Of a stretch of 64,000 nt of DNA, positions 1 to 64,000 are shown one piece after another. Numbering within the stretch: the first letter of the stretch is position 1; each line of letters starts with the position of its first letter. The stretch comes from Pseudobythopirellula maris. Lineage in GTDB: Bacteria; Planctomycetota; Planctomycetia; Pirellulales; Lacipirellulaceae. The translations under genes and the position numbers were made by a program. Location: the NCBI RefSeq assembly GCF_007859945.1, contig NZ_SJPQ01000001.1:1700489-1764488 (forward strand), read 5' to 3'. Under the pieces are notes generated by a model. That model worked only from the letters and a program-made list of their open reading frames with translations. It searched no databases and was not told where the DNA came from.

Positions 1-182
1 CGCCCGGCTCGCTGGTCGTCGCCTCGGCCGAGGCGTACGAGAACCTCAAGGCCACGCTGCCGCCCGGCGTGGTGGTCCTCGCCGAAGAGCACCGCCTGAT
101 GCGCCCCGAGAAGGGCGTCGTGCTGCTGGGACAAGCAGAGCTGCAAGCGCGGCTGCCTGCCGAGAAGCGGCTGACGCGTTGA
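1..182 (+). CDS. C-terminal fragment of an unidentified protein (5' end outside window)
   Basis: An open frame enters from the left edge and ends at TGA 180-182, giving about 59 residues with planctomycete-like high-GC codon use. The visible part reads as an alternating hydrophobic and charged tail (PGSLVVASAEAYENLK near the start, GVVLLGQAEL near the end). This would fit the soluble end of a membrane glycosyltransferase or a similar enzyme, but no diagnostic motif is present. It has no same-strand neighbour within 1.8 kb. The coding call is supported by an uninterrupted frame and GC-rich third positions. The function is unknown. Confidence 0.55.
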   Translation, partial: PGSLVVASAEAYENLKATLPPGVVVLAEEHRLMRPEKGVVLLGQAELQARLPAEKRLTR

Positions 183-259
183 TCTCGCGCAGAGTCGCGG
201 AGGAGTAGGGGTGCATGGGATGCACCAACAGGTGCGGTGCATCCCATGCGCCCTACTTA

Positions 260-787
260 CTACATTGCAAGTTCATCTCTGACGCGGTGTATCAAGTGCA
301 AGATCATCACAATCTGAACCAGCATGCCAAGGACGAGGCCAAGGATGAGAATGAACGCCAACGGGCCAGCAGTATGCGAACCTTGCATGGCCAACTCGAA
401 CAATGCTGCGCCAACCATGATCGCAACGTATACAACGCGGCGATTGCTCGCCCGATCAGCCAAATCCTGACGCTGTCTTGACATTGCAAACTCTCCGATA
501 CCGCCGAGTAGATGCCACATCATCGCACAGCCCACGACCATCGTAACCAATCCGTAGGGGACGGCGAGAGCACCATGAACGGCGAAACCGAATAACCAAA
601 GCATAGTCAACACAAAGCAAAGCATACCCGCAGTTATGAACTTCGTCGACAACGGCGAGAGACCACTGCAGCCGGCAGCGACAATCAAATACCCAACGCC
701 ATCTACAAGCAAGTCGAAGCCGTTGAGTGAGAAATCGAGAATGACGAGCAGCAGCCCCCAGAATAGTTGCGAGAAATGGAATGCCAT
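260..787 (-). CDS. Hypothetical multi-pass membrane protein, 175 aa
   Basis: The protein has about four hydrophobic stretches: residues 8-40, 48-75, 78-100 and 118-160. They are separated by a short basic loop around SRQRQDLADRASNRR. It begins with ATG at 787, with an AGAGG-like ribosome site about 9 bases upstream. I recognise no family. The gene is clearly less GC-rich than everything around it and stands alone between a truncated gene and a repeat-rich tract, so it may be a recent arrival. A small integral membrane protein of the cytoplasmic membrane is the safest description. Confidence 0.6.
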   Translation of the reverse strand: MAFHFSQLFWGLLLVILDFSLNGFDLLVDGVGYLIVAAGCSGLSPLSTKFITAGMLCFVLTMLWLFGFAVHGALAVPYGLVTMVVGCAMMWHLLGGIGEFAMSRQRQDLADRASNRRVVYVAIMVGAALFELAMQGSHTAGPLAFILILGLVLGMLVQIVMILHLIHRVRDELAM

Positions 788-1058
788 TCGTCATGAACCT
801 CTGGCCAGTGCGGCTTGTAATATTACGCAAATCGGCTCCGTTGCCGGCCGCACGCGAAGTGGGCTACCAACCGTCAGTAACACTCTACTTGACTGGTGGC
901 ACTGGCGACATGATCCCGTGTGCCACTGGCGTGGCGCCAGTGTGATGTACCGCTAAGAACGCAGGGTGCGATGAAGCGTCAGCGGTATCGTACCTCCCCG
1001 GCGTCTATCGCATGGCCGCCCGACTGGAAACGAGTCGGTGTGCCATCCAAATACCCAC

Positions 1059-1330
1059 GGGTGGCGCCGACAGTCACGAGCAAACGACGCAGTGAGCCGC
1101 CCCGCACGCCCGAGTGCCCGCACGCCCGAGTGATTGTCGGGGTGCGTAGCACAAGAGGGTCGGGCGGACTCGTTGCCGCCTCGCCACCTGGGATTCGCCC
1201 CCCGACACTCGCCCGGCAAAGTCAAACGGCTCATGGCGCCAACCGCAAGCGAGTGTCGCGGCCACCCGTTCTTATCTCTTCTTGACCGTCTTCGTTCCTT
1301 AGTTCCTTCGTGGTTCTCTCCAGAGCCCAC
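1059..1330. repeat. Intergenic repeat family A, copy 1
   Basis: The copy opens with the box GTGGCGCCGACAGTCACGAG (1061-1080). A 37-base block at 1122-1158 is identical to 2920-2956 of copy 3. It continues into a CGGACTCGTTGCCGCC-type segment, a GACACTCGC box and a T-rich run of the TCTTCGTTCCTTAGTTCC type. No long open frame is conserved between the copies, so this looks like a non-coding mobile or regulatory repeat rather than a gene fragment. Confidence 0.75.
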
Positions 1331-1378
1331 ACAGTCTACGCCGGCGGGCCGCACGCGGGTCACCCCTCTAGCACGAGC

Positions 1379-1555
1379 GGGTGGCCTCGACAGTCACGAG
1401 CGAACGGCGACGTGAGCCGCTCCGCACGCGCGAGACTGCCGGGAGACGTAGCCCAAGAGTTGGGGCGGACTCGCTGTCGGAGCGCCTCCTGGGCGCCGTG
1501 CGGCTCCCCTCTGGCGGGCGCCGCATTCGCTGAGACTCACGCTTGGGCACAAAGT
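1379..1555. repeat. Intergenic repeat family A, copy 2 (diverged)
   Basis: The copy starts with GTGGCCTCGACAGTCACGAG (1381-1400). It keeps the order of boxes seen in copies 1 and 3: a GTGAGCCGC-type box, then AAGAGTTGGGGCGGA, then GCCTCCTGGGC, then a GAGACTCACGC end. It is more diverged than the other two and lacks the T-rich 3' part. Copy 1 ends only about 50 bases upstream, so the two form a direct tandem. Confidence 0.6.
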
Positions 1556-2013
1556 GCCAGAGAAGCGATCATGGCGGTCGATGCACCGGGGTAATCGTCC
1601 GTCGCCCACGCTCGCCTTGCTGAAGAGCTTTAGCAGGCCTCCCCAGGCATGGCGCCCAACGGTTTGGGGCACAGAACGATGCAAATTGCGTAAATACGCC
1701 CTTCAATTGCAACCTAAAGGGGCCGAAAGTGGGGCCTCCCAAGTATATTTAGGTTTTATGCTAAATGGCGGCCCCGCAGGTTGCGGGCTTATCACCACGC
1801 TTATCGCTCGAACCGAACCTGTCGGGAAGAGGTCCCCGGGCGGAGGCGGTCGCTTCCCCTGCGATCGGATTTTTTTGACGCCACGCTGCGTTCCGCAGTG
1901 CTGCACAAGCCATTGCCGCGCATTGCTTGGCTGGAAGTTTCGCATCACGACTCACTCTTAACACTTCTCTTGATCGGGCGCACGTCGCCCAAACACCCTT
2001 GGAGGTTATGCTC

Positions 2014-2784
2014 ATGACGGTAACCCAACTCTGGCGTAGCGGCGCGGCATGCGCCCTCGCCGCCTGCCTTCTCGGCGCAATCACGACGCCGGCCCTGGCG
2101 GCTGGCGTCTCGCTGGCTCCGGACGCCGACGCCCGGCTCGCCAACGACTCGAACCGTGGCGCCACCAGCAACACCGGCAGCGAAGGCCAGTGGGAAGTCC
2201 GCTGGCACGAAGCGCCGCGCGTTCGCATCGGCTACGTCCGCTACGACATCACCGGCGTAGACCCCTCTCTCTTCCAGTACGCCACGCTCAGCGGCAACTT
2301 CACGGGGAGCAGCTACAACGGCCCCTCGAGCGGCGGCATGTGGAATGTCTACGGCCTGAACGACGACGTGGTGGCCGACAGCGGCATCCTGGGCAACGAC
2401 TGGGGCGAGTCCGACGTGAACTACTCGAACGCCGCAGGCGTCGACAACGCGGCCGCCGAGGGCACGTTCGCCTTCACCAGCGATGTGGAGCTCTTGGGCA
2501 CGCTGTCGTTCGACGGCGTCGACGTCCAGCCGCTCCCGTTCATGTCGAACACGAACGACCTGGACCTGACGGACTTCCTCAACGACGACACCGACGGGTT
2601 GGTGACCTTTCTGTTCATGGACGTCGCCCAGAACGGCCACGAGTACCGCATCAACAGCAAGGAAGGCAGCACGGCCGACGGCCACGGCCCGACGATGCTG
2701 AACTTCGTCCCCGAGCCCACCAGCGCCCTGCTGGCGGTCCTCGGTCTCGCGGGCCTCGCGCGTTCACGCCGCAACCGCGGCTGA
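2014..2784 (+). CDS. Exported PEP-CTERM sorting-domain protein, 256 aa
   Basis: A signal peptide (residues 1-29, ending TPALA) is followed by an acidic, Asn/Gly-rich beta-sandwich-like region and a C-terminal sorting tail: VPEPTS, then a hydrophobic helix, then a basic RSRRNRG end. That is the standard PEP-CTERM arrangement recognised by exosortase, so the mature protein should be exported and processed at the envelope. Residues 32-80 (SLAPDADARL through VRIGYVRYDI) resemble DNRLRE/CBM-type modules of extracellular proteins, a tentative match. GGAGG at 2001-2005 lies 8 bases before the ATG at 2014 but only 2 before the ATG at 2008, so I chose 2014. A strong terminator follows. Confidence 0.88.
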   Translation: MTVTQLWRSGAACALAACLLGAITTPALAAGVSLAPDADARLANDSNRGATSNTGSEGQWEVRWHEAPRVRIGYVRYDITGVDPSLFQYATLSGNFTGSSYNGPSSGGMWNVYGLNDDVVADSGILGNDWGESDVNYSNAAGVDNAAAEGTFAFTSDVELLGTLSFDGVDVQPLPFMSNTNDLDLTDFLNDDTDGLVTFLFMDVAQNGHEYRINSKEGSTADGHGPTMLNFVPEPTSALLAVLGLAGLARSRRNRG

Positions 2785-2815
2785 GCCGCCTCGCGGGTCA
2801 CTCCAGAGCCTGACG

Positions 2816-2853
2816 GCCCGCCGCCCGATCGATTCGGGCGGCGGGCTTTTTTT
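2816..2853 (+). terminator. Intrinsic terminator after the PEP-CTERM gene
   Basis: A perfect GC-rich stem formed by GCCCGCCGCCCGA and its complement closes around a four-base centre. Seven T residues follow at 2847-2853. It lies 31 bases after the stop codon at 2784, the expected place for a Rho-independent terminator. Confidence 0.9.
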
Positions 2854-2873
2854 GCGCCGTCTCTTGGCTGCTT

Positions 2874-3135
2874 GGGTGGCGCCGACAGTCACGAGCTAAG
2901 GCTTTGCTAGCCGTCCCTTACGCCCGAGTGATTGTCGGGGTGCGTAGCACAAGAGGTTGGGGCGGAAGCGTCGCGAGCACGCCTCCTGGGCTCCGCCCCC
3001 GCGACACTCGCTCTTCACGTTCTTTCTTCTCTTGTCCCGTCTTCGTTCCTTGGTTCCGTCGTGGTTCCCTTACGTCCTTCTTCGTGCGCTTGATCGTCGT
3101 GCCCGTCGTGTCGTCGTGGTTCCCTCCCTTGAGGA
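2874..3135. repeat. Intergenic repeat family A, copy 3
   Basis: The same opening box, GTGGCGCCGACAGTCACGAG, appears at 2876-2895. The 37-base block at 2920-2956 is identical to copy 1, followed by the GCCTCCTGGGC box, a GACACTCGC box and the T-rich TCTTCGTTCCTTGGTTCC segment. It begins 20 bases after the terminator of the PEP-CTERM gene. The rest of the gap to 3519 holds no gene. Confidence 0.75.
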
Positions 3136-3519
3136 CCACTCAAACGCGCGGCCAATAATTTCTTTGCGCGACTTATCCGCCTTCAGCGGACTCCGCTGCG
3201 CTCCGCTAATCGACCTGATAGCAACGACTTAGAACAAAATCGCGAGTGGCCAAGAATCGCTGCTGCGCGCGGCGGCCAAAAGCGATTGTCGAAATTAGGT
3301 GAAACGCCCGTTACAAAGATAATTGGGCGCCGCAGGGGTGTATTCTTCACGCCGCCGCTGCACTCAGCCGGCCGTTTGCCGCTCCGCAGCCCGCTGCTCT
3401 GCGTTTTTCAGCCCCGATTACCACGGGCAACTTTTTCAGAGCACTCTCAGACGCGCGATTTCAAACTATTATTGGCCACGCCAGCGTGGCGACGGTCTGC
3501 GTCGGTGAGAGCCACTTGA

Positions 3520-4053
3520 TCAACGCACCGCGGGTCGCGGGGCCATCGCCTGCGGCGTGGCGCCCGCCGTGCGCAGCAGGCCGGCGAGCTTCTCCGGAGG
3601 CAAAAAGCCGGTCGCGGCGCCAACCGCCTTGCCTTCGGGCGTGAACACGATCGTCGTCGGGAAGGCCCGCACCTTGAGCGCTTGGACTAGCTCGCTGTCG
3701 CGCTCGGCGTGGAGCTTGAGCGGCACGAAGCGGCGCGTGACCTCGGCGGCCACGCTCTCGTCGGTCCAGGTCTCGAGCTCCATCTTGCGGCAGAAGCGGC
3801 AGTTCTCCGACGTGACGTAGGCGACGATCGGCCGGCGGCTCTGGCGGGCGTCGGCCTGGGCGGCGCCGGCGTCGTTGGACCAGGCGATCGGCAAGCCGGG
3901 CAGCGGGGCGGGCTCGGCCGGCGCGAGACCGAACAGGCTGCGGAGCGAGAAGCCGCCGCTCGTCTCGGGGGCCGTCGTCTCCTGCGCGCTGAGCGGGGCC
4001 GAAACCAGCAGCGCGATCGCTATGGCGAGCGGGATGATTCGTTGGGTTCGCAT
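3520..4053 (-). CDS. Exported thioredoxin-fold protein with a CxxC site, 177 aa
   Basis: A signal peptide (residues 1-23, ending PLSAQ) places this outside the cytoplasm. The thioredoxin fold runs from about residue 55 to 165. It has the redox pair Cys85 and Cys88 in SENCRFC and the cis-proline loop AFPTTIVF (Pro132). This pattern belongs to the thioredoxin_7 / DUF255-like group, which reduces or isomerises disulfides or acts as a sensor. The Pro/Ala-rich linker at 25-55 looks like a spacer from the membrane. It is transcribed away from the dockerin/PEP-CTERM gene's stop and has no obvious operon partner. Its substrate cannot be read from sequence. Confidence 0.82.
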   Translation of the reverse strand: MRTQRIIPLAIAIALLVSAPLSAQETTAPETSGGFSLRSLFGLAPAEPAPLPGLPIAWSNDAGAAQADARQSRRPIVAYVTSENCRFCRKMELETWTDESVAAEVTRRFVPLKLHAERDSELVQALKVRAFPTTIVFTPEGKAVGAATGFLPPEKLAGLLRTAGATPQAMAPRPAVR

Positions 4054-4216
4054 CGCAGCGGGCCTCCTGCCGGTTGATCACCACACGCCTGTAGCAAGAT
4101 GATCGGTCCGCGGGCCGGGCCGGCTGAGTGCGGAGCCCCACGGTGCGGCCTGTATGGCCGGCGTACTCGATGCGGGCCGGGTTGTGCGGGTCGCGTAAAG
4201 CCCCATAGCGCAAGAG

Positions 4217-4245
4217 CGAACCGCCGTGGTCGCCCACGGCGGTTC
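4217..4245 (-). terminator. GC-rich hairpin downstream of the dockerin/PEP-CTERM gene
   Basis: A 13-base perfect stem (CGAACCGCCGTGG with its complement) closes on a short loop about 40 bases after the stop codon at 4285, in the direction of transcription. The U-tract is poor (TCTTG), so it may act as a processing or stability hairpin rather than a strong terminator. Confidence 0.45.
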
Positions 4246-4284
4246 GAGGAAGGTGAGATCGAGTCGCGACGCGTCGGTAGCGAG

Positions 4285-5769
4285 TCAGCAGGCCGAACGC
4301 CGCCGGGCCAGCACCCCCGCCACAGCCGCCAGCAGCAGCCCCGCGGCGGCCGGCTCGGGAACGGCCATGCTGGTCGCCGGCGAGGGGACGGTCATACCGA
4401 AGTTGGACCGCCAGATGGCGTAGTCGACCGCGTCGACGACCATGTCGAAGTTGCCGTCGGCCGCCAGGCCTAGGCCGGTCGCGCCCATCGAGTCGCGCCA
4501 CACGGTGAAGTCGGCCGCGTCGACCACGCCGTTCAGGTTGTAGTCGCCCGTGAGCACCGGCGCCTCGCCGTGGTCGGCGACCGCCTCCAGGGCGTTGATG
4601 TCGATGACGGTCTCGGTCTCCTCGCCGTTCTCGCCCACCAGCCGGAGGGCGCCGAGCGCGTAGCCGTGGTCCCACAGGTGGCCGCCATGCCGCAGGAAGC
4701 CGACCACCCCAACGCTGTCCATCACGAACAGCTCGCTGCCGGTCGAGTAGTAGCCGTCCGGGTCGGCGGGGTCGATGATCTGGCTGATGCTGAACAGGAT
4801 CGCGTCGCCCTCGGTCTTGATGATCCCCTCGGGGTTGACCCGCAGCCCCTCGTCGTGCGCTCCGCGGAAGTCGAAGCGGTCGCTGTCGCCCACGCGTTCG
4901 CTGACCATCATCGCGTCGAGGTTGATCGCCTGCGGGCCCTGGCGATCGTCGAATAAGGCGAACGCCGTGGCGGGGATCGGGCCGAGCAGCGTCTCGACGG
5001 CGGAGGTCACCAGGGCGTGCGGCAGGTAGTTCGTTCCCGAGAGGTTCCAGACCGACGCGCCGCTGGCGGCGTCGGTGTCGAGCGAGTACTTGTTCGTGTC
5101 GCCCAGGCCACCGAGTTCGATATCGGGCTCGGGGCCCCAGAGCTCGGCGCCATCGACGTCTTTGGGGAGCGGCATGCCGTTCACCTCGGGCTGCTTGGCC
5201 CACACGCCCTGCGAAGAGGGGGGTGAGAAGACGCCGGCCATCTCGTGGCTCAGCTCGCCCGTGCCGCCGATCGTCATGCCGTTCGACAGCAGCAGCGGCC
5301 CCGCGGGTGGGACCGGCGTGGGGCCGAAGCCGCCGAGGGGGCTGCGGCCGGCGATCTCGTCGTCGTGCGAGAAGACGAGGTGCGCCTCGTCACGCAACAA
5401 CGGGTCAAACAGGGCGTCGTGCTGGTTGGCGATCGCGTCGACCTGGTCTTCGCGTTCCCAGTTGGGACGTGTGAAGGAGAAGTCGACCCCGTCGGTCGCC
5501 CCGCCCAGGCCGTCCCACAGCACCACCTGCTCGGGATCGGGGGCGCCGCCGGGCGAGGTGGTGGTGTCGAAATCGTGCGAGTACTCTTTGCCGAAAACCG
5601 TAGGCGGGGGCATGATCCCGGGGCCGATCGCCACGGGCGCGTAAGGCACGGGGACGTAGGGGATCGTGGCGAGGGCGGGCGCCGCCGCGAGGGGCGCCAG
5701 GCCTAGGCAAAGCGTCAGGGAGGCCAGGCGGCGAGTTTGGGGGCGGGATACGGGGCGTCGTAAGGACAT
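4285..5769 (-). CDS. Exported PEP-CTERM protein with dockerin-like repeats, 494 aa
   Basis: The start at 5769 follows an AAGGAG ribosome site; a longer upstream frame lacks one. The arginine-rich N-terminus and hydrophobic signal end near PALA. The middle (about residues 45-410) is Asp/Gly/Pro-rich with no enzyme motif I recognise. Near the end are two dockerin-like calcium loops, GDYNLNGVVDAADFTVWR and DGNFDMVVDAVDYAIWR, the form common in planctomycete surface proteins. They are followed by a PEP-CTERM tail (AVPEPAA, hydrophobic helix, ARRRSAC). It is probably an anchored or released extracellular protein, perhaps paired with cohesin-like partners elsewhere. The function of the large middle domain is unknown. 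Confidence 0.85.
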   Translation of the reverse strand: MSLRRPVSRPQTRRLASLTLCLGLAPLAAAPALATIPYVPVPYAPVAIGPGIMPPPTVFGKEYSHDFDTTTSPGGAPDPEQVVLWDGLGGATDGVDFSFTRPNWEREDQVDAIANQHDALFDPLLRDEAHLVFSHDDEIAGRSPLGGFGPTPVPPAGPLLLSNGMTIGGTGELSHEMAGVFSPPSSQGVWAKQPEVNGMPLPKDVDGAELWGPEPDIELGGLGDTNKYSLDTDAASGASVWNLSGTNYLPHALVTSAVETLLGPIPATAFALFDDRQGPQAINLDAMMVSERVGDSDRFDFRGAHDEGLRVNPEGIIKTEGDAILFSISQIIDPADPDGYYSTGSELFVMDSVGVVGFLRHGGHLWDHGYALGALRLVGENGEETETVIDINALEAVADHGEAPVLTGDYNLNGVVDAADFTVWRDSMGATGLGLAADGNFDMVVDAVDYAIWRSNFGMTVPSPATSMAVPEPAAAGLLLAAVAGVLARRRSAC

Positions 5770-5869
5770 GGCGGACTCCTTGCTCAACGGGTGGAACACC
5801 CGCTCGGCGCGTTGCTGCGCCAGGCGGAACACCCAGGAGATCCGCATCGGGCCTCCCAGCCCGACAGAG

Positions 5870-5894
5870 AAAAGCAAAAGAGCCGGGAAGGCTC
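5870..5894 (-). terminator. Possible weak terminator after the GT2-GtrA gene
   Basis: On the minus strand a short GAGCC/GGCTC stem overlaps the stop codon of the glycosyltransferase gene. It is followed by a T-rich stretch (TCTTTTGCTTTTCTC). The stem is only 5 bases, so the call is tentative. Confidence 0.4.
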
Positions 5895-7089
5895 AATAGC
5901 TGCGTGGGGCTTCGTCTTCTTGCGGCTGCCACGGGCCGCGGTTCGATTCGGGGAACACCACGAGACGGCGCGCCAGGAAGTTGAGCACCAGGCCGACAGC
6001 CGTAGCCGTCAGCTTGGCGCCAGCGGGCGAGAACGCCGCCAGCAGCGCCAGGGTCGTCGCCCGGTCGACCAGGCCAACCGCCAGCACCGCGGCCGCGTAG
6101 ACGGCGAGCTCGGAGTAGCGTCCCCAACGCGCCTGGTGGCGGAAGATCAGCTTGATGCAGAGCCAGTAGTTCACCGCCGCGGCGACGACAAAGGCGATCG
6201 GCGCCGCGACGCCCGCCGCCGCGCCGCCGCGCAGCAGCGCGAGGAACACGAGCAGGTTCACCACCGCGCAGAGCCCGCCTATCGCCACGTACGACAGGAA
6301 CTGCACCGGTGCGGGCAGGTTGTGGGCGTTGTAGCGCACGATGCAATACAGCGCCCGCAGGCCGTCGCGCAGCCCGATCTTCTTTCCCTCTTCGTACGTG
6401 CGGGCGTAGTACGACACGCCCATCTCAACGATCCGAACGCGCCGCTGGGCGACGGCCGCCGTGACCTCCGGCTCGAAGCCGAACCGCTTCTCTCGCAAGG
6501 GGAGCGACTGGATCAGGTCGCGGCGGAAGACCTTGTAGCAGGTCTCCATGTCGGTGAGGTTCAGGTCGGTGAACATGTTCGACAGGAACGTCAGGCACTG
6601 GTTGCCCATCGAGTGCCAGAAGTAGAGCACCCGGTGGGCGCCGTGCGTCAGGTAGCGCGAGCCCATGACGACCTCGGCCTGGCCGTCGACGAGCGGCTTG
6701 ATAAGCCGCAGCAGGTCTTGCGGGTCGTACTCGAGGTCGGCGTCTTGGACCGCGACAAAGTCGCCGCTGGCGGCGGCGATGCCGGTGTGCAGCGCGGCGC
6801 CCTTGCCCTGGTTCACGTCGTGCGTGAGCAGGCGGACCTCTTCGCAGCGCTCGGCCAGGGCGTGGGCGATCTCACGGCTGCGGTCGGCCGAGCAGTCGTC
6901 GACGATGAGGATCTCAAGCCGCAGCGTGTCGGAGGCGATCGCCCGCACACGGTCGACGCACCGCTCGAGCGTCGCCTCTTCGTTGTAGCACGGCACGATG
7001 ACCGTGAGCGTGTGGGGGGGAGCGTCGGCGGGCACGGCAGGCGGGGCGCTGGGGAGCGGTCGGCGGGAAACCCCCACCCTATTTGCCAC
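5893..7089 (-). CDS. Dolichol-phosphate-mannose-synthase-like GT2 fused to a GtrA membrane domain, 398 aa
   Basis: Residues 27-250 are a family 2 glycosyltransferase: VIVPCYNEE at the nucleotide-binding strand, VDDCSADRS, GKGAAL, and the metal-binding DAD at 116-118. The region GSRYLTHG to MGVSYYARTYEEGKKI is typical of DPM1/GtrB-type polyprenyl-phosphate sugar transferases. Residues about 262-385 form four hydrophobic helices with the GtrA signature (FLSYVAIGG, then ending NFLARRLVVF). The fusion would make a polyprenyl-phosphate-linked sugar and assist its flipping across the membrane for cell-surface glycosylation. The start is GTG at 7089, without a clear ribosome site; GTG at 7077 is an alternative. 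It is not part of a larger sugar cluster here. Confidence 0.88.
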   Translation of the reverse strand: MANRVGVSRRPLPSAPPAVPADAPPHTLTVIVPCYNEEATLERCVDRVRAIASDTLRLEILIVDDCSADRSREIAHALAERCEEVRLLTHDVNQGKGAALHTGIAAASGDFVAVQDADLEYDPQDLLRLIKPLVDGQAEVVMGSRYLTHGAHRVLYFWHSMGNQCLTFLSNMFTDLNLTDMETCYKVFRRDLIQSLPLREKRFGFEPEVTAAVAQRRVRIVEMGVSYYARTYEEGKKIGLRDGLRALYCIVRYNAHNLPAPVQFLSYVAIGGLCAVVNLLVFLALLRGGAAAGVAAPIAFVVAAAVNYWLCIKLIFRHQARWGRYSELAVYAAAVLAVGLVDRATTLALLAAFSPAGAKLTATAVGLVLNFLARRLVVFPESNRGPWQPQEDEAPRSY

Positions 7090-7177
7090 TCACTGGCGAC
7101 ACAAGAACCGTGGGTCCGTTTCGAGGCGACCGACCCTAGGAATGGGCCCGCGGGGAGTTGGCCCGCGGCTGGGCGCC

Positions 7178-8974
7178 TTACAGCAGCGTGTCGAGCTCGT
7201 CCACCAGCCGCTCGAAGTGATCGAGCGCCGTCTCGACCGGCTTGGGGCTCTCCATGTCGACGCCGGCGTCGCGCAGTAGCTCGAGCGGGTACTTGCTGCA
7301 GCCCCCCTTGAGGAACGACAGGTAGTCGCCGAGCTCTTCCTTGCCGCCGGTCAGCACGCGCTGGCTCAGCGCGATGGCGGCCGACAGGCCGGTGGCGTAC
7401 TTGTAGACGTAGAACGCGTTGTAGAAGTGCGGGATCCGCAGGCACTCGAGCTCCAGCTGCTCGTCGATCGCGAACTTCTCGCCGAAGTAGGCGTCGAGCA
7501 ACTCGCGGTAGACCGTGCGGAACCGCTCGAGCGTGAGCGCCTCGCCCGCCTCGGCCAGCTCGTGGGTGAGCTTCTCGAACTCGGCGAACATCGTCTGCCG
7601 CACGATCGTGCCGCGGATGGCGTCGATCTCGCGGTTCAGCAAGTAGGCGCGTTCCTTGTCGCTCTTCGCCTGCTCCATCAGGTAGCCGCTGAGCAGCTGC
7701 TCGTTGAAGGTGCTGGCCACCTCGGCGACGAAAATCGTGTAGTTGTAATACTCGTAAGGCTGGTTGCCGGCCGAGTACCAGCTGTGCATCGAGTGCCCCG
7801 CCTCGTGGGCGAGGGTGAACATGTGGTCGAGCACGTCGGGCTGGTAGTTCATCAGGATGAACGGGTCGCCGTCGAACGAGCCAGCCGAGAAGGCGCCGGA
7901 GTTCTTGCCCTTGTTCGGGTAGCGGTCGCACCAGCGGCCGCGGAGGCCCGCCTCGAGCGTGTTGCAGTACTCGTCGCCCATCGGCGCGAGCGAGGCGATC
8001 ACCTTCTTGACCGCTTGGTCCCAGGTGTGCCGCGTGTCGAGCTCGCTGAGGATCGGCACGTACGTGTCGTACTGGTGGATCTCCTTGAGCTTCATCTTGC
8101 GGCGGCGGAGCTCGAAGTACTTGTGCACCGCCGGCAGCCGCGAGCGGACCGCTTTCACCAGGTTGTCGTAAACGCTGACCGGCACGTCGTCGCCGAACAG
8201 CGACGCCTCGCGGGCCGAGGAGTAGCCGCGCGCTTGGGCGTAGTAGACGTCCTTCTGGATCGAGCCCTTGAGCGTGGCGGCGAGGGCGTTCTCGTGGTCG
8301 GCGAACTCTTCGTAGAACTTGGTGAACGCCTCCTTGCGCACCGAGCGCTTGGGCGAGTGGAGGAAGACCGCGAAGCTCGACTGCGAGAGCTCGGCCGGCT
8401 TGCCGTCGTCGCCCGTGACCGTGCCGAACTTCAGGTCGGCGTCGGTCAGCTGGCGGAAGATCTGGCTGGTGGAGCCCGCCATCTCGCTCTGCATGGCGAG
8501 CAGCTTCTCCTCGGCGTCCGAGAGCGTGTGCGGTTTGTAGCGCACGAGCCTCTCGAGCGTCAGCCGGTAAGGCGCCAGCTCCTTGGCCGTTTGGTACTTC
8601 TTGAGCTTGGCTTGCGAGAGTCCGAGGATCTCAGGCCGGATGAAGCTGGCGGCCTGGGCGGCGCGGCTGGCGGCGCCCTCGTAGCGGCCGCTCATCTCCT
8701 GGTAGCGGCTGTTGGCCTGGTCCTCGGTCGTCTTGAGCATCGCGTAGTAAGCGATCCGCTCGCCGTCGCGGTCGAACGCGCTGTCGAACTTCAGGCATTT
8801 GGCCAGCGCCGCCGGCCCATCGCCCAACTTGCCGCGGAACGACTCGTACCGCTTGATCTTCTTCTCCCACTTCACGAACGCCTCCTCCCACGCCTTGTCC
8901 GAGGGGAACAGGCTCGAGAGGTCCCACGTGTCGGCGGGTTTGACTTTGCTGCGGAGGGGGAGCTTTTTCGCCAT
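7178..8974 (-). CDS. pepF: Oligoendopeptidase F (M3 family), 598 aa
   Basis: This M3B zinc metallopeptidase cleaves short peptides in the cytoplasm. The zinc site is HEAGH starting at His390 within FTLAHEAGHSMHSW. The downstream motif FVAEVASTFNEQLL supplies the third ligand and a conserved glutamate. Length and layout match the roughly 600-residue PepF family, with the N-terminal helical domain beginning WDLSSLFPSD. The ATG at 8974 is preferred because it follows a GAGG site by 10 bases and begins with a basic MAKKLPLRSK as in homologues; an upstream in-frame start at 9061 would add 29 unlike residues. FabH lies just upstream on the same strand. Confidence 0.95.
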   Translation of the reverse strand: MAKKLPLRSKVKPADTWDLSSLFPSDKAWEEAFVKWEKKIKRYESFRGKLGDGPAALAKCLKFDSAFDRDGERIAYYAMLKTTEDQANSRYQEMSGRYEGAASRAAQAASFIRPEILGLSQAKLKKYQTAKELAPYRLTLERLVRYKPHTLSDAEEKLLAMQSEMAGSTSQIFRQLTDADLKFGTVTGDDGKPAELSQSSFAVFLHSPKRSVRKEAFTKFYEEFADHENALAATLKGSIQKDVYYAQARGYSSAREASLFGDDVPVSVYDNLVKAVRSRLPAVHKYFELRRRKMKLKEIHQYDTYVPILSELDTRHTWDQAVKKVIASLAPMGDEYCNTLEAGLRGRWCDRYPNKGKNSGAFSAGSFDGDPFILMNYQPDVLDHMFTLAHEAGHSMHSWYSAGNQPYEYYNYTIFVAEVASTFNEQLLSGYLMEQAKSDKERAYLLNREIDAIRGTIVRQTMFAEFEKLTHELAEAGEALTLERFRTVYRELLDAYFGEKFAIDEQLELECLRIPHFYNAFYVYKYATGLSAAIALSQRVLTGGKEELGDYLSFLKGGCSKYPLELLRDAGVDMESPKPVETALDHFERLVDELDTLL

Positions 8975-9080
8975 GCGGGCGTTGCCTCGGTTAAGTCCGT
9001 TTGTGCGAAGGCGACATCGAACTAGTTGATGTCGATAGTCACGTAGGGTCCCCCACCCCATGGGGAAGGGATGTCTTGCA

Positions 9081-10121
9081 TCACCATTTCCAAAGCGCCG
9101 TGCCCCACGACAGCCCGGCGCCGAAACCGCACAGCATCAGTTCGTCGCCCTCGGCGATGCGGCCCTCGCGGACCGATTCGTCCAGCGCGATCGGGATGCT
9201 GCCGCCCGACGTGTTGCCTAGGCGGTCGATGTTCTTGACCACCAAGTCGGCGGGGATGCCCATCGAGTCGGCCGCGGCGGTGAGGATGCGGGCGTTCGCC
9301 TGGTGCAGCAGCCACAGCTTGACGGCGTCGGTGTCGCGTCCGGCGGCTTCGAGCACGTGTGCGAAGGTGTCTTCCAAGAGACGCACGGCCCACTTGAAGA
9401 CCGGCTTGCCGTTCATCGACAGCAGCCACTGGGCGGCGTCGCCGCAGCCGAGGTCCGCCGAGAACGGCTGCTCGACCCCGCCGACGTAACGCGTGAGCAG
9501 GTCGGCGCCCGAGCCGTCGGCGCCGAAGGTGTAAGCCATCATCCCCTGCTCGTCGGATCCCCGTTCCAGGACCACGGCGCCGGCCCCGTCGCCGAACAGG
9601 GGGAAGACTTTCTTGTCGTTGGGGTTGATGACGCGGGTGTTCACGTCGGCGCCGACAACGAGCACCCGCCGCGCCGCGCCGGTGGCGATGAACTGGGCGC
9701 CGGTGAACAAGGCGTACACAAACCCCGCGCAGGCGGAGGTGAGGTCCATCGCCGGGCAATTCAACCCCAGGCTGTCTTGCACCGAGGTGGCCGTTTGCGG
9801 GCAGAGGCGGTCGGGGGTGAAGGTGGCCAAGAGCAGCAGGTCGACCTCATCGCGGGACCCGCCGGCCGCTTCGAGCGCGCGCTCGGCGGCGGCCGTGGCG
9901 AGCGAGCCGGTCGTCTCGCCCTCGGCGGCGTGGCGCCGCTCGCGGATGCCGGTGCGTTGGATGATCCAGTCGGCGTCGCAGCCGAGCGAGGCGAGGTCGT
10001 CGTTCGAGACGACTTGGCTGCCCACGGCGTTGCCCGTGCCGGCGATGCGCACGCCCATCAGGCGGTGGAGCGGGCCGCGGCGGATCTGGACGTCGATGTC
10101 GGGTTTGGCTGGCGTGGTCAT
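9081..10121 (-). CDS. fabH: Beta-ketoacyl-ACP synthase III (FabH), 346 aa
   Basis: A condensing enzyme that starts fatty acid synthesis by joining acetyl-CoA to malonyl-ACP. The full Cys-His-Asn triad is visible: Cys131 in TSACAGF, His273 in LLHQANARI and Asn303 in RLGNTSGGSIP. The N-terminal RIAGTG and RTGIRERR motifs and the GDGAGAVV loop are intact. The start is uncertain. ATG at 10121 gives a 346-residue protein with a 21-residue extension before the usual RIAGTG start, ATG at 10058 would give the common 325 residues, and ATG at 10154 is also open. None has a good ribosome site. It is not next to fabD/fabG/acpP, so it may be a stand-alone copy. Confidence 0.93.
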   Translation of the reverse strand: MTTPAKPDIDVQIRRGPLHRLMGVRIAGTGNAVGSQVVSNDDLASLGCDADWIIQRTGIRERRHAAEGETTGSLATAAAERALEAAGGSRDEVDLLLLATFTPDRLCPQTATSVQDSLGLNCPAMDLTSACAGFVYALFTGAQFIATGAARRVLVVGADVNTRVINPNDKKVFPLFGDGAGAVVLERGSDEQGMMAYTFGADGSGADLLTRYVGGVEQPFSADLGCGDAAQWLLSMNGKPVFKWAVRLLEDTFAHVLEAAGRDTDAVKLWLLHQANARILTAAADSMGIPADLVVKNIDRLGNTSGGSIPIALDESVREGRIAEGDELMLCGFGAGLSWGTALWKW

Positions 10122-10238
10122 CCGGGCCTGTGAAGAAAGGGTTCCCGAGAGCATGGCCGAGGGCCGGGCCGCGGGAGGCGTTGCGAATCCAGCAAACTAA
10201 ATCGGTTGGGGGCGGTGGGCAAGCCCGCGGCGGCCCGC

Positions 10239-10922
10239 TCAGGCCGCCCGGCGGCGGCCGACGGGGCGGTAGAGGACGGCGTTTCCCCGCTTGCCGTCGG
10301 TTTTGAGCGCCCCCATCTCACGCATCGCGTAGGCGGCCCGCTGCGCGACCCAGCGGTCGACCCCCAACCCGGCAGCCAGCTCGCCCGTGTCGAACGGTCG
10401 CGGCAGCCCGCTGGGGAGCATCTTCAAGAGGTCGGCCGAGGTGCGGAAGCGGCGCGTCTCGCCGACGGCCACGAGCCGCTGGTCGGCCACGACGTGGTCG
10501 TTCTTCCGCCAGCGCCGGCGTCGGCCGTGGCCGGGGTAGCGCGTCTCCTCGACCTCGACGAGCACCGCCTCGAGCACGAGCTTCTTGTGCGGGAAGGCGC
10601 GCGTGAAGTGGATCAGGTCGTGGAACAGATCGATGAGCTGGCCCCGCTTGGGGCTGCGGCGGCGCGAGACCTGCTCGCCCCCTTCGCGGTCGAGCTTGAC
10701 GATCTGCTTGAGCGCGACGATCGGCTTGACGACCTTCACGCGGGCGCCCTCTTCGCAGAGCCGGCGGACCTTGTCGCGGATGGCGGCCAGGCCGCCGTGC
10801 TGGATCTCGATCAGGGTGCCGCGACGCACCACGTCGATGCGGTAGCGCCCGCGGCGCACCTCGACCTCGCCGCTGGCGCCGGCGTAGTGCTCTTTGAGCT
10901 GTTTGTGGAGGGAGGTTTCCAT
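10239..10922 (-). CDS. Conserved protein with a PD-(D/E)XK-like core and winged-helix end, 227 aa
   Basis: No named family is recognised with certainty. Residues 17-60 read GEVEVRRGRYRIDVV, then LIEIQ, then a helix. This places Asp30, Glu39 and Gln41 in the D...E-x-Q order of the PD-(D/E)XK nuclease fold. The centre (about 60-150) is very basic, with a conspicuous RRRRWRK stretch. Residues 158-220 (TSADLLKMLP, then RWVAQRAAYAMREMGAL) look like a winged helix. A nucleic-acid-related role, such as DNA repair or a nuclease remnant, fits but is inference. It starts at ATG 10922, and a palindromic repeat separates it from pyrE upstream. Confidence 0.7.
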   Translation of the reverse strand: METSLHKQLKEHYAGASGEVEVRRGRYRIDVVRRGTLIEIQHGGLAAIRDKVRRLCEEGARVKVVKPIVALKQIVKLDREGGEQVSRRRSPKRGQLIDLFHDLIHFTRAFPHKKLVLEAVLVEVEETRYPGHGRRRRWRKNDHVVADQRLVAVGETRRFRTSADLLKMLPSGLPRPFDTGELAAGLGVDRWVAQRAAYAMREMGALKTDGKRGNAVLYRPVGRRRAA

Positions 10923-10950
10923 ACCCGCCGCTCGGTCCTTGCGATTGTCT

Positions 10951-11018
10951 CAGCCGCCGACGGGAGTCGGCGGTCCGCGCCGCCCATGGGGCCGACCGCC
11001 GACTCCCGTCGGCGGCTG
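10951..11018. repeat. Palindromic repeat family B, copy 1
   Basis: Two 25-base arms (CAGCCGCCGACGGGAGTCGG... and its complement) surround an 18-base centre. A second copy with the same arms lies at 62118-62185. It sits between the stop of pyrE and the start of the next minus-strand gene, so on the minus strand it would fold just after pyrE and could act as a terminator or stabilising hairpin. Confidence 0.8.
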
Positions 11019-11041
11019 GGGCTTCGTGTGTGTTACGGCGT

Positions 11042-11587
11042 TTACGGTTTGACGCCGAAGTCTTCTACCGTGAACAGCGTGGTGAGCTCGTAGCCGCGCT
11101 CGGCGAACGCCTCGCGGCCCCCTTCGAGTCGGTCGATGATCGCCAGCACGCGTTTCACCTTCAGGCCCTCTGCCTCGCAGAGCTCGATCGCCTTGAGGCT
11201 CGAGCCGCCGGTGGTGACCACGTCTTCGACGATCACCAGTTCTTCGCCCGACTCGTACGGCCCTTCGACCTGCTGGCCCTTGCCGTGCCCCTTGGGCTCC
11301 TTGCGGACCATCACGCCGCGCAAGCTTTGGCCGCGCTGGCCGGCGATGGTGAGGATGGCGGCGGTGATCGGGTCGGCGCCGATCGCCATGCCGCCCACGA
11401 GCGGCGGCAGCTGATCGCCGATTAGGTCGAGGAAGCCCTCGCCGATGAGCTTGGCGCCGAGCGCGTTGAGCGTCACCTGACGGCAGTCGAGGTAGTAGCT
11501 GGCCTGCTTGCCCGAGGCGAGCGTGAACTCGCCGAACTGCAGGGCTTTGTCTTGGATCAACTCGGCGAGCGCGGCGCGGTCGTACAT
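11042..11587 (-). CDS. pyrE: Orotate phosphoribosyltransferase, 181 aa
   Basis: Joins orotate and PRPP to orotidine monophosphate in pyrimidine synthesis. The PRPP loop VIVEDVVTTGGSS is at 118-130, the substrate region FTLASGKQASYYLDCR at 21-36, and the basic flexible loop VRKEPKGHGKG at 94-104. All match PyrE, and 181 residues is a normal length. The ATG at 11587 begins the conserved MYDRAALAELI. An upstream frame exists but carries no family similarity. There is no strong ribosome site. No other pyrimidine gene is nearby. Confidence 0.94.
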   Translation of the reverse strand: MYDRAALAELIQDKALQFGEFTLASGKQASYYLDCRQVTLNALGAKLIGEGFLDLIGDQLPPLVGGMAIGADPITAAILTIAGQRGQSLRGVMVRKEPKGHGKGQQVEGPYESGEELVIVEDVVTTGGSSLKAIELCEAEGLKVKRVLAIIDRLEGGREAFAERGYELTTLFTVEDFGVKP

Positions 11588-11700
11588 AAGGAGAGGCAGG
11601 AGGTCAGAGGTCGGAGGTGAGAGAGCCAGTGCCGACGACTTATTCAGTCGTCGGACAACGCCCATCGTGAGGCTTTCACCCCGGGGGCTCAACCCTCGCC

Positions 11701-13176
11701 TCACCGCCGCACGACAACTTCCGACCCTTCGCTGAGGATGTCGAACACGTCCTCGGCGTCGGTCGAGGCGACCAGGATGTGCCCCTGGTGGTCGAAGTGC
11801 CCCGGCGCTCCGGCGCTCGACGCCCCTAAGAGCACGCTCGGCCCGGTGGGCGAGCCGCTCGGAGCCTTCAGCACGAGCTTGGGCGACGACGGGGCGGGCG
11901 CCCCGTAGCGCGACGGCGCCCCGGTTGCCTGGGGCGATTGCTTTTGCTCCACGCGCCACTGGCCCTCGTCGGCGGCGAGGCCGTCGATGTTCACGTCGAA
12001 CCGGCCGGCGTAGCGGCCGTCGAGCAGCAGCACCATCTCTTGATCGCTCAGGTCGACCACGGCCTGGAAGGGCCCGCGGACAACCTTGAGCACCTGGCCC
12101 GGTTGCACCGCCGTGGCGGAGGCGACGCCGTTGATCTTGCCGAGCAGCGGCCAGGGCACGTTGTATTGCTGGGCGATCGTCTCGAGCGTCTCGCCCGGCT
12201 GCACCTGGTGCGGCGGCTCGAGGCGGTGCTCGAGTGAGTAGATCACCGTACCCGCCAGCTGGCTCAACAACCCATTGACGGTTTCGTGCTGCGCGGCCGT
12301 GAGCGACGCGTCGTCACGCCACTGCGAGAGCAGCAGGTGGGCGCGGGTCAGCTCGTTGCGATCGAGCGCCGCCTGGATGGCGGGCATCGCCTGGTCGAAC
12401 TCGCTGCCAGCGGCCGGCGATTGGATCACCGGAGATTGGGCCACCGGCGACTGGATCGTCGGTGGCTGGACGGGAGACGCGTGCGGCGCCGGCTGGCCGA
12501 AATCGATCGGCGTGCTCTCCGACTCGGCGAAGGCCGAGGCGTTGGCCTGTGCGTTGTAGCTGGGCTGATCGTAGCTGGGCTGATCGTAGCTGGGCTGATC
12601 GTAGCCGGGTGGGTCATAGCTGGCAGTAGCGCTGCTGGGCTGCGCTGGGGCGGCCGACGCGACCGCCGCGGCCGGCGGCTGTTGGGGCATGCCGTACGAC
12701 GTGCCGAGCGACGGCACTTGGCCGCTGATGCCCTTGGGCGGGGAGGCGCCGTCGGCGGGGCTGTTGTAGCTGGCCGTGGGGATGTTGGCGGGCAGCGGGA
12801 GCTCCGGCGAACCGCTCTCGGTCGACCCAGGCAACGCCGGGAGCGGCGGCAGCGTGGCGCCGAGCGACGGGCCCATGCCGGGCCCCTCCACCGGTTCGTC
12901 GTCGGGCAACGCGACCGCTTCGAGCGGGGCCGTGCGCGGGGCGAGGCTGTGCGACGAATCGCCGAAGGCCGGGGCCTCGTCGCCCGAGGAGCCGGCCTCG
13001 AAGGCGGGCGCCTCGAACGACGGGGCGTCGCTGGCGGCGGTCTTGCCGGCGGACTGGCCCCACGAATCGGACTCGTCCGTGGCGAGCGTGGCGGGGCTGT
13101 CGTTGATCTGGATCGCCAGGAACACTCCCAACGCCGCGAGGACGGCTAGGGTGGCGAGAGGGCGGATCGTGCTCAT
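11701..13176 (-). CDS. Secreted or anchored LysM protein with a degenerate L,D-transpeptidase domain, 491 aa
   Basis: An N-terminal hydrophobic segment (residues 6-22) anchors or exports the protein. A long Pro/Ser/Ala linker (about 25-260) follows and includes a YDQPSYDQPSYDQPSY tandem. A LysM module spans about 322-367 (HQVQPGETLETIAQQY). Residues 371-491 align with the YkuD domain: AVVDLSDQEMVLLLDGRYAG at its start and DAEDVFDILSEGSEVVVRR at its end. The active-site stretch, normally S-x-G-C-[IR]-x, reads HQGHILVA, so the catalytic cysteine is His466 and the arginine is Leu468. The protein should bind cell wall but not cross-link it. The start at 13176 has an AAGGAG site 10 bases upstream. 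Confidence 0.82.
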   Translation of the reverse strand: MSTIRPLATLAVLAALGVFLAIQINDSPATLATDESDSWGQSAGKTAASDAPSFEAPAFEAGSSGDEAPAFGDSSHSLAPRTAPLEAVALPDDEPVEGPGMGPSLGATLPPLPALPGSTESGSPELPLPANIPTASYNSPADGASPPKGISGQVPSLGTSYGMPQQPPAAAVASAAPAQPSSATASYDPPGYDQPSYDQPSYDQPSYNAQANASAFAESESTPIDFGQPAPHASPVQPPTIQSPVAQSPVIQSPAAGSEFDQAMPAIQAALDRNELTRAHLLLSQWRDDASLTAAQHETVNGLLSQLAGTVIYSLEHRLEPPHQVQPGETLETIAQQYNVPWPLLGKINGVASATAVQPGQVLKVVRGPFQAVVDLSDQEMVLLLDGRYAGRFDVNIDGLAADEGQWRVEQKQSPQATGAPSRYGAPAPSSPKLVLKAPSGSPTGPSVLLGASSAGAPGHFDHQGHILVASTDAEDVFDILSEGSEVVVRR

Positions 13177-13323
13177 CGGTTCGTCGCTCCTTGACGCGTG
13201 CGGCGCCCGAGGGATTCGGACGCGCAAAAGCTTCTTACGGCTGTTCGCGCGGGATGGTAGACCAACCGTCCACCGCAAGCCATGGCAATTTGCGGAGCGA
13301 TGCTAGCAGCGGCGTCGCGCGGG

Positions 13324-13411
13324 GGGCGATAGCCGACGACCTATGGTCGTCGGACTGCGTGCCGTGGCGCTTTCCGGTCCGCCGCGGCGGATAGGTCGTC
13401 GGCTATGGGCC
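13324..13411. repeat. Palindromic repeat family D (GACGACC/GGTCGTC), copy 1
   Basis: The left arm GATAGCCGACGACCTAT and right arm ATAGGTCGTCGGCTATGGGC enclose a 46-base centre that begins with a smaller palindrome (GGTCGTCGGA). The right arm covers 13403-13405, the TAG stop codon of rarA, so the end of that gene is made from the repeat. Related elements occur at 27243, 35808, 56555 and 62508. Confidence 0.75.
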
Positions 13412-14761
13412 CTCTTGCTTGGGGGGCGTTTTTGCGGCGTTCAAGCGCTCGCGGATCGACTGGAGCCGCTGGGCGAGTTCCTTTTCGAACCCGCGGTCGA
13501 CGGGGCGGTAGTACTGGCGTTCCACGCCCAAGTAATCCTGCGAGGCGACGCCCCCCTCGGCGTTGTGGGCGTACTCGTAGCCCTCGCCGTGGCCGAGCCG
13601 CTTGGCGCCGGCGTAGTGGCCGTCGCGCAAGTGACGCGGCACCGGCAGCAGCGTTCCCTCACGCACGTCGCGACACGCCTCGCCGATGGCCACGGTGGCG
13701 GCGTTCGACTTCGGCGCGCACGCTAAGTAGGCGACCGTTTGGGAGAGTGTGAGCTGCGCCTCCGGCAGGCCGATGAACTCGCACGCTTGCATCGCCGCCA
13801 CGGCGAGCGGCAACGCGTGCGGGTCGGCGTTGCCGACGTCCTCGCTCGCCAGGATCACCAGCCGACGGCAGAGGAACCGCACGTCCTCGCCCCCCTCGAG
13901 CATGCGGGCGAGCCAGTACATGGCGGCGTCGGGGTCACTGCCACGCAGGCTCTTGATCAGCGCGCTGGCGCAGTCGTAGTGGTCGTCGCCGGTCGGGTCG
14001 AAGCGGACCGCCTTGCGCTGCACCGCCTCGGCGGCGGCCGCGTGGTCGATGACGATCGGGGCCGACGGGTTCGCTTCGTCCCTGGCCGATAGCACCGCGA
14101 CCTCCAACGCGCCGAGCGCCCGCCGGGCGTCGCCGTCGCTCACGGCGGCCAGGAACTCGAGGGCGTCGTCCTCGAGCCGGGGGTGGTAGCGGCCGAGGCC
14201 GCGCTCGGCGTCCGTGCAAGCGCGCTCGAGCAGTTCCCGGATGTCGTCTACGCCCAGGGGTTCGAGCATGAACACGCGGCTGCGGCTCACCAGGGCGTCG
14301 TTGACCGCGAAGAACGGGTTGGAGGTCGTGGCGCCGACCAACACGACGACCCCCTCCTCCACGTCGGGCAGCAAGGCGTCTTGCTGCGACTTGTTGAAGC
14401 GGTGGATCTCGTCGATGAACAACAAGGTGGGCGAGCCCCCCACGGCCACCCGGTCGCGTGAAACGGCGAGCGCCTCGCGCAGCTCTTTCACCCCGGTCGT
14501 GACCGCGCTGAGCTGCTTGAACGGGCTGCCGGTCTCGCCGGCGAGCAGGCGGGCGAGCGTCGTCTTGCCCGAGCCGGGGGGCCCGGCCAGGATGGCCGAC
14601 CCGAGCCGCCGCGCCGCCACGAGCCGCCTGAGCAGCTTGCCCTCGCCCAGCAGCTGGCGCTGGCCGACAAATTCCGCGAGCGACCGCGGCCGCATCCGCG
14701 CCGCCAGGGGCGCCGCGCGGGCAAAGTTCTGTTCTTCGCTCTTGGCGAACAAGTCGGTCAC
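13403..14761 (-). CDS. rarA: Replication-associated recombination protein RarA/MgsA, 452 aa
   Basis: A AAA+ ATPase that acts at stalled replication forks with SSB and polymerase. Walker A is GPPGSGKTT at 60-68, Walker B is LLFIDEIHRF with Asp117/Glu118, and sensor 1 is VGATTSNPFF. The C-terminal MgsA domain includes YWLARMLEGGEDVRFLCRR and the conserved GYEYAHNAEGG and YYRPVDRGFE. Length is normal for RarA. The start is GTG at 14761 with a weak ribosome site. The last two residues and the stop lie in a palindromic repeat, so the C-terminus probably changed when the repeat arrived. Confidence 0.95.
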   Translation of the reverse strand: MTDLFAKSEEQNFARAAPLAARMRPRSLAEFVGQRQLLGEGKLLRRLVAARRLGSAILAGPPGSGKTTLARLLAGETGSPFKQLSAVTTGVKELREALAVSRDRVAVGGSPTLLFIDEIHRFNKSQQDALLPDVEEGVVVLVGATTSNPFFAVNDALVSRSRVFMLEPLGVDDIRELLERACTDAERGLGRYHPRLEDDALEFLAAVSDGDARRALGALEVAVLSARDEANPSAPIVIDHAAAAEAVQRKAVRFDPTGDDHYDCASALIKSLRGSDPDAAMYWLARMLEGGEDVRFLCRRLVILASEDVGNADPHALPLAVAAMQACEFIGLPEAQLTLSQTVAYLACAPKSNAATVAIGEACRDVREGTLLPVPRHLRDGHYAGAKRLGHGEGYEYAHNAEGGVASQDYLGVERQYYRPVDRGFEKELAQRLQSIRERLNAAKTPPKQEGP

Positions 14762-14840
14762 GGCGTGGGCGTCTCATGCGCGGGTGCAGGGGCGTCACCG
14801 ATCAGGCTAACACCTGTACACGTTCTTGCAAGCGCCCGGG

Positions 14841-14995
14841 GGGCGAGCCGGCGACGTGAGTCGCCGGAGTTGCTGACGCGCCGCCAAGTGCATCATGCCG
14901 CTTGGCGCACCGCGCTGTAAAGCACTCGACGCCACTTTTTACACCACGCCGAAAGCACTCCACGGGACACCGGCGACTTACGTCGCCGGCTCGCC
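14841..14995. repeat. Inverted repeat between rarA and the MagIII-like gene
   Basis: The arms GGCGAGCCGGCGACGTGAGT... (14841-14866) and their near-complement (14970-14995) lie about 100 bases apart. The centre contains a further hairpin, GCCAAGTGCATCATGCCGCTTGGC, at about 14884-14907. The right arm covers the final codons and stop (14978-14980) of the glycosylase gene. The sequence resembles the CAGCCGCCGAC family but is distinct. Confidence 0.65.
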
Positions 14996-15643
14996 GTTGA
15001 TGATCGCGCCGCTGGGTGGCAGCATTGGCGCTAACGGGCAGCCCTCGCAGCGCGGCTTGGGACCGCAGTGCAGCTTGCCAACGTTCACGATCAGCGCGTG
15101 CAGCTCGTTGAGCGTTTGCGTGTCGGGCGGCATTTGCTCCTCGACAAGCCGTTGCTGATCGTCGTAGCGCGAGCCGTGGGGCAGCCAGCCGTGGCGTTCC
15201 AACACCCGCTTGCCGTAGGCGTCGGCGACGAACACCGGCCGCTCGGCGGCGTAGCAGAGGATCGCGTCGGCCGTCTCCGGGCCCACGCCGTTGACGCCGA
15301 GCAGCGCCGCCCGCAAGGCGTTGCTCTCGTCTTTGAGCATCTTGTCGAGCGATCCGCCGTAACGCTCGACGATCATTGTCGTCAGGTTGCGCAGCCGCCG
15401 CGCCTTCACCCGGAAGTAGCCCGCCGGCCGGATCGCTTCGGCCAGTTGATCGGCGTCGATCGCGTGCAAGGCGTCGAGCGTGTCGAGGCCGAGTCCGTTG
15501 AGGTTCGTGATCGCGCGCTCCACGTTCCTCCACGCCGTGTTCTGCACGAGGACGGCGCCGACGACGATCTCGAGCTTCGTGTCGGCGGGCCACCAATGCT
15601 GCGGGCCGTACGCGCGCGACAGCAGCTCGTAAGCGCGTTGCAT
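14978..15643 (-). CDS. HhH-GPD DNA glycosylase of the MagIII/COG2231 type, 221 aa
   Basis: An endonuclease III-fold base-excision protein. The helix-hairpin-helix (LLGVNGVGPETADAI, residues 114-128) has Glu123 where endonuclease III has its lyase lysine. The catalytic aspartate is kept (Asp141 in VFVADAYG). The pattern G-V-G-P-E-T-A matches monofunctional 3-methyladenine glycosylases of the MagIII group. Three cysteines (193, 199, 202 in CGPKPRCEGC) remain at the end, but the expected fourth ligand after CPL is missing, so an iron-sulfur cluster is doubtful. The ATG at 15643 begins the conserved region, and the upstream extension has no family similarity. The last few residues come from an inverted repeat. 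Confidence 0.85.
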   Translation of the reverse strand: MQRAYELLSRAYGPQHWWPADTKLEIVVGAVLVQNTAWRNVERAITNLNGLGLDTLDALHAIDADQLAEAIRPAGYFRVKARRLRNLTTMIVERYGGSLDKMLKDESNALRAALLGVNGVGPETADAILCYAAERPVFVADAYGKRVLERHGWLPHGSRYDDQQRLVEEQMPPDTQTLNELHALIVNVGKLHCGPKPRCEGCPLAPMLPPSGAIINGEPAT

Positions 15644-16044
15644 CGCGCGCGGCGTGGCGCCGTTTTGCGCGTCTTCGCTTTGACGGCCAGAGCTGTTCAA
15701 GAATTCGACCTCAGCGCCGACAGCGCAAACCCAGCGCCGAATCGACGCAAAAAAGATTGAAGCGAAATCGAAGCAAAAAAAGGGGCGTTGTGCGACGTGG
15801 ATTTTCAGCGGTGTCAAGACAAATTCTCAGCGTTGACCGCAAGCACGCAAATCTGTCTTTGTGAGAATCGATGGTAAGGTATACTTGGGTTATCGATCGA
15901 CGGCGGCCGATAACCTTCATCGGCGCCGGCGGTTGTTTTATCGCCGTCACGCCGTCACGCCGTCGCGTGACAGCCGCAACTTCCGACACGCGACCACGGG
16001 GTCGCCCCGCGGATCGACGCCAACCTCCGACCGAGTAGCTCGCA
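15644..16044. other. Divergent intergenic region
   Basis: About 400 bases between two divergent genes. The part at 15750-15900 is AT-rich (runs of A near 15770, GGTAAGGTATACTTGGGTTATCG near 15880) and should hold promoters for one or both genes. A short CGCCGTCA direct repeat lies at 15946-15965. No gene was found. Confidence 0.5.
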
Positions 16045-16605
16045 GTGCTTACAGTTCGCCCCAAAGTCGCCGGACTCGTGTTCCAGCTCTACGGGCGAAG
16101 CCTGCACCCCGAGCTCTTCGAGATCTGCCGCAGCAAGCGTATCGTGCGTCAGGCTTACGAGGCGACGATATCGATCACCGGCGCCGGCCACTTGGTCACT
16201 TGGAAGCGAGACGGCATCCTGCTGACCGAGGCGGCCACGTCCGCCAACCAGCCGCTCCCGCAGAAGCGCCGGCTGATGTCGCACCGCATGAGCGGCGACC
16301 AGTCCGACCGCGTCCGCTGCCACGGGGGCATCGTCTACGAGGCGAGCTTCTCGCACGAGGCGGTCAGCTCGCAAGCGTTCTACGCCTACCAGCAAGAACT
16401 CGACCTGTCGGGTGTCCAAAGCGGCGCCGCGGCCGACGGCCTGCTGCACCGCTTCCAGCCGAGCGTTCGCTTCGACGTGGGCGCGGTGAGCTACGTGCAC
16501 GTCGAGTCGCGCGAGCGGAGCCTCGCCGTCCAGGCGTTCCACACCTTCCCGGACGACTGCACGATCGTCAAAAGCCAATCGGTCTTCCGGTTGCCGAATC
16601 TCTGA
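16045..16605 (+). CDS. DUF2617-like conserved protein, 186 aa
   Basis: A soluble protein of unknown function. The opening (MLTVRPKVAGLVFQLYGR, then LHPELFEI) and the region YEASFSHEAVSSQAF match my memory of the DUF2617 family, found in planctomycetes and actinobacteria. No catalytic motif can be assigned. The frame starts with GTG at 16045 and has no convincing ribosome site, but the conserved N-terminus begins there. A cluster of the CTGTAGGGAACGCC repeat follows it. The DUF number is from memory and should be checked. Confidence 0.72.
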   Translation: MLTVRPKVAGLVFQLYGRSLHPELFEICRSKRIVRQAYEATISITGAGHLVTWKRDGILLTEAATSANQPLPQKRRLMSHRMSGDQSDRVRCHGGIVYEASFSHEAVSSQAFYAYQQELDLSGVQSGAAADGLLHRFQPSVRFDVGAVSYVHVESRERSLAVQAFHTFPDDCTIVKSQSVFRLPNL

Positions 16606-16645
16606 CGCAGGCGCATCTTCCGAGACACTCCTCGGTTCGCCCCTC

Positions 16646-16856
16646 CTGTAGGGAATGCCCTCTGCCTGTAGGGAACGCCCTCTGCGACGTTCCCAGCCCT
16701 CCCCTGTAGGGAACGCCCTCTGTGGCGTTCCGGCCCCGGCGGATAGGTATGCGCCACTGCTGCCTAACACCGTGGAGGGAATGAGTGTCGTGCTGCCCAA
16801 CCTACAGGTGGGCCTGTACCCGGGGCCGGAACGCCACAGAGGGCGTTCCCTACAGG
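16646..16856. repeat. Repeat family C cluster: three direct units and one inverted unit
   Basis: The unit CTGTAGGGAACGCCCTCTG followed by a complementary GGCGTTCC and GGCCCCGG occurs at 16646, 16666 and 16704-16739, and in inverted form at 16820-16856. Each full unit is itself a small hairpin. A pair of the same family lies between folA and thyA (55040-55198). No gene is encoded here. Confidence 0.8.
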
Positions 16857-16888
16857 CGGCTCTTTCTACAGGAGCATCGCGCCAACGA

Positions 16889-17674
16889 TCACCCAATCGG
16901 AGGCAGCGACTCGAGGAACTTCTCGATCGCCGAGTTCACCTCAACCGGTTTCTCGGCGGGCGCCATGTGGCCGGCGCCTTCGACGAGCACGAACTCGGCC
17001 TTGGGCATCGCCTCGGCCATGCCGCGCATCACGTCGGGCGGCGTGAGTGCGTCTTGGTCGCCGCAGATGGCGAGCGTCGGCAGGTCGAAGTCGGCCAGGT
17101 CGCCCGTCACGTCGGGGCGAGCGGCCATGCCCAAGAGCGCCGCGGCGATCGCCTGCGGCGAGTTCGAGCCCATCATGTCGGCCATCCAGGCGACGAGCTT
17201 CGGGTCGTTCTCGAGCGTCTCGGCGGCGAACAGCTTGGGGGTCATCGCCTCGGCCAGCATCGCCGAGCCCCACTCGCCAACCTTCTCGGCCATCTTCAGC
17301 CGGTTGGCGCGTCCGTCCTCGTCGTCCGCCTCGGGACGCGAGTCGCAGACCACCAGCGCACGGACCCGCTCGCGGTGCCGCTTGAGAAACTGCCAGCCGA
17401 CGTAGCCCCCCATCGAGAACCCGCAGTAGACAACCGGTTCGTCCACGCCGAGCGCGTCGAGCAGCGCGGCGAGGTCGTCGGCGTAGCGCTCCATCGACAC
17501 GCCTTGTCCCTCGTGGATCACGCCGAGTTCGCTGCCGCCGAAGCCGCGCAGGTCGGGGGCGATGATCCGCACGCCGCTGAGGCTAGCGATCTGAGCGCGC
17601 CACATCGCGTGGCCCATCGGGAAGCCGTGGACCAAGAGGACGGGCGGCCCCTCGCCCTCGACGAGGCAGCGCAT
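16889..17674 (-). CDS. Alpha/beta-fold hydrolase, 261 aa
   Basis: A cytoplasmic serine hydrolase with a canonical triad: Ser87 in GFSMGG, Asp208 in CGDQDALTP and His236 in GAGHMAPAE. The oxyanion strand is VLLVHGFPMG. The fold and spacing resemble the 3-oxoadipate enol-lactonase/BioH group, but none of their pathway genes is near, so the substrate is open. The ATG at 17674 begins MRCLVEGEGPP just before the first beta-strand. The frame stays open upstream (IQPTRVADIT) without a common start codon, so the true start may be slightly further up. Confidence 0.85.
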   Translation of the reverse strand: MRCLVEGEGPPVLLVHGFPMGHAMWRAQIASLSGVRIIAPDLRGFGGSELGVIHEGQGVSMERYADDLAALLDALGVDEPVVYCGFSMGGYVGWQFLKRHRERVRALVVCDSRPEADDEDGRANRLKMAEKVGEWGSAMLAEAMTPKLFAAETLENDPKLVAWMADMMGSNSPQAIAAALLGMAARPDVTGDLADFDLPTLAICGDQDALTPPDVMRGMAEAMPKAEFVLVEGAGHMAPAEKPVEVNSAIEKFLESLPPIG

Positions 17675-17767
17675 GGTGATGTCGGCGACACGGGTGGGTT
17701 GGATCGCGATAGCTTTGCTCCGGTGCGGTTGGTGATCGCTTCGTGGCGGGCGGCGCTGCGCGTCGCG

Positions 17768-19693
17768 TCATCGCCCGTCGCGTTGGTTCTGGAAAAATTC
17801 GAGCTGCCGCTGCATCACGCCGAGGTGCGGCTCCTTGGCGATCGCCCGGCTTTGGGCCACGATCGCCGCCTCCAAGTCGCCGGCTGCGTAGAGGCAGCGG
17901 GCGAGCGTGTCGAGGTAGCCGGCGTCGCCCGGAGAGAGCCGCAGCGAATGGCGTGAGTAGCGCACCGCCTTGTCGTAATCGCCCTCGGTGTTCGCGACGA
18001 GCCACGCCCATTGGTTGTAGGGGGTGGCGTTGTTGGGGTTCTGCTCGATGGCCTCCTCGAACTCGCGCATCATCTCACGGATCAGCTTGCGTGTCTCGGC
18101 GAGCAGCTCTTCGTCTTGATCGGTCGCTCCGTCTTCGGGGACAGTGTCATCGGCGAGCGGCTTTGCAGCCCTGTAGAGGGCGATCAGCGCGTCGGCGTCG
18201 GCCGGCTCGTGCTCGAGCGCCGAGCGGAGCGCGGCGACCTCGGCCTCGTGGTCGCCGCGCTCGCGGGCGGCGAGGCCGGCGAAGTAGCGCCCGCGGCCGG
18301 CGAGGAACTCGGGCGAGGGGAGCGTCAGCCGCCCGCCGGTCGCTTCGCGCAAGCGGCGGTAACGCTTCGCACGCTCGTCGCCGGCCGACAGCGAATCGAC
18401 CAGCGGCGCCAGCGCCTCGGCGGCCTCGGCGTAGCGGGCGTCGTCGGCGAGCGACTCGGCGAGCAGCATCGCCGCGTAGGCGGCGTTGGCCGGCAGCTCC
18501 TCCCAGTCGGCCACGGCCGAGGCGAACTCACGCCGCGCCCAGTCCGAGAGGCCTTCGTCTTCGAGTCCTTTGCCGATCAACGTGCGGGCGTCGAACAGCA
18601 CGACGCCGTCGAGCAGCTTCGCCTCGTCGTCGTCGGGAGGCTGGGCCAAGGCCGCCTCGGCTAGCCGCTCGGCGTCGTCCGTGCGGCCCTCGCGGAGCCG
18701 CAGCCGCGCGGCGATGTAGCCTCCACGCTTGCTGTCGAGCAGCGCGGCGTGCCGCTCGAGTGCGCGATCGACCGGTCCCCACGCCCCCGCGTCAGCCAAG
18801 CGGGCGAGCGCCACCTGCAACAGCGGCAGCCGGTTGTCGGGCTCGAACTCGAGGATCGCGTCGAGCGCCCGGTCGACCTCGGCCCCGGCGGCGTCGCCCC
18901 CGGAAGTGGTCCAGGCCCGCGCCGCCGCGTCGAAACGCAGCCAGAGCAGCCTCTGCACGATCGAGGCGTTGGTTGTCGTGTCGCCGAGGGCGAGCACCTC
19001 GCGTTCGGCGGCGATCGCGTCGCCCCACAACGGCGCCGCGATCGCGGGGGCGTCGCGCGACGCCAGGGCGATGGCGATCCAGCCGGCGGCCGGTCGCTGG
19101 CTGGGGCCGAAGTCTTCGGTCAGCCGCCGGTTGGCCGCGCGGACCGCCTCGATCAGCCGCCCCTCCGACGCGCCGTCGCGCAGGCCTCCCCGATCCGTCA
19201 GCAGGCTGAGCGCCGCGTCTCGCGAGACCCGCGGGTCGAGATCGTATCGCGCGACGCGGCAGAGCGCGTCGGCCGACTCGGGCAAAAGCGTCGTCAGTTG
19301 GGCGACGAGGTAGGTCCGCTTCTTGGGCGTCGCGTCGCCGTATTGGCTGAGGATCGTGCGGACCTGCGGCGGGTCTTCGAGCCGGTTCCAACGCACGCCG
19401 ATCTTGCCGAGCAACCGACGGGCGGCGGCGGCGATCTCGGGGTCGGGGTGCTCGGCGGCGCCCACCAGCGGGTCGAACGCCCGCAGCCCCATCCGCTCGA
19501 GCCGCATCGCGGCCGCTTGGCGGTTGGCGTAGCGCGGGTGGCCGAGCTCCTCGACGAGCTCAGCAATGAGCCCCGCGTCGGCGCCGGCCGGCGCCGAGGA
19601 AGCTTCGGGCGCGGCGGCCCGGGCGGCGAAAGGCGATGCGACGCCGGCCACGCCCAAGAGGATCGCGATCAAGATGACGGCGCCGGTTCGCAT
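17768..19693 (-). CDS. Exported HEAT/TPR-repeat protein, 641 aa
   Basis: Signal peptide at residues 1-27 (ending AARAAAP). Residues 40-100 read like HEAT-type helix pairs (LIAELVEELGHPRYANRQAAA, then FDPLVGAAEHPDPEIAAAARR). The remainder is helical, and from about 540 to 625 there are clear TPR units (ATPYNQWAWLVANTEGDYDKA, then AGYLDTLARCLYAAGDLEAA). Such periplasmic proteins act as scaffolds. No partner can be named. It lies 93 bases upstream of the alpha/beta hydrolase and just downstream of a response regulator, all on the minus strand, but the spacing does not prove an operon. Confidence 0.82.
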   Translation of the reverse strand: MRTGAVILIAILLGVAGVASPFAARAAAPEASSAPAGADAGLIAELVEELGHPRYANRQAAAMRLERMGLRAFDPLVGAAEHPDPEIAAAARRLLGKIGVRWNRLEDPPQVRTILSQYGDATPKKRTYLVAQLTTLLPESADALCRVARYDLDPRVSRDAALSLLTDRGGLRDGASEGRLIEAVRAANRRLTEDFGPSQRPAAGWIAIALASRDAPAIAAPLWGDAIAAEREVLALGDTTTNASIVQRLLWLRFDAAARAWTTSGGDAAGAEVDRALDAILEFEPDNRLPLLQVALARLADAGAWGPVDRALERHAALLDSKRGGYIAARLRLREGRTDDAERLAEAALAQPPDDDEAKLLDGVVLFDARTLIGKGLEDEGLSDWARREFASAVADWEELPANAAYAAMLLAESLADDARYAEAAEALAPLVDSLSAGDERAKRYRRLREATGGRLTLPSPEFLAGRGRYFAGLAARERGDHEAEVAALRSALEHEPADADALIALYRAAKPLADDTVPEDGATDQDEELLAETRKLIREMMREFEEAIEQNPNNATPYNQWAWLVANTEGDYDKAVRYSRHSLRLSPGDAGYLDTLARCLYAAGDLEAAIVAQSRAIAKEPHLGVMQRQLEFFQNQRDGR

Positions 19694-19763
19694 GGTTCCA
19701 ACCTCACTGAACGGGCGGGCCGAATGGCCACGCGTGAGGCCAAGCAGCCAAGGGCGGGACGAT

Positions 19764-20234
19764 TCAGGACGCGGACGACTGCTCCGAGCGGGTCTCCATC
19801 TCTTCGATGTACTGCCTGAGACGCTCGACCTCGTCGGTCACGCTGCTCAAGCGCAGCATGTTCTCGACTCGCTTGACGAGTTCCACCTTGTTGACCGGCT
19901 TGGAGAGGAAGTCGTCGGTCCCCGCCTCGACGGCGCGCTCGATGTCGCCCAGCTCGTTGAGCGCCGTAACCATCAGCACCATGACGTTCGGCGTGGTCGT
20001 GTCGGCCTTGAGTTTCTGGCAGACCTCGAACCCGCTGAGCTTGGGCATCATCACGTCCAAGAGCAGCACGTGCGGCTTGAACGCGGCGACCTTGTCGAGC
20101 GTGTCTTGACCGTCGACGGCGACCTCAATGTCGACGGCCACGCCGTCGATCTTGAGGCCCGCGAGATAGGCCTCAAGGAGCTCGACGTTCGGCTCGTTGT
20201 CGTCGGCGATCAGGATGCGGTGTTTGTCTGGCAT
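19764..20234 (-). CDS. Single-domain response regulator (CheY-like), 156 aa
   Basis: A receiver domain alone. The acidic pocket is Asp11/Asp12, the phosphorylation site Asp60 (LLLDVMMP), the switch Thr90 (LMVTA), and the conserved lysine is Lys112 (LSKPVNK). After residue 125 comes a short charged helical tail (DEVERLRQYIEEMETR), likely a coiled coil for dimerising or binding a partner. There is no DNA-binding or enzyme output domain, so it must signal through another protein. No histidine kinase lies in the window. The ATG at 20234 is chosen because it directly precedes the domain. Confidence 0.9.
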   Translation of the reverse strand: MPDKHRILIADDNEPNVELLEAYLAGLKIDGVAVDIEVAVDGQDTLDKVAAFKPHVLLLDVMMPKLSGFEVCQKLKADTTTPNVMVLMVTALNELGDIERAVEAGTDDFLSKPVNKVELVKRVENMLRLSSVTDEVERLRQYIEEMETRSEQSSAS

Positions 20235-20246
20235 GTTTGTTTCGAT

Positions 20247-20441
20247 TGGCCACGAAAAGGCGCGAAAGAGCACAAGAGTGCTGGAAGGATGCGGTTGCCG
20301 GTGGGAGGGGTCTCAGACCCCGATAACGCGCCGCAAGCCGACAGTGGCTCAGATACCGCTATCGGCGTCGGAGACGCCTCCCACATTCTTCTTCTCTGTG
20401 CGATCGTTTTCGTGTCTTCTTCTGCCTTTTCGTGGCTAATT
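20247..20441. repeat. Nested inverted repeat between response regulator and glyA
   Basis: The outer arms GGCCACGAAAAGGCGCGAA (from about 20248) and TTCTGCCTTTTCGTGGCTAA (20420-20439) enclose a complete copy of a different palindrome at 20301-20384. The inner copy has arms GTGGGAGGGGTCTCAGACC and GGCGTCGGAGACGCCTCCCAC. The inner copy belongs to repeat family E (copies at 21874 and 27107). The nesting suggests one repeat inserted into another. Confidence 0.75.
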
Positions 20442-20449
20442 GTGAAAGA

Positions 20450-21718
20450 CTAGGAGGCGACCTGTGGCTCGGCGTCGAGCGCCGCCGCCGGCACGGGGAA
20501 CTGCGAGCAAAGCTCTTTGACCTGCTCGCGGATCGTGGCGTGCTTGGCGTCGTCTTCGGGGTTCTTGAGCGATTCGAGCATCCACGCGCCGACGGTGCGC
20601 ATCTCGTCCTCGCCCATGCCGCGGGTGGTGAGCGCCGGGGTGCCGATCCGCACGCCCGAGGGGTCCATCGGCTTGCGCTCGTCGAACGGGATCATGTTCA
20701 TGTTCACCGTGACGCCGCAGCGATCCAGGGCGGTCTCGGCCGCCTTGCCGCCGATGCCGAGCGGCGTGACGTCCACCAGCATCAGGTGGTTGTCGGTGCC
20801 GCCGCTCACCAGGTTCAAGCCGCCCGCCATCAGCGTGTCGGCCAGCACCTTGGCGTTGTCGATCACCTGCTGGATGTAGACCTTGAACTCGGGCCGGAGG
20901 GCCTCGCCGAAGCAGATCGCCTTGCCGGCGATGGCGTGCATCAGCGGGCCGCCCTGCGTGCCGGGGAACACGCGGCTGTTGAGCACCTTGGCGTACTCTT
21001 TCTTCGCCAGGATCATGCCGGAGCGCGGGCCGCGGAGCGTCTTGTGGACGGTGGTCGTCACGACGTCGGCCACCTTCACCGGGTCGTCGTGCAGCTTGGC
21101 GGCGACCAACCCGGCGTAGTGCGCCATGTCGACCATCAGCTTGGCGCCCACCTCGTCGGCGATTTCTTTGAACTTGCCGTGCGGGATCTCGCGCGGGTAG
21201 GCGCTGGCGCCGGCGATGATGAGCTTCGGCTTGTGCTCACGGGCGAGCTTGGCGACCTGGTCGAAGTCGATGCGGCAGTCTTCCTTCCGCACGCCGTAGC
21301 TGTGGAAGTTGTAGAGCATGCCCGAGACGTTGAGCTTCATGCCGTGCGTCAGGTGGCCGCCGTGGGCCAGGTCGAGCCCCAGCACCGTGTCGCCCGGCTC
21401 GAGCAGGGCGAGGTAGACGGCCGAGTTGGCCTGCGAGCCGGCGTGCGGCTGGACGTTGGCGAACTCGGCGCCGAACAGCTCCTTGGCGCGGTCGCGGGCC
21501 AGGTCTTCGATCATGTCGACGTGCTCGCAGCCGCCGTAGTAGCGGCGGCCGGGGTAGCCCTCGGCGTACTTGTTCGTCAGCACGCTTCCCAAGGCCTGCT
21601 GCACGGCGGGGCTGGTGTAGTTCTCGCTGGCGATCATCTCCAGCCCGTCTTGCTGGCGGGTGATCTCGTCGGAGATGGCGGACCAAACCTGCGGGTCGTT
21701 CGCTTCAATAAAGTTCAC
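20450..21718 (-). CDS. glyA: Serine hydroxymethyltransferase, 422 aa
   Basis: A PLP enzyme converting serine and tetrahydrofolate to glycine and methylene-tetrahydrofolate. The cofactor lysine is Lys226 in [43 protein letters not shown] and DMAHYAGL are all intact. The GTG at 21718 gives [11 protein letters not shown] as the N-terminus and the usual 420-residue length. The upstream open frame runs into a palindromic repeat and has no family similarity. The enzyme feeds one-carbon units to ThyA and Fmt, which also lie in this window, though not in one operon. Confidence 0.96.
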
Positions 21719-21873
21719 TTCGTGCGGCCGTTTCTCGGGTGGCGAGGCGTGGGGGGCGATACCCGCATTGTCGAAGTGTGAGGTAAAAGTGTCAATCGAC
21801 TGCGCTAAGGGAGGTGGCGATCGAAATGGCGTACGCCCCGAGAGCATAAGGCCCAAGCTTGCCTGAGCGATGG

Positions 21874-21947
21874 TGTGGGAGGCGTCTCCGACGTCGACAG
21901 CCGGAATCGCTTGCGACGCGTTGTCGGCGTCGGAGACGCCTCCCACA
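21874..21947. repeat. Palindromic repeat family E, copy 2
   Basis: The arms TGTGGGAGGCGTCTCCGACG and its complement enclose about 24 bases. It sits between glyA and the secreted HExxH gene. The same arms occur at 20301-20384 and 27107-27194. Read through, it encodes peptides of the GGVSDADN type that falsely lengthen open frames nearby. Confidence 0.85.
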
Positions 21948-21977
21948 ATCAACGCAGGCACGAATTGGCCGCCGAGA

Positions 21978-23321
21978 TCACGGTTGCTGAGTGATCCTCA
22001 CCGTCAGTTCCCCCGAGTTCTCCGCGAGCCCCGCCTCGCCGTCGTTCACCCGCAAATAGAGCGTTCCGGAAAACCCCGGCCGCAGCGTGGCGCCGAGACC
22101 AACGGGCGTAGGAGCCGCAAAGCCCCCCGATGAGTCGACCGTCGCGGTGTTCGCGGTGGGCGGATCGACCGCGGCGAGCAGCTCGCCCAGCGGCCGGCCG
22201 TCGCGCCAGGCGAGCGTGACCCCGCCCGGCTCGCACGGCCAAGGGGTTCCGTCCGGCTCGGCGGCGACGCGAAAGCGGCCCTCAGCGGTGAGCCGGTAAG
22301 CGCGGCCCGCCTCGACCCGAACGCCACTAGACTGCCAGCCGCGGTCGGCGGCGACTTGCGTCGTGTGCGGCCGATCGCCCATAGCCGAGCCGTCGCGAAA
22401 GTCGATCGCCTCGCGCTCGTAGTCGTAGCCGTAGCCCACGGCGTGGACATACTGCCGCCACTCGGCCTGAAGGTCTTGCCAGTCATCGGCATAGGCCGTG
22501 CGGAAGCGTTCGTTGAAGTCGCTCCACAGCACGTTGTGGTGCAGCGCGCGGAACCGCTGGCGGTAGCGCGGGTGCGTGTCGAGCCACTTGGCGAGCGCCC
22601 AGGTCCAGGCGTACGACTCGGCCGGCATCGCCGAGCGGTTGTCGAGCCGCATGACCGCTTCGATCGGGAGGCCGCGTCCTCCCTCCACCGCGTCGCGGAC
22701 CAACCGGGTGCGGCCCCACATCCGCGCGTCTTGCCGCGAGGCGGGGATGACGCCGAGCGTGAGCTCGCCGCTGGCGGCGTCCCAGCGGTGGGTGCCGCAG
22801 AGCTCGGCGACGCCCTCCATGTACCACCCCGGCCCGCAGCCGCCCAAGAGCGTGGCCATGAAGGCGTGAGTCCCCTCGTGCAGCAGCAGGTGGCGACGGT
22901 AGTAGTCGCTCGGTTGATCAACGAGCCAGATCTCGGCGCCGAGGTTCAGGCCATCGGGGAAATCGCGTTCGGGCGTGAGGCCGAGCGCGTCGAACCGCGC
23001 GCGATCGCCCATCAGGTAGGCCCGCGCCCGCCAGCCGTCGAGTCGCTTGCCGTCCACGCCAAACCGCTCGGCCCACAGCGGCGTGGCGGCGTCGAAAAGG
23101 GCGCCAAGCGTGTCGACCGCCGACGACGGGGCCAAGTCGGTCACCAGCGTGAGACGCTCGCTCTGAACGATCCGCAGCCCGGCCCGCTCCAGACGCCGGG
23201 CGTCGAGCCCCCGAGGCTGCGGCCAGAGGGCGGGCTCGGCCCGCCGCTGCGCGACGGCGGCCGTCGTCGCGAGGCATAGCGCCGCGGCGACGATCCATCG
23301 GAAACAAACAGAGTCTGGCAT
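21978..23321 (-). CDS. Secreted gluzincin-type metallopeptidase with a LecA-like C-terminal domain, 447 aa
   Basis: Signal peptide at residues 1-24 (ending AAVAQ). The zinc site is HEGTH (His148, Glu149, His152) with the downstream helix [10 protein letters not shown], whose Glu169 or Glu173 supplies the third ligand. This is the gluzincin pattern, similar to planctomycete DUF1570-like proteins. Residues about 340-447 look like a LecA/PA-IL-type beta-sandwich: [25 protein letters not shown], and [12 protein letters not shown] followed by [10 protein letters not shown]. The protein may bind a glycan and cut an attached peptide; this is inference. It starts at ATG 23321, 17 bases after the stop of the giant AsmA-like gene, so the two are probably cotranscribed. 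Confidence 0.8.
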
Positions 23322-23338
23322 AGCGGCGACCGGGTTTG

Positions 23339-26300
23339 TCAGTTCGAGCGCAACCGGTCGAGCAACCGGCCGAGGCCTTGGTCGATGGCGCCGGCCGCCG
23401 CGCTCTGCAAGAGGTCTCGTGAGAGCTGCTTGACCGCGTCGGAGTTGACCTGCGGGCGGTCGAACGTGCCGGCGATGGGTATTTGAATCGCCTTGCCCTT
23501 GAGGCCCGCCAAGATCACCGGCCGCTGCGCCACCCATTCGTCTAAAACCGGCACGCTCAGGAGCAGGTCGAGCGTTTCGTCGGCGCCGACCGAGCCTTGC
23601 GATTGGATGATCACGTCGCCCAAGGCGAACTCGAGCCCGCTGTGGTAGACCCGTCGGTTGGCCAGCTGGAAATCGATCGCCCGGTCGTTGATGAGCAACG
23701 CGGCGGACGTGCCGCTCGCCGTCGGCGCGGCTTGGCCGCCGATCAGAGCGCCGAGGTTCTCGCCACGCACGAGCGACTGCACCTGCTCGGCGAGCGCGAC
23801 CCACTGGGCGACGCTCGGCCCCGGCGCCACGCGGGCCGAGTGGACCCGCAGCTGGCCGGTGGCGCGGCCGGCGGCCACGTCGGCCGCCGGGGCCGTGAAC
23901 TCGGTGAGCGCCATGCTGAATTGACCGTCGACCCGCGTGGCGTCGGCCAGCACCGGGGCGATGAACTTCAGCACCTTCTCGGCCACCTGCGGCGAGATCG
24001 CCACGTTCGCGACCACCGGGCCCGGCGCGACCGACACGAGCGCCGGCTCGGGGTCGAGCCGCATGCTGGGTTGCGTGGTGAAGCGGCCTTGGCCGACGGT
24101 GAAGTCGAGCGGCTCGAACCGCACGGCGCCCTCGCCAAGCACGGCCGCCACGCGGCCCGGTCCCAGGGCCAAGCCAAACAGATCGCCCGACTGCCACGGC
24201 GCCTCGACGCGCCCGACCAATCGCCGCGACCAATGCGTCGCGTCGGCGCCGGGCGGCGGCGTGGGCTGCGAACCGGCCGCCGCGTTGGCGATCTCGAACC
24301 GCGCCTGGTCGCGGCCGATCAAGCGGACGGCGCCGCCCAGCTGCGGCAGCAGCAACGCGGAGAGTCGCTCGAGGTCGTAGTCGATCGCCCCGGCGAGCCG
24401 CACGGCGCTGAGCTGCGCGGGGCGGTCGATCTGGCCGCTGGCCGTGGCGCTGAGCGACCGGGCGTTGAGCTGCATGGTGCGGAGCTCCACGCGATCGAGG
24501 GGAACGAAGTACACCGCCTCGCACGCTAGGTCGGCGGTCGGTTCACTCCACACGACGCGCTGGGCGGCGCCGGGACGCGTCTCGCGGAGTTCGAGCCCGG
24601 TCCCTTTAAAGTTGGCTTGGGCCGCGAGCGGCGCGGAGCCGTCGGCCTGAGGCTGCGCGGCGAGGAGCACCGTCCCCTCGATCTCGCCCGCCATTTGATA
24701 ACTGGCCGCACCGGGGGCGGCAGGCGCGGCGCCGGTAAACCACCCGGCGAGCTGTTGCAGGTTGGTGCGGATGGCGAACTCGGCGGCGGGTGGCGCGGCG
24801 CTCGCGTCGCTGAGCGGCAGCTGGAGGTTGCGCGCCCGGATCGCCGCCGAGCTGCTCACCAGCTGCGCCGCGTTGGAGCGGACCAGCCCGCTGGCGTTGT
24901 CCCACGCCAGCGAGCCGGTGGCCTCGACCTGCGGCTCACGGATCCACAGCGGCCCGGACCGGAGATCGAGGTTCGTGCAGCTAACGCGGGCGTCACGCAG
25001 CTCGCCCCCCTGGGGGCCAACGACGCCCGTGGCGGTCGCCTTGAGCGCGCCGGCCAGCTGCAAATCGGCGGCGCTCGGCAGCGAGGGAGAAACGAGCCGC
25101 AGGCGGCGGAGCCAAGAATCGAGCTGGCCCTCGACCGTCAGCTGGAACGGGGTCGGCGCGCCCGGCGTGGCCTCTTGGCCGGAGATCGCCGCCTGCAGTC
25201 GGTCGACACCCGAGGTGAGCGTGAGCGCGCCAGAGTCGACGCCGCCCAGGCCCGAGGCGAGCGACAGCCCGGCGCCAGACGCCTCGGCGTCGAAACGCAA
25301 GCTGCTCTCGTCGGCGATCGTCGTGTCGCGGTAGGCGACGAGCACGCTCGCCGCCTCGCCTCGCGCTTGCAGCCGCAGCGGGCCGCCGGGCGCGGCGTGC
25401 TCGTAGCGGAACTCGGCGTCGCCCCGCCCCGCGCAGCGCCACTCGGTGAGGTCGACGAACTGGCCGAGCTGCGTGGCCAGCTGGTTCAGGTCGAAGGCGA
25501 GTTTGCCTTGCCCTTGCAGGGCGTCGCCGCTCAGGCTGGCCGAGAGGAACCCCGACTCGCACTCGAGCGATTCGATCACCGTGCGTCCGGCCACGCTTGT
25601 GGCGACGAAGTCGGCCTTCAGCGGCGCGTCCCAACGGAGCGGCTGGCCGGCGGCGACGCCGGCCAGGTCTTCGGTCCGCAGCGTGCCAGTGAGCCTCGGC
25701 CCGGCGGGGCCCTGTGTGCTGATGACCTCCAAGGCGACCTGGCCCGACTCGATGCGCACGTCTTCCCTGAGCCGCAGCACACCCGGGGCGACGGCGCCGA
25801 AGCGCGCCAGGTTCAGCTCGGTGTTGAATTTCAGGTCGGCGGGCGGCTCGCGCGAACCGGCCCCCCACGCCTCGAGCTCCTGGTCCGACACGCTGCCGGT
25901 GACTCTGGCCCGGCCGATGTCGGTCGCCGCCTCGAGCTGCTTGATGAGCAGCCTTCCTCCTTGGGCCGTGAGCCGCCAGGGGATCTCGACAGCGTTCATC
26001 CTCAGCGGCACGCCGCCGGTGGGGGCGCCGGCGGCCTCGATCGTGGTGACGCGCAGCTGGCCGGCCGCGTCGAGACCGTGGCGGACCATCTTGGCGAGCG
26101 TGGCGAGGGGATTCACCGGCGCGGGCGGGGCGGCGGGCGCGGCGGAGGGGACTCCCCAGGTCGCCTCGCCTTGGCCGTCGACAACGCCGATCAGCCGGCA
26201 TTCCGGGTCGATGCGCCGCACGAGCGGCGCCACGGCCGACAGCGGCAACGAGGCGGCGGTGAAGCGGGCGCGCTGCACGCCGTCGGTGCCCGGCAGCAAC

Positions 26301-26992
26301 TCGAGAGCGAAGTCGCCCGTCTGTTGCATCGGCGCCCCCACGGCGGTCACAACGCCGAGCCGGCCCTCGGCCTTCAGGCCGATCGCGTCGAGCCGCTTGG
26401 CCTGTTGGGTGAACGTGGCGTTGAGGCCGTCGGCGAGCCAAATCTCGTCGGTCGTCAGGTCGTTGATCCGGAGCATCCCGCCCTGGACGTCGACCGCCAC
26501 CGGCCGATCGGCCGAAGGCGGCAGGCCTTGCTCGATGCGGCGCAACTCACGCTCGGTCTCGATCTCGTCGAGCCGCGTGAGCAGCCGCTCGATCCGTGAC
26601 GAGCCGCCCGGCTCGTACTCGAGCAGCGCGGTGGGGCGATCGACGCGAACCACGCCGATCTCCTCGCCCGTGACGAGTTGCAGCAAACTGCGGTCGATCC
26701 GCACCGCCTCGGCCGTGGCGATCACCACCCCTTCGGGGTCGAGCACCTTCAAGCCGGTGAGCGTGGTGGGGCCGGTCCAGCTGAGCGAGCCGCCGGCCAC
26801 GGTGACCGAGCCCGCTTCGGCGGGGATCGCCTTGGCGAGCAGGGCGTCTTTGATCGGCGTGTTCAGCGCGATCGTCGGGGCGGCCATCACAAGCCCGGCC
26901 AGTGCTAGCAATACGATCGCCAGCCGCCACTTCGCGCGGCTACGGCCGCGGTGGCGGGGCTCGGTCGCAGTCGCTTCGGGGGCGCGCGGCAT
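23339..26992 (-). CDS. Giant AsmA/TamB-like membrane-anchored protein, 1217 aa
   Basis: A basic cytoplasmic N-terminus, one transmembrane helix (about residues 22-44) and about 1,170 residues of repetitive beta-rich sequence with many short Gly-x-Leu strands, ending QGLGRLLDRLRSN. This layout fits the AsmA-like superfamily, long beta-groove proteins thought to move lipids between membranes. The C-terminal part (FQLANRRVYHSGLEFALGD, then LLLSVPVLDEWVAQRP) resembles AsmA-like C-terminal regions. The assignment rests on layout and composition rather than a single motif. It is the first gene of a likely pair with the secreted HExxH protein. Confidence 0.75.
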   Translation of the reverse strand: MPRAPEATATEPRHRGRSRAKWRLAIVLLALAGLVMAAPTIALNTPIKDALLAKAIPAEAGSVTVAGGSLSWTGPTTLTGLKVLDPEGVVIATAEAVRIDRSLLQLVTGEEIGVVRVDRPTALLEYEPGGSSRIERLLTRLDEIETERELRRIEQGLPPSADRPVAVDVQGGMLRINDLTTDEIWLADGLNATFTQQAKRLDAIGLKAEGRLGVVTAVGAPMQQTGDFALELLPGTDGVQRARFTAASLPLSAVAPLVRRIDPECRLIGVVDGQGEATWGVPSAAPAAPPAPVNPLATLAKMVRHGLDAAGQLRVTTIEAAGAPTGGVPLRMNAVEIPWRLTAQGGRLLIKQLEAATDIGRARVTGSVSDQELEAWGAGSREPPADLKFNTELNLARFGAVAPGVLRLREDVRIESGQVALEVISTQGPAGPRLTGTLRTEDLAGVAAGQPLRWDAPLKADFVATSVAGRTVIESLECESGFLSASLSGDALQGQGKLAFDLNQLATQLGQFVDLTEWRCAGRGDAEFRYEHAAPGGPLRLQARGEAASVLVAYRDTTIADESSLRFDAEASGAGLSLASGLGGVDSGALTLTSGVDRLQAAISGQEATPGAPTPFQLTVEGQLDSWLRRLRLVSPSLPSAADLQLAGALKATATGVVGPQGGELRDARVSCTNLDLRSGPLWIREPQVEATGSLAWDNASGLVRSNAAQLVSSSAAIRARNLQLPLSDASAAPPAAEFAIRTNLQQLAGWFTGAAPAAPGAASYQMAGEIEGTVLLAAQPQADGSAPLAAQANFKGTGLELRETRPGAAQRVVWSEPTADLACEAVYFVPLDRVELRTMQLNARSLSATASGQIDRPAQLSAVRLAGAIDYDLERLSALLLPQLGGAVRLIGRDQARFEIANAAAGSQPTPPPGADATHWSRRLVGRVEAPWQSGDLFGLALGPGRVAAVLGEGAVRFEPLDFTVGQGRFTTQPSMRLDPEPALVSVAPGPVVANVAISPQVAEKVLKFIAPVLADATRVDGQFSMALTEFTAPAADVAAGRATGQLRVHSARVAPGPSVAQWVALAEQVQSLVRGENLGALIGGQAAPTASGTSAALLINDRAIDFQLANRRVYHSGLEFALGDVIIQSQGSVGADETLDLLLSVPVLDEWVAQRPVILAGLKGKAIQIPIAGTFDRPQVNSDAVKQLSRDLLQSAAAGAIDQGLGRLLDRLRSN

Positions 26993-27106
26993 GGCTTGGG
27001 GCGGGTGCGTCGGGGAGGGGCCGGGTCAGAGCAGCCGCCGATTCTACGCCCCCAGGCGCCGGGGGGCCAACGGCGGCCTCGTGAGCGCCGGAACAGCGGG
27101 GCTTGG

Positions 27107-27194
27107 CTGTGGGAGGCGTCTCCGACGCCGATGACGGTGCGCCAGCCGATTGAGGCTAGCGGCAAGTGATTGGCGTCGGAGACGCCTCCCACAG
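27107..27194. repeat. Palindromic repeat family E, copy 3
   Basis: The 26-base arms (CTGTGGGAGGCGTCTCCGAC... and its complement) are nearly perfect and enclose about 36 bases (including AGCCGATTGAGGCTAGCGGC). It is the longest and best-preserved copy of the family. Confidence 0.88.
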
Positions 27195-27242
27195 GGTGGG
27201 TTGGATCGAGTCATCCTTTTAGCGAGCGTTTTGCTCGATCCT

Positions 27243-27267
27243 CCGACGACCGTGGGTCGTCGGCTAT
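27243..27267. repeat. Palindromic repeat family D, copy 2 (short form)
   Basis: CCGACGACCGTGGGTCGTCGG followed by CTAT: a 10-base stem with a one-base loop. The same core occurs at 62520-62544 and, with GCGG in place of ACGA, at 56555-56579. Confidence 0.75.
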
Positions 27268-27323
27268 CGCCCTCTTCTGCTCCCTATCTCCCTCGCCCCT
27301 GCCCCCTTCTCCCTTACTCATGC

Positions 27324-29588
27324 TCACAGCTCGAAGTTGAACGTCCTTGTCATGTAACGCCATAGGCGCTGGGCCAACGTGCGTGGTTTGATGTGGATCT
27401 TGGCCTCGCCCACTAGGCCGACGCGCATCAGCTCGTGGGCCCGCTTGCCGTCGTCGTCGAGGCGGTCGTAATCGGTGAGCGGCACGATCGCCTCGAAGTG
27501 GGGGGTGAGCGGCTTGGGTGTGCCGCTGTCGTCGGCCTGGGTCGGCACGTCGCCGCCCGACAGGCTCGAGAGCCGCGGCGGCGTGGCGGGCATCTCGACA
27601 CGCGAGAGGCTCTCGATCTTGCCCAGGTACGCCAAGTCGGTCGACTGCCGGAGCATCATCTCGACTTGCTGGTCCTCGCTCACCAGGTCGATGTCGTTCT
27701 GCTCGATGGCGAGCCGCGCCTCGAGCCGACGCGGGTCGCCGATCTGGCAGAACCGCACGCCCACCTCAAGCGACGCGCCGAGGTTCCGCTGGTCGAGCGG
27801 CGTGCCGTGCCAGGCGGGCAACTCCTTGACGCTCTTGCCGGGAGGGGTCACGTATGTCGGCGGGATCACCCGGCCGGCGATCGGCGCATGGAGCACCAGC
27901 CGCTCCTTGTCGCGCAGCTGCTGAGCGAGCTGCTCCTGGGCCGACTTGAGGCTCTTGAGCGCGGGGTCGATTCGCGCCGAGGCGCGGGTGTCTTGGTAGC
28001 TGCTGGCGCGCAGCGCGGCGATCTGCGCCTCGGTCACCGCGATCTGCCCCTCCAGACGCACGACCTCCAGGTCGATCGACTCGTTCACCAGCCGGGCGAG
28101 AGGCTGCCCCGCCTCGACCAGGTCGCCCGATTTGACGAAGACCTCCTCGAGCAGGCCGGGGGCCTCGACGTAAACACTCTCGGCGTCGTGCGCGGCGATC
28201 GTCATCGGGCAGTAAACGGCCGACGGCAGCGGCACGAACGCCACGGCCGAGAAGGCCGCCGCGACAACGAGCAGGGTGATCGCCAGGGGCAGTCGCTTCA
28301 CCTTGTGGATCCTCCCGGGAACCTTGAAGTACTTGTAGAGCTTCCAGACCGGCTGGCCCACGAGGCCCCACACCGCGGTGCAGGCGATCAGCTGGCCGAG
28401 CACCTTGAGCCCGTAAGGCTCGAACACCTTGTTGAGGAAGTAGAGAATCGATAGCACAACGACCCAGCGGTAAAGAGCCGACGCCACGGTGAACAGCGCG
28501 AAGAACGCCTGGTTGCTCTTGGGCAGGAACGGGTCTTCGGGCTCCTCGAGCCCGAGGCACCACTTGCCGAGCTTGCGGCTGAGGATCGAGCTCGCCTTCT
28601 GCCGCAGGTTGGGGATCTCGAGGTAGTCGCTGAGAATGTAGTAGCCGTCGTATCGCAGCAGTGGGTTTGCGTTGAACAGGATCGTGCTCACCGAGCTGAC
28701 GAACATGACGTACAGGCAGAGGTAGTTGAGCAGCCCCGGCTCGGTGAACCACCAGACGAACGTGCAGATCGAGGCCAGCACAACCTCGACGTACATGCCG
28801 GCCGCGCCGATCGCCATCCGGTGCCAGCGGCTCGGCAGCATCCACGAGTCGCTCACGTTGCAGTAGGGGCACGGCGTGAGCACCAGCAGCATGAGCCCCA
28901 TCTCGTGGCACTCGCCGCCGAAGTGCTTGCACGAGAGCCCGTGGCCGAACTCGTGCATCGTCTTGGTCACGACGACGACCGCCCCCACCAGCAGCCAGTT
29001 TTGAGCCGAGAAGAACGTGTCGAACTCCGGCAGCTTGGACTGGAACACGTCGAACTGTACGAGCACCAAGGCGGCCGCGGCCGCGACGATTGTCAGGCAG
29101 CCGTAGAGCGCCGCCTTAGTGAAAAACCACGCCACCCACGGGTAAAGAGCGCTGAGCAGCCAGTCGGGGTCGATGCCCTTGAACTTGATCGCCAGCACGT
29201 TGGAGAACTTGGCGAGCGTCTCCTTCTTGCGGCGTTCGTCGCGGCGTTTCTTGAGCTGCTCGCCCTGGCCGCCGGCGTCGGCCAGCACCAAGCCGTTGCG
29301 GTGCAGCGTGCCGATAAAGTGCTGCAGTTCCTCGCTGCGGATCGTCTGCGGCGGGAACTCGGCCTCGAACCGCTCGGCGACCTCGTCCAGGCTCAACTCG
29401 CCGTCGAGCATCTGCAGGATGGCGAACTCCTCTTCCTCGAAGCGGAAGTACTGCAGCGCCACGGGGTCTTTGACCACCCAGTAAGTGCGGCCTTGGTAGC
29501 GCTGCTTCTGGGCCGTGAGGTCGGGCCGCGCCCGCACCGCCAGCCGCCTGCTGCTGCTCGAGACGAGGCTTTGGGTGAGAGTGGCCAT
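27324..29588 (-). CDS. PqqD-like / M50 metalloprotease / HlyD fusion membrane protein, 754 aa
   Basis: Three modules. Residues 30-105 form a PqqD/RRE-like winged helix (YWVVKDPVALQYFRF, then MLDGELSLDEVAERF), a fold that binds leader peptides in RiPP systems. Residues 150-460 are a multi-pass M50 site-2-protease core with HEFGH (His212, Glu213, His216) and the partner motif NPLLRYDGYY (Asp314). Residues about 480-754 form a HlyD-type adaptor with a lipoyl-like hairpin (VEAPGLLEEVFVKSGDLVEAGQPL), a coiled coil and a barrel. This resembles YydH/SkfC-type proteins. It probably processes or exports a peptide with the two upstream adaptor genes. No ABC transporter or precursor peptide is visible. 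Confidence 0.88.
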   Translation of the reverse strand: MATLTQSLVSSSSRRLAVRARPDLTAQKQRYQGRTYWVVKDPVALQYFRFEEEEFAILQMLDGELSLDEVAERFEAEFPPQTIRSEELQHFIGTLHRNGLVLADAGGQGEQLKKRRDERRKKETLAKFSNVLAIKFKGIDPDWLLSALYPWVAWFFTKAALYGCLTIVAAAAALVLVQFDVFQSKLPEFDTFFSAQNWLLVGAVVVVTKTMHEFGHGLSCKHFGGECHEMGLMLLVLTPCPYCNVSDSWMLPSRWHRMAIGAAGMYVEVVLASICTFVWWFTEPGLLNYLCLYVMFVSSVSTILFNANPLLRYDGYYILSDYLEIPNLRQKASSILSRKLGKWCLGLEEPEDPFLPKSNQAFFALFTVASALYRWVVVLSILYFLNKVFEPYGLKVLGQLIACTAVWGLVGQPVWKLYKYFKVPGRIHKVKRLPLAITLLVVAAAFSAVAFVPLPSAVYCPMTIAAHDAESVYVEAPGLLEEVFVKSGDLVEAGQPLARLVNESIDLEVVRLEGQIAVTEAQIAALRASSYQDTRASARIDPALKSLKSAQEQLAQQLRDKERLVLHAPIAGRVIPPTYVTPPGKSVKELPAWHGTPLDQRNLGASLEVGVRFCQIGDPRRLEARLAIEQNDIDLVSEDQQVEMMLRQSTDLAYLGKIESLSRVEMPATPPRLSSLSGGDVPTQADDSGTPKPLTPHFEAIVPLTDYDRLDDDGKRAHELMRVGLVGEAKIHIKPRTLAQRLWRYMTRTFNFEL

Positions 29589-29595
29589 GGGGAAC

Positions 29596-29695
29596 GGCGA
29601 AAGTGGAAAACGGAAAGGCGAGTAGCAGGGTGATCAAGAAATGGGATGTTCTCTCGAGCTCCCTTTTCCACTATCGCCTTTCGCCTCAGAAATCA
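29596..29695. repeat. Inverted repeat between the M50/HlyD and HlyD genes
   Basis: The arms GGCGAAAGTGGAAAACGGAA (29597 onward) and an imperfect complement ending TCGCCTTTCGCC (29695) are about 45 bases apart. It lies in the 134-base gap just upstream of the M50/HlyD start and could influence its expression. Confidence 0.5.
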
Positions 29696-29722
29696 CACGG
29701 CCGCCGCACGAGAGGCGGGCGC

Positions 29723-30718
29723 TCAGCGCCGCGCCGCCGCCACCCCGCCGGTGTCCAGATGGATCGTCATGTCGGCGAACATCTGCGGCATGATCAGCCA
29801 GCGGCCGTCTTCCTGGCGGTTGGCGATCTCGGCGCGCACGCGGAACATCGGCCGGCCGTCGTACTCGGCCACCGGGTGGATGTGGACGATGCGGCCGGTG
29901 GCCTCGATGGGGTCTCCGGGGCCCACGTTGACCGAGACGGTCACCTCGCAGCCGTCGACCTGACGCGGGTCGTAGTCGTCAAAGTAGAGCCGGCCCTCGG
30001 CTTGCAGCGTGTCGCGACGAATGACCCGCACGATCGTGTCGCCCGGCGAGACCCACTCCTGCTGGTCGCGGAGGATCTCGATCACTTGGCCGTCGAACGG
30101 CGCCCGCACGATGCGGCGCTCGCGGGCGAGTTCGGCGAGCTTGAGCTCGGCGCGCTTGGTCTGGGCGTCGTAGCCGGCGAGGATCTGCTCGTTGCGAGCC
30201 TTCTCGGCGCCGAGCTTCGAGCGGTCGAACTCCAGCTCGGCGCGGCGGATGTCGGTGTTGGTCACGGCTTTGACGACCGACGCGTTGGCGTCCTTGAGCT
30301 CTTGCAGATCGGCGAAGGCGACCCGGGCCGCGGCGGCGGAGTAGCGTTCCTCGATGTCATCGTTTGCGCGTTTATTGGCGGCGTTGTAAGCGAGCACCGC
30401 GACCTCGAACTGCTGTCGCACCTCGCTGTCGTCGATCTTGGCGATCTCTTGCTCGGCACGGACGTAATCGCCGAGCTTGACCCCCAGGTAGGTGAGCACC
30501 CCCGGCTCCGGAGCGGGCAGCTCGACATCGTCCACCAGACCGATCAAGCAACGCCCGATCCGCGGGTGGCCACCTTCGCCGGGCGCCGCTATGGGCGCCC
30601 CGCCATCGGGGCCCGCCGGCAAGCCGAACTGCTGCGCAACCGCAGCGCGGGCGGGCAGCAAGAGCAGCAGCAACACCGGCAGCCGGGCGGCAGCCGTTCG
30701 CATCGTGGCGGTGTTCAT
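29723..30718 (-). CDS. HlyD/RND-type periplasmic adaptor, 331 aa
   Basis: Signal peptide at residues 1-28 (a leucine run ending AAVAQ). A membrane-fusion adaptor follows: a lipoyl half-motif (LPAPEPGVLTYLGVKLGDYV), a long alpha-hairpin (about 95-190, rich in Lys/Glu/Ala), the second lipoyl half (IVRAPFDGQVIEI) and a beta-barrel. The family bridges an inner-membrane pump to an outer channel. The ATG at 30718 is chosen because GAGGA precedes it by about 7 bases; ATG at 30703 is an alternative. It lies between two other HlyD-containing genes on the same strand, 134 bases before the M50 gene. No pump gene is adjacent. Confidence 0.85.
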   Translation of the reverse strand: MNTATMRTAAARLPVLLLLLLPARAAVAQQFGLPAGPDGGAPIAAPGEGGHPRIGRCLIGLVDDVELPAPEPGVLTYLGVKLGDYVRAEQEIAKIDDSEVRQQFEVAVLAYNAANKRANDDIEERYSAAAARVAFADLQELKDANASVVKAVTNTDIRRAELEFDRSKLGAEKARNEQILAGYDAQTKRAELKLAELARERRIVRAPFDGQVIEILRDQQEWVSPGDTIVRVIRRDTLQAEGRLYFDDYDPRQVDGCEVTVSVNVGPGDPIEATGRIVHIHPVAEYDGRPMFRVRAEIANRQEDGRWLIMPQMFADMTIHLDTGGVAAARR

Positions 30719-30885
30719 GATTGCGTCCTCGCGTGGGAGGGTGGCTCGCGCCGAGGGGGGCGACGAGCTCAGGCCCCGGTGCGGGTGATCGGATGGAATC
30801 TTATGCGGCAGGCAAGCGTAGCTCGTCGGCCCGGTCGCAGGGGCCGTCACACCCGGCACAACCGGAACCGGTCACGCCTGAGAGC

Positions 30886-33000
30886 CTACAGCCGGAAAAG
30901 GATTTTCGAGCGGATAAAGTCGATCAGGTCGTGCAAATAAACATAAGCGAGAGGCCTCTGCCCGCAGTGGACCTTGGCCTTCACCTCGGCGCCGACTTTG
31001 GGGTTCGCGATCAGCGAGCGGAACTTCTCTTGGTCGAATTCGACGGTCAGCAGCACCGTGTTGCCCTCTTCGCCGCGAACCTCGGCCGTGGCCGCAACGC
31101 CCTTGGCGTGCAGCACTCCCTCGAGCGGGGTCTCGGTCGTTGTGGCGAGCAGGAAGCTCACGGGAAGCTCGCCGCCCGACTCGCTTAGCGCTTGGGTGAT
31201 GTGGCCCATCCGCTTGTCGGGCATGCTGATCTCGAGGATCCACTCGCCCTCGGGGTTGGCCACCTCCATCAGCACTTGGCCCTGGGTCACGGGCCGTCCG
31301 CGGAGCTGCTCGTCGACCTTCCAGGTGATCACCTTGCCGGCGATCGGGCTCTTGACCGTCAGCTGGCGCTGCTTCTCGTCGAGAACCCCCTGCTGGATCC
31401 GGAGGTTGTTCAGTTGCTCGGTCAGCTGCGTGATGCGGCTCGACTTCTGATTGCGTTCGCTGGCGTTAACCCCCCGGCCGCTGAGCGTCTCGCGATCCAG
31501 CGAGTGCCACTCGCTCTGGGTCTCGCTGATCTTGCCGCGCAGGGCGGTCTGCTCCTGCTCCAGGTCGAGGCTGCGGAGCTCGACGAGCGTTTGCCCCTCG
31601 ATCACTTGCTGCTCGTGCTCGGCGTAAACCGCCACCACGTCGCCGCTCGTCTTGGCGAACACGTTGTGCATCTCGAGCGGGCGGAGCTTGCCGTCGCCCT
31701 CGAGCGCGAAGTCGCGCGGCACAACCAGCGAGGCGACAATGGCGCCCACGATCGCGGCCGTGATCAAGATCGTCTTCGGCAGCGTGCGGGCGCGGAACAT
31801 CCAGGTCGACTTGCCGAGCGCCTTCCAGAGCGGCATGAGAAACAGGCTCTCGTGCTCTAGCGCGTTCGAGAGCGCCGTGCTGCTGTGCGACCGCACCACG
31901 TCGACCCGCTGAGAGAAGCCCTCGGGCGGGGTGGCGTCGACCATCTGCTCGACGATCAGCACGCCGATCACCTCGGGCGGCTTGTGGCGGCGCGACTCGG
32001 GGTCGTCCGGCGTGGGGTCCACGTCGCCGTCGCCGCGGGTGAGCGGCAGGATCGCCATCGCCTTGGTGTGCGACTCGTCGACGTACGCCTCGAGTGTGCG
32101 TTCGACCTGCGGGGCCAGGTCGCTCGTGTCGCCGGTGTACCAGACCTCTTCGCCGGTCTTGGCCACCGCGCGGGCGACCTTCGTGAGCATGGTCATCACG
32201 TTCGACCGCGAGTCGGGCACGTCCATGCCGCTGACCGCATCGATGCGGACCCGCCCGCCGCGTTTGACCGCCACGGTCACCCGGTCGGCGCCGATCAGCC
32301 GGCGGCCTTCGTTGGCGATCGAGTAGGCGGTTTCGCGGGTGTCGAGTTTTTCGTGGGCCGTGCGGGTGAAAGCCTCGAGCTGCTCCCACAAGGTTTGCTT
32401 GTCGGCCAGGTGCCGCAGTCGGCGGCCGCGCAAGTAGTCGCCCGCCAGGTCGCAGGTTTGCTGCAAGAACCGCAGGTAGCCGCGCTGCACTTGCGAGCGT
32501 CCGCCGGGGCGCTGGAACACCTCGACCACGCCCTGCGGGCCCTCGTCGTTGTGCACCGGCGCCAGCACGAGCAGGAAGTCGGTCGGGTTGGCGGCCGCGT
32601 TCTCGTCTTCGGTGTCGAGACCGCCGGCGGCGCCGGAGTGGGGGGAGATGATTGTCCCCTCGTCGCCCTTGAGCACCTGCTGCAGTAAACGGCCGTGCTG
32701 CGCCTGGCCGATGGGATTCTGGGCGAGGCCGGTCTCCCGCAGGTTGATCTGGTAGGTGAGCTGAAACGCGCCGGTGTCGGAGAGGGTCCACACCGCCCCG
32801 CCCGGCGCCGCCAAAGCGGAGACCACCTTGTTCAGAAACTTGTCGTAGTAGACCTCGGGCGAGATGTCGTCGCGCGACATCTCGCTGATCTGCTGCACGA
32901 TGCCCGTGATCTCGCGCTTGGCGCGTTGCACCGCGTCGGCGTCGACCGAGGCGGTCGACGAAGAGGCGTCGGGCTGATTGGTGTAGTCGGAGGTGCTCAC
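30886..33000 (-). CDS. GAF-domain sensor fused to a HlyD-like adaptor, 704 aa
   Basis: The cytoplasmic N-terminal half has two GAF-like regions: about 50-195 (with FLLVLAPVHNDEGPQGVVEVF) and 210-385 (with IGADRVTVAVKRGG and VIGVLIVEQM). One transmembrane helix follows at about 412-432 (TILITAAIVGAIVASLVV). The outer half is a HlyD adaptor with lipoyl halves (VFAKTSGDVVAVYAEHEQQV, TVKSPIAGKVITWKV) around a coiled-coil hairpin. A ligand-sensing domain on an export adaptor is unusual. It probably lets a cytoplasmic signal gate assembly of the machinery encoded downstream. The start is GTG at 33000. It is first of the trio, 167 bases upstream of the second adaptor. Confidence 0.85.
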   Translation of the reverse strand: MSTSDYTNQPDASSSTASVDADAVQRAKREITGIVQQISEMSRDDISPEVYYDKFLNKVVSALAAPGGAVWTLSDTGAFQLTYQINLRETGLAQNPIGQAQHGRLLQQVLKGDEGTIISPHSGAAGGLDTEDENAAANPTDFLLVLAPVHNDEGPQGVVEVFQRPGGRSQVQRGYLRFLQQTCDLAGDYLRGRRLRHLADKQTLWEQLEAFTRTAHEKLDTRETAYSIANEGRRLIGADRVTVAVKRGGRVRIDAVSGMDVPDSRSNVMTMLTKVARAVAKTGEEVWYTGDTSDLAPQVERTLEAYVDESHTKAMAILPLTRGDGDVDPTPDDPESRRHKPPEVIGVLIVEQMVDATPPEGFSQRVDVVRSHSSTALSNALEHESLFLMPLWKALGKSTWMFRARTLPKTILITAAIVGAIVASLVVPRDFALEGDGKLRPLEMHNVFAKTSGDVVAVYAEHEQQVIEGQTLVELRSLDLEQEQTALRGKISETQSEWHSLDRETLSGRGVNASERNQKSSRITQLTEQLNNLRIQQGVLDEKQRQLTVKSPIAGKVITWKVDEQLRGRPVTQGQVLMEVANPEGEWILEISMPDKRMGHITQALSESGGELPVSFLLATTTETPLEGVLHAKGVAATAEVRGEEGNTVLLTVEFDQEKFRSLIANPKVGAEVKAKVHCGQRPLAYVYLHDLIDFIRSKILFRL

Positions 33001-33350
33001 GATTCAGATAGTCTAGCGTAGTAATCCCCTAAGGTGAAACGGTTTAAGGCGACTGCGGCGCCTGCAAAATCGTTACTCGCAGCCCAACCGGCAAAGACTT
33101 GTCGACCTGCTTGGGCTCATGTCTTAGCTCGGTTATATCGACGCCGAGGCGGGGCACGCCCCATGGTTCGCCACGCTTGCCGAGCGGATGGCGCCCCGGG
33201 TGGGGGGGTTGCAAGCCCAACTCCCAACAGAACTGGACGTAACACGCGTAGGAGTGGTAAGCTTAAGGGTCTCTACCAAGGGTGATCGGCACGGCCCCCC
33301 ATCAGTCGGCGGTCCCCACCGGCCCCCACTCAACCCCCTATTTTTCTTAC
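33001..33350. other. Divergent intergenic region
   Basis: 350 bases between the GAF/HlyD gene and infA. It includes AT-rich patches near 33005-33060 and 33120-33140 that may hold promoters for the two divergent genes. No gene or repeat was identified. Confidence 0.45.
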
Positions 33351-33575
33351 ATGGCGAAGCAGAAGGAAGAAGCACTCGAAGTCGAGGGCGTGGTCACCCA
33401 GGCCTTGGCGAACACCCGTTTCCGGGTCGAGATCGAGGGTGGACACATTGTGAACGTGCACGTCGCTGGCCGCATGCGGAAGCACTTCATCCGTATTGTC
33501 CCGGGCGACAAGGTCCGGGTCGAGCTCTCCCCGTACGACCTGACCAAGGGTCGGATCACCTACCGCGAGCGCTAA
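33351..33575 (+). CDS. infA: Translation initiation factor IF-1, 74 aa
   Basis: A small S1/OB-fold protein that binds the ribosomal A site during initiation. [15 protein letters not shown] at the start and [20 protein letters not shown], then [23 protein letters not shown], match IF-1 throughout. The length is typical (72-74 residues). The ATG at 33351 follows a T-rich leader without a strong ribosome site. It is alone rather than in the rpl/rpm operon where it often lies. Confidence 0.97.
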
Positions 33576-33844
33576 ATCTCTCGCCGCGCGGCGCCGCTTT
33601 TGGGGGGCGCCGCCTCTGAATCTGCGGTACGCTTGGGGCGTGGCGAGCAACCGTTAGCGCGGCGTCGCCACGATCGCCCCCCCGATCTTGTCATTTTGGC
33701 AAGAAATGCGCAAGTTGGGCGAACTCTTGCTAAGTAAGTTACGCCTCCGCCATCTCGCACACCGCCGTGCGCCGAGCAACGCCCCCGGTCCGCCGGAGTG
33801 CGCTGTCGGCGGCGACTCGAATCCATCCCTCTCGGAGTTCTGAA
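33576..33844. other. Intergenic region upstream of the secreted 597-aa protein
   Basis: Contains GC-rich complementary stretches just after the infA stop (GGCGCCGC... and its complement near 33588-33612) that could end infA transcription, although no U-tract follows. A GTGGCGAGCAACCGTTAGCGC segment at about 33640-33660 resembles one arm of repeat family H. AT-rich sequence at 33690-33740 probably holds the promoter of the next gene. Confidence 0.45.
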
Positions 33845-35638
33845 GTGATTCTCGCAGCCCCGCGACGCACGCGTCGCCTCCGGTCGCTCGCCACAACGCT
33901 TTCCCTGGCGGCGAGCCTCGTCGCCGCGCCGCTGGTCGCCACGGCCCAGCCCGCCGTGGCCGACGCGCCTGAGGCGCAATCCGACACCGCCGGCATGACC
34001 ACCATCGCCGTGGCCGCCCTGAGCGGCTACGACGCGCTGCTCGCCGACACCGATTACATCGGCGCGCTGGTCGGGCGGCCGGGGACCTCGAAGATGCTCG
34101 AGGGGATGCTCGCCTTCTTCACCCAAGGCAAGGGCTTGGCGGGCGTCGACAAGTCGCGCCCCATCGGCGTCGTGCTGCAGACCGACGGCGCCCAGTTCAT
34201 GCCGCTCGCCTGTTTGCCGGTCGACGACCTCAATGAGGTCTTGGGCCTGGTGCAGGGCTTCGGCATCGAGCCGCTCGACGCCGGCGACGGCGTCACGGAG
34301 CTCGAGCTGCCCGATCGCACGATCTACCTGAAGCCGATCGGCGCTTGGACCTACGTGGCCCAGAGCCCCGCGGCGCTCGCCGCCGCGCCCGCCGACCCGC
34401 TGCCGATGCTCCACGAGCTGGTGGCCGAATACGACCTGGGCGTGAAGGTCATGGCCCAGAACGTGCCGCCGATGTACCGCCAGATCGCCCTGCAGCAGAT
34501 GCGGATGGGCGTGGAGCAAGGGCTCAAGCAGCAGCCCGAGGAGAGCGACGAGCAGTTCGAGCTCCGCCGCGAGATGTCGGAGAAGCAGCTCGAGCAGCTC
34601 GAGAAGATGATCAACGACCTCGACCAGTTGGTTGTTGGCTGGAGCATCGACTCGTCGGCGAAGAAGACCTTTTTCGATTTCAGCTACACGCTGACCGAAG
34701 GCTCCGACCTGCTGCGTCAGCTTGAGGGGATGAAGGACGCCAAGACCAACTACGCCGCCTTCCACAACAAGGACGCGGCCTTCTCGGTGCTCGGCTCGGT
34801 CAAAACGCCCCAAGACGTGGTCTCGGAGCAGGCGGAGCAGATCAAGTCGTCGATCAACATCGCCCGCCAGCAACTGGCCACGGCCATGGAAGAGAACGCC
34901 GACGATTTCCCGGACGAGGCCGCCCGCGAGACATTCCAGCAAATCAGCAACGACATGCTCGACGTGTTCGAAGAGATCGCCCTGAGCGGCGAGATGGACA
35001 TGGGCGGCTCGCTCACCCTCGACGGGAGCGGCCCGCTGGCGATCGCCGGCGGCAAGGTCCCCGATCCCGCGAAGGTCGAGTCTTCGATCAAGAAGGTGTT
35101 CAACGCCGCCAAGCAGCGGTCCACCGAGGTCGAGATCGATGTCGCCCTCGACGCCGACTCGCACGACGACGTGACCTTCCACACGATGACGATCACCATC
35201 CCCGCCGACGTCCCCCCTCAGGTCCGCGACATCTGGGGCGGGGACGAGATCGCGGTGGCGTTTGGTGTCGGGCCCGAGTCGGTCTACTTCACGCTCGGCG
35301 ACGGCGCCATCGAGGCCTGCAAAACGGCGATCGACGATTCTGCGGCCGACGCCGGCAAAGAGATCCTGCCGATGGAAATGTCCTTCGCCCTTGGTCAAAT
35401 CCTAGGCTTCGCGGAGCGCTGCGCTCCCGAGGACGAGCGGGCCGTGATTTCGATGCTCTCGGCGTCGCTCGAAGACTCGGAGGGTTCCGACCACGTCCGC
35501 ATGACGCAGCGGCCGATCGACAACGGGGTGATCGTTCGCCTCGAGGCCGAAGAGGGCGTGATCAAGCTGGTCGGCGCCGCCGCTGCGGCGGCCCAGGCCC
35601 AGCAGATGAAGCAGCAGCAGGGCGGCGAGGAGTGGTGA
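33845..35638 (+). CDS. Secreted planctomycete protein of unknown function, 597 aa
   Basis: A GTG at 33845 lies 7 bases after GGAG and gives an arginine-rich signal peptide cut near VATAQPAVA. The mature protein is acidic and mixed alpha/beta, with a Gln/Glu-rich helical stretch around 225-265 (QQPEESDEQFELRREMSEKQ) and an alanine/glutamine-rich end. I recognise no catalytic motif. The general layout recalls planctomycete secreted proteins with DUF3352-like folds, but I cannot assign one. It stands alone between infA and lysA and ends in a strong terminator, so it is a single-gene unit. Confidence 0.78.
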   Translation: MILAAPRRTRRLRSLATTLSLAASLVAAPLVATAQPAVADAPEAQSDTAGMTTIAVAALSGYDALLADTDYIGALVGRPGTSKMLEGMLAFFTQGKGLAGVDKSRPIGVVLQTDGAQFMPLACLPVDDLNEVLGLVQGFGIEPLDAGDGVTELELPDRTIYLKPIGAWTYVAQSPAALAAAPADPLPMLHELVAEYDLGVKVMAQNVPPMYRQIALQQMRMGVEQGLKQQPEESDEQFELRREMSEKQLEQLEKMINDLDQLVVGWSIDSSAKKTFFDFSYTLTEGSDLLRQLEGMKDAKTNYAAFHNKDAAFSVLGSVKTPQDVVSEQAEQIKSSINIARQQLATAMEENADDFPDEAARETFQQISNDMLDVFEEIALSGEMDMGGSLTLDGSGPLAIAGGKVPDPAKVESSIKKVFNAAKQRSTEVEIDVALDADSHDDVTFHTMTITIPADVPPQVRDIWGGDEIAVAFGVGPESVYFTLGDGAIEACKTAIDDSAADAGKEILPMEMSFALGQILGFAERCAPEDERAVISMLSASLEDSEGSDHVRMTQRPIDNGVIVRLEAEEGVIKLVGAAAAAAQAQQMKQQQGGEEW

Positions 35639-35666
35639 GCCGCAGCGGCCCCCTATGAACTTTCTA

Positions 35667-35701
35667 GCGGCGGCGGGCCTCGGCCCGCCGCCGCTTTTTT
35701 T
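35667..35701 (+). terminator. Intrinsic terminator after the 597-aa secreted protein
   Basis: The stem GCGGCGGCGGGCC pairs with GGCCCGCCGCCGC around a two-base centre, followed by seven T residues at 35695-35701. It starts 28 bases after the stop codon. Confidence 0.9.
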
Positions 35702-35807
35702 GCGCATGTCTCTCTCGGTTTGCCGCCCAGACGCTGTTGGGCCGCGTGGGACGGGCCTAGAATCATAGGATTCGCACGAAGGATGTCCCTCCAGGTATTT
35801 GGCCCTC

Positions 35808-35860
35808 GCCGACGATCTTTGGTTGTCGGTCCGCGGAACATAGCCCCGCGGCTATGGGCC
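35808..35860. repeat. Palindromic repeat family D, variant copy upstream of lysA
   Basis: GCCGACGATCTTTGGTTGTCGG followed by CCGCGGAACATAGCCCCGCGG and CTATGGGCC. It combines a GACGA-type and a CCGCGG-type stem, and the CTATGGGCC end is shared with the copy at rarA. It lies in the lysA leader, 44 bases before the start codon. Confidence 0.6.
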
Positions 35861-35903
35861 CCTTTCCCAAGACACCGTTTCTCTTAGCAGCCACGCCGAC
35901 GCC

Positions 35904-37214
35904 ATGACCACGACCGCCGCCCAGTTTCCCATCACGCTCGACACGATCGCCGGCCTGTCGATCGCCGAACTGGCCGAGCAGTTCGGCACGCCGTTCTACG
36001 CCTACGACGCGGCAAAGATTGTCGAGCGGATCGACGACCTGGCGCCCTTCGACGTGGTGCGGTTCGCCCAGAAGGCTTGCTCGAACCTGGCCATCCTCGC
36101 CTGGGTCCGCAAGCACGGCGTGGTGGTCGACGCGGTGAGCGCCGGCGAGGTTCGCCGCGCCCTGGCCGCCGGTTACGATGCCACCGAGCCGATGCCGGGC
36201 CAGCCCGGCACGCGGCAGATCGTCTACACGGCCGACCTGTTCGATCGCGAGGCGCTCGACTTGGTGGTCGAGCACGACCTGCCGGTCAACTGCGGCTCGC
36301 CCCAGATGATCGACCAGTACGGCGAGCGCTGCCAGGCGCTCGGCCGCGAGCGCGGCGTGACGCTGCGGATTAATCCTGGATTCGGCCACGGCCACAGCCA
36401 GAAGACCAACACCGGCGGCGAGCAGTCGAAGCACGGCATCTGGCACGAGCAGGTGGCCGACTGCGTGGAGCGCGCCGCGAAGTGGGGCCTCTCGATCGAG
36501 GGCCTGCACATGCACATCGGCTCCGGGACCGACCTGGAGCACCTCGGTCAGGTGTGCGGCGCGATGGAGAAGATCGCTCTGGAGGTGGGTCCGTCGGTCC
36601 ACTCGATCAGCGCTGGCGGCGGCCTGCCGACGCCCTACCGCGACGGCGACGCCCGGGTCGAGATCGCCGGCTACCACAAGCTGTGGGACGCCACCCGCGA
36701 CCGGCTCGCCGAGGCCTTCGGCCACGCCGTGAGCCTCGAGATCGAGCCGGGCCGCTACCTCACGGCCGAGTCGGGATCGCTCGTGGCCGAGGTGCGGACG
36801 GTCAAGCAGATGGGCTCGAACCTCTACTACTTGGTCGACGCCGGCTTCAACAACCTCGCCCGGCCGATCCTGTACGGCTCGTACCACCCGATGGCGATAT
36901 GCCACACCGACCCGGCCCACGCCGCGGGCGGGGAGCAAGACGCGATCGTCGGCGGCCCGCTCTGCGAGTCGGGCGACATCTTCACCCAGGAGGAGGGGGG
37001 CTTCGTCAGCGCCCGCCGCTTGCCCCACGCCGAGGTGGGCGACCTGCTGGTGATCGGCTGCGCGGGCGCCTACGGCTACGTGATGAGCAGCAATTACAAC
37101 AGCAAGCCGATGGCTCCCGAAGTGATGATCGTGGGGGGCAAGGCAGAGCTGATCCGCGAGCGGCAGACCTTCGAGGACATCGTCCGCGGCGAGAACGTTC
37201 CCCAGTGGGACTGA
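35904..37214 (+). CDS. lysA: Diaminopimelate decarboxylase, 436 aa
   Basis: The last step of lysine synthesis, decarboxylating meso-diaminopimelate with PLP. This is a fold type III enzyme. The PLP lysine is Lys57 in RFAQKACS, where many homologues read A-x-K-A-N. The glycine-rich phosphate site includes SISAGGGLPTPY, and EPGRYLTAESG, GGPLCESGDIF and GAYGYVMSSNYN complete the active site. Length is normal. No other lysine gene is adjacent. It is single and has a family D palindrome in its leader. Confidence 0.94.
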   Translation: MTTTAAQFPITLDTIAGLSIAELAEQFGTPFYAYDAAKIVERIDDLAPFDVVRFAQKACSNLAILAWVRKHGVVVDAVSAGEVRRALAAGYDATEPMPGQPGTRQIVYTADLFDREALDLVVEHDLPVNCGSPQMIDQYGERCQALGRERGVTLRINPGFGHGHSQKTNTGGEQSKHGIWHEQVADCVERAAKWGLSIEGLHMHIGSGTDLEHLGQVCGAMEKIALEVGPSVHSISAGGGLPTPYRDGDARVEIAGYHKLWDATRDRLAEAFGHAVSLEIEPGRYLTAESGSLVAEVRTVKQMGSNLYYLVDAGFNNLARPILYGSYHPMAICHTDPAHAAGGEQDAIVGGPLCESGDIFTQEEGGFVSARRLPHAEVGDLLVIGCAGAYGYVMSSNYNSKPMAPEVMIVGGKAELIRERQTFEDIVRGENVPQWD

Positions 37215-37400
37215 GACGCGGCGGGGCTGGCGCGGCTGCGCGGCGAGTGGCGAATGGGACGCGGAGGAACGCGGATCTTGAGGATTAACGTGGATAGGGA
37301 AAAATCTGTGGGCGATCCGCTAGGCACGCGGCGATCCGCGTTCCCTTCTTCTGCCGCAACCTGCTAGTGCGGCGGCGGCGCTCCAGGTAATCTGGAGGGC

Positions 37401-39266
37401 ATGACCGCCCTTCTTACTCGCAACGCAATCGTCCAGGGCGATTGCGTCGAACTCCTCAGCCAGCTCGAAGACGAGTCCGTCGACTTGGCGTTCGCCGACC
37501 CGCCGTTCAACATCGGCTTTAAGTACGACGAGTACCACGACCGCCACGAGGACGAGGTGTACCTCTCCTGGTGCGCCGAGTGGTTCGGCGAGCTCTACCG
37601 CGTGCTCAAGCCCACGGGCGCCTTCTGGCTGGCGATCGGCGACGAGTACGCCGCCGAGCTGAAGGTGGCCGCCAAGGAGATCGGCTTCTCGCCGCGCAAC
37701 TGGGTTGTGTGGTACTACACGTTCGGCCAGAACTGCCGCAAGAAGTTCAACCGCTCGCACGCCCACCTGTTCCACTTCGCCAAGGACGAGGAGCAGCACA
37801 CGTTCAACGCCGACGACCCGGCGGTGCGTGTCCCCTCGGCCCGCGCGCTGGTGTACGGCGACAAACGCGCGAACGCCACCGGCCGCCTGCCGGACGACAC
37901 CTGGATGCTGCCTCCCGTGCGTGAGCAGAACGACTGGGTGCTGCGGCCCCAAGACCTGCGCGAAGACGCCGGCGCGTTCTCCCCGCTCGACGACACGTGG
38001 TACTTCTCACGCGTGGCCGGCACGTTCAAAGAGCGCGAAGGCTTCCACGGCTGCCAGATGCCCGAGCAGTTGCTGGGGCGCATCGTCCGCGTGAGCAGCA
38101 ACCCGGGCGACTTGGTGCTCGACCCGTTCGGCGGCAGCGGCACCACGCTCGCCGTGGCCAAAAAGCTGGGCCGCGATTGGCTCGGCTTCGAGCTCTCGAG
38201 CGAGTACGCCAAGTACGGCAACGAGCGGCTGGAGCGATGCAAGGAAGGCGACCCGCTCAACGGCCCCGCCGACCCGGTCGAGAGCTCGCCCACCACGGCC
38301 GCCGGCCGGCGGCTGAAGGACCACCCGCTCACGCGCGACAAGGAGCAATTGCTGCCGACGTTCCGCAAAGAGGACTTCTCACAGCCCGAGCCGCCCGCCG
38401 ACGACGACGCCGTCGCCGATGTAGCGACCACCAACGGCGCCCCCGCCGCGGCGGTGAAGACCGATCTGCGGGCGCTCTTGCGCGAAGCGATCGTCGGGGC
38501 GTTCTCGGCGGCCAACGAGGGGCACAGCGTCGATTGGCTGCTGTGCGACCCCGCCCTGCAAGACGCCTTTCACGCCGCCTGCGGCGAGGCGGGGCTCATC
38601 GGCGGGCCCAGCGACTGGAACCGCGAGCTGCTCAGGCTGCGCAAGGCGGGCAAGCTCGCCAAGGGCCGCGGCGCCGGGGCGCCGATCGACTTCTCGCCCG
38701 AGGCGACCGATCACTTTCGCTTCGCCGCCGAGATGGCGTGGGCCGACGCGATGAAGAAGTACCCCGGCTGGTCGCTCGACGCGATCTTCTGTTCGCCCGG
38801 CAAGGCGCTCTACTTCGACCGCTCGGCGATGAAGCACCTGCCCGCCGCCGTGGCCAAGGAGATCGGCGCCGCGCCGCTGCGCTGGGCGGCGCTCAAGCTC
38901 CGCAAGGCGCGCCACGCCCTGGCGGCCGAGGCGCACCAGTACCACTACGTGCTCGCGACGCGCGACTTCTCGCGTTTCCACCCGTGGGGCCGCTGCCGCT
39001 TCGACAAGTGGGAGGGCCAGCCCGGGCTCTACTGCCTCCGCAGACGCGACCGCTCGGCTGTTTACGTCGGCGAGGCCGACGACCTCGGTGCGCGGCTCGC
39101 CACGCACGCCTCGGCCAAAGCGCCCGGCCGGGTGATCTCGCAAGTGGCCGTCATCACCGGCGATGAACTGCCAAGCGACGAGTACCGCGGCGCCCTTTGG
39201 ACCTCGCTCGTACGCCGCTACGAGCCACGGCTGAACGTCGAACCGGCCAAACCGCCCGCCGAATAA
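37401..39266 (+). CDS. DNA methyltransferase (amino-group type) fused to a GIY-YIG-like domain, 621 aa
   Basis: Residues 8-285 are a complete beta-class adenine-N6/cytosine-N4 methyltransferase: catalytic DPPFNIG at 33-39 and SAM-binding DPFGGSGTT at 241-249. After a Pro/Asp-rich linker (about 325-352), residues 355-535 form an unidentified region that may set DNA specificity. Residues 540-615 resemble a GIY-YIG domain: GLYCLRRR (542-549), AVYVGEADDLGARL with YVG at 555-557 and Arg565, and a terminal YEPRLN. The glutamate expected three residues before the L-[IV] pair is replaced by Trp600, so cutting may be lost. No restriction gene is adjacent. The ribosome site GGAGG ends two bases from the ATG, unusually close. 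Confidence 0.82.
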   Translation: MTALLTRNAIVQGDCVELLSQLEDESVDLAFADPPFNIGFKYDEYHDRHEDEVYLSWCAEWFGELYRVLKPTGAFWLAIGDEYAAELKVAAKEIGFSPRNWVVWYYTFGQNCRKKFNRSHAHLFHFAKDEEQHTFNADDPAVRVPSARALVYGDKRANATGRLPDDTWMLPPVREQNDWVLRPQDLREDAGAFSPLDDTWYFSRVAGTFKEREGFHGCQMPEQLLGRIVRVSSNPGDLVLDPFGGSGTTLAVAKKLGRDWLGFELSSEYAKYGNERLERCKEGDPLNGPADPVESSPTTAAGRRLKDHPLTRDKEQLLPTFRKEDFSQPEPPADDDAVADVATTNGAPAAAVKTDLRALLREAIVGAFSAANEGHSVDWLLCDPALQDAFHAACGEAGLIGGPSDWNRELLRLRKAGKLAKGRGAGAPIDFSPEATDHFRFAAEMAWADAMKKYPGWSLDAIFCSPGKALYFDRSAMKHLPAAVAKEIGAAPLRWAALKLRKARHALAAEAHQYHYVLATRDFSRFHPWGRCRFDKWEGQPGLYCLRRRDRSAVYVGEADDLGARLATHASAKAPGRVISQVAVITGDELPSDEYRGALWTSLVRRYEPRLNVEPAKPPAE

Positions 39267-39303
39267 CCAGCGAGCATCTGGCGACTGACCGGCTCGCCGG
39301 CGA

Positions 39304-39951
39304 TCACCAGTGGTGATGGTAGTTGAACCCGGCCCGGTAGTGCGGCCGCGGGCGCGGACGGGGCGCCGTGTAGATCACGTTCACCCTCGGTTCGGGGTAG
39401 TAAGGCCTGGCGATCACGGTCGCCGGCTGTGGCGCCGGCACGTAGCTGTCGGTCGACATGCCTTGGGCCGCCAGGATCACGCGGTCGCTCACGCCGCTCT
39501 GCTTGAGCACGATCAGCCCGTTGGGGCTCAGGTCGAACCGGCCGCCGCGGCTGCGGATGGCGCCGATGATCAGGTCGTCGCCCAGCCCGGCGCGGGCCAT
39601 ACCCGCCAGGTCGGCATTGGTGACCGCCTGGGCGGCCGCTTGCTGGTTGGCTTGAGCGGCGGCAGCCGTGCCGTAAGCAACGGCCCGTTGGTCGGCCTGG
39701 TCCTTGGACTTGCCGACCAAGTTGCCGGTGATGGCGCCGATAGCGGCGCCGACCAGGGCGCCCTCGGTCTTGTTGCCACGACCGCCGACCAAGGCGCCGG
39801 TGATGGCGCCCAAACCGCCACCCACGACCGTGCCCTCGGCCTGGTCGTTGTGGTAGTAGCTCGGCGGCGGCTGGTAGCCGTACTGGGCCAACGCGCTGTC
39901 GGCCGCTAGGGCGGCGGCGAGCAGCGACAACACAAAGCTGGTGCGAGACAT
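39304..39951 (-). CDS. Exported glycine-zipper protein, 215 aa
   Basis: Signal peptide at residues 1-22 (ending DSALAQ). A Tyr/Pro-rich stretch is followed by a glycine zipper (about 37-82: GTVVGGGLGAITGALVGG, then GALVGAAIGAITGNLVG), a form that packs in or against membranes, as in Rick_17kDa-type outer membrane proteins. A middle helical region (DLAGMARAGLGDDLIIGAIR, then LIVLKQSGVSDRVILAAQ) resembles a repeat found in planctomycete envelope proteins. The end is Pro/Arg/His-rich (HYRAGFNYHHHW). ATG at 39951 precedes the signal peptide. The role is probably structural, in the envelope. Confidence 0.78.
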   Translation of the reverse strand: MSRTSFVLSLLAAALAADSALAQYGYQPPPSYYHNDQAEGTVVGGGLGAITGALVGGRGNKTEGALVGAAIGAITGNLVGKSKDQADQRAVAYGTAAAAQANQQAAAQAVTNADLAGMARAGLGDDLIIGAIRSRGGRFDLSPNGLIVLKQSGVSDRVILAAQGMSTDSYVPAPQPATVIARPYYPEPRVNVIYTAPRPRPRPHYRAGFNYHHHW

Positions 39952-40192
39952 CCGAGTGTGCTCCGTGCGAGCGAGGCTAGCGGCAACGCCCCTGGGAGGG
40001 GCGGCGCCGGCGTCGCGGACTTGCCGATCCATCCGGCAAAAAGTTCCTGTGACTGTACAGGGGGGACATTATGGAATATCGGTTCCTTGGCCCGGGGGCA
40101 ATACGGAAACCGTTGCCAGAGGTTTGAGCGAGCGCCGTAGTCGGGAGGGGACAGAAATTTATCCCCCTCCCCACCAAGGGGAGGGAGTGCGT

Positions 40193-41275
40193 TCAGTCCC
40201 GCAGCACCGCCAGCTGCTTGGCCACCGCGCGATTCTCGCCACGCACCAGCTGCCCGCAGGCGGCCTCGATGTCGGCGCCCATCGAGTAGCGGATCGTCGT
40301 CGGGTGGCCGGCCGCTTTGAGCACGTCGGCGAACGCCTTGCGGGTCGCCTCGCTCGAGCCCGAGAGGTGGGGCGCCGCCTCCACGCGGTTGTACGGGATC
40401 AAGTTCACGTGGACCCGCAGCCCATCGAGCCACGTAGCAAGCTCGTGGGCCTCTTCCGGCGAGTCGTTCACGCCCGCTAGCATCAAGTGCTCGATCATCA
40501 CGCCGGTCCGCTCGGGCTGCACGCGGTTGAGCTCGGCGATCGTATCACGCAGCTCACCCAAGGGCGCCTTCCGGGCCAACGGAATAATCCGCTCGCGCGT
40601 TTCTTGCCGCACGGCGTGCAGGCTTAGCGCCTGGTTCACCGCCGGGAACCGCTCGGCCAGCCGCAGCATGCCCGCGGGCAAGCCGACCGTGCTCACGAGC
40701 ACCCGGCTCGGTGGGTGGTCGAAGATCGCGGGATCGGTCAGCGATTGGATCGTCTCGTGCAGCGCGGCCTCGTTGTGGAGCGGCTCGCCCATGCCCATGA
40801 ACACGAGGTTCCGCACCCGCCGGCCTTCGTCGCGTAGCAGCTCGTTGGCCTGGACCATTTGGTCGAGGATCTCGGCCGCCGAGAGCGAGTGCGCCATGCC
40901 CATCCGGCCGGTGGCGCAGAAGTCGCACTTCGCGGCGCAGCCGACCTGCGACGAGACGCAGAGCGCCACCCGCCCCGTCCCCGCACGCAGCACGACCGAC
41001 TCGACCAGGAACCCCTCGTCGGTCTTGAAGATCAGCTTCGTGGCGCCGTCGAGGTCGGAGTCGAGCCGCCGGTCGAGTGTGAGCGCGTGCGGCCTAACGC
41101 GCGTGGCGAACGCCTCGCGCGCGGTCGGCGGCAGCTCGGCGAGCGCCGCCTCGGCGCCGAGCGACTTCTTGAAGAAGGCGATCCGCCAACGGCGCACCAA
41201 CCCCGGCTCGACGCGCAGCTCCTTGCGGAGCCGCTCGAGGGCCGAGGCGTCGTGAATGGCGATCGGATCTGGCAT
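40193..41275 (-). CDS. RlmN/Cfr-family radical SAM RNA methyltransferase, 360 aa
   Basis: A radical SAM enzyme that methylates adenine C2 or C8 in 23S rRNA (RlmN also modifies tRNA). The cluster-binding motif is CAAKCDFC, followed by ATGRMG. VFMGMGEPLHN, SLHAVRQETRERI and NLIPYNRVE are family marks, and the C-terminal DIEAACGQL carries the second catalytic cysteine. Length (360) lies between Cfr and RlmN. I cannot decide from sequence whether it is the housekeeping RlmN or a paralogue. The ATG at 41275 overlaps the TGA of the upstream gene (TGATG), which suggests translational coupling. GTG at 41278 is an alternative start. Confidence 0.88.
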   Translation of the reverse strand: MPDPIAIHDASALERLRKELRVEPGLVRRWRIAFFKKSLGAEAALAELPPTAREAFATRVRPHALTLDRRLDSDLDGATKLIFKTDEGFLVESVVLRAGTGRVALCVSSQVGCAAKCDFCATGRMGMAHSLSAAEILDQMVQANELLRDEGRRVRNLVFMGMGEPLHNEAALHETIQSLTDPAIFDHPPSRVLVSTVGLPAGMLRLAERFPAVNQALSLHAVRQETRERIIPLARKAPLGELRDTIAELNRVQPERTGVMIEHLMLAGVNDSPEEAHELATWLDGLRVHVNLIPYNRVEAAPHLSGSSEATRKAFADVLKAAGHPTTIRYSMGADIEAACGQLVRGENRAVAKQLAVLRD

Positions 41276-42048
41276 CACTCTTGGTCCGCCTTGAGATTCG
41301 GCATCAGTACTTTCCTCAGCAGCCAGACCACACTAACAGCAGCCGTCCCCATAAGGCAGAGGAGGAAGATTTGGACGCTCCCCGCGGTTCGTGATTCGAT
41401 GATCTCACCTGTTGTGACATCGAATCGGAAGGAGTCTCCCCAATTTGTCTCAAGCAAGTAGTTCCCCGATGGGTCGTCGAGAGCGGCGTCGACGACGGTC
41501 ACTCGTGCCACTCCCGTGAACAGCGCGAGCACTTCCCGCCCGAGATATCCAGTCAACAGTTCGCTTTCGTCGTACGCGGCGAGCAATTGACCGTTGGCGA
41601 AGAACTCAACTGCGCGCCCCCGTTCGGATATGCTATCGGAATCCCAATTCAAGAACGCGACGACCAAGTGGACGCCGTCGCTTGAGACATAAACTTCTTT
41701 AGGGGTGGGGAGGTAATGAATCGGCCAGATCAAGACGGTTGATCCGTCGTTGCGGTACAAGCCGCTATTCGGGTAACGCTTCTCCAAGGCTCGCTGAGCC
41801 AATCGGGTTCGCTTTTTACCGGACATCGCATCTTGTTGTTCAGCCGATGCAGCGTTTTCGTCGAGCCTTTCTCTTTCCCCATCTGGAGTCAGAATAACCA
41901 GCAGGTACTTTCCATCTGGCGAAGGAATGGCTTGCGATTCGTACTCCGAGAGACCGGCGGACGCACACGAGGCGTGCAGAAGAAAAACCGCTGCTAGACA
42001 GGTTGGGCTTGATGTGAGAAGGGGTGCTTTGGACATCAAAGGTTCCAT
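41275..42048 (-). CDS. Exported membrane-tethered hypothetical protein, 257 aa
   Basis: An N-terminal hydrophobic signal (LLTSSPTCLAAVFLLHASCAS) precedes a soluble beta-rich region with a YESQAIPSPDGKYLLVIL opening, similar in style to WD40/beta-propeller blades. A C-terminal transmembrane helix (IFLLCLMGTAAVSVVWLL) follows, with a short basic tail. I recognise no family. The gene is less GC-rich than its neighbours. ATG 42048 is given; ATG 42036 has a better-spaced GGA. The start lies against a 31-base tandem duplication. Its stop overlaps the start of the radical SAM gene, so the two are coupled. Confidence 0.68.
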   Translation of the reverse strand: MEPLMSKAPLLTSSPTCLAAVFLLHASCASAGLSEYESQAIPSPDGKYLLVILTPDGERERLDENAASAEQQDAMSGKKRTRLAQRALEKRYPNSGLYRNDGSTVLIWPIHYLPTPKEVYVSSDGVHLVVAFLNWDSDSISERGRAVEFFANGQLLAAYDESELLTGYLGREVLALFTGVARVTVVDAALDDPSGNYLLETNWGDSFRFDVTTGEIIESRTAGSVQIFLLCLMGTAAVSVVWLLRKVLMPNLKADQE

Positions 42049-42110
42049 AACCTTGACCAAGCTTAGTCGGGACTGCTTGAACCTTGACCAAGCTTAGTCG
42101 GGACTGCTTG
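42049..42110. repeat. Perfect 31-base tandem duplication
   Basis: The 31 bases at 42049-42079 (opening AACCTTGACCAAGCTTAGTC) are repeated exactly at 42080-42110. It occupies the leader between the epmB stop and the start of the membrane protein gene, so one or both promoters or ribosome sites may be duplicated. Confidence 0.95.
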
Positions 42111-42118
42111 CCCAACGA

Positions 42119-43186
42119 TCAGGTCAAGACGGTCTTGTGCGGTTCGCCGGCGATCTCTTGCACGTACTTCGGAATTAGGTAACCCGGCAGCCGGCGGCGG
42201 AGTTCGGCAACGATCGCCCTGCCCCGCTCGACCGGAACCTCAAAGTGCGCCGCCCCCGCCACGCGGTCGAGCTGGTGCAGGTAGTAGGGCGTCACGCCCA
42301 CCTCGACCAGCCGCTCGCACAGCGCGGCTTGGGCGTCGGCTGTGTCATTCACGCCGCGCAGCAGCACCGACTGGTTGAGCAACAGCACGCCCGCCGAGCG
42401 GAGCCGGACGATCGCCTCGACGGCCGCGCCCGCCAACTCGTTGGCGTGGTTGGCGTGCAGCACCACAACGGGCGCCAGTCGCGAGCCGGTGAGCCAGCCG
42501 AGCATCGCGTCGGTCACCCGCTCGGGCAGCACGATCGGCAACCGGGTGTGAATGCGCAGCCGCTTGAGGTGGGGGATCGCGGCGAGCCGCGCCGCCAGCT
42601 CGGCGAGGGTGGCGTCGACCAGCGTGAGCGGGTCGCCCCCGCTGAGGATCGCCTCGTGGATCGAGTCGTCGGCGGCGATCGCCTCGAGCGCCGGCCGCCA
42701 CGCCTCGACGCCCTTGGGCGCCAGGCCGTAAGGAAAGTGGCGGCGGAAGCAGTAGCGGCAGTGGACCGCGCAGGCGCCGGTCGTCACCAAGAGCGCCCGG
42801 CCCTCGTATTTTTGCAGAAGCCCCGGCGTGAGCTCGGCCGCGGAGTCACCGACCGGGTCGGCGGCAAACCCCTCGACGATGTCGGTTTCCTCGCCCAGCG
42901 GCAGCACCTGCCGCAGCAGCGGGTCGTTCGGGTCGCCTGGCCGCATCCGATCGATGTAGCTGCGCGGCGCGAGCAGCGGGAACCCGGCCGCCGCGGCGGC
43001 CCCCCTCTCGGCGAGGGGCCCCGCCAGCGTTTCCTCCAGCCCCAGCAGCCGGCAGAGCTCGGCCGGGTCGCGGACGGCGTCGCGCAGGGCGGCCCGCCAG
43101 CCGTCGGGGCGTGCTTCGGCAGGCGCCGCGAGCTCCGGATCGGGCGTGGGCTGGGGGCGGACAGGCGTCGTGGGCTGGGCTAGAAT
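42119..43186 (-). CDS. epmB: EF-P beta-lysylation protein EpmB (lysine 2,3-aminomutase family), 355 aa
   Basis: A radical SAM, PLP enzyme converting (S)-alpha-lysine to (R)-beta-lysine for EF-P modification. The cluster site is CAVHCRYC, followed by FRRHFPYG. SGGDPL, LKRLRIHTRLPIVLP, LLNQSVLLRGVND and PYYLHQLD match EpmB closely, as does the N-terminal GWRAALRDAVRDPAELCRLLGL. No ATG, GTG or TTG fits the normal length. The best-placed start is ATT at 43186, six bases after GAGGA. GTG at 43258 is an alternative that would run closer to the efp start. It is divergent from efp, with epmA 3 kb away. Confidence 0.9.
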   Translation of the reverse strand: MLAQPTTPVRPQPTPDPELAAPAEARPDGWRAALRDAVRDPAELCRLLGLEETLAGPLAERGAAAAAGFPLLAPRSYIDRMRPGDPNDPLLRQVLPLGEETDIVEGFAADPVGDSAAELTPGLLQKYEGRALLVTTGACAVHCRYCFRRHFPYGLAPKGVEAWRPALEAIAADDSIHEAILSGGDPLTLVDATLAELAARLAAIPHLKRLRIHTRLPIVLPERVTDAMLGWLTGSRLAPVVVLHANHANELAGAAVEAIVRLRSAGVLLLNQSVLLRGVNDTADAQAALCERLVEVGVTPYYLHQLDRVAGAAHFEVPVERGRAIVAELRRRLPGYLIPKYVQEIAGEPHKTVLT

Positions 43187-43304
43187 CTCGTTTCCTCTAT
43201 TGGCAGACCCGAAATCGGTGGGCCCCTGCGGGCCGTCGGGGGGCGACGCCCCTCCCACCGAGTTTATTCCGTCCCTCACAACGAAGCGAGATCCAGGCGT
43301 GGGA

Positions 43305-43874
43305 ATGATCAGCACAAGCGACTTCCGCAAGGGCATGAAGGTGCAGATCGACGGCACGCCGTTCGTTTGCGTCGAGATGAACTTCCGCAAGCCGGGCAAG
43401 GGCGCCGCTCTTTACGAGTGCAAGATGAAGAACCTCTTGCGCGACACCGTGACGGACCGCACCTACCGCGCGGGCCAAACGCTCGAGGAGGCGGACATCA
43501 TGGAGTTCACCGCCCAGTTCCTCTACAAGCAAGTCGACACGTTCGTGTTCATGAACAACCAGGACTACGAGCAGTACGAGCTCACCGCCGAGCAGGTGGG
43601 AGACGTCGGCAAGTTCCTCAAGGAGAACATGGACTGCCAGGTCATGACGTTCGACAACAACCCGATCGGCGTGGCCGCCCCCAACCACGTGGTGCTGCAA
43701 GTCGAGTGGGCCGAGCCGGCCCCCAAGGGCAACACCGCCACCGGCGTCAGCAAGCCGGTCAAGCTCGAGACCGGCGCCGAGATCCTCGCCCCGGCCTTCA
43801 TCAACGAGGGCGACTGGCTGCGAGTCGACACCCGCACCGGCGAGTACGTCGAACGGACCACCGCGCCGGAGTAA
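43305..43874 (+). CDS. efp: Elongation factor P, 189 aa
   Basis: Rescues ribosomes stalled at polyproline. The three-domain EF-P layout is complete. The modified lysine is Lys32 in the loop FRKPGKGAALYEC, matching the beta-lysylated Lys34 of Escherichia coli. The C-terminal GDWLRVDTRTGEYVER is typical. ATG 43305 gives MISTSDFRKG; GTG at 43299 would add two residues. The divergent epmB and downstream epmA encode the modifying enzymes, so this EF-P is predicted to carry a beta-lysine. The many proline-rich exported proteins in this window fit a need for EF-P. Confidence 0.97.
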   Translation: MISTSDFRKGMKVQIDGTPFVCVEMNFRKPGKGAALYECKMKNLLRDTVTDRTYRAGQTLEEADIMEFTAQFLYKQVDTFVFMNNQDYEQYELTAEQVGDVGKFLKENMDCQVMTFDNNPIGVAAPNHVVLQVEWAEPAPKGNTATGVSKPVKLETGAEILAPAFINEGDWLRVDTRTGEYVERTTAPE

Positions 43875-43882
43875 GACCGTGG

Positions 43883-43966
43883 CGAGCCGTAAGCGGTAGC
43901 GCCCGGAGCGGCCAGGAGCACGCAACGGCATGCCAGCCGCTCCGGGCGCTAACGCTTACGGCTGGC
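43883..43966. repeat. Palindromic repeat family H, copy 1
   Basis: The arms GAGCCGTAAGCGGTAGCGCC (with CGGAGCGG) and GCGCTAACGCTTACGGCTGG (preceded by CCGCTCCGG) enclose about 25 bases. It begins 9 bases after the efp stop codon and could work as its terminator. A single arm of the same family lies across the epmA stop (47714-47738). Confidence 0.8.
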
Positions 43967-44038
43967 CAAAACAAAGCCAAGATATCGCCCCCGGCGACGA
44001 ATAACGCCTGAACCCTTCCCCGAGCACTGGAGTCCGTC

Positions 44039-44641
44039 ATGACGCCTTGGTTGATCGCCCTATTGGTTCTCGGCGCCGTTGGCGTGTTTCTGCTGATGTT
44101 CGGCGTCGGCATCTACAACCAGCTGGTGAAGCTCAAGAACCGCTTCCAAAACGCCTTCTCGCAGATCGAAGTGCAGCTGCAGCGGCGCTACGACTTGATC
44201 CCTAATCTTGTCGAAGTGGCCAAGGGCTACATGAGCCACGAGCGCGAGACGCTCGAGGCCGTGATCACCGCCCGCAACCAGGCGGCCGGCGCCCTGGCCG
44301 CCGCCAAGGCCAACCCGGGCGACGCCAAGGCGATGCAGAATCTGGCCGGCGCCGAGAGCGGCTTGGGCGCGGTGCTCGGCCGGCTGTTCGCCGTCAGCGA
44401 GGCCTACCCGGACCTCAAGGCGAACCAGAACATGATGCAGCTCACCGAGGAGATGACCTCCACGGAGAACAAGGTCGCGTTCGCCCGCCAGGCGTACAAC
44501 GACGCCGTGACGCACTACAACACTTACAAGCAAACGTTCCCGCCGATCTTCTTCGCCGGCCTCTTCGGCCACGGCGCCGACGCCGAGCTCTTGGACTTCG
44601 ACGACGCGAAGATCAACGAGGCCCCGAAGGTGAGCTTCTGA
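44039..44641 (+). CDS. lemA: LemA family protein, 200 aa
   Basis: An N-terminal transmembrane helix (residues 4-25) is followed by a three- to four-helix bundle with the LemA marks VKLKNRFQNAFSQIEVQLQRRYDLIPNL, written here as VKLKNRFQNAFSQIEV then QLQRRYDLIPNLVEV, and AYNDAVTHYNTYKQTFP. LemA proteins are of unknown biochemical function and are often found next to M48 proteases or TPM-domain proteins. Here the M48 gene follows 120 bases downstream on the same strand, across an inverted repeat. Length and topology are normal. Confidence 0.93.
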   Translation: MTPWLIALLVLGAVGVFLLMFGVGIYNQLVKLKNRFQNAFSQIEVQLQRRYDLIPNLVEVAKGYMSHERETLEAVITARNQAAGALAAAKANPGDAKAMQNLAGAESGLGAVLGRLFAVSEAYPDLKANQNMMQLTEEMTSTENKVAFARQAYNDAVTHYNTYKQTFPPIFFAGLFGHGADAELLDFDDAKINEAPKVSF

Positions 44642-44643
44642 CG

Positions 44644-44757
44644 AATGCGGATTTCGGATTGCGGAATGCGGATTGAAAGCGCCGCACGCCTGGCGCCGCA
44701 GTCCGAGCCTGCTCATCGCGTCAGCGCGTGATTCCGCAATCCGAAATCCGAAATCCA
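44644..44757. repeat. Inverted repeat between lemA and the M48 gene
   Basis: The arms AATGCGGATTTCGGATTGCG (44645-44664, continuing GAATGC) and GATTCCGCAATCCGAAATCC (44730 onward, continuing GAAATCC) are separated by about 60 bases. It fills almost the whole gap between the two genes. Confidence 0.75.
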
Positions 44758-44761
44758 TCCC

Positions 44762-46729
44762 ATGTCCACCGACTTCTTCGAACGACAGGACCGCGCCCGC
44801 AAGAGCACGGCTTGGCTCGTCGGGATGTTCCTCGTGGCCACGGTGTTGATCGTGGCGGCGGTCGTCGGGGCGACCTATTACGGCATGCTCGCCGCGCACG
44901 ACATGAACCGCGCGCTCCACGGCAAGCCTTACCCGTGGCAGGTCCCCGTGGGCGCCGGCGTCGGGGCGTTGCTGCTGATCGTCTTGGGCACGCTCTACAA
45001 GGTGCTCGCCCTCCGCGCGGGGGGCGGCACGAGCGTCGCCGAGTCGCTCGGCGGACGCCGCGTTTACCCCGACGCCACCGACCCCACCGCCCGCAAGCTG
45101 CTCAACGTGGTCGAGGAGATGGCGCTCGCCTCGGGCACGCCGGTGCCGCCGGTCTTCCTGTTGGAGGAGCCCGGCATCAACGCCTTCGCCGCCGGCTACT
45201 CTTCGAGCGACGCGGTGGTCGGCGTCACCCGCGGCTGCGCCGAGTCGCTCTCGCGCGACGAGCTGCAGGGCGTTATCGCCCACGAGTTCTCGCACATCCT
45301 CAACGGCGACATGCGGATGAGCATCCGCATGATCGGTATCCTGCACGGCATCCTGCTGCTGGGGCTGATCGGCCGGATCCTCTTGCGGCTGGTCTTCCAC
45401 GGCGGCGGCATGAGCTCGCGCCGCAACGACAGCGGCAACGGCGGCGGGGGCTCCGCGATCATCGCCGTGATCGCCGGCGGCGTGGCGCTGGTGGTGATCG
45501 GCTCGATCGGCAGCCTGATGGGCGGGCTGATCAAGGCGGCCGTCTCCCGCCAGCGTGAATACCTGGCCGACGCCTCGGCCGTGCAGTTCACGCGCAACCC
45601 GAGCGGCATCGGCGGCGCGCTCAAACGGATCGGCGGCGCCCAGCGGGCCTCGCGATTGCGCCATCCTCGCGCGTCGGAGATGAGCCACATGTACTTCGCC
45701 CAGGGCGTGTGGGAGGGGTTCTCCAGCCTGATGGCGACCCACCCGCCCCTCGGCAAGCGGATCCGGGCGATCGAACCCGAGTGGGACGGCAAGTTCGGCG
45801 AGCCGGTCGGCGCCCGCTACCCGGAAGCGGTCGGCGCCGCTGTCGGCGGCAAGGCGGCCGGCTTCGCGGGCGCTGCTAGCGACACCGTGCCGGTGGCCGT
45901 TGTCGACGAGGCGTGGAACCAGGTGGGCGAACCGCTCGAGGCGCATCGGCAATACGCCACCGAGCTGATCGCCGCCATCCCCGAAACGCTGCTCGCCTCG
46001 GCCCGCTCTCCCTACTCGGCCCGGGCGCTCGTTTACGCGATGCTGCTCGACCGCGACGCCGCGACACGCGCCGCCCAGCTCGCCAGCCTCGATGGCTTGG
46101 CCCGGCCCGACGTGATCCAACTAGCCGAGCGGCTCTCATCCGACGTCGATCGGCTCGAGGCCCGCAAGCGGCTGCCGCTTGTCGACCTCTGCCTGCCGGC
46201 GCTCAGAGCGATGTCCTCGCCGCAGTACCAGCGCTTCATGCGGGCCTTCAAGTCGCTCGTCGAAGCCGACCAGCGGATCGCGCTGTTCGAGTGGACGCTC
46301 GGCCAAGTGCTGATGCGGCACCTGAGGCCGCAGTTCGAGAGGGTCCCCTCGCCAAGGATCGACTACTTCGCTCTTGGCCGCATGCAGGGCCCGTGCAACG
46401 TGTTGCTGTCGACCCTCGCCCACGCCGGCCACTCGCCTAGCCAAGCGCAAATGGCGTTCGACGCCGCCGCCCGCAACCTGCCGTCGATCAACGGTTTGGA
46501 GCTGCTCCCGCGTGAGCAGTGCAACCTCCGCGAGCTGGAAGACGCGCTCGCCACGCTGCGCCGCGTGGAGGCCCGCCACCGCGGCCGGGTGGTCGACGCC
46601 TGCGCGGCGGCAATCTGCGCCGACAACGAGGTGAAGGTGGCCGAGGCCGAGTTGCTGCGTGGCGTGTCGGACCTGCTCGATTGCCCCATGCCGCCGCTGC
46701 TGGCCGGCCAACCGGTGGGCGAGGCGTGA
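44762..46729 (+). CDS. HtpX-like M48 membrane metalloprotease with a long C-terminal extension, 655 aa
   Basis: Two N-terminal transmembrane helices (about 18-42 and 62-84) are followed by an M48 protease: HEFSH (His174, Glu175, His178) and the third ligand Glu266 in SRQREYLADASAVQ, with two more hydrophobic segments (190-212, 232-256). The protease part ends near 345 (THPPLGKRIRAIEPEW). The remaining 310 residues are helical and unidentified, which makes it over twice the length of HtpX. It probably degrades or checks membrane proteins with LemA. The stop overlaps the start of epmA (TGATG), so the two are translationally coupled. Confidence 0.9.
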   Translation: MSTDFFERQDRARKSTAWLVGMFLVATVLIVAAVVGATYYGMLAAHDMNRALHGKPYPWQVPVGAGVGALLLIVLGTLYKVLALRAGGGTSVAESLGGRRVYPDATDPTARKLLNVVEEMALASGTPVPPVFLLEEPGINAFAAGYSSSDAVVGVTRGCAESLSRDELQGVIAHEFSHILNGDMRMSIRMIGILHGILLLGLIGRILLRLVFHGGGMSSRRNDSGNGGGGSAIIAVIAGGVALVVIGSIGSLMGGLIKAAVSRQREYLADASAVQFTRNPSGIGGALKRIGGAQRASRLRHPRASEMSHMYFAQGVWEGFSSLMATHPPLGKRIRAIEPEWDGKFGEPVGARYPEAVGAAVGGKAAGFAGAASDTVPVAVVDEAWNQVGEPLEAHRQYATELIAAIPETLLASARSPYSARALVYAMLLDRDAATRAAQLASLDGLARPDVIQLAERLSSDVDRLEARKRLPLVDLCLPALRAMSSPQYQRFMRAFKSLVEADQRIALFEWTLGQVLMRHLRPQFERVPSPRIDYFALGRMQGPCNVLLSTLAHAGHSPSQAQMAFDAAARNLPSINGLELLPREQCNLRELEDALATLRRVEARHRGRVVDACAAAICADNEVKVAEAELLRGVSDLLDCPMPPLLAGQPVGEA

Positions 46730-47724
46730 TGAACCTCGAATCCCTGCGCAGCCGCGCCGCGCTGCTCCACCTGCTGCGCGGTTTCTTCCGCGACCGCGGC
46801 TTCCTCGAAGTCGAAACCCCGCTCGTCTCAACCGCGGCGATCCCCGAGCGGCACATCGACCTTTACCAGGTCACGGATCTAAAGAGGGATAGCCCACCGC
46901 CCACGGACGCCGGACCCGACGATCCCACCCCGTCGGCGAAAGCGACCGCGTACCTGCAAGCCTCGCCCGAGATGCACCACAAGCGGCTGCTCTGCGAGGG
47001 CGCCGGCCCGATCTTCGAGGCGACGCGATCGTTCCGCGCCGGCGAGCATGGCGACCAGCACTCGCCCGAGTTCACCATCGTCGAATGGTACCGCCCCGGC
47101 GACGACCTGACGGCGGCCATGGACCTGGTCGACGACCTCATGCAAGAGCTGCTCGGCGCGCCGCCCGCCAAGCGCACGACCTACCGCGAGGCGTTTATCG
47201 AGGCGGTCGGCGTCGACCCCCACGCCGCCACGACCGACGAGCTGAGGTCGCTCGCCGAGGATTCGCTCTTCTCCCCGCCCGAGTTGCTGGAACTCGACGA
47301 CCGCGACGAGTGGCTCAACCTGCTGCTGGCGACCGACGTCGAGAAGACGCTGGGCCAAGAGGCGCCGGAGATGCTCTACCACTACCCGGCGAGCCAATCG
47401 GCCCTGGCGGCGACCACGACCGACGAGCTGGGCGCCGTGGTGGCCGAGCGCTTCGAGCTCTACTGGCGCGGCCTGGAACTGGCCAACGGCTACCACGAGC
47501 TGACCGACCCGGAGGAGCTGCGCCGCCGCTTGGAGCGGGCCAACGAGCAGCGTGAGGCCGACGGCAAGTCCCGCCTACCGCTGCCCGAGCGGCTGCTCGC
47601 AGCGATGACCGATCCCGGTCTGCCGCCCTGTGCGGGGGTGGCGCTCGGCTTCGATCGACTCGTGATGCTCGCGACGGATGCACAGCGAATCAGCGACGTG
47701 CGTGTCGTTGATGGCGAGCCGTGA
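46729..47724 (+). CDS. epmA: EF-P lysine ligase EpmA (GenX/PoxA/YjeA), 331 aa
   Basis: A paralogue of class II lysyl-tRNA synthetase lacking the anticodon domain. It attaches (R)-beta-lysine to the EF-P loop lysine. Motif 1 region FRDRGFLEVETPLVS, motif 2 FEATRSFRAGEHGDQHSPEF and motif 3 GVALGFDRLVML are intact. Length 331 is close to the 325 of Escherichia coli and too short for LysS. The start at 46729 overlaps the stop of the M48 gene. The stop codon and last residues (DGEP) lie in a palindromic repeat arm. Together with epmB and efp this makes a complete modification set except EpmC, which was not seen. Confidence 0.94.
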   Translation: MNLESLRSRAALLHLLRGFFRDRGFLEVETPLVSTAAIPERHIDLYQVTDLKRDSPPPTDAGPDDPTPSAKATAYLQASPEMHHKRLLCEGAGPIFEATRSFRAGEHGDQHSPEFTIVEWYRPGDDLTAAMDLVDDLMQELLGAPPAKRTTYREAFIEAVGVDPHAATTDELRSLAEDSLFSPPELLELDDRDEWLNLLLATDVEKTLGQEAPEMLYHYPASQSALAATTTDELGAVVAERFELYWRGLELANGYHELTDPEELRRRLERANEQREADGKSRLPLPERLLAAMTDPGLPPCAGVALGFDRLVMLATDAQRISDVRVVDGEP

Positions 47725-47738
47725 GCGTCAGCGCCCGA
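47714..47738. repeat. Single arm of repeat family H across two convergent stop codons
   Basis: GGCGAGCCGTGAGCGTCAGC and the following GCCCG match the left arm of 43883-43966 in 22 of 25 positions. It contains both the TGA of epmA (47722-47724) and the stop of the opposite gene (TCA at 47728-47730). Confidence 0.6.
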
Positions 47739-48729
47739 TCCACAGGAACGCCGTCCCCGCCTCGTCGACGCGCAGCCGCGACTTGAGCCGGGCCTGGAAC
47801 ACGAGCTTGTCGATCAGCCGCTTGTAGTAGGTTCGCTTGCGTTCGAACCGAACCTGGGTCGACGCCGGGTCGACGCCCGCCTCGGCGATCGAGGCGTGGT
47901 CCCAGTAGACCGGCAGGCCGCCGAGCCGCGGTGTGATCGCATCCAGGGCCTCGGTCAGCGTGAAGCCCTCAACCTCGACGCTGAGGAACTCGAACAGCAC
48001 GGGCGCCGTTTCGCGGGGGCTCGCCGGCGGGTCGTACCCCACCGGCCACGAGTCGGCGACGTCGCCCGCCACCGCGACGCGCAGCCGCACCTCGCCTCCG
48101 CGTGGGTGCTCGGGCGTGAGCGCCAGGCCGTCGCGGGCCAGCATCACGGCGAGCGCCGCCCCCACGGTGAGCGGCTCCAAATCCTCGGCCAGCGGGCCGG
48201 CGTTGTTGAGCGTGCGCTCGGCCGCCCGGTCGATCTCCAGCGCGATCGGCAGCCGGTCGCGCACGCGCTCCACCACCGCCCGTGGCGGCTGGTCCTTCGT
48301 GGCGAATCCGAGCGGCTCGCTGAGCGCATCGTAAGCTGTGCGGAATTGCTTCTCGGTGAGATCGAACCGCCCACGCGGGGCCTCGACACCCTCGGCGCCA
48401 TCTTTGGCGACTCGGTCAAAGTAGTCGGCAAGGGCCGCGCGGTCGCGCTGGCGGAACTTGCCGCCGGGCAGCAGCAGGTCGCCACGGCGCGTGAGCACCC
48501 CCACCACGCGACGGCTCCCGCCGAGCTCTTCGAGCCGCGGCCGCTCGCCGGCGCGCATGCCGCGGATCCGCACGCCGGTCTGGCCGATCTCGGCGAAGAG
48601 TTGCAGCCACTTTTGGGGCGCGGTAACGTTCAGGCCCGGCTCGGTGGCGATCTCGACCGACACCGGCGCAGCCGCCGCCACGCCCGCTAAGGCGGCGACG
48701 GTTATTCCGATTAGCATGAGTCTCTTCAT
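47728..48729 (-). CDS. Secreted planctomycete hypothetical protein, 333 aa
   Basis: Signal peptide at residues 1-20 (ending AAAAP). The mature part opens VSVEIATEPGLNVTAPQKWLQLF and continues with mixed alpha/beta sequence. The end FERKRTYYKRLIDKLVFQARLKSRLRVDEAGTAFLWIGR is basic. Similar exported proteins are common in planctomycete genomes, but I know no function or catalytic motif. It converges on epmA with only three bases between the stops. The start is ATG at 48729. Confidence 0.75.
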   Translation of the reverse strand: MKRLMLIGITVAALAGVAAAAPVSVEIATEPGLNVTAPQKWLQLFAEIGQTGVRIRGMRAGERPRLEELGGSRRVVGVLTRRGDLLLPGGKFRQRDRAALADYFDRVAKDGAEGVEAPRGRFDLTEKQFRTAYDALSEPLGFATKDQPPRAVVERVRDRLPIALEIDRAAERTLNNAGPLAEDLEPLTVGAALAVMLARDGLALTPEHPRGGEVRLRVAVAGDVADSWPVGYDPPASPRETAPVLFEFLSVEVEGFTLTEALDAITPRLGGLPVYWDHASIAEAGVDPASTQVRFERKRTYYKRLIDKLVFQARLKSRLRVDEAGTAFLWIGR

Positions 48730-48750
48730 ACCCCAAGCATAGCACCGGGG

Positions 48751-48822
48751 GAGAATGACGAATAACGAAGCCCGAATGACGAGAAAGTCCGCTCCTTTTC
48801 GTCATTCTGAATTCGTCATTTA
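48751..48822. repeat. Palindromic repeat family F (AATGACGAA), copy 1
   Basis: GAATGACGAATAACGAAGCC and CCGAATGACGAG on one side face TTTTCGTCATTCTGAATTCG and TCATTTA on the other. A second copy lies at 56039-56124, between thyA and the small gene downstream. It separates two divergent genes. Confidence 0.7.
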
Positions 48823-48876
48823 GCCCCGCGTTCTGCTTATTCAGCCAATCTCGCCCTCCCTATCGAGGATCTCCCC

Positions 48877-49881
48877 ATGCCGCGTCTCGTCACGCTTTTT
48901 ACCGGCCAGTGGGCCGACCTGCCGCTCGAGGAACTGGCGCCCAAGGCGGCCGAATTCGGCTACCAGGGGCTCGAGCTCGCCTGCTGGGGCGACCACTTCG
49001 AGGTCGACAAGGCGCTCGAGGACCCCAATTACGTGAATGACAAGCGGGCGCTGCTGGACCGCTACGACCTGGAGTGCCACGCGATCTCGAACCACCTGGC
49101 CGGCCAGGCCGTGTGCGACCGGATCGACGAGCGGCACCAGTCGATCCTGCCGCCCCACGTGTGGGGCGACGGCGAGCCCGACGGCGTCAACGCCCGGGCC
49201 ATTGAGGAGATGAAGAACACCGCCCGCGCCGCGCAGAAGTTTGGCGTCTCGGTCGTGAACGGCTTTACGGGCTCAAGCATCTGGCCGCTGCTCTACTCGT
49301 TCCCGCCGGTCCCCGAGTCGATGATCGACGCCGGCTACCAAGAGTTCGCCGACCGTTGGAACCCGATCCTCGACGTGTTCGACGAGTGCGGCGTGCGGTT
49401 CGGCCTGGAGGTGCACCCCACGGAGATCGCGTTCGACCTGTTCACGGCCGAGCTCGCGTTGCAGGCCGTCGATCACCGCGAGGCGTTCGGCTTCAACTTC
49501 GACCCGAGCCACCTGATCTGGCAGGGGGTCGACCCGGTGGAGTTCATCCGCGCGTTCCCCGACCGGCAGTACCATGTCCACATGAAGGACGCGATCGTCA
49601 CGCTCAACGGCCGCAGCGGCATCCTGTCGAGCCACATGAACTTTGGCGACCCGCGGCGCGGCTGGGACTTCCGTTCGCTCGGCCGCGGCGGGGTGAACTT
49701 CGAAGAGATCATCCGGGCGCTCAACGTGATCCAATACGACGGCCCGCTCTCGGTCGAGTGGGAAGACAGCGGCATGGACCGCGAGCAAGGCGCCACCGAG
49801 GCGGCCGCGTTCGTCAAGCAGATCGACTTCCAGCCGAGCAGCGTGGCGTTCGACGCCGCGATGTCCGAGCAAGGAGGCTGA
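48877..49881 (+). CDS. Sugar phosphate isomerase/epimerase-like TIM-barrel protein, 334 aa
   Basis: An AP-endonuclease-2-type TIM barrel (xylose isomerase-like superfamily). The likely metal ligands are seen in [26 protein letters not shown] and SVEWEDS. The N-terminal [27 protein letters not shown] begins the barrel. Related proteins act on inositol- or hexose-derived sugars, often next to oxidoreductases. None is adjacent here, so the substrate is open. Length is normal for the planctomycete members. It starts at ATG 48877. Confidence 0.9.
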
Positions 49882-49959
49882 GTTCGTGTGTACCCAAGGA
49901 AGGGAACCACGAAAGTACAAAGCAACGACGACGGTCCAAAGAAGCCTAGCAAATGGGGG

Positions 49960-50057
49960 GGGTGGCGGGGGCGCACCGCGAAGCGGAAGCCCCCGTGCGG
50001 TGGAGACACGCCCCGGCTGGCTCGGGGGCTTCCCTGACGGGAGCGCCCCCGCCACCC
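49960..50057. repeat. Palindromic repeat family G between convergent genes
   Basis: The outer arms GGGTGGCGGGGGCGC and GCGCCCCCGCCACCC, and inner arms GAAGCCCCCG and CGGGGGCTTCC, form a long interrupted hairpin. It lies between the isomerase-like gene and katA, which converge, and may serve as a bidirectional terminator. Confidence 0.75.
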
Positions 50058-50150
50058 TTTGATTGCTGCGCGCTAATGGCGCTACGGCTCGCCCCGCCTC
50101 TCCCTGAATTCCCGCGAGCAGAGAGGAGGGGGTCCGAAGCGACGCGCGGC

Positions 50151-51602
50151 TCAGCCCTGCACGCCCTTGGCGATGCGGTCGCCGATCGTCTTGTCGATGT
50201 TGCGCCAGTACTCGAAGGCGCGGCTGAGCACCGGCTCGCTGACGCCCGCCTTCAGGTGGCCGGTGACGTTCGAGACGAGCCGGTCGCGTTCGGCGTCGTT
50301 CATCACTTTGTTGACGAGCGTGTTGGCCTGGCCCCAGTCGTCGTCCTCGGCGTGCAGGGTGTAGGCCGAGCGGACGAAGTCGCCGCTGGCGGCCCAGGTG
50401 GCGTCTTCGGGGTAACGCTCGCCGTCGGCCGCCGGGCCCCCCTTGGAGTTGGGCGCGTAGACCGGGTCCGTGACGTTGTCCACACGCATCGCCCCGTCCT
50501 TGCTGTAGCTGTGGACCGGCGACTGCGGCCGGTTCACCGGGATCTGCTTGTAGTTCACCCCGAGCCGCGCGCGGTGGGCGTCGGAGTAGGCGAACAGGCG
50601 GCCGAGCAGCATCTTGTCGGGGCTCGGTCCGACGCCCGGCACGAGGTTGTTCGGCTCGAACGCCGCCTGCTCGATCTCCGTGTGGAAGTCGGTCGGGTTG
50701 CGGGTGAGTGTGAGCTTGCCGAGCTCCTGCAGCGGGTAGTCGGCGTGCGGCCACACCTTCGTGAGGTCGAACGGGTTGAAGCGGTAGCCCTCGGCCTCGG
50801 CGAACGGCATGATCTGTATCTTCAGCGTCCAGCTGGGGTGGTCGCCCCGCCCGATCGCGTCGAACAGGTCACGGCGGTGGTAGTCGGCGTCCTCGCCGGC
50901 GATCCGTTCGGCGTCCGACTGGGTGAGGAAGTCGATCCCCTGGTCGGTCTTGAAGTGGTACTTCACCCAGAACTTCTCGCCCCCGGCGTTCACCCACAGG
51001 TAGGTGTGGCTGGAGTAGCCGTTCATGTGCCGCCAGTTCTTGGGGATGCCGCGGTCGCCCATCAGCCAGGTGACCTGGTGGGCCGATTCGGGAGACAACG
51101 TCCAGAAGTCCCACTGCATGTCGTGGTCGCGCAGGCCGTTGTCGGCGCGGCGTTTCTGCGAGCGGATGAAGTGCTGGAACTTCATCGGGTCGCGGAGGAA
51201 GAACACGGGGGTGTTGTTCCCCACCATGTCGTAGTTGCCCTCGGACGTGTAGAACTTCAGCGCGAAGCCGCGCGGGTCGCGCCACGTGTCGGGCGATCCG
51301 CGTTCGCCGGCCACGGTGGAGAAGCGGATCAGCGTGTCGGTCTTCGTTCCTGGCTGGAAGACGGCCGCCTTGGTGAAGGCGCTCAGGTCGTGCGTGACCT
51401 CGAAGTGGCCGAACGCCCCGGAGCCCTTGGCGTGCGGCTGCCGCTCGGCGATCCGCTCGCGGTTGAAGTTGGCCATCTGCTCGATCAGGTAATGATCTTG
51501 CAGCAGGATCGGGCCGTCGGGGCCGACGGTGAGCGAGTGCTCGTCGCTGGCGACGGGGATGCCGGCGTCGGTGGTGGTTGGCTTGCGTCCTTCGCTTGAC
51601 AT
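50151..51602 (-). CDS. katA: Haem catalase, monofunctional clade 3, 483 aa
   Basis: Breaks down hydrogen peroxide. The distal histidine is His57 in [12 protein letters not shown], the distal asparagine Asn130 in [10 protein letters not shown], and the proximal haem tyrosine Tyr339 in [14 protein letters not shown]. The small size (483 residues) and no C-terminal flavodoxin-like domain place it with small-subunit clade 3 catalases. ATG at 51602 follows a GAGG site by 7 bases. The leader is a 398-base gap, but no OxyR- or PerR-type box could be recognised. Confidence 0.96.
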
Positions 51603-52000
51603 GGCTCAGCCTCTTTCGATGCACGGGAAAAGATCCGCGGCAGCCGAACGGGTGCGCCAGAGCGGTCTGGCTCGCCGATCGAATGCAACGGATGGTTGGA
51701 GAAGAGATGGCGGCCGCCGCCACGGCCGCGAGCATTGTAAGACGGACGAAGCCTGCTTGTCACGCGCACTTTGGCGATTCGCCCAACAGATTGCCTCGCG
51801 ATTGGCTGGAACGATTGCCTAAGACTATGGCGGTCTAGAAGCGGAGCCAATCGACGGGACGCATTCGCGCGTAGCTGCTAGATCTCTCGGCTAGTTTCAG
51901 GCGTGCGGTCGTAGAACTTCAAAGCGCTCTCAGCGAACCCGTGAGCGGCGGGGCATGGCGCGGTATGCTACGGGCTTCTCGATCTCCCAGGGCGTACCCG
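51603..52000. other. Divergent region between katA and the EEP-family gene
   Basis: About 400 bases holding the promoters of two divergent genes. It is moderately AT-rich around 51820-51910. No clear operator palindrome or repeat family member was found. Confidence 0.5.
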
Positions 52001-53128
52001 ATGCTCGACAAGACTCTCCGGTGGTCGGCCTGGCTAGTGCTCGGCTTGCTCACGTTGCTGACGCTCCTGCCGCTAGCGCCTTCGGGCGAGTGGTGGGTGC
52101 GGATCTGGGACTTCCCACGCGTCCAGATCGCCGCGCTGTTGCTGCTCCCGCTCGGAGCCGCGTTTTTTCACGCGTGGAGAAGCGGCCGTCGGCGACAGCA
52201 CGCCGTGGTTTTGTCGCTCGTGCTCGCTGTGGCCCTCTGGCAACTGTGGCAGGTCGCCCCGTTCACGCCGCTCTGGCCGACCGAGACCCCCAGCGCCGAA
52301 GCGGCGGGCGATCCGGCTCTCAAGCTGCTCACCGCCAATCTCAAATACGACAACGACCGCCACGCCGAGACGCTCGCGATGATCCGGCGACTCGACGCCG
52401 ACCTCGTTTTACTGATGGAGGTCGACGACGCGTGGGCCGAAGCCCTGCGGCCGCTCGACGGGGACTACCCGCACCGGCAGGGCGTCGTGCGCGGCGAGGG
52501 GCTCGGCATCGTGCTCTGGTCGCGATTCCCCCTGCTCGATTCGGAGGTCAGGCATCTGGTGAGCGAGCGCCGCCCCTCGGTGTTCGCCACGGTCGACGCG
52601 CCCGGCATCGGGCCGGTGCGGTTCGTCGGCGTCCACCCCACGCCGCCAGGCCTGCGGGACCGCGGCGCCCCCAGCGGCGGGAACGAGGAGCGTCGCGACA
52701 GCCGGGTGCGCGACGCCGAGCTGGTGCTCGTCGCCCGCGAGGTGAGCAGCGACCCCGACCAGCGGTGGATAGTCACCGGCGATTTCAACGACGTGGCGTG
52801 GTCGCACACCACGCGGTTGTTCCAAGACCTGAGCGACCTGAAGGACCCCCGCCGCGGGCGTTGGCTGATGAACACCTACCACGCCCACTGGCCGGTCTGG
52901 CGGTTCCCGATCGACCACGTTTTTGTGTCCGAGGGGTGGCGTCTCGTGGCGATGGACCGGGTGGCGACTCCCGGCTCGGACCACTTCGCGATCACGGCTC
53001 AGTTCAACGCGGCGGCCAAGGACGACGCGCGCCCCTCCGCCTCGAACGACGACAAAGAAGAAGCCGAGGAGCTGGTGGCCGAGGGCAAAGAAGACGCCGC
53101 CGAGCAGGAGACGGCCGCCGGGAAATGA
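52001..53128 (+). CDS. Membrane-anchored endonuclease/exonuclease/phosphatase-family protein, 375 aa
   Basis: Three N-terminal transmembrane helices (about 8-28, 38-58, 68-86) are followed by an EEP domain facing outward: LTANLKYDN, LLMEVDDAW (metal Glu), VGVHPTPP, TGDFNDVAW and the final GSDHFAI (Asp-His pair). This layout matches the widespread membrane proteins of the EEP superfamily, whose substrates are unknown; phosphodiesters such as lipids are possible. A charged tail of about 40 residues rich in Glu/Asp/Ala ends the protein. ATG 52001 begins MLDKTLRW; ATG 51965 is an alternative. Confidence 0.87.
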   Translation: MLDKTLRWSAWLVLGLLTLLTLLPLAPSGEWWVRIWDFPRVQIAALLLLPLGAAFFHAWRSGRRRQHAVVLSLVLAVALWQLWQVAPFTPLWPTETPSAEAAGDPALKLLTANLKYDNDRHAETLAMIRRLDADLVLLMEVDDAWAEALRPLDGDYPHRQGVVRGEGLGIVLWSRFPLLDSEVRHLVSERRPSVFATVDAPGIGPVRFVGVHPTPPGLRDRGAPSGGNEERRDSRVRDAELVLVAREVSSDPDQRWIVTGDFNDVAWSHTTRLFQDLSDLKDPRRGRWLMNTYHAHWPVWRFPIDHVFVSEGWRLVAMDRVATPGSDHFAITAQFNAAAKDDARPSASNDDKEEAEELVAEGKEDAAEQETAAGK

Positions 53129-53158
53129 GCGGGGGTCCGCTATACGGACCGACACAAG

Positions 53159-53304
53159 CGTGTAGGCCGGAACAAGTGGCGCGGCGAATCCACAATAGCG
53201 TGAGACTTACTGCCGCGCGTTTCCGGCAGAATCATACGGGACGCTCGTTGCCGGCGCGGCGGTTGAGCCGAGTGTTATCACACCGCTTGATCCGGCCTAC
53301 GTGC
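53159..53304. repeat. Inverted repeat after the EEP-family gene
   Basis: The arms CGTGTAGGCCGGAACAAGTG (53159 onward) and CACCGCTTGATCCGGCCTAC (53281 onward, continuing GTG) are nearly complementary and about 100 bases apart. They lie in a 383-base gene-free stretch. Confidence 0.6.
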
Positions 53305-53390
53305 TTTGTGGAGCCTCCTACACAGGTAAGTACAAAAGTGTGACCCTCCGGAGCAGCTTAGCGGCCTGGCGCCCCCAGCAGAGGCATCGC

Positions 53391-53434
53391 GGCGGCAGGG
53401 TCAGCCGAACTCTCTGCTGACCCTGCCGCCTTTG
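53391..53434. terminator. Long perfect hairpin in the convergent intergenic gap
   Basis: The stem GGCGGCAGGGTCAGC pairs with GCTGACCCTGCCGCC (15 bases) around a loop of about 11 bases, followed by TTTG. It lies between two convergent genes and could end transcription in either direction, although the U-tract is short. Confidence 0.55.
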
Positions 53435-53511
53435 TACTTAGCAGCCGGGCCGAATCAGCGTCGAAGTTTCACTCCGACGCACATCAGACGACCGAAACGT
53501 TTTCAGGCCAC

Positions 53512-54270
53512 CTATGTTCTGAATGCTGTCAGAACGTGAAGTACGATGTCGACAGCGAAGTGGCCGATCATTGCTGCGATTAGACTACGTCGCCAGTAGA
53601 GCCAGCCGAACAGCAGTCCAACGAGTGTGTTCCCTAAGACTGTGGCAACGATGCCAACGGGTGAAGCCGCTTCATACGACGCAAGTTGGGGCAGGTGTAT
53701 CGCTCCAAACGCTATGGCCGAAATAACGATGGCCGACCATCCGATGGCCGCGTCGACGTCATCTCGCCGATACAGATACACTAATGCCCTTGCAAGGATA
53801 GTCATCACGCCGAGACGCAGCCAGACTTCCTCTCCAATGGCGGCCCCAATCGAAACCAGCAGTCCTCCCAAAGGACCTCGGTGGCCAAGCTCTGGCATCT
53901 CTGGCGGGAGAAATGGCTGATGTACGTATCTAATCAAGACCAACAGGGCGCCGAGACCTAGTCCCAGACAAAGGGCCAGTCTGGCATCGAGAAATAGCTG
54001 TTTTCCCGAGCCTGGCTTGCGATTGAGCAGGTCCGTCAATAGCGGAGCCCCAAGGCCGACGTTTTGCCCTAGGATGAGCCCTAACGTCGCTAGTGGAATA
54101 GTGACCACGCACAACACCAGTACGCTTGGAGCTAAAGCAGGTAAGAAACTGCCGTCGATTGTGTAGGCCAAACTGCTGAGTTGTGCGGCCAGAGTGAGAG
54201 ACAGCAGCACCAAGAGTGGAAGTATGATTGTTCGCACTGACGCTGTATAGCGTTCATTCGGAGAGCACAT
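53512..54270 (-). CDS. CPBP-family intramembrane metalloprotease, 252 aa
   Basis: A multi-pass membrane protein with the CAAX-protease/bacteriocin-processing motifs: GEEVWLRLG (Glu147, Glu148, Arg152), FGAIHLPQ (His192) and MIGHFAVDI (His237). These form the intramembrane metal site of the ABI/Rce1-like family. Such proteins process prenylated or bacteriocin-like peptides or give self-immunity; the substrate is unknown. The gene is noticeably AT-richer than its neighbours and stands alone, so acquisition by transfer is possible. It starts at ATG 54268-54270. Confidence 0.85.
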   Translation of the reverse strand: MCSPNERYTASVRTIILPLLVLLSLTLAAQLSSLAYTIDGSFLPALAPSVLVLCVVTIPLATLGLILGQNVGLGAPLLTDLLNRKPGSGKQLFLDARLALCLGLGLGALLVLIRYVHQPFLPPEMPELGHRGPLGGLLVSIGAAIGEEVWLRLGVMTILARALVYLYRRDDVDAAIGWSAIVISAIAFGAIHLPQLASYEAASPVGIVATVLGNTLVGLLFGWLYWRRSLIAAMIGHFAVDIVLHVLTAFRT

Positions 54271-54449
54271 CTAGTCTGGCTGTGCCTTAGAGTTGGGAGT
54301 GGTAACAGAGGTGCTTGACTTGCCTACTCTGTATTCGTCAGCGAAGCGAAAATCTTTGCGACTTCCGTCAAAGCTCTCGAAGATGGCATCATCGACGAAT
54401 CCACGTCGGCTTCATCGTCCTGTGCATGACTGCATCAAGTAGGGCCCGC

Positions 54450-54989
54450 TCATTTCCGCAGCCAGGTCTCGAACGTGAAGGCGTGGTCGTTCTTCGCGTC
54501 GGCCGGCTGCCAGAGCGACTCGGCGAGGCGCCACGCGCTCTCGTCGAAACGCGGGAAGAAGGCGTCGCCCTCCAGCTCGACGTGGATGCGGGTGAGCAGC
54601 AGGCGGTCGGCGCGCGGCAGGGCCATCTCGAAGATCTGCCCGCCGCCTGTGACCATCGCCACGTCGGGGTTCATCCCCAACTCGGCGCCCCAGGTGGCGA
54701 CCAGCTCGAGCGCTTGATCGAGATCGGCGGCGACGCGGACGCGATCCTCACCGGCGCTCCAGTCGGTGTTGCGAGTGAGCACGACCGTCGCCCGCCCGGG
54801 GAGCGGCTCGCCGATCGCCTCGTACGACTTGCGGCCCATCACGAGCGTGTGGCCGAGGGTCTCGCGCTTGAAGCGGCGGAGGTCGGTCGACTGGCGCCAC
54901 GGCAGGTCGCCGTCGCGGCCGATGACGTCGTTGTCGCTGGCGGCGGCGACGAAAGCGATTTTTGGGGTTTTTGATTCGGGCATGCCCAT
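54450..54989 (-). CDS. folA: Dihydrofolate reductase, 179 aa
   Basis: Reduces dihydrofolate with NADPH. The substrate pocket and Met20-type loop NDVIGRDGDLPWRQSTDLRRF is given in pieces as NDVIGRDGDLPW and DLRRFKRETLG. The NADPH site includes VMGRKSYEAIG and VLTRNTDW, and the late GGGQIFEMALP is typical. Length 179 is slightly longer than the usual 160. ATG 54989 has a purine-rich upstream stretch; ATG 54983 is two codons in. ThyA lies upstream on the same strand, and the two act in one cycle, separated by a repeat family C palindrome. Confidence 0.95.
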   Translation of the reverse strand: MGMPESKTPKIAFVAAASDNDVIGRDGDLPWRQSTDLRRFKRETLGHTLVMGRKSYEAIGEPLPGRATVVLTRNTDWSAGEDRVRVAADLDQALELVATWGAELGMNPDVAMVTGGGQIFEMALPRADRLLLTRIHVELEGDAFFPRFDESAWRLAESLWQPADAKNDHAFTFETWLRK

Positions 54990-55039
54990 GATTTTCCCTT
55001 CCCTCGTGGGAGAGGGCTAGGGTGGGGGGCTTCGCCCCC

Positions 55040-55198
55040 CTGTAGGGATCGCCCTCTGTGGCGATCCCCGCCCCGGGCACACGCACTCATCGCATCGTGT
55101 GGCGGCATACGGGGCGGTAGTGCGCCGGTGAAAACGCAACGGGCGTTGGGGCGCGTGTGCCCGGGGCTGGAACGCCGCAGAGGGCGTTCCCTACAGGG
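55040..55198. repeat. Repeat family C inverted pair between thyA and folA
   Basis: The left unit CTGTAGGGATCGCCCTCTGT (55040 onward, continuing through GCGATCCCCGCCCCGGG) faces an inverted unit CCGGGGCTGGAACGCCGCAG (55161 onward, continuing AGGGCGTTCCCTACAGGG). Flanking GGGCACACGC and GCGTGTGCCC extend the pairing. The arms total about 45 bases. It lies between two genes of the same pathway. Confidence 0.85.
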
Positions 55199-55222
55199 CC
55201 TGGGGAAGGAGCCTGGATCGCC

Positions 55223-56017
55223 CTAAACCGCCACGGTCGCTTTGATGTGCGGGTGGGGGTCGTAGTTCTCGATCGTGAAATCGTCGTACACGAAGTCGTC
55301 GATCGACTTGCGATCGGGATTGATGCGCATCGTCGGCAGCGGCCGCGGCTCGCGGGTGAGCTGCAGCTCGGCCTGCTCGAGGTGGTTGTCGTACAGGTGG
55401 GCGTCGCCCAGCGTGTGGACGAACTCGCCCGGCTCGAGGCCCGTCACCTGGGCGACCATCATCGTCAGCAGCGCGTAACTGGCGATGTTGAAGGGGACGC
55501 CCAAGAACACGTCGGCCGAACGCTGGTAAAGCTGGCAGCTGAGCCGTCCCTCGGCCACGTAGAACTGGAACAGCAGGTGGCACGGCGGCAGCGCCATGCG
55601 TGGCACGTCGGCGATGTTCCATGCGCTAACGATGAGGCGCCGCGAGTCGGGGTTCGTCTTGATCTGGTCAATGACTTCGGCGATCTGGTCGATCGACTCG
55701 CCGCCGGGCGCCGCCCAGCTGCGCCACTGCTTGCCGTAGACCGGGCCGAGCTCGCCGTTCTCATCGGCCCACTCGTCCCAGATCCGCACGCCGTTCTCTT
55801 TGAGGTAACGGGTGTTCGTGTCGCCGGCGAGGAACCAGAGCAGCTCGTGGACGATCGACTTGAGGTGCAACTTCTTGGTCGTCACGAGCGGGAACCCCTC
55901 GGCCAGGTCGAACCGCATCTGGGCGCCGAACACGCTGCGCGTGCCGGTGCCGGTGCGGTCGCCCTTGGGGGCGCCGCGGTCGAGCACGTGGCGGAGAAGA
56001 TTGAGGTATTGCTGCAT
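55223..56017 (-). CDS. thyA: Thymidylate synthase, 264 aa
   Basis: Methylates dUMP with methylene-tetrahydrofolate, releasing dihydrofolate for FolA. The catalytic cysteine lies in [21 protein letters not shown] near the N-terminus, [18 protein letters not shown] and [12 protein letters not shown] complete the active site. ATG 56017 gives exactly 264 residues beginning [13 protein letters not shown], as in the Escherichia coli enzyme. The longer upstream frame runs into an intergenic repeat. folA follows 233 bases downstream. Confidence 0.97.
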
Positions 56018-56038
56018 AGGAATGGGAAGAAGGTGGTG

Positions 56039-56124
56039 GGCAATGACCAAACCCGAATGCCGAATGACGAACAAAGATTAAGGCGTCTCGTCACCGTGGC
56101 GTTTCGTCATTCGTCATTCTCCCG
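56039..56124. repeat. Palindromic repeat family F, copy 2
   Basis: GAATGCCGAATGACGAAC on the left faces GTTTCGTCATTCGTCATTC on the right, about 25 bases apart. It ends directly before the stop codon (56125-56127) of the small gene, and resembles 48751-48822. Confidence 0.7.
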
Positions 56125-56385
56125 TCACTTCGCCATCAGCTCCTCGACCAGCTTGGCCAGCAGCGCCGGGTCGTCCTGCTTGCGCAGGTGGGCGATGCGG
56201 TCTGGTTTGACGCCGACCTTGTCTAACGCCTTCTCGATGTACTCCCACTGCTTCTCACGCTTCTTGCCCTCGGACAGGTAGAGCTCGGTGACCAGCTCCT
56301 GCAGCCGCTGCAGGCCCGAGGCCTCGCGGTTGTCGTAGAAGTTCTTGATGATCTTCTGCTGGTGCTTGCTGTACTGCTTTTCCAT
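56125..56385 (-). CDS. Small conserved hypothetical protein, 86 aa
   Basis: A highly charged helical protein (MEKQYSKHQQKIIKNFYDNR, then LQRLQELVTELYLSEGKKRE, ending AKLVEELMAK). No family name is known to me, though small proteins with the QQKIIKNFYDN opening recur in planctomycetes. The ATG at 56385 is chosen because the frame upstream loses charge patterning and becomes Pro/Arg-rich. It is upstream of thyA on the same strand with a repeat between them. It is a cytoplasmic protein of unknown role. Confidence 0.75.
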   Translation of the reverse strand: MEKQYSKHQQKIIKNFYDNREASGLQRLQELVTELYLSEGKKREKQWEYIEKALDKVGVKPDRIAHLRKQDDPALLAKLVEELMAK

Positions 56386-56554
56386 GCCGTGGCGCCGTGT
56401 CCGTGGGGTGCGATGCGGCGGGCGGGGCCCGCGAAAAAAGCCCGCGGCGGCCAAAGTGGCCCGCCCGGGCAGGAGGGAGACAAGCGTATCGCGAGGGCGG
56501 GTGAGTTTCAATCGGAGTTGGGGTCAGGGTACACTGGGGATCGCTCGTGGCGCT

Positions 56555-56579
56555 CCGCGGACCGTGGGTCCGCGGCTAT
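56555..56579. repeat. Palindromic repeat family D, CCGCGG variant, before glnB
   Basis: CCGCGGACCGTGGGTCCGCGG followed by CTAT: a 10-base stem around a one-base loop, in the leader 35 bases upstream of the PII start. It may influence expression. Confidence 0.65.
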
Positions 56580-56613
56580 CCCCCCCCTTGGCCTCTCACC
56601 TCTCGCCTCTCTC

Positions 56614-56934
56614 GTGAAGCAGGTTGTTGCGATCGTTAAGCCGTTTCTCGTGGAGAAGATCCTCGAGGGGCTCCGCCGCGCGCCGCTCGAGGCGCTCTGG
56701 GTCGCCGAGGTGAAGGGCTACGGCAAGCAGAAGAGCTACCTCGACCAGTACGGCGACAGCGAGTACTCCGAGGCGTTTCTGCCGAAGGTCGAGATCACGA
56801 TGTTCGTCGAAAACCTGCGACTGGGCGAGGTGCTGGCAAAGCTGGTGGAGATCTCCCGCACCGGCCGGATGGGCGACGGCAAGATCTTCGTCACCGACGC
56901 CGAGCCGTACGAGCGCGTGGTGAACATCGAGTGA
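56614..56934 (+). CDS. glnB: PII nitrogen regulatory protein, 106 aa
   Basis: A trimeric signal protein that senses 2-oxoglutarate and ATP/ADP. It begins VKQVVAIVKPFLVEKILEGL (GTG start at 56614; an upstream ATG would add unrelated residues). The T-loop carries Tyr51 in DSEYSEAFLPKVEI, the usual uridylylation site. GDGKIFVTDAEPYERV is close to the PII signature. Length is normal. The converging glnE gene begins 3.2 kb away and ends 33 bases after this stop, and both act on glutamine synthetase control. No amtB or glnA is in the window. Confidence 0.9.
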   Translation: MKQVVAIVKPFLVEKILEGLRRAPLEALWVAEVKGYGKQKSYLDQYGDSEYSEAFLPKVEITMFVENLRLGEVLAKLVEISRTGRMGDGKIFVTDAEPYERVVNIE

Positions 56935-56967
56935 TCGCCGCACGACCAGGTGGGCGAGTGGGCGGCC

Positions 56968-59900
56968 TCAGCGGGCGGCCGAAGCCATCAGCCGGTTGAA
57001 CCGCTCACGTGTTTCGTGCAGCAGTTCGAGCACCTCGCGTTTGAGCTCCTCGGCGCTGTGGTTGCCGAGTAAAAACGCCAGCCGGCGTTGCTCCACCGCT
57101 TCGGTGGGGAACTCGTGGCGTCCGACCGAGTTCATCAGCCGGATCCGCGCCTCGACGTTGCGCAGCGTGCGGTAGCTGCCGCGGAAGAAGGCGGCGTCGT
57201 CGGCGCCGAGGTAGCCGCCGCGTTCCAGGGCCGAGAGCGCGTCGATCGTGCCGGGCACCCGCACCGTGGGGTCGTCGCCGCCGTGGCGGAGCTGGAGTGT
57301 CTGGACCAGGAACTCCGTGTCGACCGTGCCGCCGGGGCCGCGTTTGAGGTTGTGCTCGCTGGCCGACGCCTCGAGCCGCCTGCGCATGTCGCGGATCTCG
57401 TCGGCGTGCTCGCTCCGCCACGCCGGTCCGTAGGCCGACCGCGCGAGCGAGTCCTCGGCCATCGTCGCCGCCCGCGGCGAGCCGAAGAGCACGCGGCCCT
57501 TGCAGAGCGCCTGGCGCTCCCACAGCTGGCCGGGGCCCGTATCGTAATAGCGATCGAACGCGCCGAGCGATACGGCCAACGAGCCGCTGCGCCCGGTGGG
57601 TCGGAGCCGCGGATCGACCTCGTACAGCCGCCCGTTGGGGCCCATCTGGCTGGCGACCTTGATGATCCGCTGGCCGAGCTCGCTGAAGAAGTGGCCGTTG
57701 GTCGTGGTCTCGCTGCGGCGTCGGGCGCGCGTCATGCCCTCCGCCTCGTACAGGAAGACGATGTCGAGGTCGCTGTGGTAGTTCGGCTCGCGGCCGCCGA
57801 ACTTGCCGAGCGCCAGCACGATCAGCTCGCACGGCTCGCCCACGCGTTCGCCGAAACGGGCCTCGTGCCGGAGGGCCTCTTCGCCGCTCATGCCCGAGGG
57901 CGACGGCCCGATGCGCGGCTCGCCGTATTTCTCCACCAGCGCGGCGTGCTCGCGGCGGACGATCTGCTTCAGGCAGCTCTCGGCCGTGTCGGACAGCGCC
58001 GCGTGGGTGTCGCGCACGTCGTCCTTGCCGAGGATGTCACGCACGCCGACCCGCAGGTGCTGGGCGCTCTGGAAGCTGTGCAAGATCGGGTCGAGGTCTT
58101 CGGCGCCGCGGGTCAGATCGTCGAGCGCGCTGTCGAGCATCGCGAGCGTGGGGAGCTTGCTGACAAGCAGGCTGTCCATCAGCTCGTCGATCATGCCCGG
58201 GTTGCTGGTGAGGATGCCCGACAGGTAAGGGCACGCCGCGCACAGCCTGACGTACAGGTCGAGCGACGGGCGGTTCTGGTGCAACAGCTCCCACAACGCC
58301 GCCTTGCCGCCGAGCGAGTCGCTCACCCGGCTGAGCGTGGTGAGCGTGGCGTCGGGCTCGGGGCTCTCGGCGATCGCGGCGAGCAGCCGGGGGGCGATCG
58401 AGGCGAGGAAGTGCCGGCTGCGGCGGGTCGACAGGAAGCGGATCTTCTCGGTCGCCAGGTCCATCAGGTTGTCGTAGGCGGCCGGCACGTCGTCGAACGG
58501 GTAGCGGCCCAAGACCTTGGCGATCCGCTCGGGCTCGGGCGCCGGGTCGTTCACCAGGTCGACCTCCGGCTCCTGGGCCGCCTCGTCGCCGAAGGCGTCG
58601 TGCAGCAGGTGGTCGAGGATCTTGCGGTTCTCGTCGGTCCGCTGCTTGTAGTCGGCGCGGAACGCCTCGAGCGGCGTCTGGTGGGGCGTGGCGACGAACC
58701 CCATGCGGATCGCCACCTTGTGCTGTTCCTCGTCGCTCGAGGGAATCGTGTGCGTCTGCAGGTCGAGCATGATCTGCAAGCGGTGCTCTAGCCGACGCAG
58801 GAAGATGTAGTTTTGTTCGAGCAGCGTGCGTTCCTGGTTCGTGAGGCAGCCGCTCTTCTCCAAGAGGCCGATCGCCTCGAGCGTGTTGCCGGTGCGCAGC
58901 TCGGGCTGCGAGCCGCCGTTCAGGAGCTGCAAGAACTGGATCACGAACTCGATGTCGCGCAGCCCCCCCTGCCCCGTCTTCACGTTGCTGTAGTTCGCCC
59001 CCTCGTTGTGGGCGCGGCGTTCGATGCGACGCTTGAGCGCCTTGACGCCCGCGATGTCGGTCTGGCTCAGGTAGCGGCGGTAGACCCACGGCTTGATGGC
59101 GGCCAAGAGCTCGCCGCCGAGCTCGGCGTCGCCGGCGATCGGGCGGGCCTTGATCAGCGCCTGCCGCTCCCAGGTGCGGCCCTTCGTGTCGTAGTAGGCG
59201 AGCATCGCCTCGAGGCTCATCGCCAGCGGCCCGCGCGAGCCCTCGGGCCGCAGCCGCATGTCGACCCGGTAGCACGGGCCGGCGCCGCTCGACTCGCTCA
59301 AGAGGCGGATCAGGTCCTTCGACAGCCGGTCGTAATACTCGGTGACGTGGATCGCGCGGGTCTTGTCGGCGTGCCCCTCGGCGTCGTAGAGGAACACGAG
59401 GTCGATGTCGCTCGAGTAGTTGAGCTCCACCCCGCCGAGCTTGCCGAGCGCGAGCACACAGAACCGCGGCGGGCGGCCGTAGCGGCCACGGGGGGCGCCG
59501 TGCTTCTCTTCGAGCTCGCGCCGCAAGAACGCCAGGGCGGCCTCTACGATCGCGTCGGCCAGGTACGAGATCTGCTCGGCGACCGCTTCGACCGACTGCC
59601 CGCGGACGATGTCGCCAAAGGCGATGCGGACCGTCTCGCGTCGCTTGGCGCGGCGCAGGGCGTCCGACACCTCGCCTTTGCCCCGCAGGCCGGCGGACTC
59701 GCTCAGCAGGCTCTCGACCAGCGCCCGCCGCGTCGACGGCCGGCCCTGGCTCTCGAGCAGCAAGGCGTAGCAACGCGGGTCGCTCACCAAGGCGTCGCCC
59801 AGGTGCTTGCTCGCGGCGAACAGCTGCAAGAGCGGCGTCAGCGCGTCGGCGCCCGTGGGGTCTTCACGCAGCAGGTCGGTCGCCGACACCCGGCCTCGGT

Positions 59901-60138
59901 GGGCATCGAAAAAACGCTCGAGCGTGGTCCAGGCCAGTTCGGGGTCGGCCAGCGTTGGGGCGGCGGCGGTGAAGCGCTTGCAAATCTCCGCCAGCTGATC
60001 GTCACCCACGCCCGCCTGCGCGAGTCGACTTAGATCGACCGCCCCCTCCGGATCGCCGGGGATCCGCATCTCGGATCCGCCCGTGCGGCCGCGTTCGTGA
60101 GACGCGTCGAGCGAACGACGCTTGAGCAGAGGGTCCAT
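56968..60138 (-). CDS. glnE: Bifunctional glutamine synthetase adenylyltransferase/deadenylase, 1056 aa
   Basis: Adds and removes AMP on glutamine synthetase. Both nucleotidyltransferase centres are intact: GKLGGVELNYSSDID (deadenylase, about 232-246) and GKFGGREPNYHSDLD (adenylylase, from 778). KTGQGGLRDIEFVIQ and GPGGTVDTEFLVQ mark the two helical domains. It is about 110 residues longer than the Escherichia coli enzyme, mainly at the N-terminus. ATG 60138 is taken; ATG 60069 is an alternative. It converges on glnB, its likely regulator, across 33 bases. Confidence 0.95.
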   Translation of the reverse strand: MDPLLKRRSLDASHERGRTGGSEMRIPGDPEGAVDLSRLAQAGVGDDQLAEICKRFTAAAPTLADPELAWTTLERFFDAHRGRVSATDLLREDPTGADALTPLLQLFAASKHLGDALVSDPRCYALLLESQGRPSTRRALVESLLSESAGLRGKGEVSDALRRAKRRETVRIAFGDIVRGQSVEAVAEQISYLADAIVEAALAFLRRELEEKHGAPRGRYGRPPRFCVLALGKLGGVELNYSSDIDLVFLYDAEGHADKTRAIHVTEYYDRLSKDLIRLLSESSGAGPCYRVDMRLRPEGSRGPLAMSLEAMLAYYDTKGRTWERQALIKARPIAGDAELGGELLAAIKPWVYRRYLSQTDIAGVKALKRRIERRAHNEGANYSNVKTGQGGLRDIEFVIQFLQLLNGGSQPELRTGNTLEAIGLLEKSGCLTNQERTLLEQNYIFLRRLEHRLQIMLDLQTHTIPSSDEEQHKVAIRMGFVATPHQTPLEAFRADYKQRTDENRKILDHLLHDAFGDEAAQEPEVDLVNDPAPEPERIAKVLGRYPFDDVPAAYDNLMDLATEKIRFLSTRRSRHFLASIAPRLLAAIAESPEPDATLTTLSRVSDSLGGKAALWELLHQNRPSLDLYVRLCAACPYLSGILTSNPGMIDELMDSLLVSKLPTLAMLDSALDDLTRGAEDLDPILHSFQSAQHLRVGVRDILGKDDVRDTHAALSDTAESCLKQIVRREHAALVEKYGEPRIGPSPSGMSGEEALRHEARFGERVGEPCELIVLALGKFGGREPNYHSDLDIVFLYEAEGMTRARRRSETTTNGHFFSELGQRIIKVASQMGPNGRLYEVDPRLRPTGRSGSLAVSLGAFDRYYDTGPGQLWERQALCKGRVLFGSPRAATMAEDSLARSAYGPAWRSEHADEIRDMRRRLEASASEHNLKRGPGGTVDTEFLVQTLQLRHGGDDPTVRVPGTIDALSALERGGYLGADDAAFFRGSYRTLRNVEARIRLMNSVGRHEFPTEAVEQRRLAFLLGNHSAEELKREVLELLHETRERFNRLMASAAR

Positions 60139-60318
60139 GTTCCGGCGAGTAGGGGCTTCGGGCAGACGGAGAGACGGCCTGGGTGACCGCCGGAGTGTCC
60201 GCCCAACCCGCGGCGCGTCGTGTTTTTATTCTACTTCACCAGCCCCAAGCCGGCGAGGCGTAGGAGGAAGGATCCGCGGAACTCGGCCCAATGGGAGCCA
60301 GCCCCTAGTATTGGCGCA

Positions 60319-60633
60319 CTAGGCATTCGTGCACGGCCGCCTGCCTCGCCAAGCCTCGATCAGAGCGCTTACGGAGAACCCAAACACGAGCCAGAACGAA
60401 AGTGCCATCGCCACCAAAGCAAAGGGATACAGAAGCAGCACATCAACCCGGATAGGGCCCGCTGCCGACGCCTCGCAGCCTAGAAAGATGGCCCACCCAA
60501 TAACGGCCGGCGAGAGAGACCAACAAGCGGCCCGGGCGTAGCGGGAACGAACCCAGAACAGCACACAAACGAGCAGGAGAGCCGCCAGCGTAGCGCCGCC
60601 GGCGACAGCGAATGCGATCGTGTAGCCCTGCAT
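60319..60633 (-). CDS. Small membrane protein, 104 aa
   Basis: Three hydrophobic segments (about 5-28, 34-54, 64-92) and a basic tail (EAWRGRRPCTNA). No recognised family. The start at 60633 is 13 bases after the miaB stop and follows a GAGG site by 8 bases, so it is probably cotranscribed with miaB. Less GC-rich than its neighbours. Its role is unknown. Confidence 0.6.
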   Translation of the reverse strand: MQGYTIAFAVAGGATLAALLLVCVLFWVRSRYARAACWSLSPAVIGWAIFLGCEASAAGPIRVDVLLLYPFALVAMALSFWLVFGFSVSALIEAWRGRRPCTNA

Positions 60634-60646
60634 AGGAGTTCCCTCG

Positions 60647-62080
60647 TTATGCCTGGGTGGGCACGGCGAGCGGCACCACCTCGGGGGTGACGTGCTCCGT
60701 CACTACGGCGCCGAACATCGTGTGGGCGTTCGCGTCGTAGATAGCGATCGGCATCGTCTGGCCGATCTGCCGCGGGTTGCCGTCGAACACGACGATGCGG
60801 TCGCACATCGTGCGGCCCATCAGCTGGACGGCCGGGTCGCCCTCTTCGCGCTGCGGCTGCTTCTTGCTGGGGCCCTCGACAAGCACCTCGACCCTTTGGC
60901 CGAGGAACCGCTGGTTGTCCTCTTCGCTGATCTCGTTCTGCAGGGCCAACAGCTCGTTGTTGCGGCGTTTCTTGACCTCGTCGGGCACGTCGTCCGGCAG
61001 CCGGTCGGCCGACTTCGTGCCGGGTCGCTCGCTGTACTTAAAGATAAAGCTGTTCTTGAACCGGCACTCGCGCACCAGGTCCATCGTCATCTGGAACTGC
61101 TCTTCGGTCTCGCCGGAGAAGCCGACGATAAAATCGCTGGTCACCGCGACGTCGGGCATCCAGCGCTTCGCGCGGTCGTGCATCTCGCGGTACTCGGCGA
61201 TCGTGTAGCCGCGCTTCATGAGCTTGAGTTGTTCGTCGCTGCCGTGCTGGGCGGGCACGTGCAGGTATTTGACGCACTTGGGCAGGTCGCGGATCGCCTC
61301 GAGCACGTCGTCGGTCATGTCCTTGGGGTAGCTCGTGACGAACCTGAGCCGCTCCAGGCCGTCGACTTCGTGCAGGGCGTAGAGCAGGTCGCTGAACCGC
61401 CACGCACGGCCGTCTTCGGTGTGGCGCCAGCTGTTGACCGTTTGGCCCAACAGCGTGATCTCTTTGCAGCCCTCGCTCACCAGCTGCCGCGCCTCGGCGA
61501 CGATCTGGCTCGGCGGGCGGCTCTGCTCCGGGCCGCGCACCGAGGGGACGATGCAGTAGGTGCAGAACTTGTCGCAGCCGATCTGGATCCGCACGTAAGC
61601 CTGGAACGGCGTGGGCCGCATCGACGGGTCGCGCAACGGGTCGAAGGACTCGTGGCTCCGCTTGATCGAGTCGACGGCGCCGTCCTTGCGGCCGAGGCTC
61701 ACCTCCAGGCGTTGCTCGCCCGGGTTCTCGCGCGCCTGGCGCACCAGCTCGGGCACCTGGTGCAGCTGGCCGGGGCCGACGACCAGGTCGACGTAGGGCG
61801 CCCGCTGGAAGATGAGCCGCTGGTCCTTCTGGGCCATGCAGCCCATCACGCCGATCACCTTGTCGGGCATCTCGCGCTTGGCGTTCTTCAGCCGCCCCAG
61901 CGCGCTGTAGATCTTATCCTCGGCGTGCTGCCGCACGCTGCAGGTGTTGAACAGCACCGTGTCGGCGTCGGCGGTCGACGGGGTGAGCTCGTACCCCTCT
62001 TTGCGCAGGCTCGCCACGACCAGCTCCGAGTCGAGCAGGTTCATCTGGCAGCCGACGGTCTCGATGTAGAGTTTTTTCAT
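60647..62080 (-). CDS. miaB: tRNA-2-methylthio-N6-dimethylallyladenosine synthase, 477 aa
   Basis: A radical SAM methylthiotransferase acting at tRNA A37. The N-terminal auxiliary cluster cysteines lie in TVGCQMN, NTCSVRQHAEDK and VMGCMAQKD. The radical SAM site is CDKFCTYCIVP. The C-terminal TRAM domain ends QTMPIAIYDANAHTMFG. ATG 62080 gives the usual MKKLYIETVGCQMN start; upstream ATG 62086 and GTG 62101 are also open. A small membrane gene follows directly. Confidence 0.96.
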   Translation of the reverse strand: MKKLYIETVGCQMNLLDSELVVASLRKEGYELTPSTADADTVLFNTCSVRQHAEDKIYSALGRLKNAKREMPDKVIGVMGCMAQKDQRLIFQRAPYVDLVVGPGQLHQVPELVRQARENPGEQRLEVSLGRKDGAVDSIKRSHESFDPLRDPSMRPTPFQAYVRIQIGCDKFCTYCIVPSVRGPEQSRPPSQIVAEARQLVSEGCKEITLLGQTVNSWRHTEDGRAWRFSDLLYALHEVDGLERLRFVTSYPKDMTDDVLEAIRDLPKCVKYLHVPAQHGSDEQLKLMKRGYTIAEYREMHDRAKRWMPDVAVTSDFIVGFSGETEEQFQMTMDLVRECRFKNSFIFKYSERPGTKSADRLPDDVPDEVKKRRNNELLALQNEISEEDNQRFLGQRVEVLVEGPSKKQPQREEGDPAVQLMGRTMCDRIVVFDGNPRQIGQTMPIAIYDANAHTMFGAVVTEHVTPEVVPLAVPTQA

Positions 62081-62117
62081 GGTCATAAAATAATCAGCCA
62101 CTCGCGGGGGGACGTCT

Positions 62118-62185
62118 CAGCCGCCGGCGGGAGTCGGCGGTCGGCGCCACGCGGGATTCATACCGCCGACTCCCGTCGGCGGCTG
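62118..62185. repeat. Palindromic repeat family B, copy 2
   Basis: The same arms as 10951-11018 (CAGCCGCCGGCGGGAGTCGG against CCGACTCCCGTCGGCGGCTG) with a different 20-base centre. It lies between the small membrane gene and miaB. Confidence 0.8.
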
Positions 62186-62226
62186 GGGCAACACGGCAGC
62201 ACAGCACAGCCACGTGGCGGTTGGGC

Positions 62227-62403
62227 TCACGCGGCCTGATCTTTTCTGCGTTGCGCCTCGGCCTCGGCCTTTTCGCGGGCGTCGTCGATCTGCTTTTGGA
62301 CCGAGGTAACGATCAAGTCGCGGCGCCGCCGCATCAATTTCATGAGCGTGGAAACGGCCACCAGCACGGCGAAGGCGAACAGCACGATATCGTGGGTACT
62401 CAT
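62227..62403 (-). CDS. Small single-pass membrane protein with charged helix, 58 aa
   Basis: A complete frame from ATG 62403 to TGA 62227. It has an N-terminal hydrophobic helix (HDIVLFAFAVLVAVSTLM), then a basic cluster (KLMRRRRD region, read here as LMRRRD) and a charged, probably coiled-coil helix (QKQIDDAREKAEAEAQRRK). The topology resembles small F-type or septum-associated helpers, but no family is known to me. There is no good ribosome site. It lies upstream of miaB on the same strand, across a palindrome. Confidence 0.5.
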   Translation of the reverse strand: MSTHDIVLFAFAVLVAVSTLMKLMRRRRDLIVTSVQKQIDDAREKAEAEAQRRKDQAA

Positions 62404-62507
62404 GCTAGCATGCCTGACGGGGCGTGGGGGGAGCGCGACCCGCTATGGTAGCAAGCCACGGCGGGGCCCCGCGAGGGCAAAACGGGGCCGGCGTCAGCAC
62501 ACCATTG

Positions 62508-62596
62508 TCCGACGACTGTCCGACGACCCTGGGTCGTCGGCTATTTCAGCCCTTATCAACGGCGGTAGCCGACGAGCTTTCAGCCTACGGCTGATC
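62508..62596. repeat. Palindromic repeat family D, copy near fmt
   Basis: Contains the core CCGACGACCCTGGGTCGTCGG followed by CTAT (62520-62544). It also has GTAGCCGACGAGCTTTCAGCC and CTACGGCTGAT, which pair with parts of it. It begins just after the small membrane gene and ends 22 bases before the next stop codon. Confidence 0.7.
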
Positions 62597-62617
62597 GGAC
62601 GGCCCCGCCAAGAAGCA

Positions 62618-63001
62618 TCACCCCGCGATAAGACGTTGCAACCCAAGCTGCAACGCCAAGATGGTAGTGAAGATCAGCACCGCCCTCACTCCAAACCGGG
62701 GAAAATGCCATCCTTCCTCGGGCTTCATAACCGCAAACGACTGAGTGATGGAATGCGCGGCGTAGAACGTAACGAGGGATCGAGAGAACGGATTGACCCA
62801 AGCCAAGTCGCCGCTGCGATCGCCGTGCAGGGCCATGCTCAGCCCCGAATGGATCAAGAGGCACCCGAAGAAGAAATGGTTGGCCCTCCAGCGGTGATCG
62901 GGCGCCAACATCTTCCATGCGACAAGCCACGCGAGGCCAACCACAAGGTACGGTCCCAAAAGCCATGCCAGACCTGCGACGAATCCCCACGGGTCTTTCA
63001 C
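62618..63001 (-). CDS. Membrane protein coupled to fmt, 127 aa
   Basis: Three to four hydrophobic segments (8-32, 42-58, 72-90, 106-124) with short loops. No family recognised. The start is GTG at 63001, overlapping the fmt stop by four bases (GTGA), which implies translational coupling to fmt. It is less GC-rich than fmt. A different frame in the same region (to 62990) is less hydrophobic and was not preferred. Confidence 0.62.
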   Translation of the reverse strand: MKDPWGFVAGLAWLLGPYLVVGLAWLVAWKMLAPDHRWRANHFFFGCLLIHSGLSMALHGDRSGDLAWVNPFSRSLVTFYAAHSITQSFAVMKPEEGWHFPRFGVRAVLIFTTILALQLGLQRLIAG

Positions 63002-63948
63002 AAGTCTGTCCTCATTGAATTGCCTGGCTTTATCGCAGCCCCGCGCAGAAAATCCGTCGCCGCCATCCTTCGCTTGCCAGCCGGCTGCACATCGAGCAGC
63101 TCCAACGCCCCTTCACCACAAGCAACGACGAGCCGCTCCTTAGCCTCAAGCACGGTTCCCGGAGCGACGGGGCCCGGCGCCCCTGCCCCTTCGACCACGT
63201 CGACGCGGTCGATCACCAGCCGCAACGGCTCGCCCTTCTCCATCGGCACGAATGTGAACGCCCGCGGCCAGGGGGCCATGCCGCGGATGTGGTTCTTGAT
63301 CTTTTGAGCGCTACGCGACCAATCGACGAGGCCCTGCTCTTTGCTCAGCCGCGGCGCCTTGGTCGCTTGCGATTTGTCTTGCAGCTCCGGCGTCGCCGTG
63401 CCGGCGGCCAGCTCGCCGATGACGCGCAGCACCAGCGGCGCGCCCGCTTCGGACAAACGCTCTTCGAGCTCGCCGGCGGTTTCGTGGGGATCGATCGCCA
63501 GCCGCGACTGGCCGAGCGAGGGCCCGGCGTCGAGGCCCGGCGTCATCTGGATCACCGTGCTGCCCGACTCGGCGTCGCCATTGAGAACGGCCCACTGCAC
63601 CGGCGCCGCGCCGCGGTACTTCGGCAGCAGCGAGCCGTGCAGGTTCACGCCCCCCAGGCGCGTGACGCCGAGCGTGGCGTCTTTGAGGATCTCGCCGTAG
63701 TCGCACACGACCATCAGGTCGGCCTCGTAGCCGCGCAGCCGCTCTTGCGACTCGCTCAGATTGGCGCTCTCGGGCCGCCAGACCGGCAGGCCGAGCTCCT
63801 CGGCGGCCGCGACCATCGGCGGCGCGGGCTCGCGCCGCCGGCCTCGCGGCGGTCGGGCCACTACCACGAGCACCTCGTGCTCGCTCGCCTGGAGGGCGCG
63901 CAAGGTCGGCACGGCGAAGGGGCCGGTTCCCATGACAACGAGTCGCAT
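62998..63948 (-). CDS. fmt: Methionyl-tRNA formyltransferase, 316 aa
   Basis: Formylates initiator Met-tRNA with 10-formyl-tetrahydrofolate. The active site shows Asn102, His104 and Asp140 within GVNLHGSLLPKYRGAAPVQ and MTPGLDAG. The C-terminal domain contains NHIRGMAPWPRAFTF. Length matches the family. It begins at ATG 63948, which has no clear ribosome site. It is often paired with def (peptide deformylase); the 52 bases upstream to the window end show no start of such a gene, so a partner may lie just outside. Confidence 0.95.
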   Translation of the reverse strand: MRLVVMGTGPFAVPTLRALQASEHEVLVVVARPPRGRRREPAPPMVAAAEELGLPVWRPESANLSESQERLRGYEADLMVVCDYGEILKDATLGVTRLGGVNLHGSLLPKYRGAAPVQWAVLNGDAESGSTVIQMTPGLDAGPSLGQSRLAIDPHETAGELEERLSEAGAPLVLRVIGELAAGTATPELQDKSQATKAPRLSKEQGLVDWSRSAQKIKNHIRGMAPWPRAFTFVPMEKGEPLRLVIDRVDVVEGAGAPGPVAPGTVLEAKERLVVACGEGALELLDVQPAGKRRMAATDFLRGAAIKPGNSMRTDL

Positions 63949-64000
63949 AACGATTCCCTAGGTGTCGAATTGGCTCGATCCACTATCATGCCTGCATGAG

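Follow-up and report, generated by a model that had tools for sequence, protein, structure and literature searches.

A locus of GAF-HlyD, M50-HlyD and HlyD genes, sometimes with TolC, was described in bacteria that include planctomycetes as lying beside a gene for a secondary SecA_DEAD protein and as having no ABC transporter (Kamneva, Poudel & Ward 2015; PMC4452313). Among the loci covered there is META1p2399-2402 of Methylobacterium extorquens AM1. That work reported no substrate and noted cases in which SecA was unlinked, and its text makes no mention of a PqqD or RRE part (PMC4452313). The three genes studied here, from the 64-kb stretch of DNA that was analysed (the window), match this locus, with adjacent GAF-HlyD, HlyD and M50-HlyD genes and a secondary SecA_DEAD elsewhere in the genome. 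The three protein types and SecA are shared; SecA is unlinked in the genome of the window, however, and a substrate is proposed here. The original prediction that the set was undescribed was thus overtaken by the 2015 publication.

Daptide clusters were discovered by way of RREs joined to site-2 proteases near precursors with the conserved motif ELExMEAP. Removal of the daptide leader is attributed to MpaP, an RRE-dependent intramembrane peptidase, whereas the leader mutations were assayed using the RRE of MpaB (PMC10036551). Gene 3 of the window trio shares with MpaP an N-terminal RRE fused to M50, and ELExMEAP is comparable with the motif [FLV]ExLEPR of the linked proteins described below. 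Daptide precursors, however, are short and are modified by an aminotransferase, dehydrogenase and methyltransferase, whereas here HlyD is fused to the protease and the linked proteins are giant. This enzyme set was absent among the genes adjoining the window trio. The best-scoring named family for gene 3 was the daptide RRE-site-2 protease (NF041824; 2.5e-57, 194.8 bits against a cut-off of 300), and the YydFGHIJ-like epipeptide model NF058609 gave 43.1 bits against a cut-off of 225. Membership of the daptide or epipeptide families was rejected, both scores falling under the curated cut-offs.

Type I secretion (HlyB-HlyD-TolC) is comparable in its HlyD adaptors, in the TolC of related loci and in very large repeat-protein cargo, but differs from the trio, which has no ABC ATPase and is associated with an N-terminal rather than a C-terminal signal, a secondary SecA and an RRE-protease. 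In the Gram-positive accessory Sec system, SecA2 serves special, often very large surface proteins. The use of a second SecA for special large surface proteins is a likeness, whereas the LEPR proteins considered here have no hydrophobic signal peptide, and the envelope to be crossed, by way of HlyD/TolC parts, is Gram-negative. LEPR-XLL (NCBIfam NF012209), a 24-residue N-terminal domain of the linked giants, has been catalogued as a domain, and the open-access literature connected no export machine with it. No publication joining the LEPR motif to the SecA/HlyD/M50 locus was found in the open-access literature, so prior work is possible. Neither the genes nor the LEPR domain are new in themselves; what is likely new is their connection, with the RRE as its likely basis.

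Architecture of the trio and the RRE-M50 protein

The three genes are adjacent on the minus strand and are transcribed in the order GAF-HlyD, HlyD, RRE-M50-HlyD (Table 1). Reading frames and Pfam matches, with HlyD in all three proteins (3/3) and Peptidase_M50 in gene 3 (4.2e-7), agree with the arrangement originally predicted. The adaptor part of gene 1 matched LipC and MacA-type adaptors in profile searches, and that of gene 3 matched MacA, MexA and other adaptors in Foldseek (E 1e-12). Gene 2, a homologue of which is present in 36 of the loci read, probably starts at the ATG at 30718, the upstream GTG being disfavoured. Two GAF regions had been predicted in gene 1; the one at residues 221-357 is firm, but the N-terminal one has no Pfam match in 205 residues. 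Weak N-terminal GAF matches occur in some homologues of gene 1, and a second, N-terminal GAF is plausible from sequence.

Table 1. Positions of the trio, its parts, neighbouring genes and related genes elsewhere (numbers without prefix, window; prefix C, same genome; prefix L, other loci)
Feature	Position	Strand	Description or evidence
Gene 1, GAF-HlyD protein, 704 aa	30886-33000	-	Cytoplasmic GAF part, one membrane helix, periplasmic HlyD part
GAF domain of gene 1, residues 221-357	31930-32340	-	Pfam GAF 3.1e-7
HlyD/lipoyl-type periplasmic adaptor part of gene 1, residues ~440-695	30916-31683	-	HlyD_D23 7.3e-8, HlyD_3 2.2e-6
Gene 2, secreted HlyD/RND-type adaptor, 331 aa, N-terminal signal peptide	29723-30718	-	HlyD_3 3.2e-16
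Gene 3, RRE-M50-HlyD fusion, 754 aa	27324-29588	-	Pfam and alignment; full model pLDDT 83
Predicted RRE/PqqD-like domain of gene 3, residues ~16-105	29274-29543	-	AF2 model and fold matches
HEFGH zinc-protease motif of gene 3 (H212, E213, H216)	28941-28955	-	Invariant in alignment
NPLLRYDGYY, second M50 motif of gene 3 (D314 invariant)	28638-28667	-	Alignment
Periplasmic HlyD/MacA-like adaptor part of gene 3, residues ~453-740	27369-28232	-	HlyD_3 1.4e-7
Secreted protein with HExxH-like stretch	21978-23321		No Pfam match
Protein of ~1,200 aa, AsmA-like by eye	23339-26992		No Pfam match; co-directional with trio in part of family
IF-1-like protein, 74 aa	33351-33575		Divergent to trio; beside trio in much of family
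Conserved secreted protein, ~577 aa	33845-35638		No confident domain; beside trio in 16 loci
N4/N6 adenine-type DNA methylase	37401-39266		Weak C-terminal GIY-YIG match in one protein
Secondary SecA_DEAD gene	C1:573912-575099		Frame 670 aa
Second trio	C1:356-360 kb		M50 34% identical to that of window
DUF3467 gene	C2:284882		
Family with core PLYFEExNxERYG ... LGHYRPG	L062:2511-3041, L069:6813-7862, L071:10861-11646, L075:10628-11200, L076:10799-11371		No known domains; adjoins paralogous trios of the order
Large Ser/Thr kinase genes	L076:16496-19000, L077:10759-16725		Near paralogous trios; one with WD40 repeats
DUF3467 or PilZ small genes	L139:7082-7561, L140:7969-8310, L136:10519-10929, L138:9174-9605		Between giant and GAF/HlyD gene
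E. coli plasmid NZ_CP081687, giant and operon	L095:2330-15709, L089:466-6761		Cadherin/Ig protein, 4,459 aa, with DUF4347

By sequence, the N-terminal part of gene 3 matches PqqD weakly (Pfam 0.007, under the cut-off). An AF2 model of residues 1-125 (pLDDT 84) consists of a three-stranded sheet and three helices, matching solved RREs, and the top Foldseek match was PqqD (5sxy). VIA-align placed TbiB1 with leader peptide first (Z 10.2, 86 aligned, rmsd 2.9 Å), followed by TfuB1 (Z 10.0) and PqqD (Z 8.4); because unrelated rows also reach Z 9, the rank order of the fold matches weighs more than the Z value. A family profile additionally finds TfuB1 (3.8e-5) and PqqD (0.002) by sequence. An RRE/PqqD fold, as originally predicted, is therefore supported by structure prediction and profile alike, and binding of a leader peptide is predicted from it.

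The active-site residues of the M50 part are intact, with H212, E213, H216 and D314 invariant in 29/29 aligned homologues from Planctomycetota, Alphaproteobacteria and an E. coli plasmid. The HExxH and NPxxxxDG-type motifs lie in membrane helices, and this bears out the M50 protease core. Judged by these motifs, the M50 part is probably a site-2 protease, for which proteolysis is predicted.

The presence of RRE and M50 domains, with similarity to the daptide protease and more weakly to YydH/LiaK, would also fit a RiPP-like system, in which the RRE binds and the M50 enzyme cuts a short precursor that leaves through the HlyD parts. The neighbourhoods argue against this. In the loci read, no conserved open reading frame of at least 40 codons that could encode a small peptide lies beside the trio, the sole conserved short neighbour being the IF-1-like gene. 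No RiPP tailoring enzyme is found beside the window trio, the daptide and YydH/LiaK family models score far under their cut-offs, and the genes linked in other loci are giants. A RiPP-like role is very unlikely. The set does resemble a machine for processing and export that includes a sensor-type subunit, as first envisaged. The RRE fold and conserved M50 site stand, and the small-peptide cargo gives way to giant proteins as the likely substrate. Several other genes flanking the window trio were considered as conserved partners (the AsmA-like gene, the HExxH gene, SHMT and LysA) and set aside; they are kept in part of the family only and look like local synteny.

Giant LEPR-XLL proteins as candidate cargo

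All 59 relatives searched (59/59) have matches to the trio, and in almost all of them there are near-full-length homologues (44-67% identity). The order GAF-HlyD, HlyD, M50-HlyD is shared by nearly all of the loci that were read. This distribution and fixed gene order argue that the trio is an ancient, conserved system and not a chance arrangement. Homologous loci in several phyla adjoin very large genes, with open frames of up to ~14,000 codons, and the large proteins beside paralogous trios share an N-terminal motif (e.g. LEPRRVLDA, LEERRVLSA). Over 32 cases, one of which (from L231) is probably a chance match, the consensus is [FLV]-E-x-L-E-P-R-x-L-L-S-A-D, corresponding to LEPR-XLL (NF012209), at a median position of 37 and after a mostly basic stretch. 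Among the loci read, the motif was present in 28/71 large non-core trio neighbours and in 1/233 other genes, the single exception being a giant, cut short, that itself belongs to a trio locus; an internal control stretch gave 0/304. Most LEPR proteins lack a classical signal peptide, judged by the hydropathy of their first 60 residues, which peaks at a median of 1.1 compared with 2.3-2.4 in TolC and HlyD proteins. On alphaproteobacterial plasmids, M50-HlyD homologues lie behind annotated LEPR-XLL genes (frames of 12-39 kb), which stand first in operons with HlyD, M50-HlyD, SecA or TolC genes. When written as [FLV]-E-x-[LM]-E-P-R, the consensus shares the core [hydrophobic]-E-x-[L/M]-E with the daptide ELExMEAP, and the L196 case reads LEAMEPRILLAADP; the resemblance, noticed after the fact, is no more than suggestive.

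The genome of the window itself encodes nine LEPR-type proteins. The LEPR model gave nine matches at a lax threshold, four of them above the cut-off; with 24 residues, NF012209 misses variants, and several real cases in this genome score under the cut-off. Eight matches are N-terminal in long frames (LEQLENRVVLSAD, LEQLEPRLVMDGA, FEGLESRVMLDAA, LEQLEQRCVLSAD, VEPLESRIALSAA, LESLEDRRMLSAS, VETLEPRRVLSLT and IETLEPRNFLAAN), and the ninth protein is a PKD-repeat protein beside a second trio (RRLEPRRVLDA). The remaining model match, in a 61-codon frame, was set aside.

Co-occurrence was surveyed in 294 genomes of the planctomycete phylum, using E < 1e-100 for M50-HlyD and E ≤ 0.02 for LEPR. Both were present in 48 genomes, M50-HlyD only in 52, LEPR only in four and neither in 190 (Fisher p ~2e-22, a whole-sample value inflated by relatedness, which partly confounds co-occurrence). 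The association persists within families that hold both states (CMH p 3.6e-8), LEPR being found with and without M50-HlyD in 8/9 against 0/5 genomes of family f24 and in 4/4 against 2/25 of family f44. A comparable distribution was found in 281 Gammaproteobacteria (26 both, 15 M50 only, three LEPR only, 237 neither; p ~6e-23, again a whole-sample value inflated by relatedness), where the two genes lie within 10 kb of each other in 13/26 genomes. A LEPR protein is present in 45/49 genomes picked for the full locus, with open frames reaching 14,390 codons, against 29/281 in the background class sample. The genome tables were entered into the tests by hand, and single misreadings leave the orders of magnitude unchanged. 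About half of the M50-positive planctomycetes have no NF012209 match, and five planctomycete genomes carry several M50 copies, which may be specialised.

Motor, outer-membrane partner and the core copy

The genome of the window encodes a secondary SecA_DEAD protein (Table 1) besides the SecA at C3. Its Pfam matches, in a further difference from the Gram-positive accessory Sec system, do not include a wing-scaffold domain, and its gene lies more than 1 Mb from the window trio rather than adjacent as in the locus of Kamneva et al. Linkage is close in other phyla. Of 80 loci from Proteobacteria, Nitrospirota and one Omnitrophota bacterium, 75 have a secondary SecA and 76 an N-terminal GAF/HlyD-type partner beside the M50 gene. 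Across the planctomycete phylum, 87 genomes have both M50-HlyD and at least two SecA_DEAD matches, 13 M50-HlyD only, 35 the SecA matches only and 159 neither, a strong association, although some second matches may be split SecA genes. All of the sampled genomes of the order to which the window belongs (16/16) have a secondary SecA and an M50-HlyD gene. A secondary SecA is probably the energy source of the window system.

As to an outer-membrane partner, which the original prediction had proposed to look for, TolC genes are linked in some trio loci only, with none beside the window trio. Patchy linkage is usual for TolC. No ABC, RND or MFS pump was identified among the window neighbours scanned or in annotated homologous operons, in keeping with the predicted ABC-free locus. 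The same result weighs against a role in drug or metal efflux, with the three proteins as an adaptor set whose M50 and GAF parts would act as stress regulators. The HlyD parts do resemble RND and MacA adaptors, but efflux leaves the RRE and the LEPR association unexplained and is scarcely credible here.

No LEPR gene, SecA or TolC lies within the 64-kb window, so the association of this copy with them rests on genome content. The window trio is the unlinked core copy of the order and would serve LEPR proteins encoded elsewhere on the chromosome. The second trio of the same genome adjoins a TolC-type gene (OEP 6.5e-25) and the PKD-repeat LEPR giant. In locus L060, a probable orthologue of the window trio (M50 51% identical, the best match of that genome) is preceded by a secondary SecA and followed by one small gene and then a cyclophilin/cadherin/cohesin protein starting VEALEVREVFDAA. 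These neighbours tie the core lineage, and not only its paralogues, to the same partners. Two further kinds of gene near paralogous trios, a family of proteins with no known domains and large Ser/Thr kinases, are listed in Table 1.

The core copy might instead have left giant export for housekeeping, either envelope maintenance or the export of one protein, with only the linked paralogues exporting LEPR giants. Such a role would suit a single core copy present in nearly every genome of the order, beside the IF-1-like gene in much of it, and the core-copy genomes that have no LEPR match at the threshold used (e.g. G049, G185 and G262). However, LEPR variants escape the model, and in G049 the core trio has SecA immediately before it and a LEPR-like protein (VEALEVREVFDAA) two genes further downstream. 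The core copy has kept its RRE and M50 residues just as well, and the secondary SecA is kept in every sampled genome of the order. Housekeeping is therefore judged unlikely, if less so than the RiPP-like and efflux roles, and export of LEPR proteins is the preferred role of the core copy.

Proposed export route

Domain content, the RRE fold prediction, active-site conservation, gene order and the strong genomic association with LEPR giants and SecA, as established here, make it likely that the trio forms the inner-membrane and periplasmic core of an exporter dedicated to giant LEPR-XLL proteins that have no signal peptide. The exporter would be ABC-free, probably SecA-driven, and of HlyD/TolC type. 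In the proposed route, the cytoplasmic RRE of the RRE-M50-HlyD protein would bind the LEPR leader. The unfolded chain would be driven through the inner membrane by the secondary SecA ATPase, whose gene lies elsewhere in the genome, with SecYEG or the M50-HlyD protein itself as candidate paths. A periplasmic duct would be formed by the three adaptors of HlyD type, probably joined by a TolC-type protein, as their families and the linked TolC genes suggest. The intramembrane M50 site, whose conservation points to a catalytic role, would cleave off the leader while export proceeds or once it is complete. Possible gating or sensing by the GAF part is the weakest step.

More tentatively, and with somewhat less confidence than doubt, a distinct class of Gram-negative secretion can be envisaged, in which an RRE would read the N-terminal LEPR leader of proteins of up to ~14,000 residues and an intramembrane M50 protease, fused to a periplasmic adaptor, would take it off. 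Transport through the HlyD/TolC duct would then be powered by a SecA-like ATPase in place of an ABC pump. If the proposed steps were shown, a class of its own would be deserved. The export route of giant bacterial surface proteins that have no signal peptide is often unexplained, and the SecA-linked locus of 2015 has so far had no substrate. The link proposed here supplies candidates for each side, LEPR-XLL as the tag and RRE-M50-HlyD with a secondary SecA as the machine, and makes the question directly testable in culturable bacteria. If true, it would place a RiPP-type peptide-recognition domain at work in protein secretion.

Two minor observations concern loci outside the window. Between the giant and the GAF/HlyD gene lies a small gene whose product is a DUF3467 protein in some loci and carries PilZ in others; a chaperone function or a c-di-GMP input is possible, and the genome of the window has one DUF3467 gene (Table 1). 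On E. coli plasmid NZ_CP081687, the cadherin/Ig giant carries an N-terminal LEPR-like motif (ALESRQLFDGAA) and heads an operon of TolC, two HlyD genes and an M50-HlyD gene; the annotation of the stretch read includes no SecA. Of 5,426 E. coli genomes, 24 have the M50-HlyD gene, mostly on plasmids.
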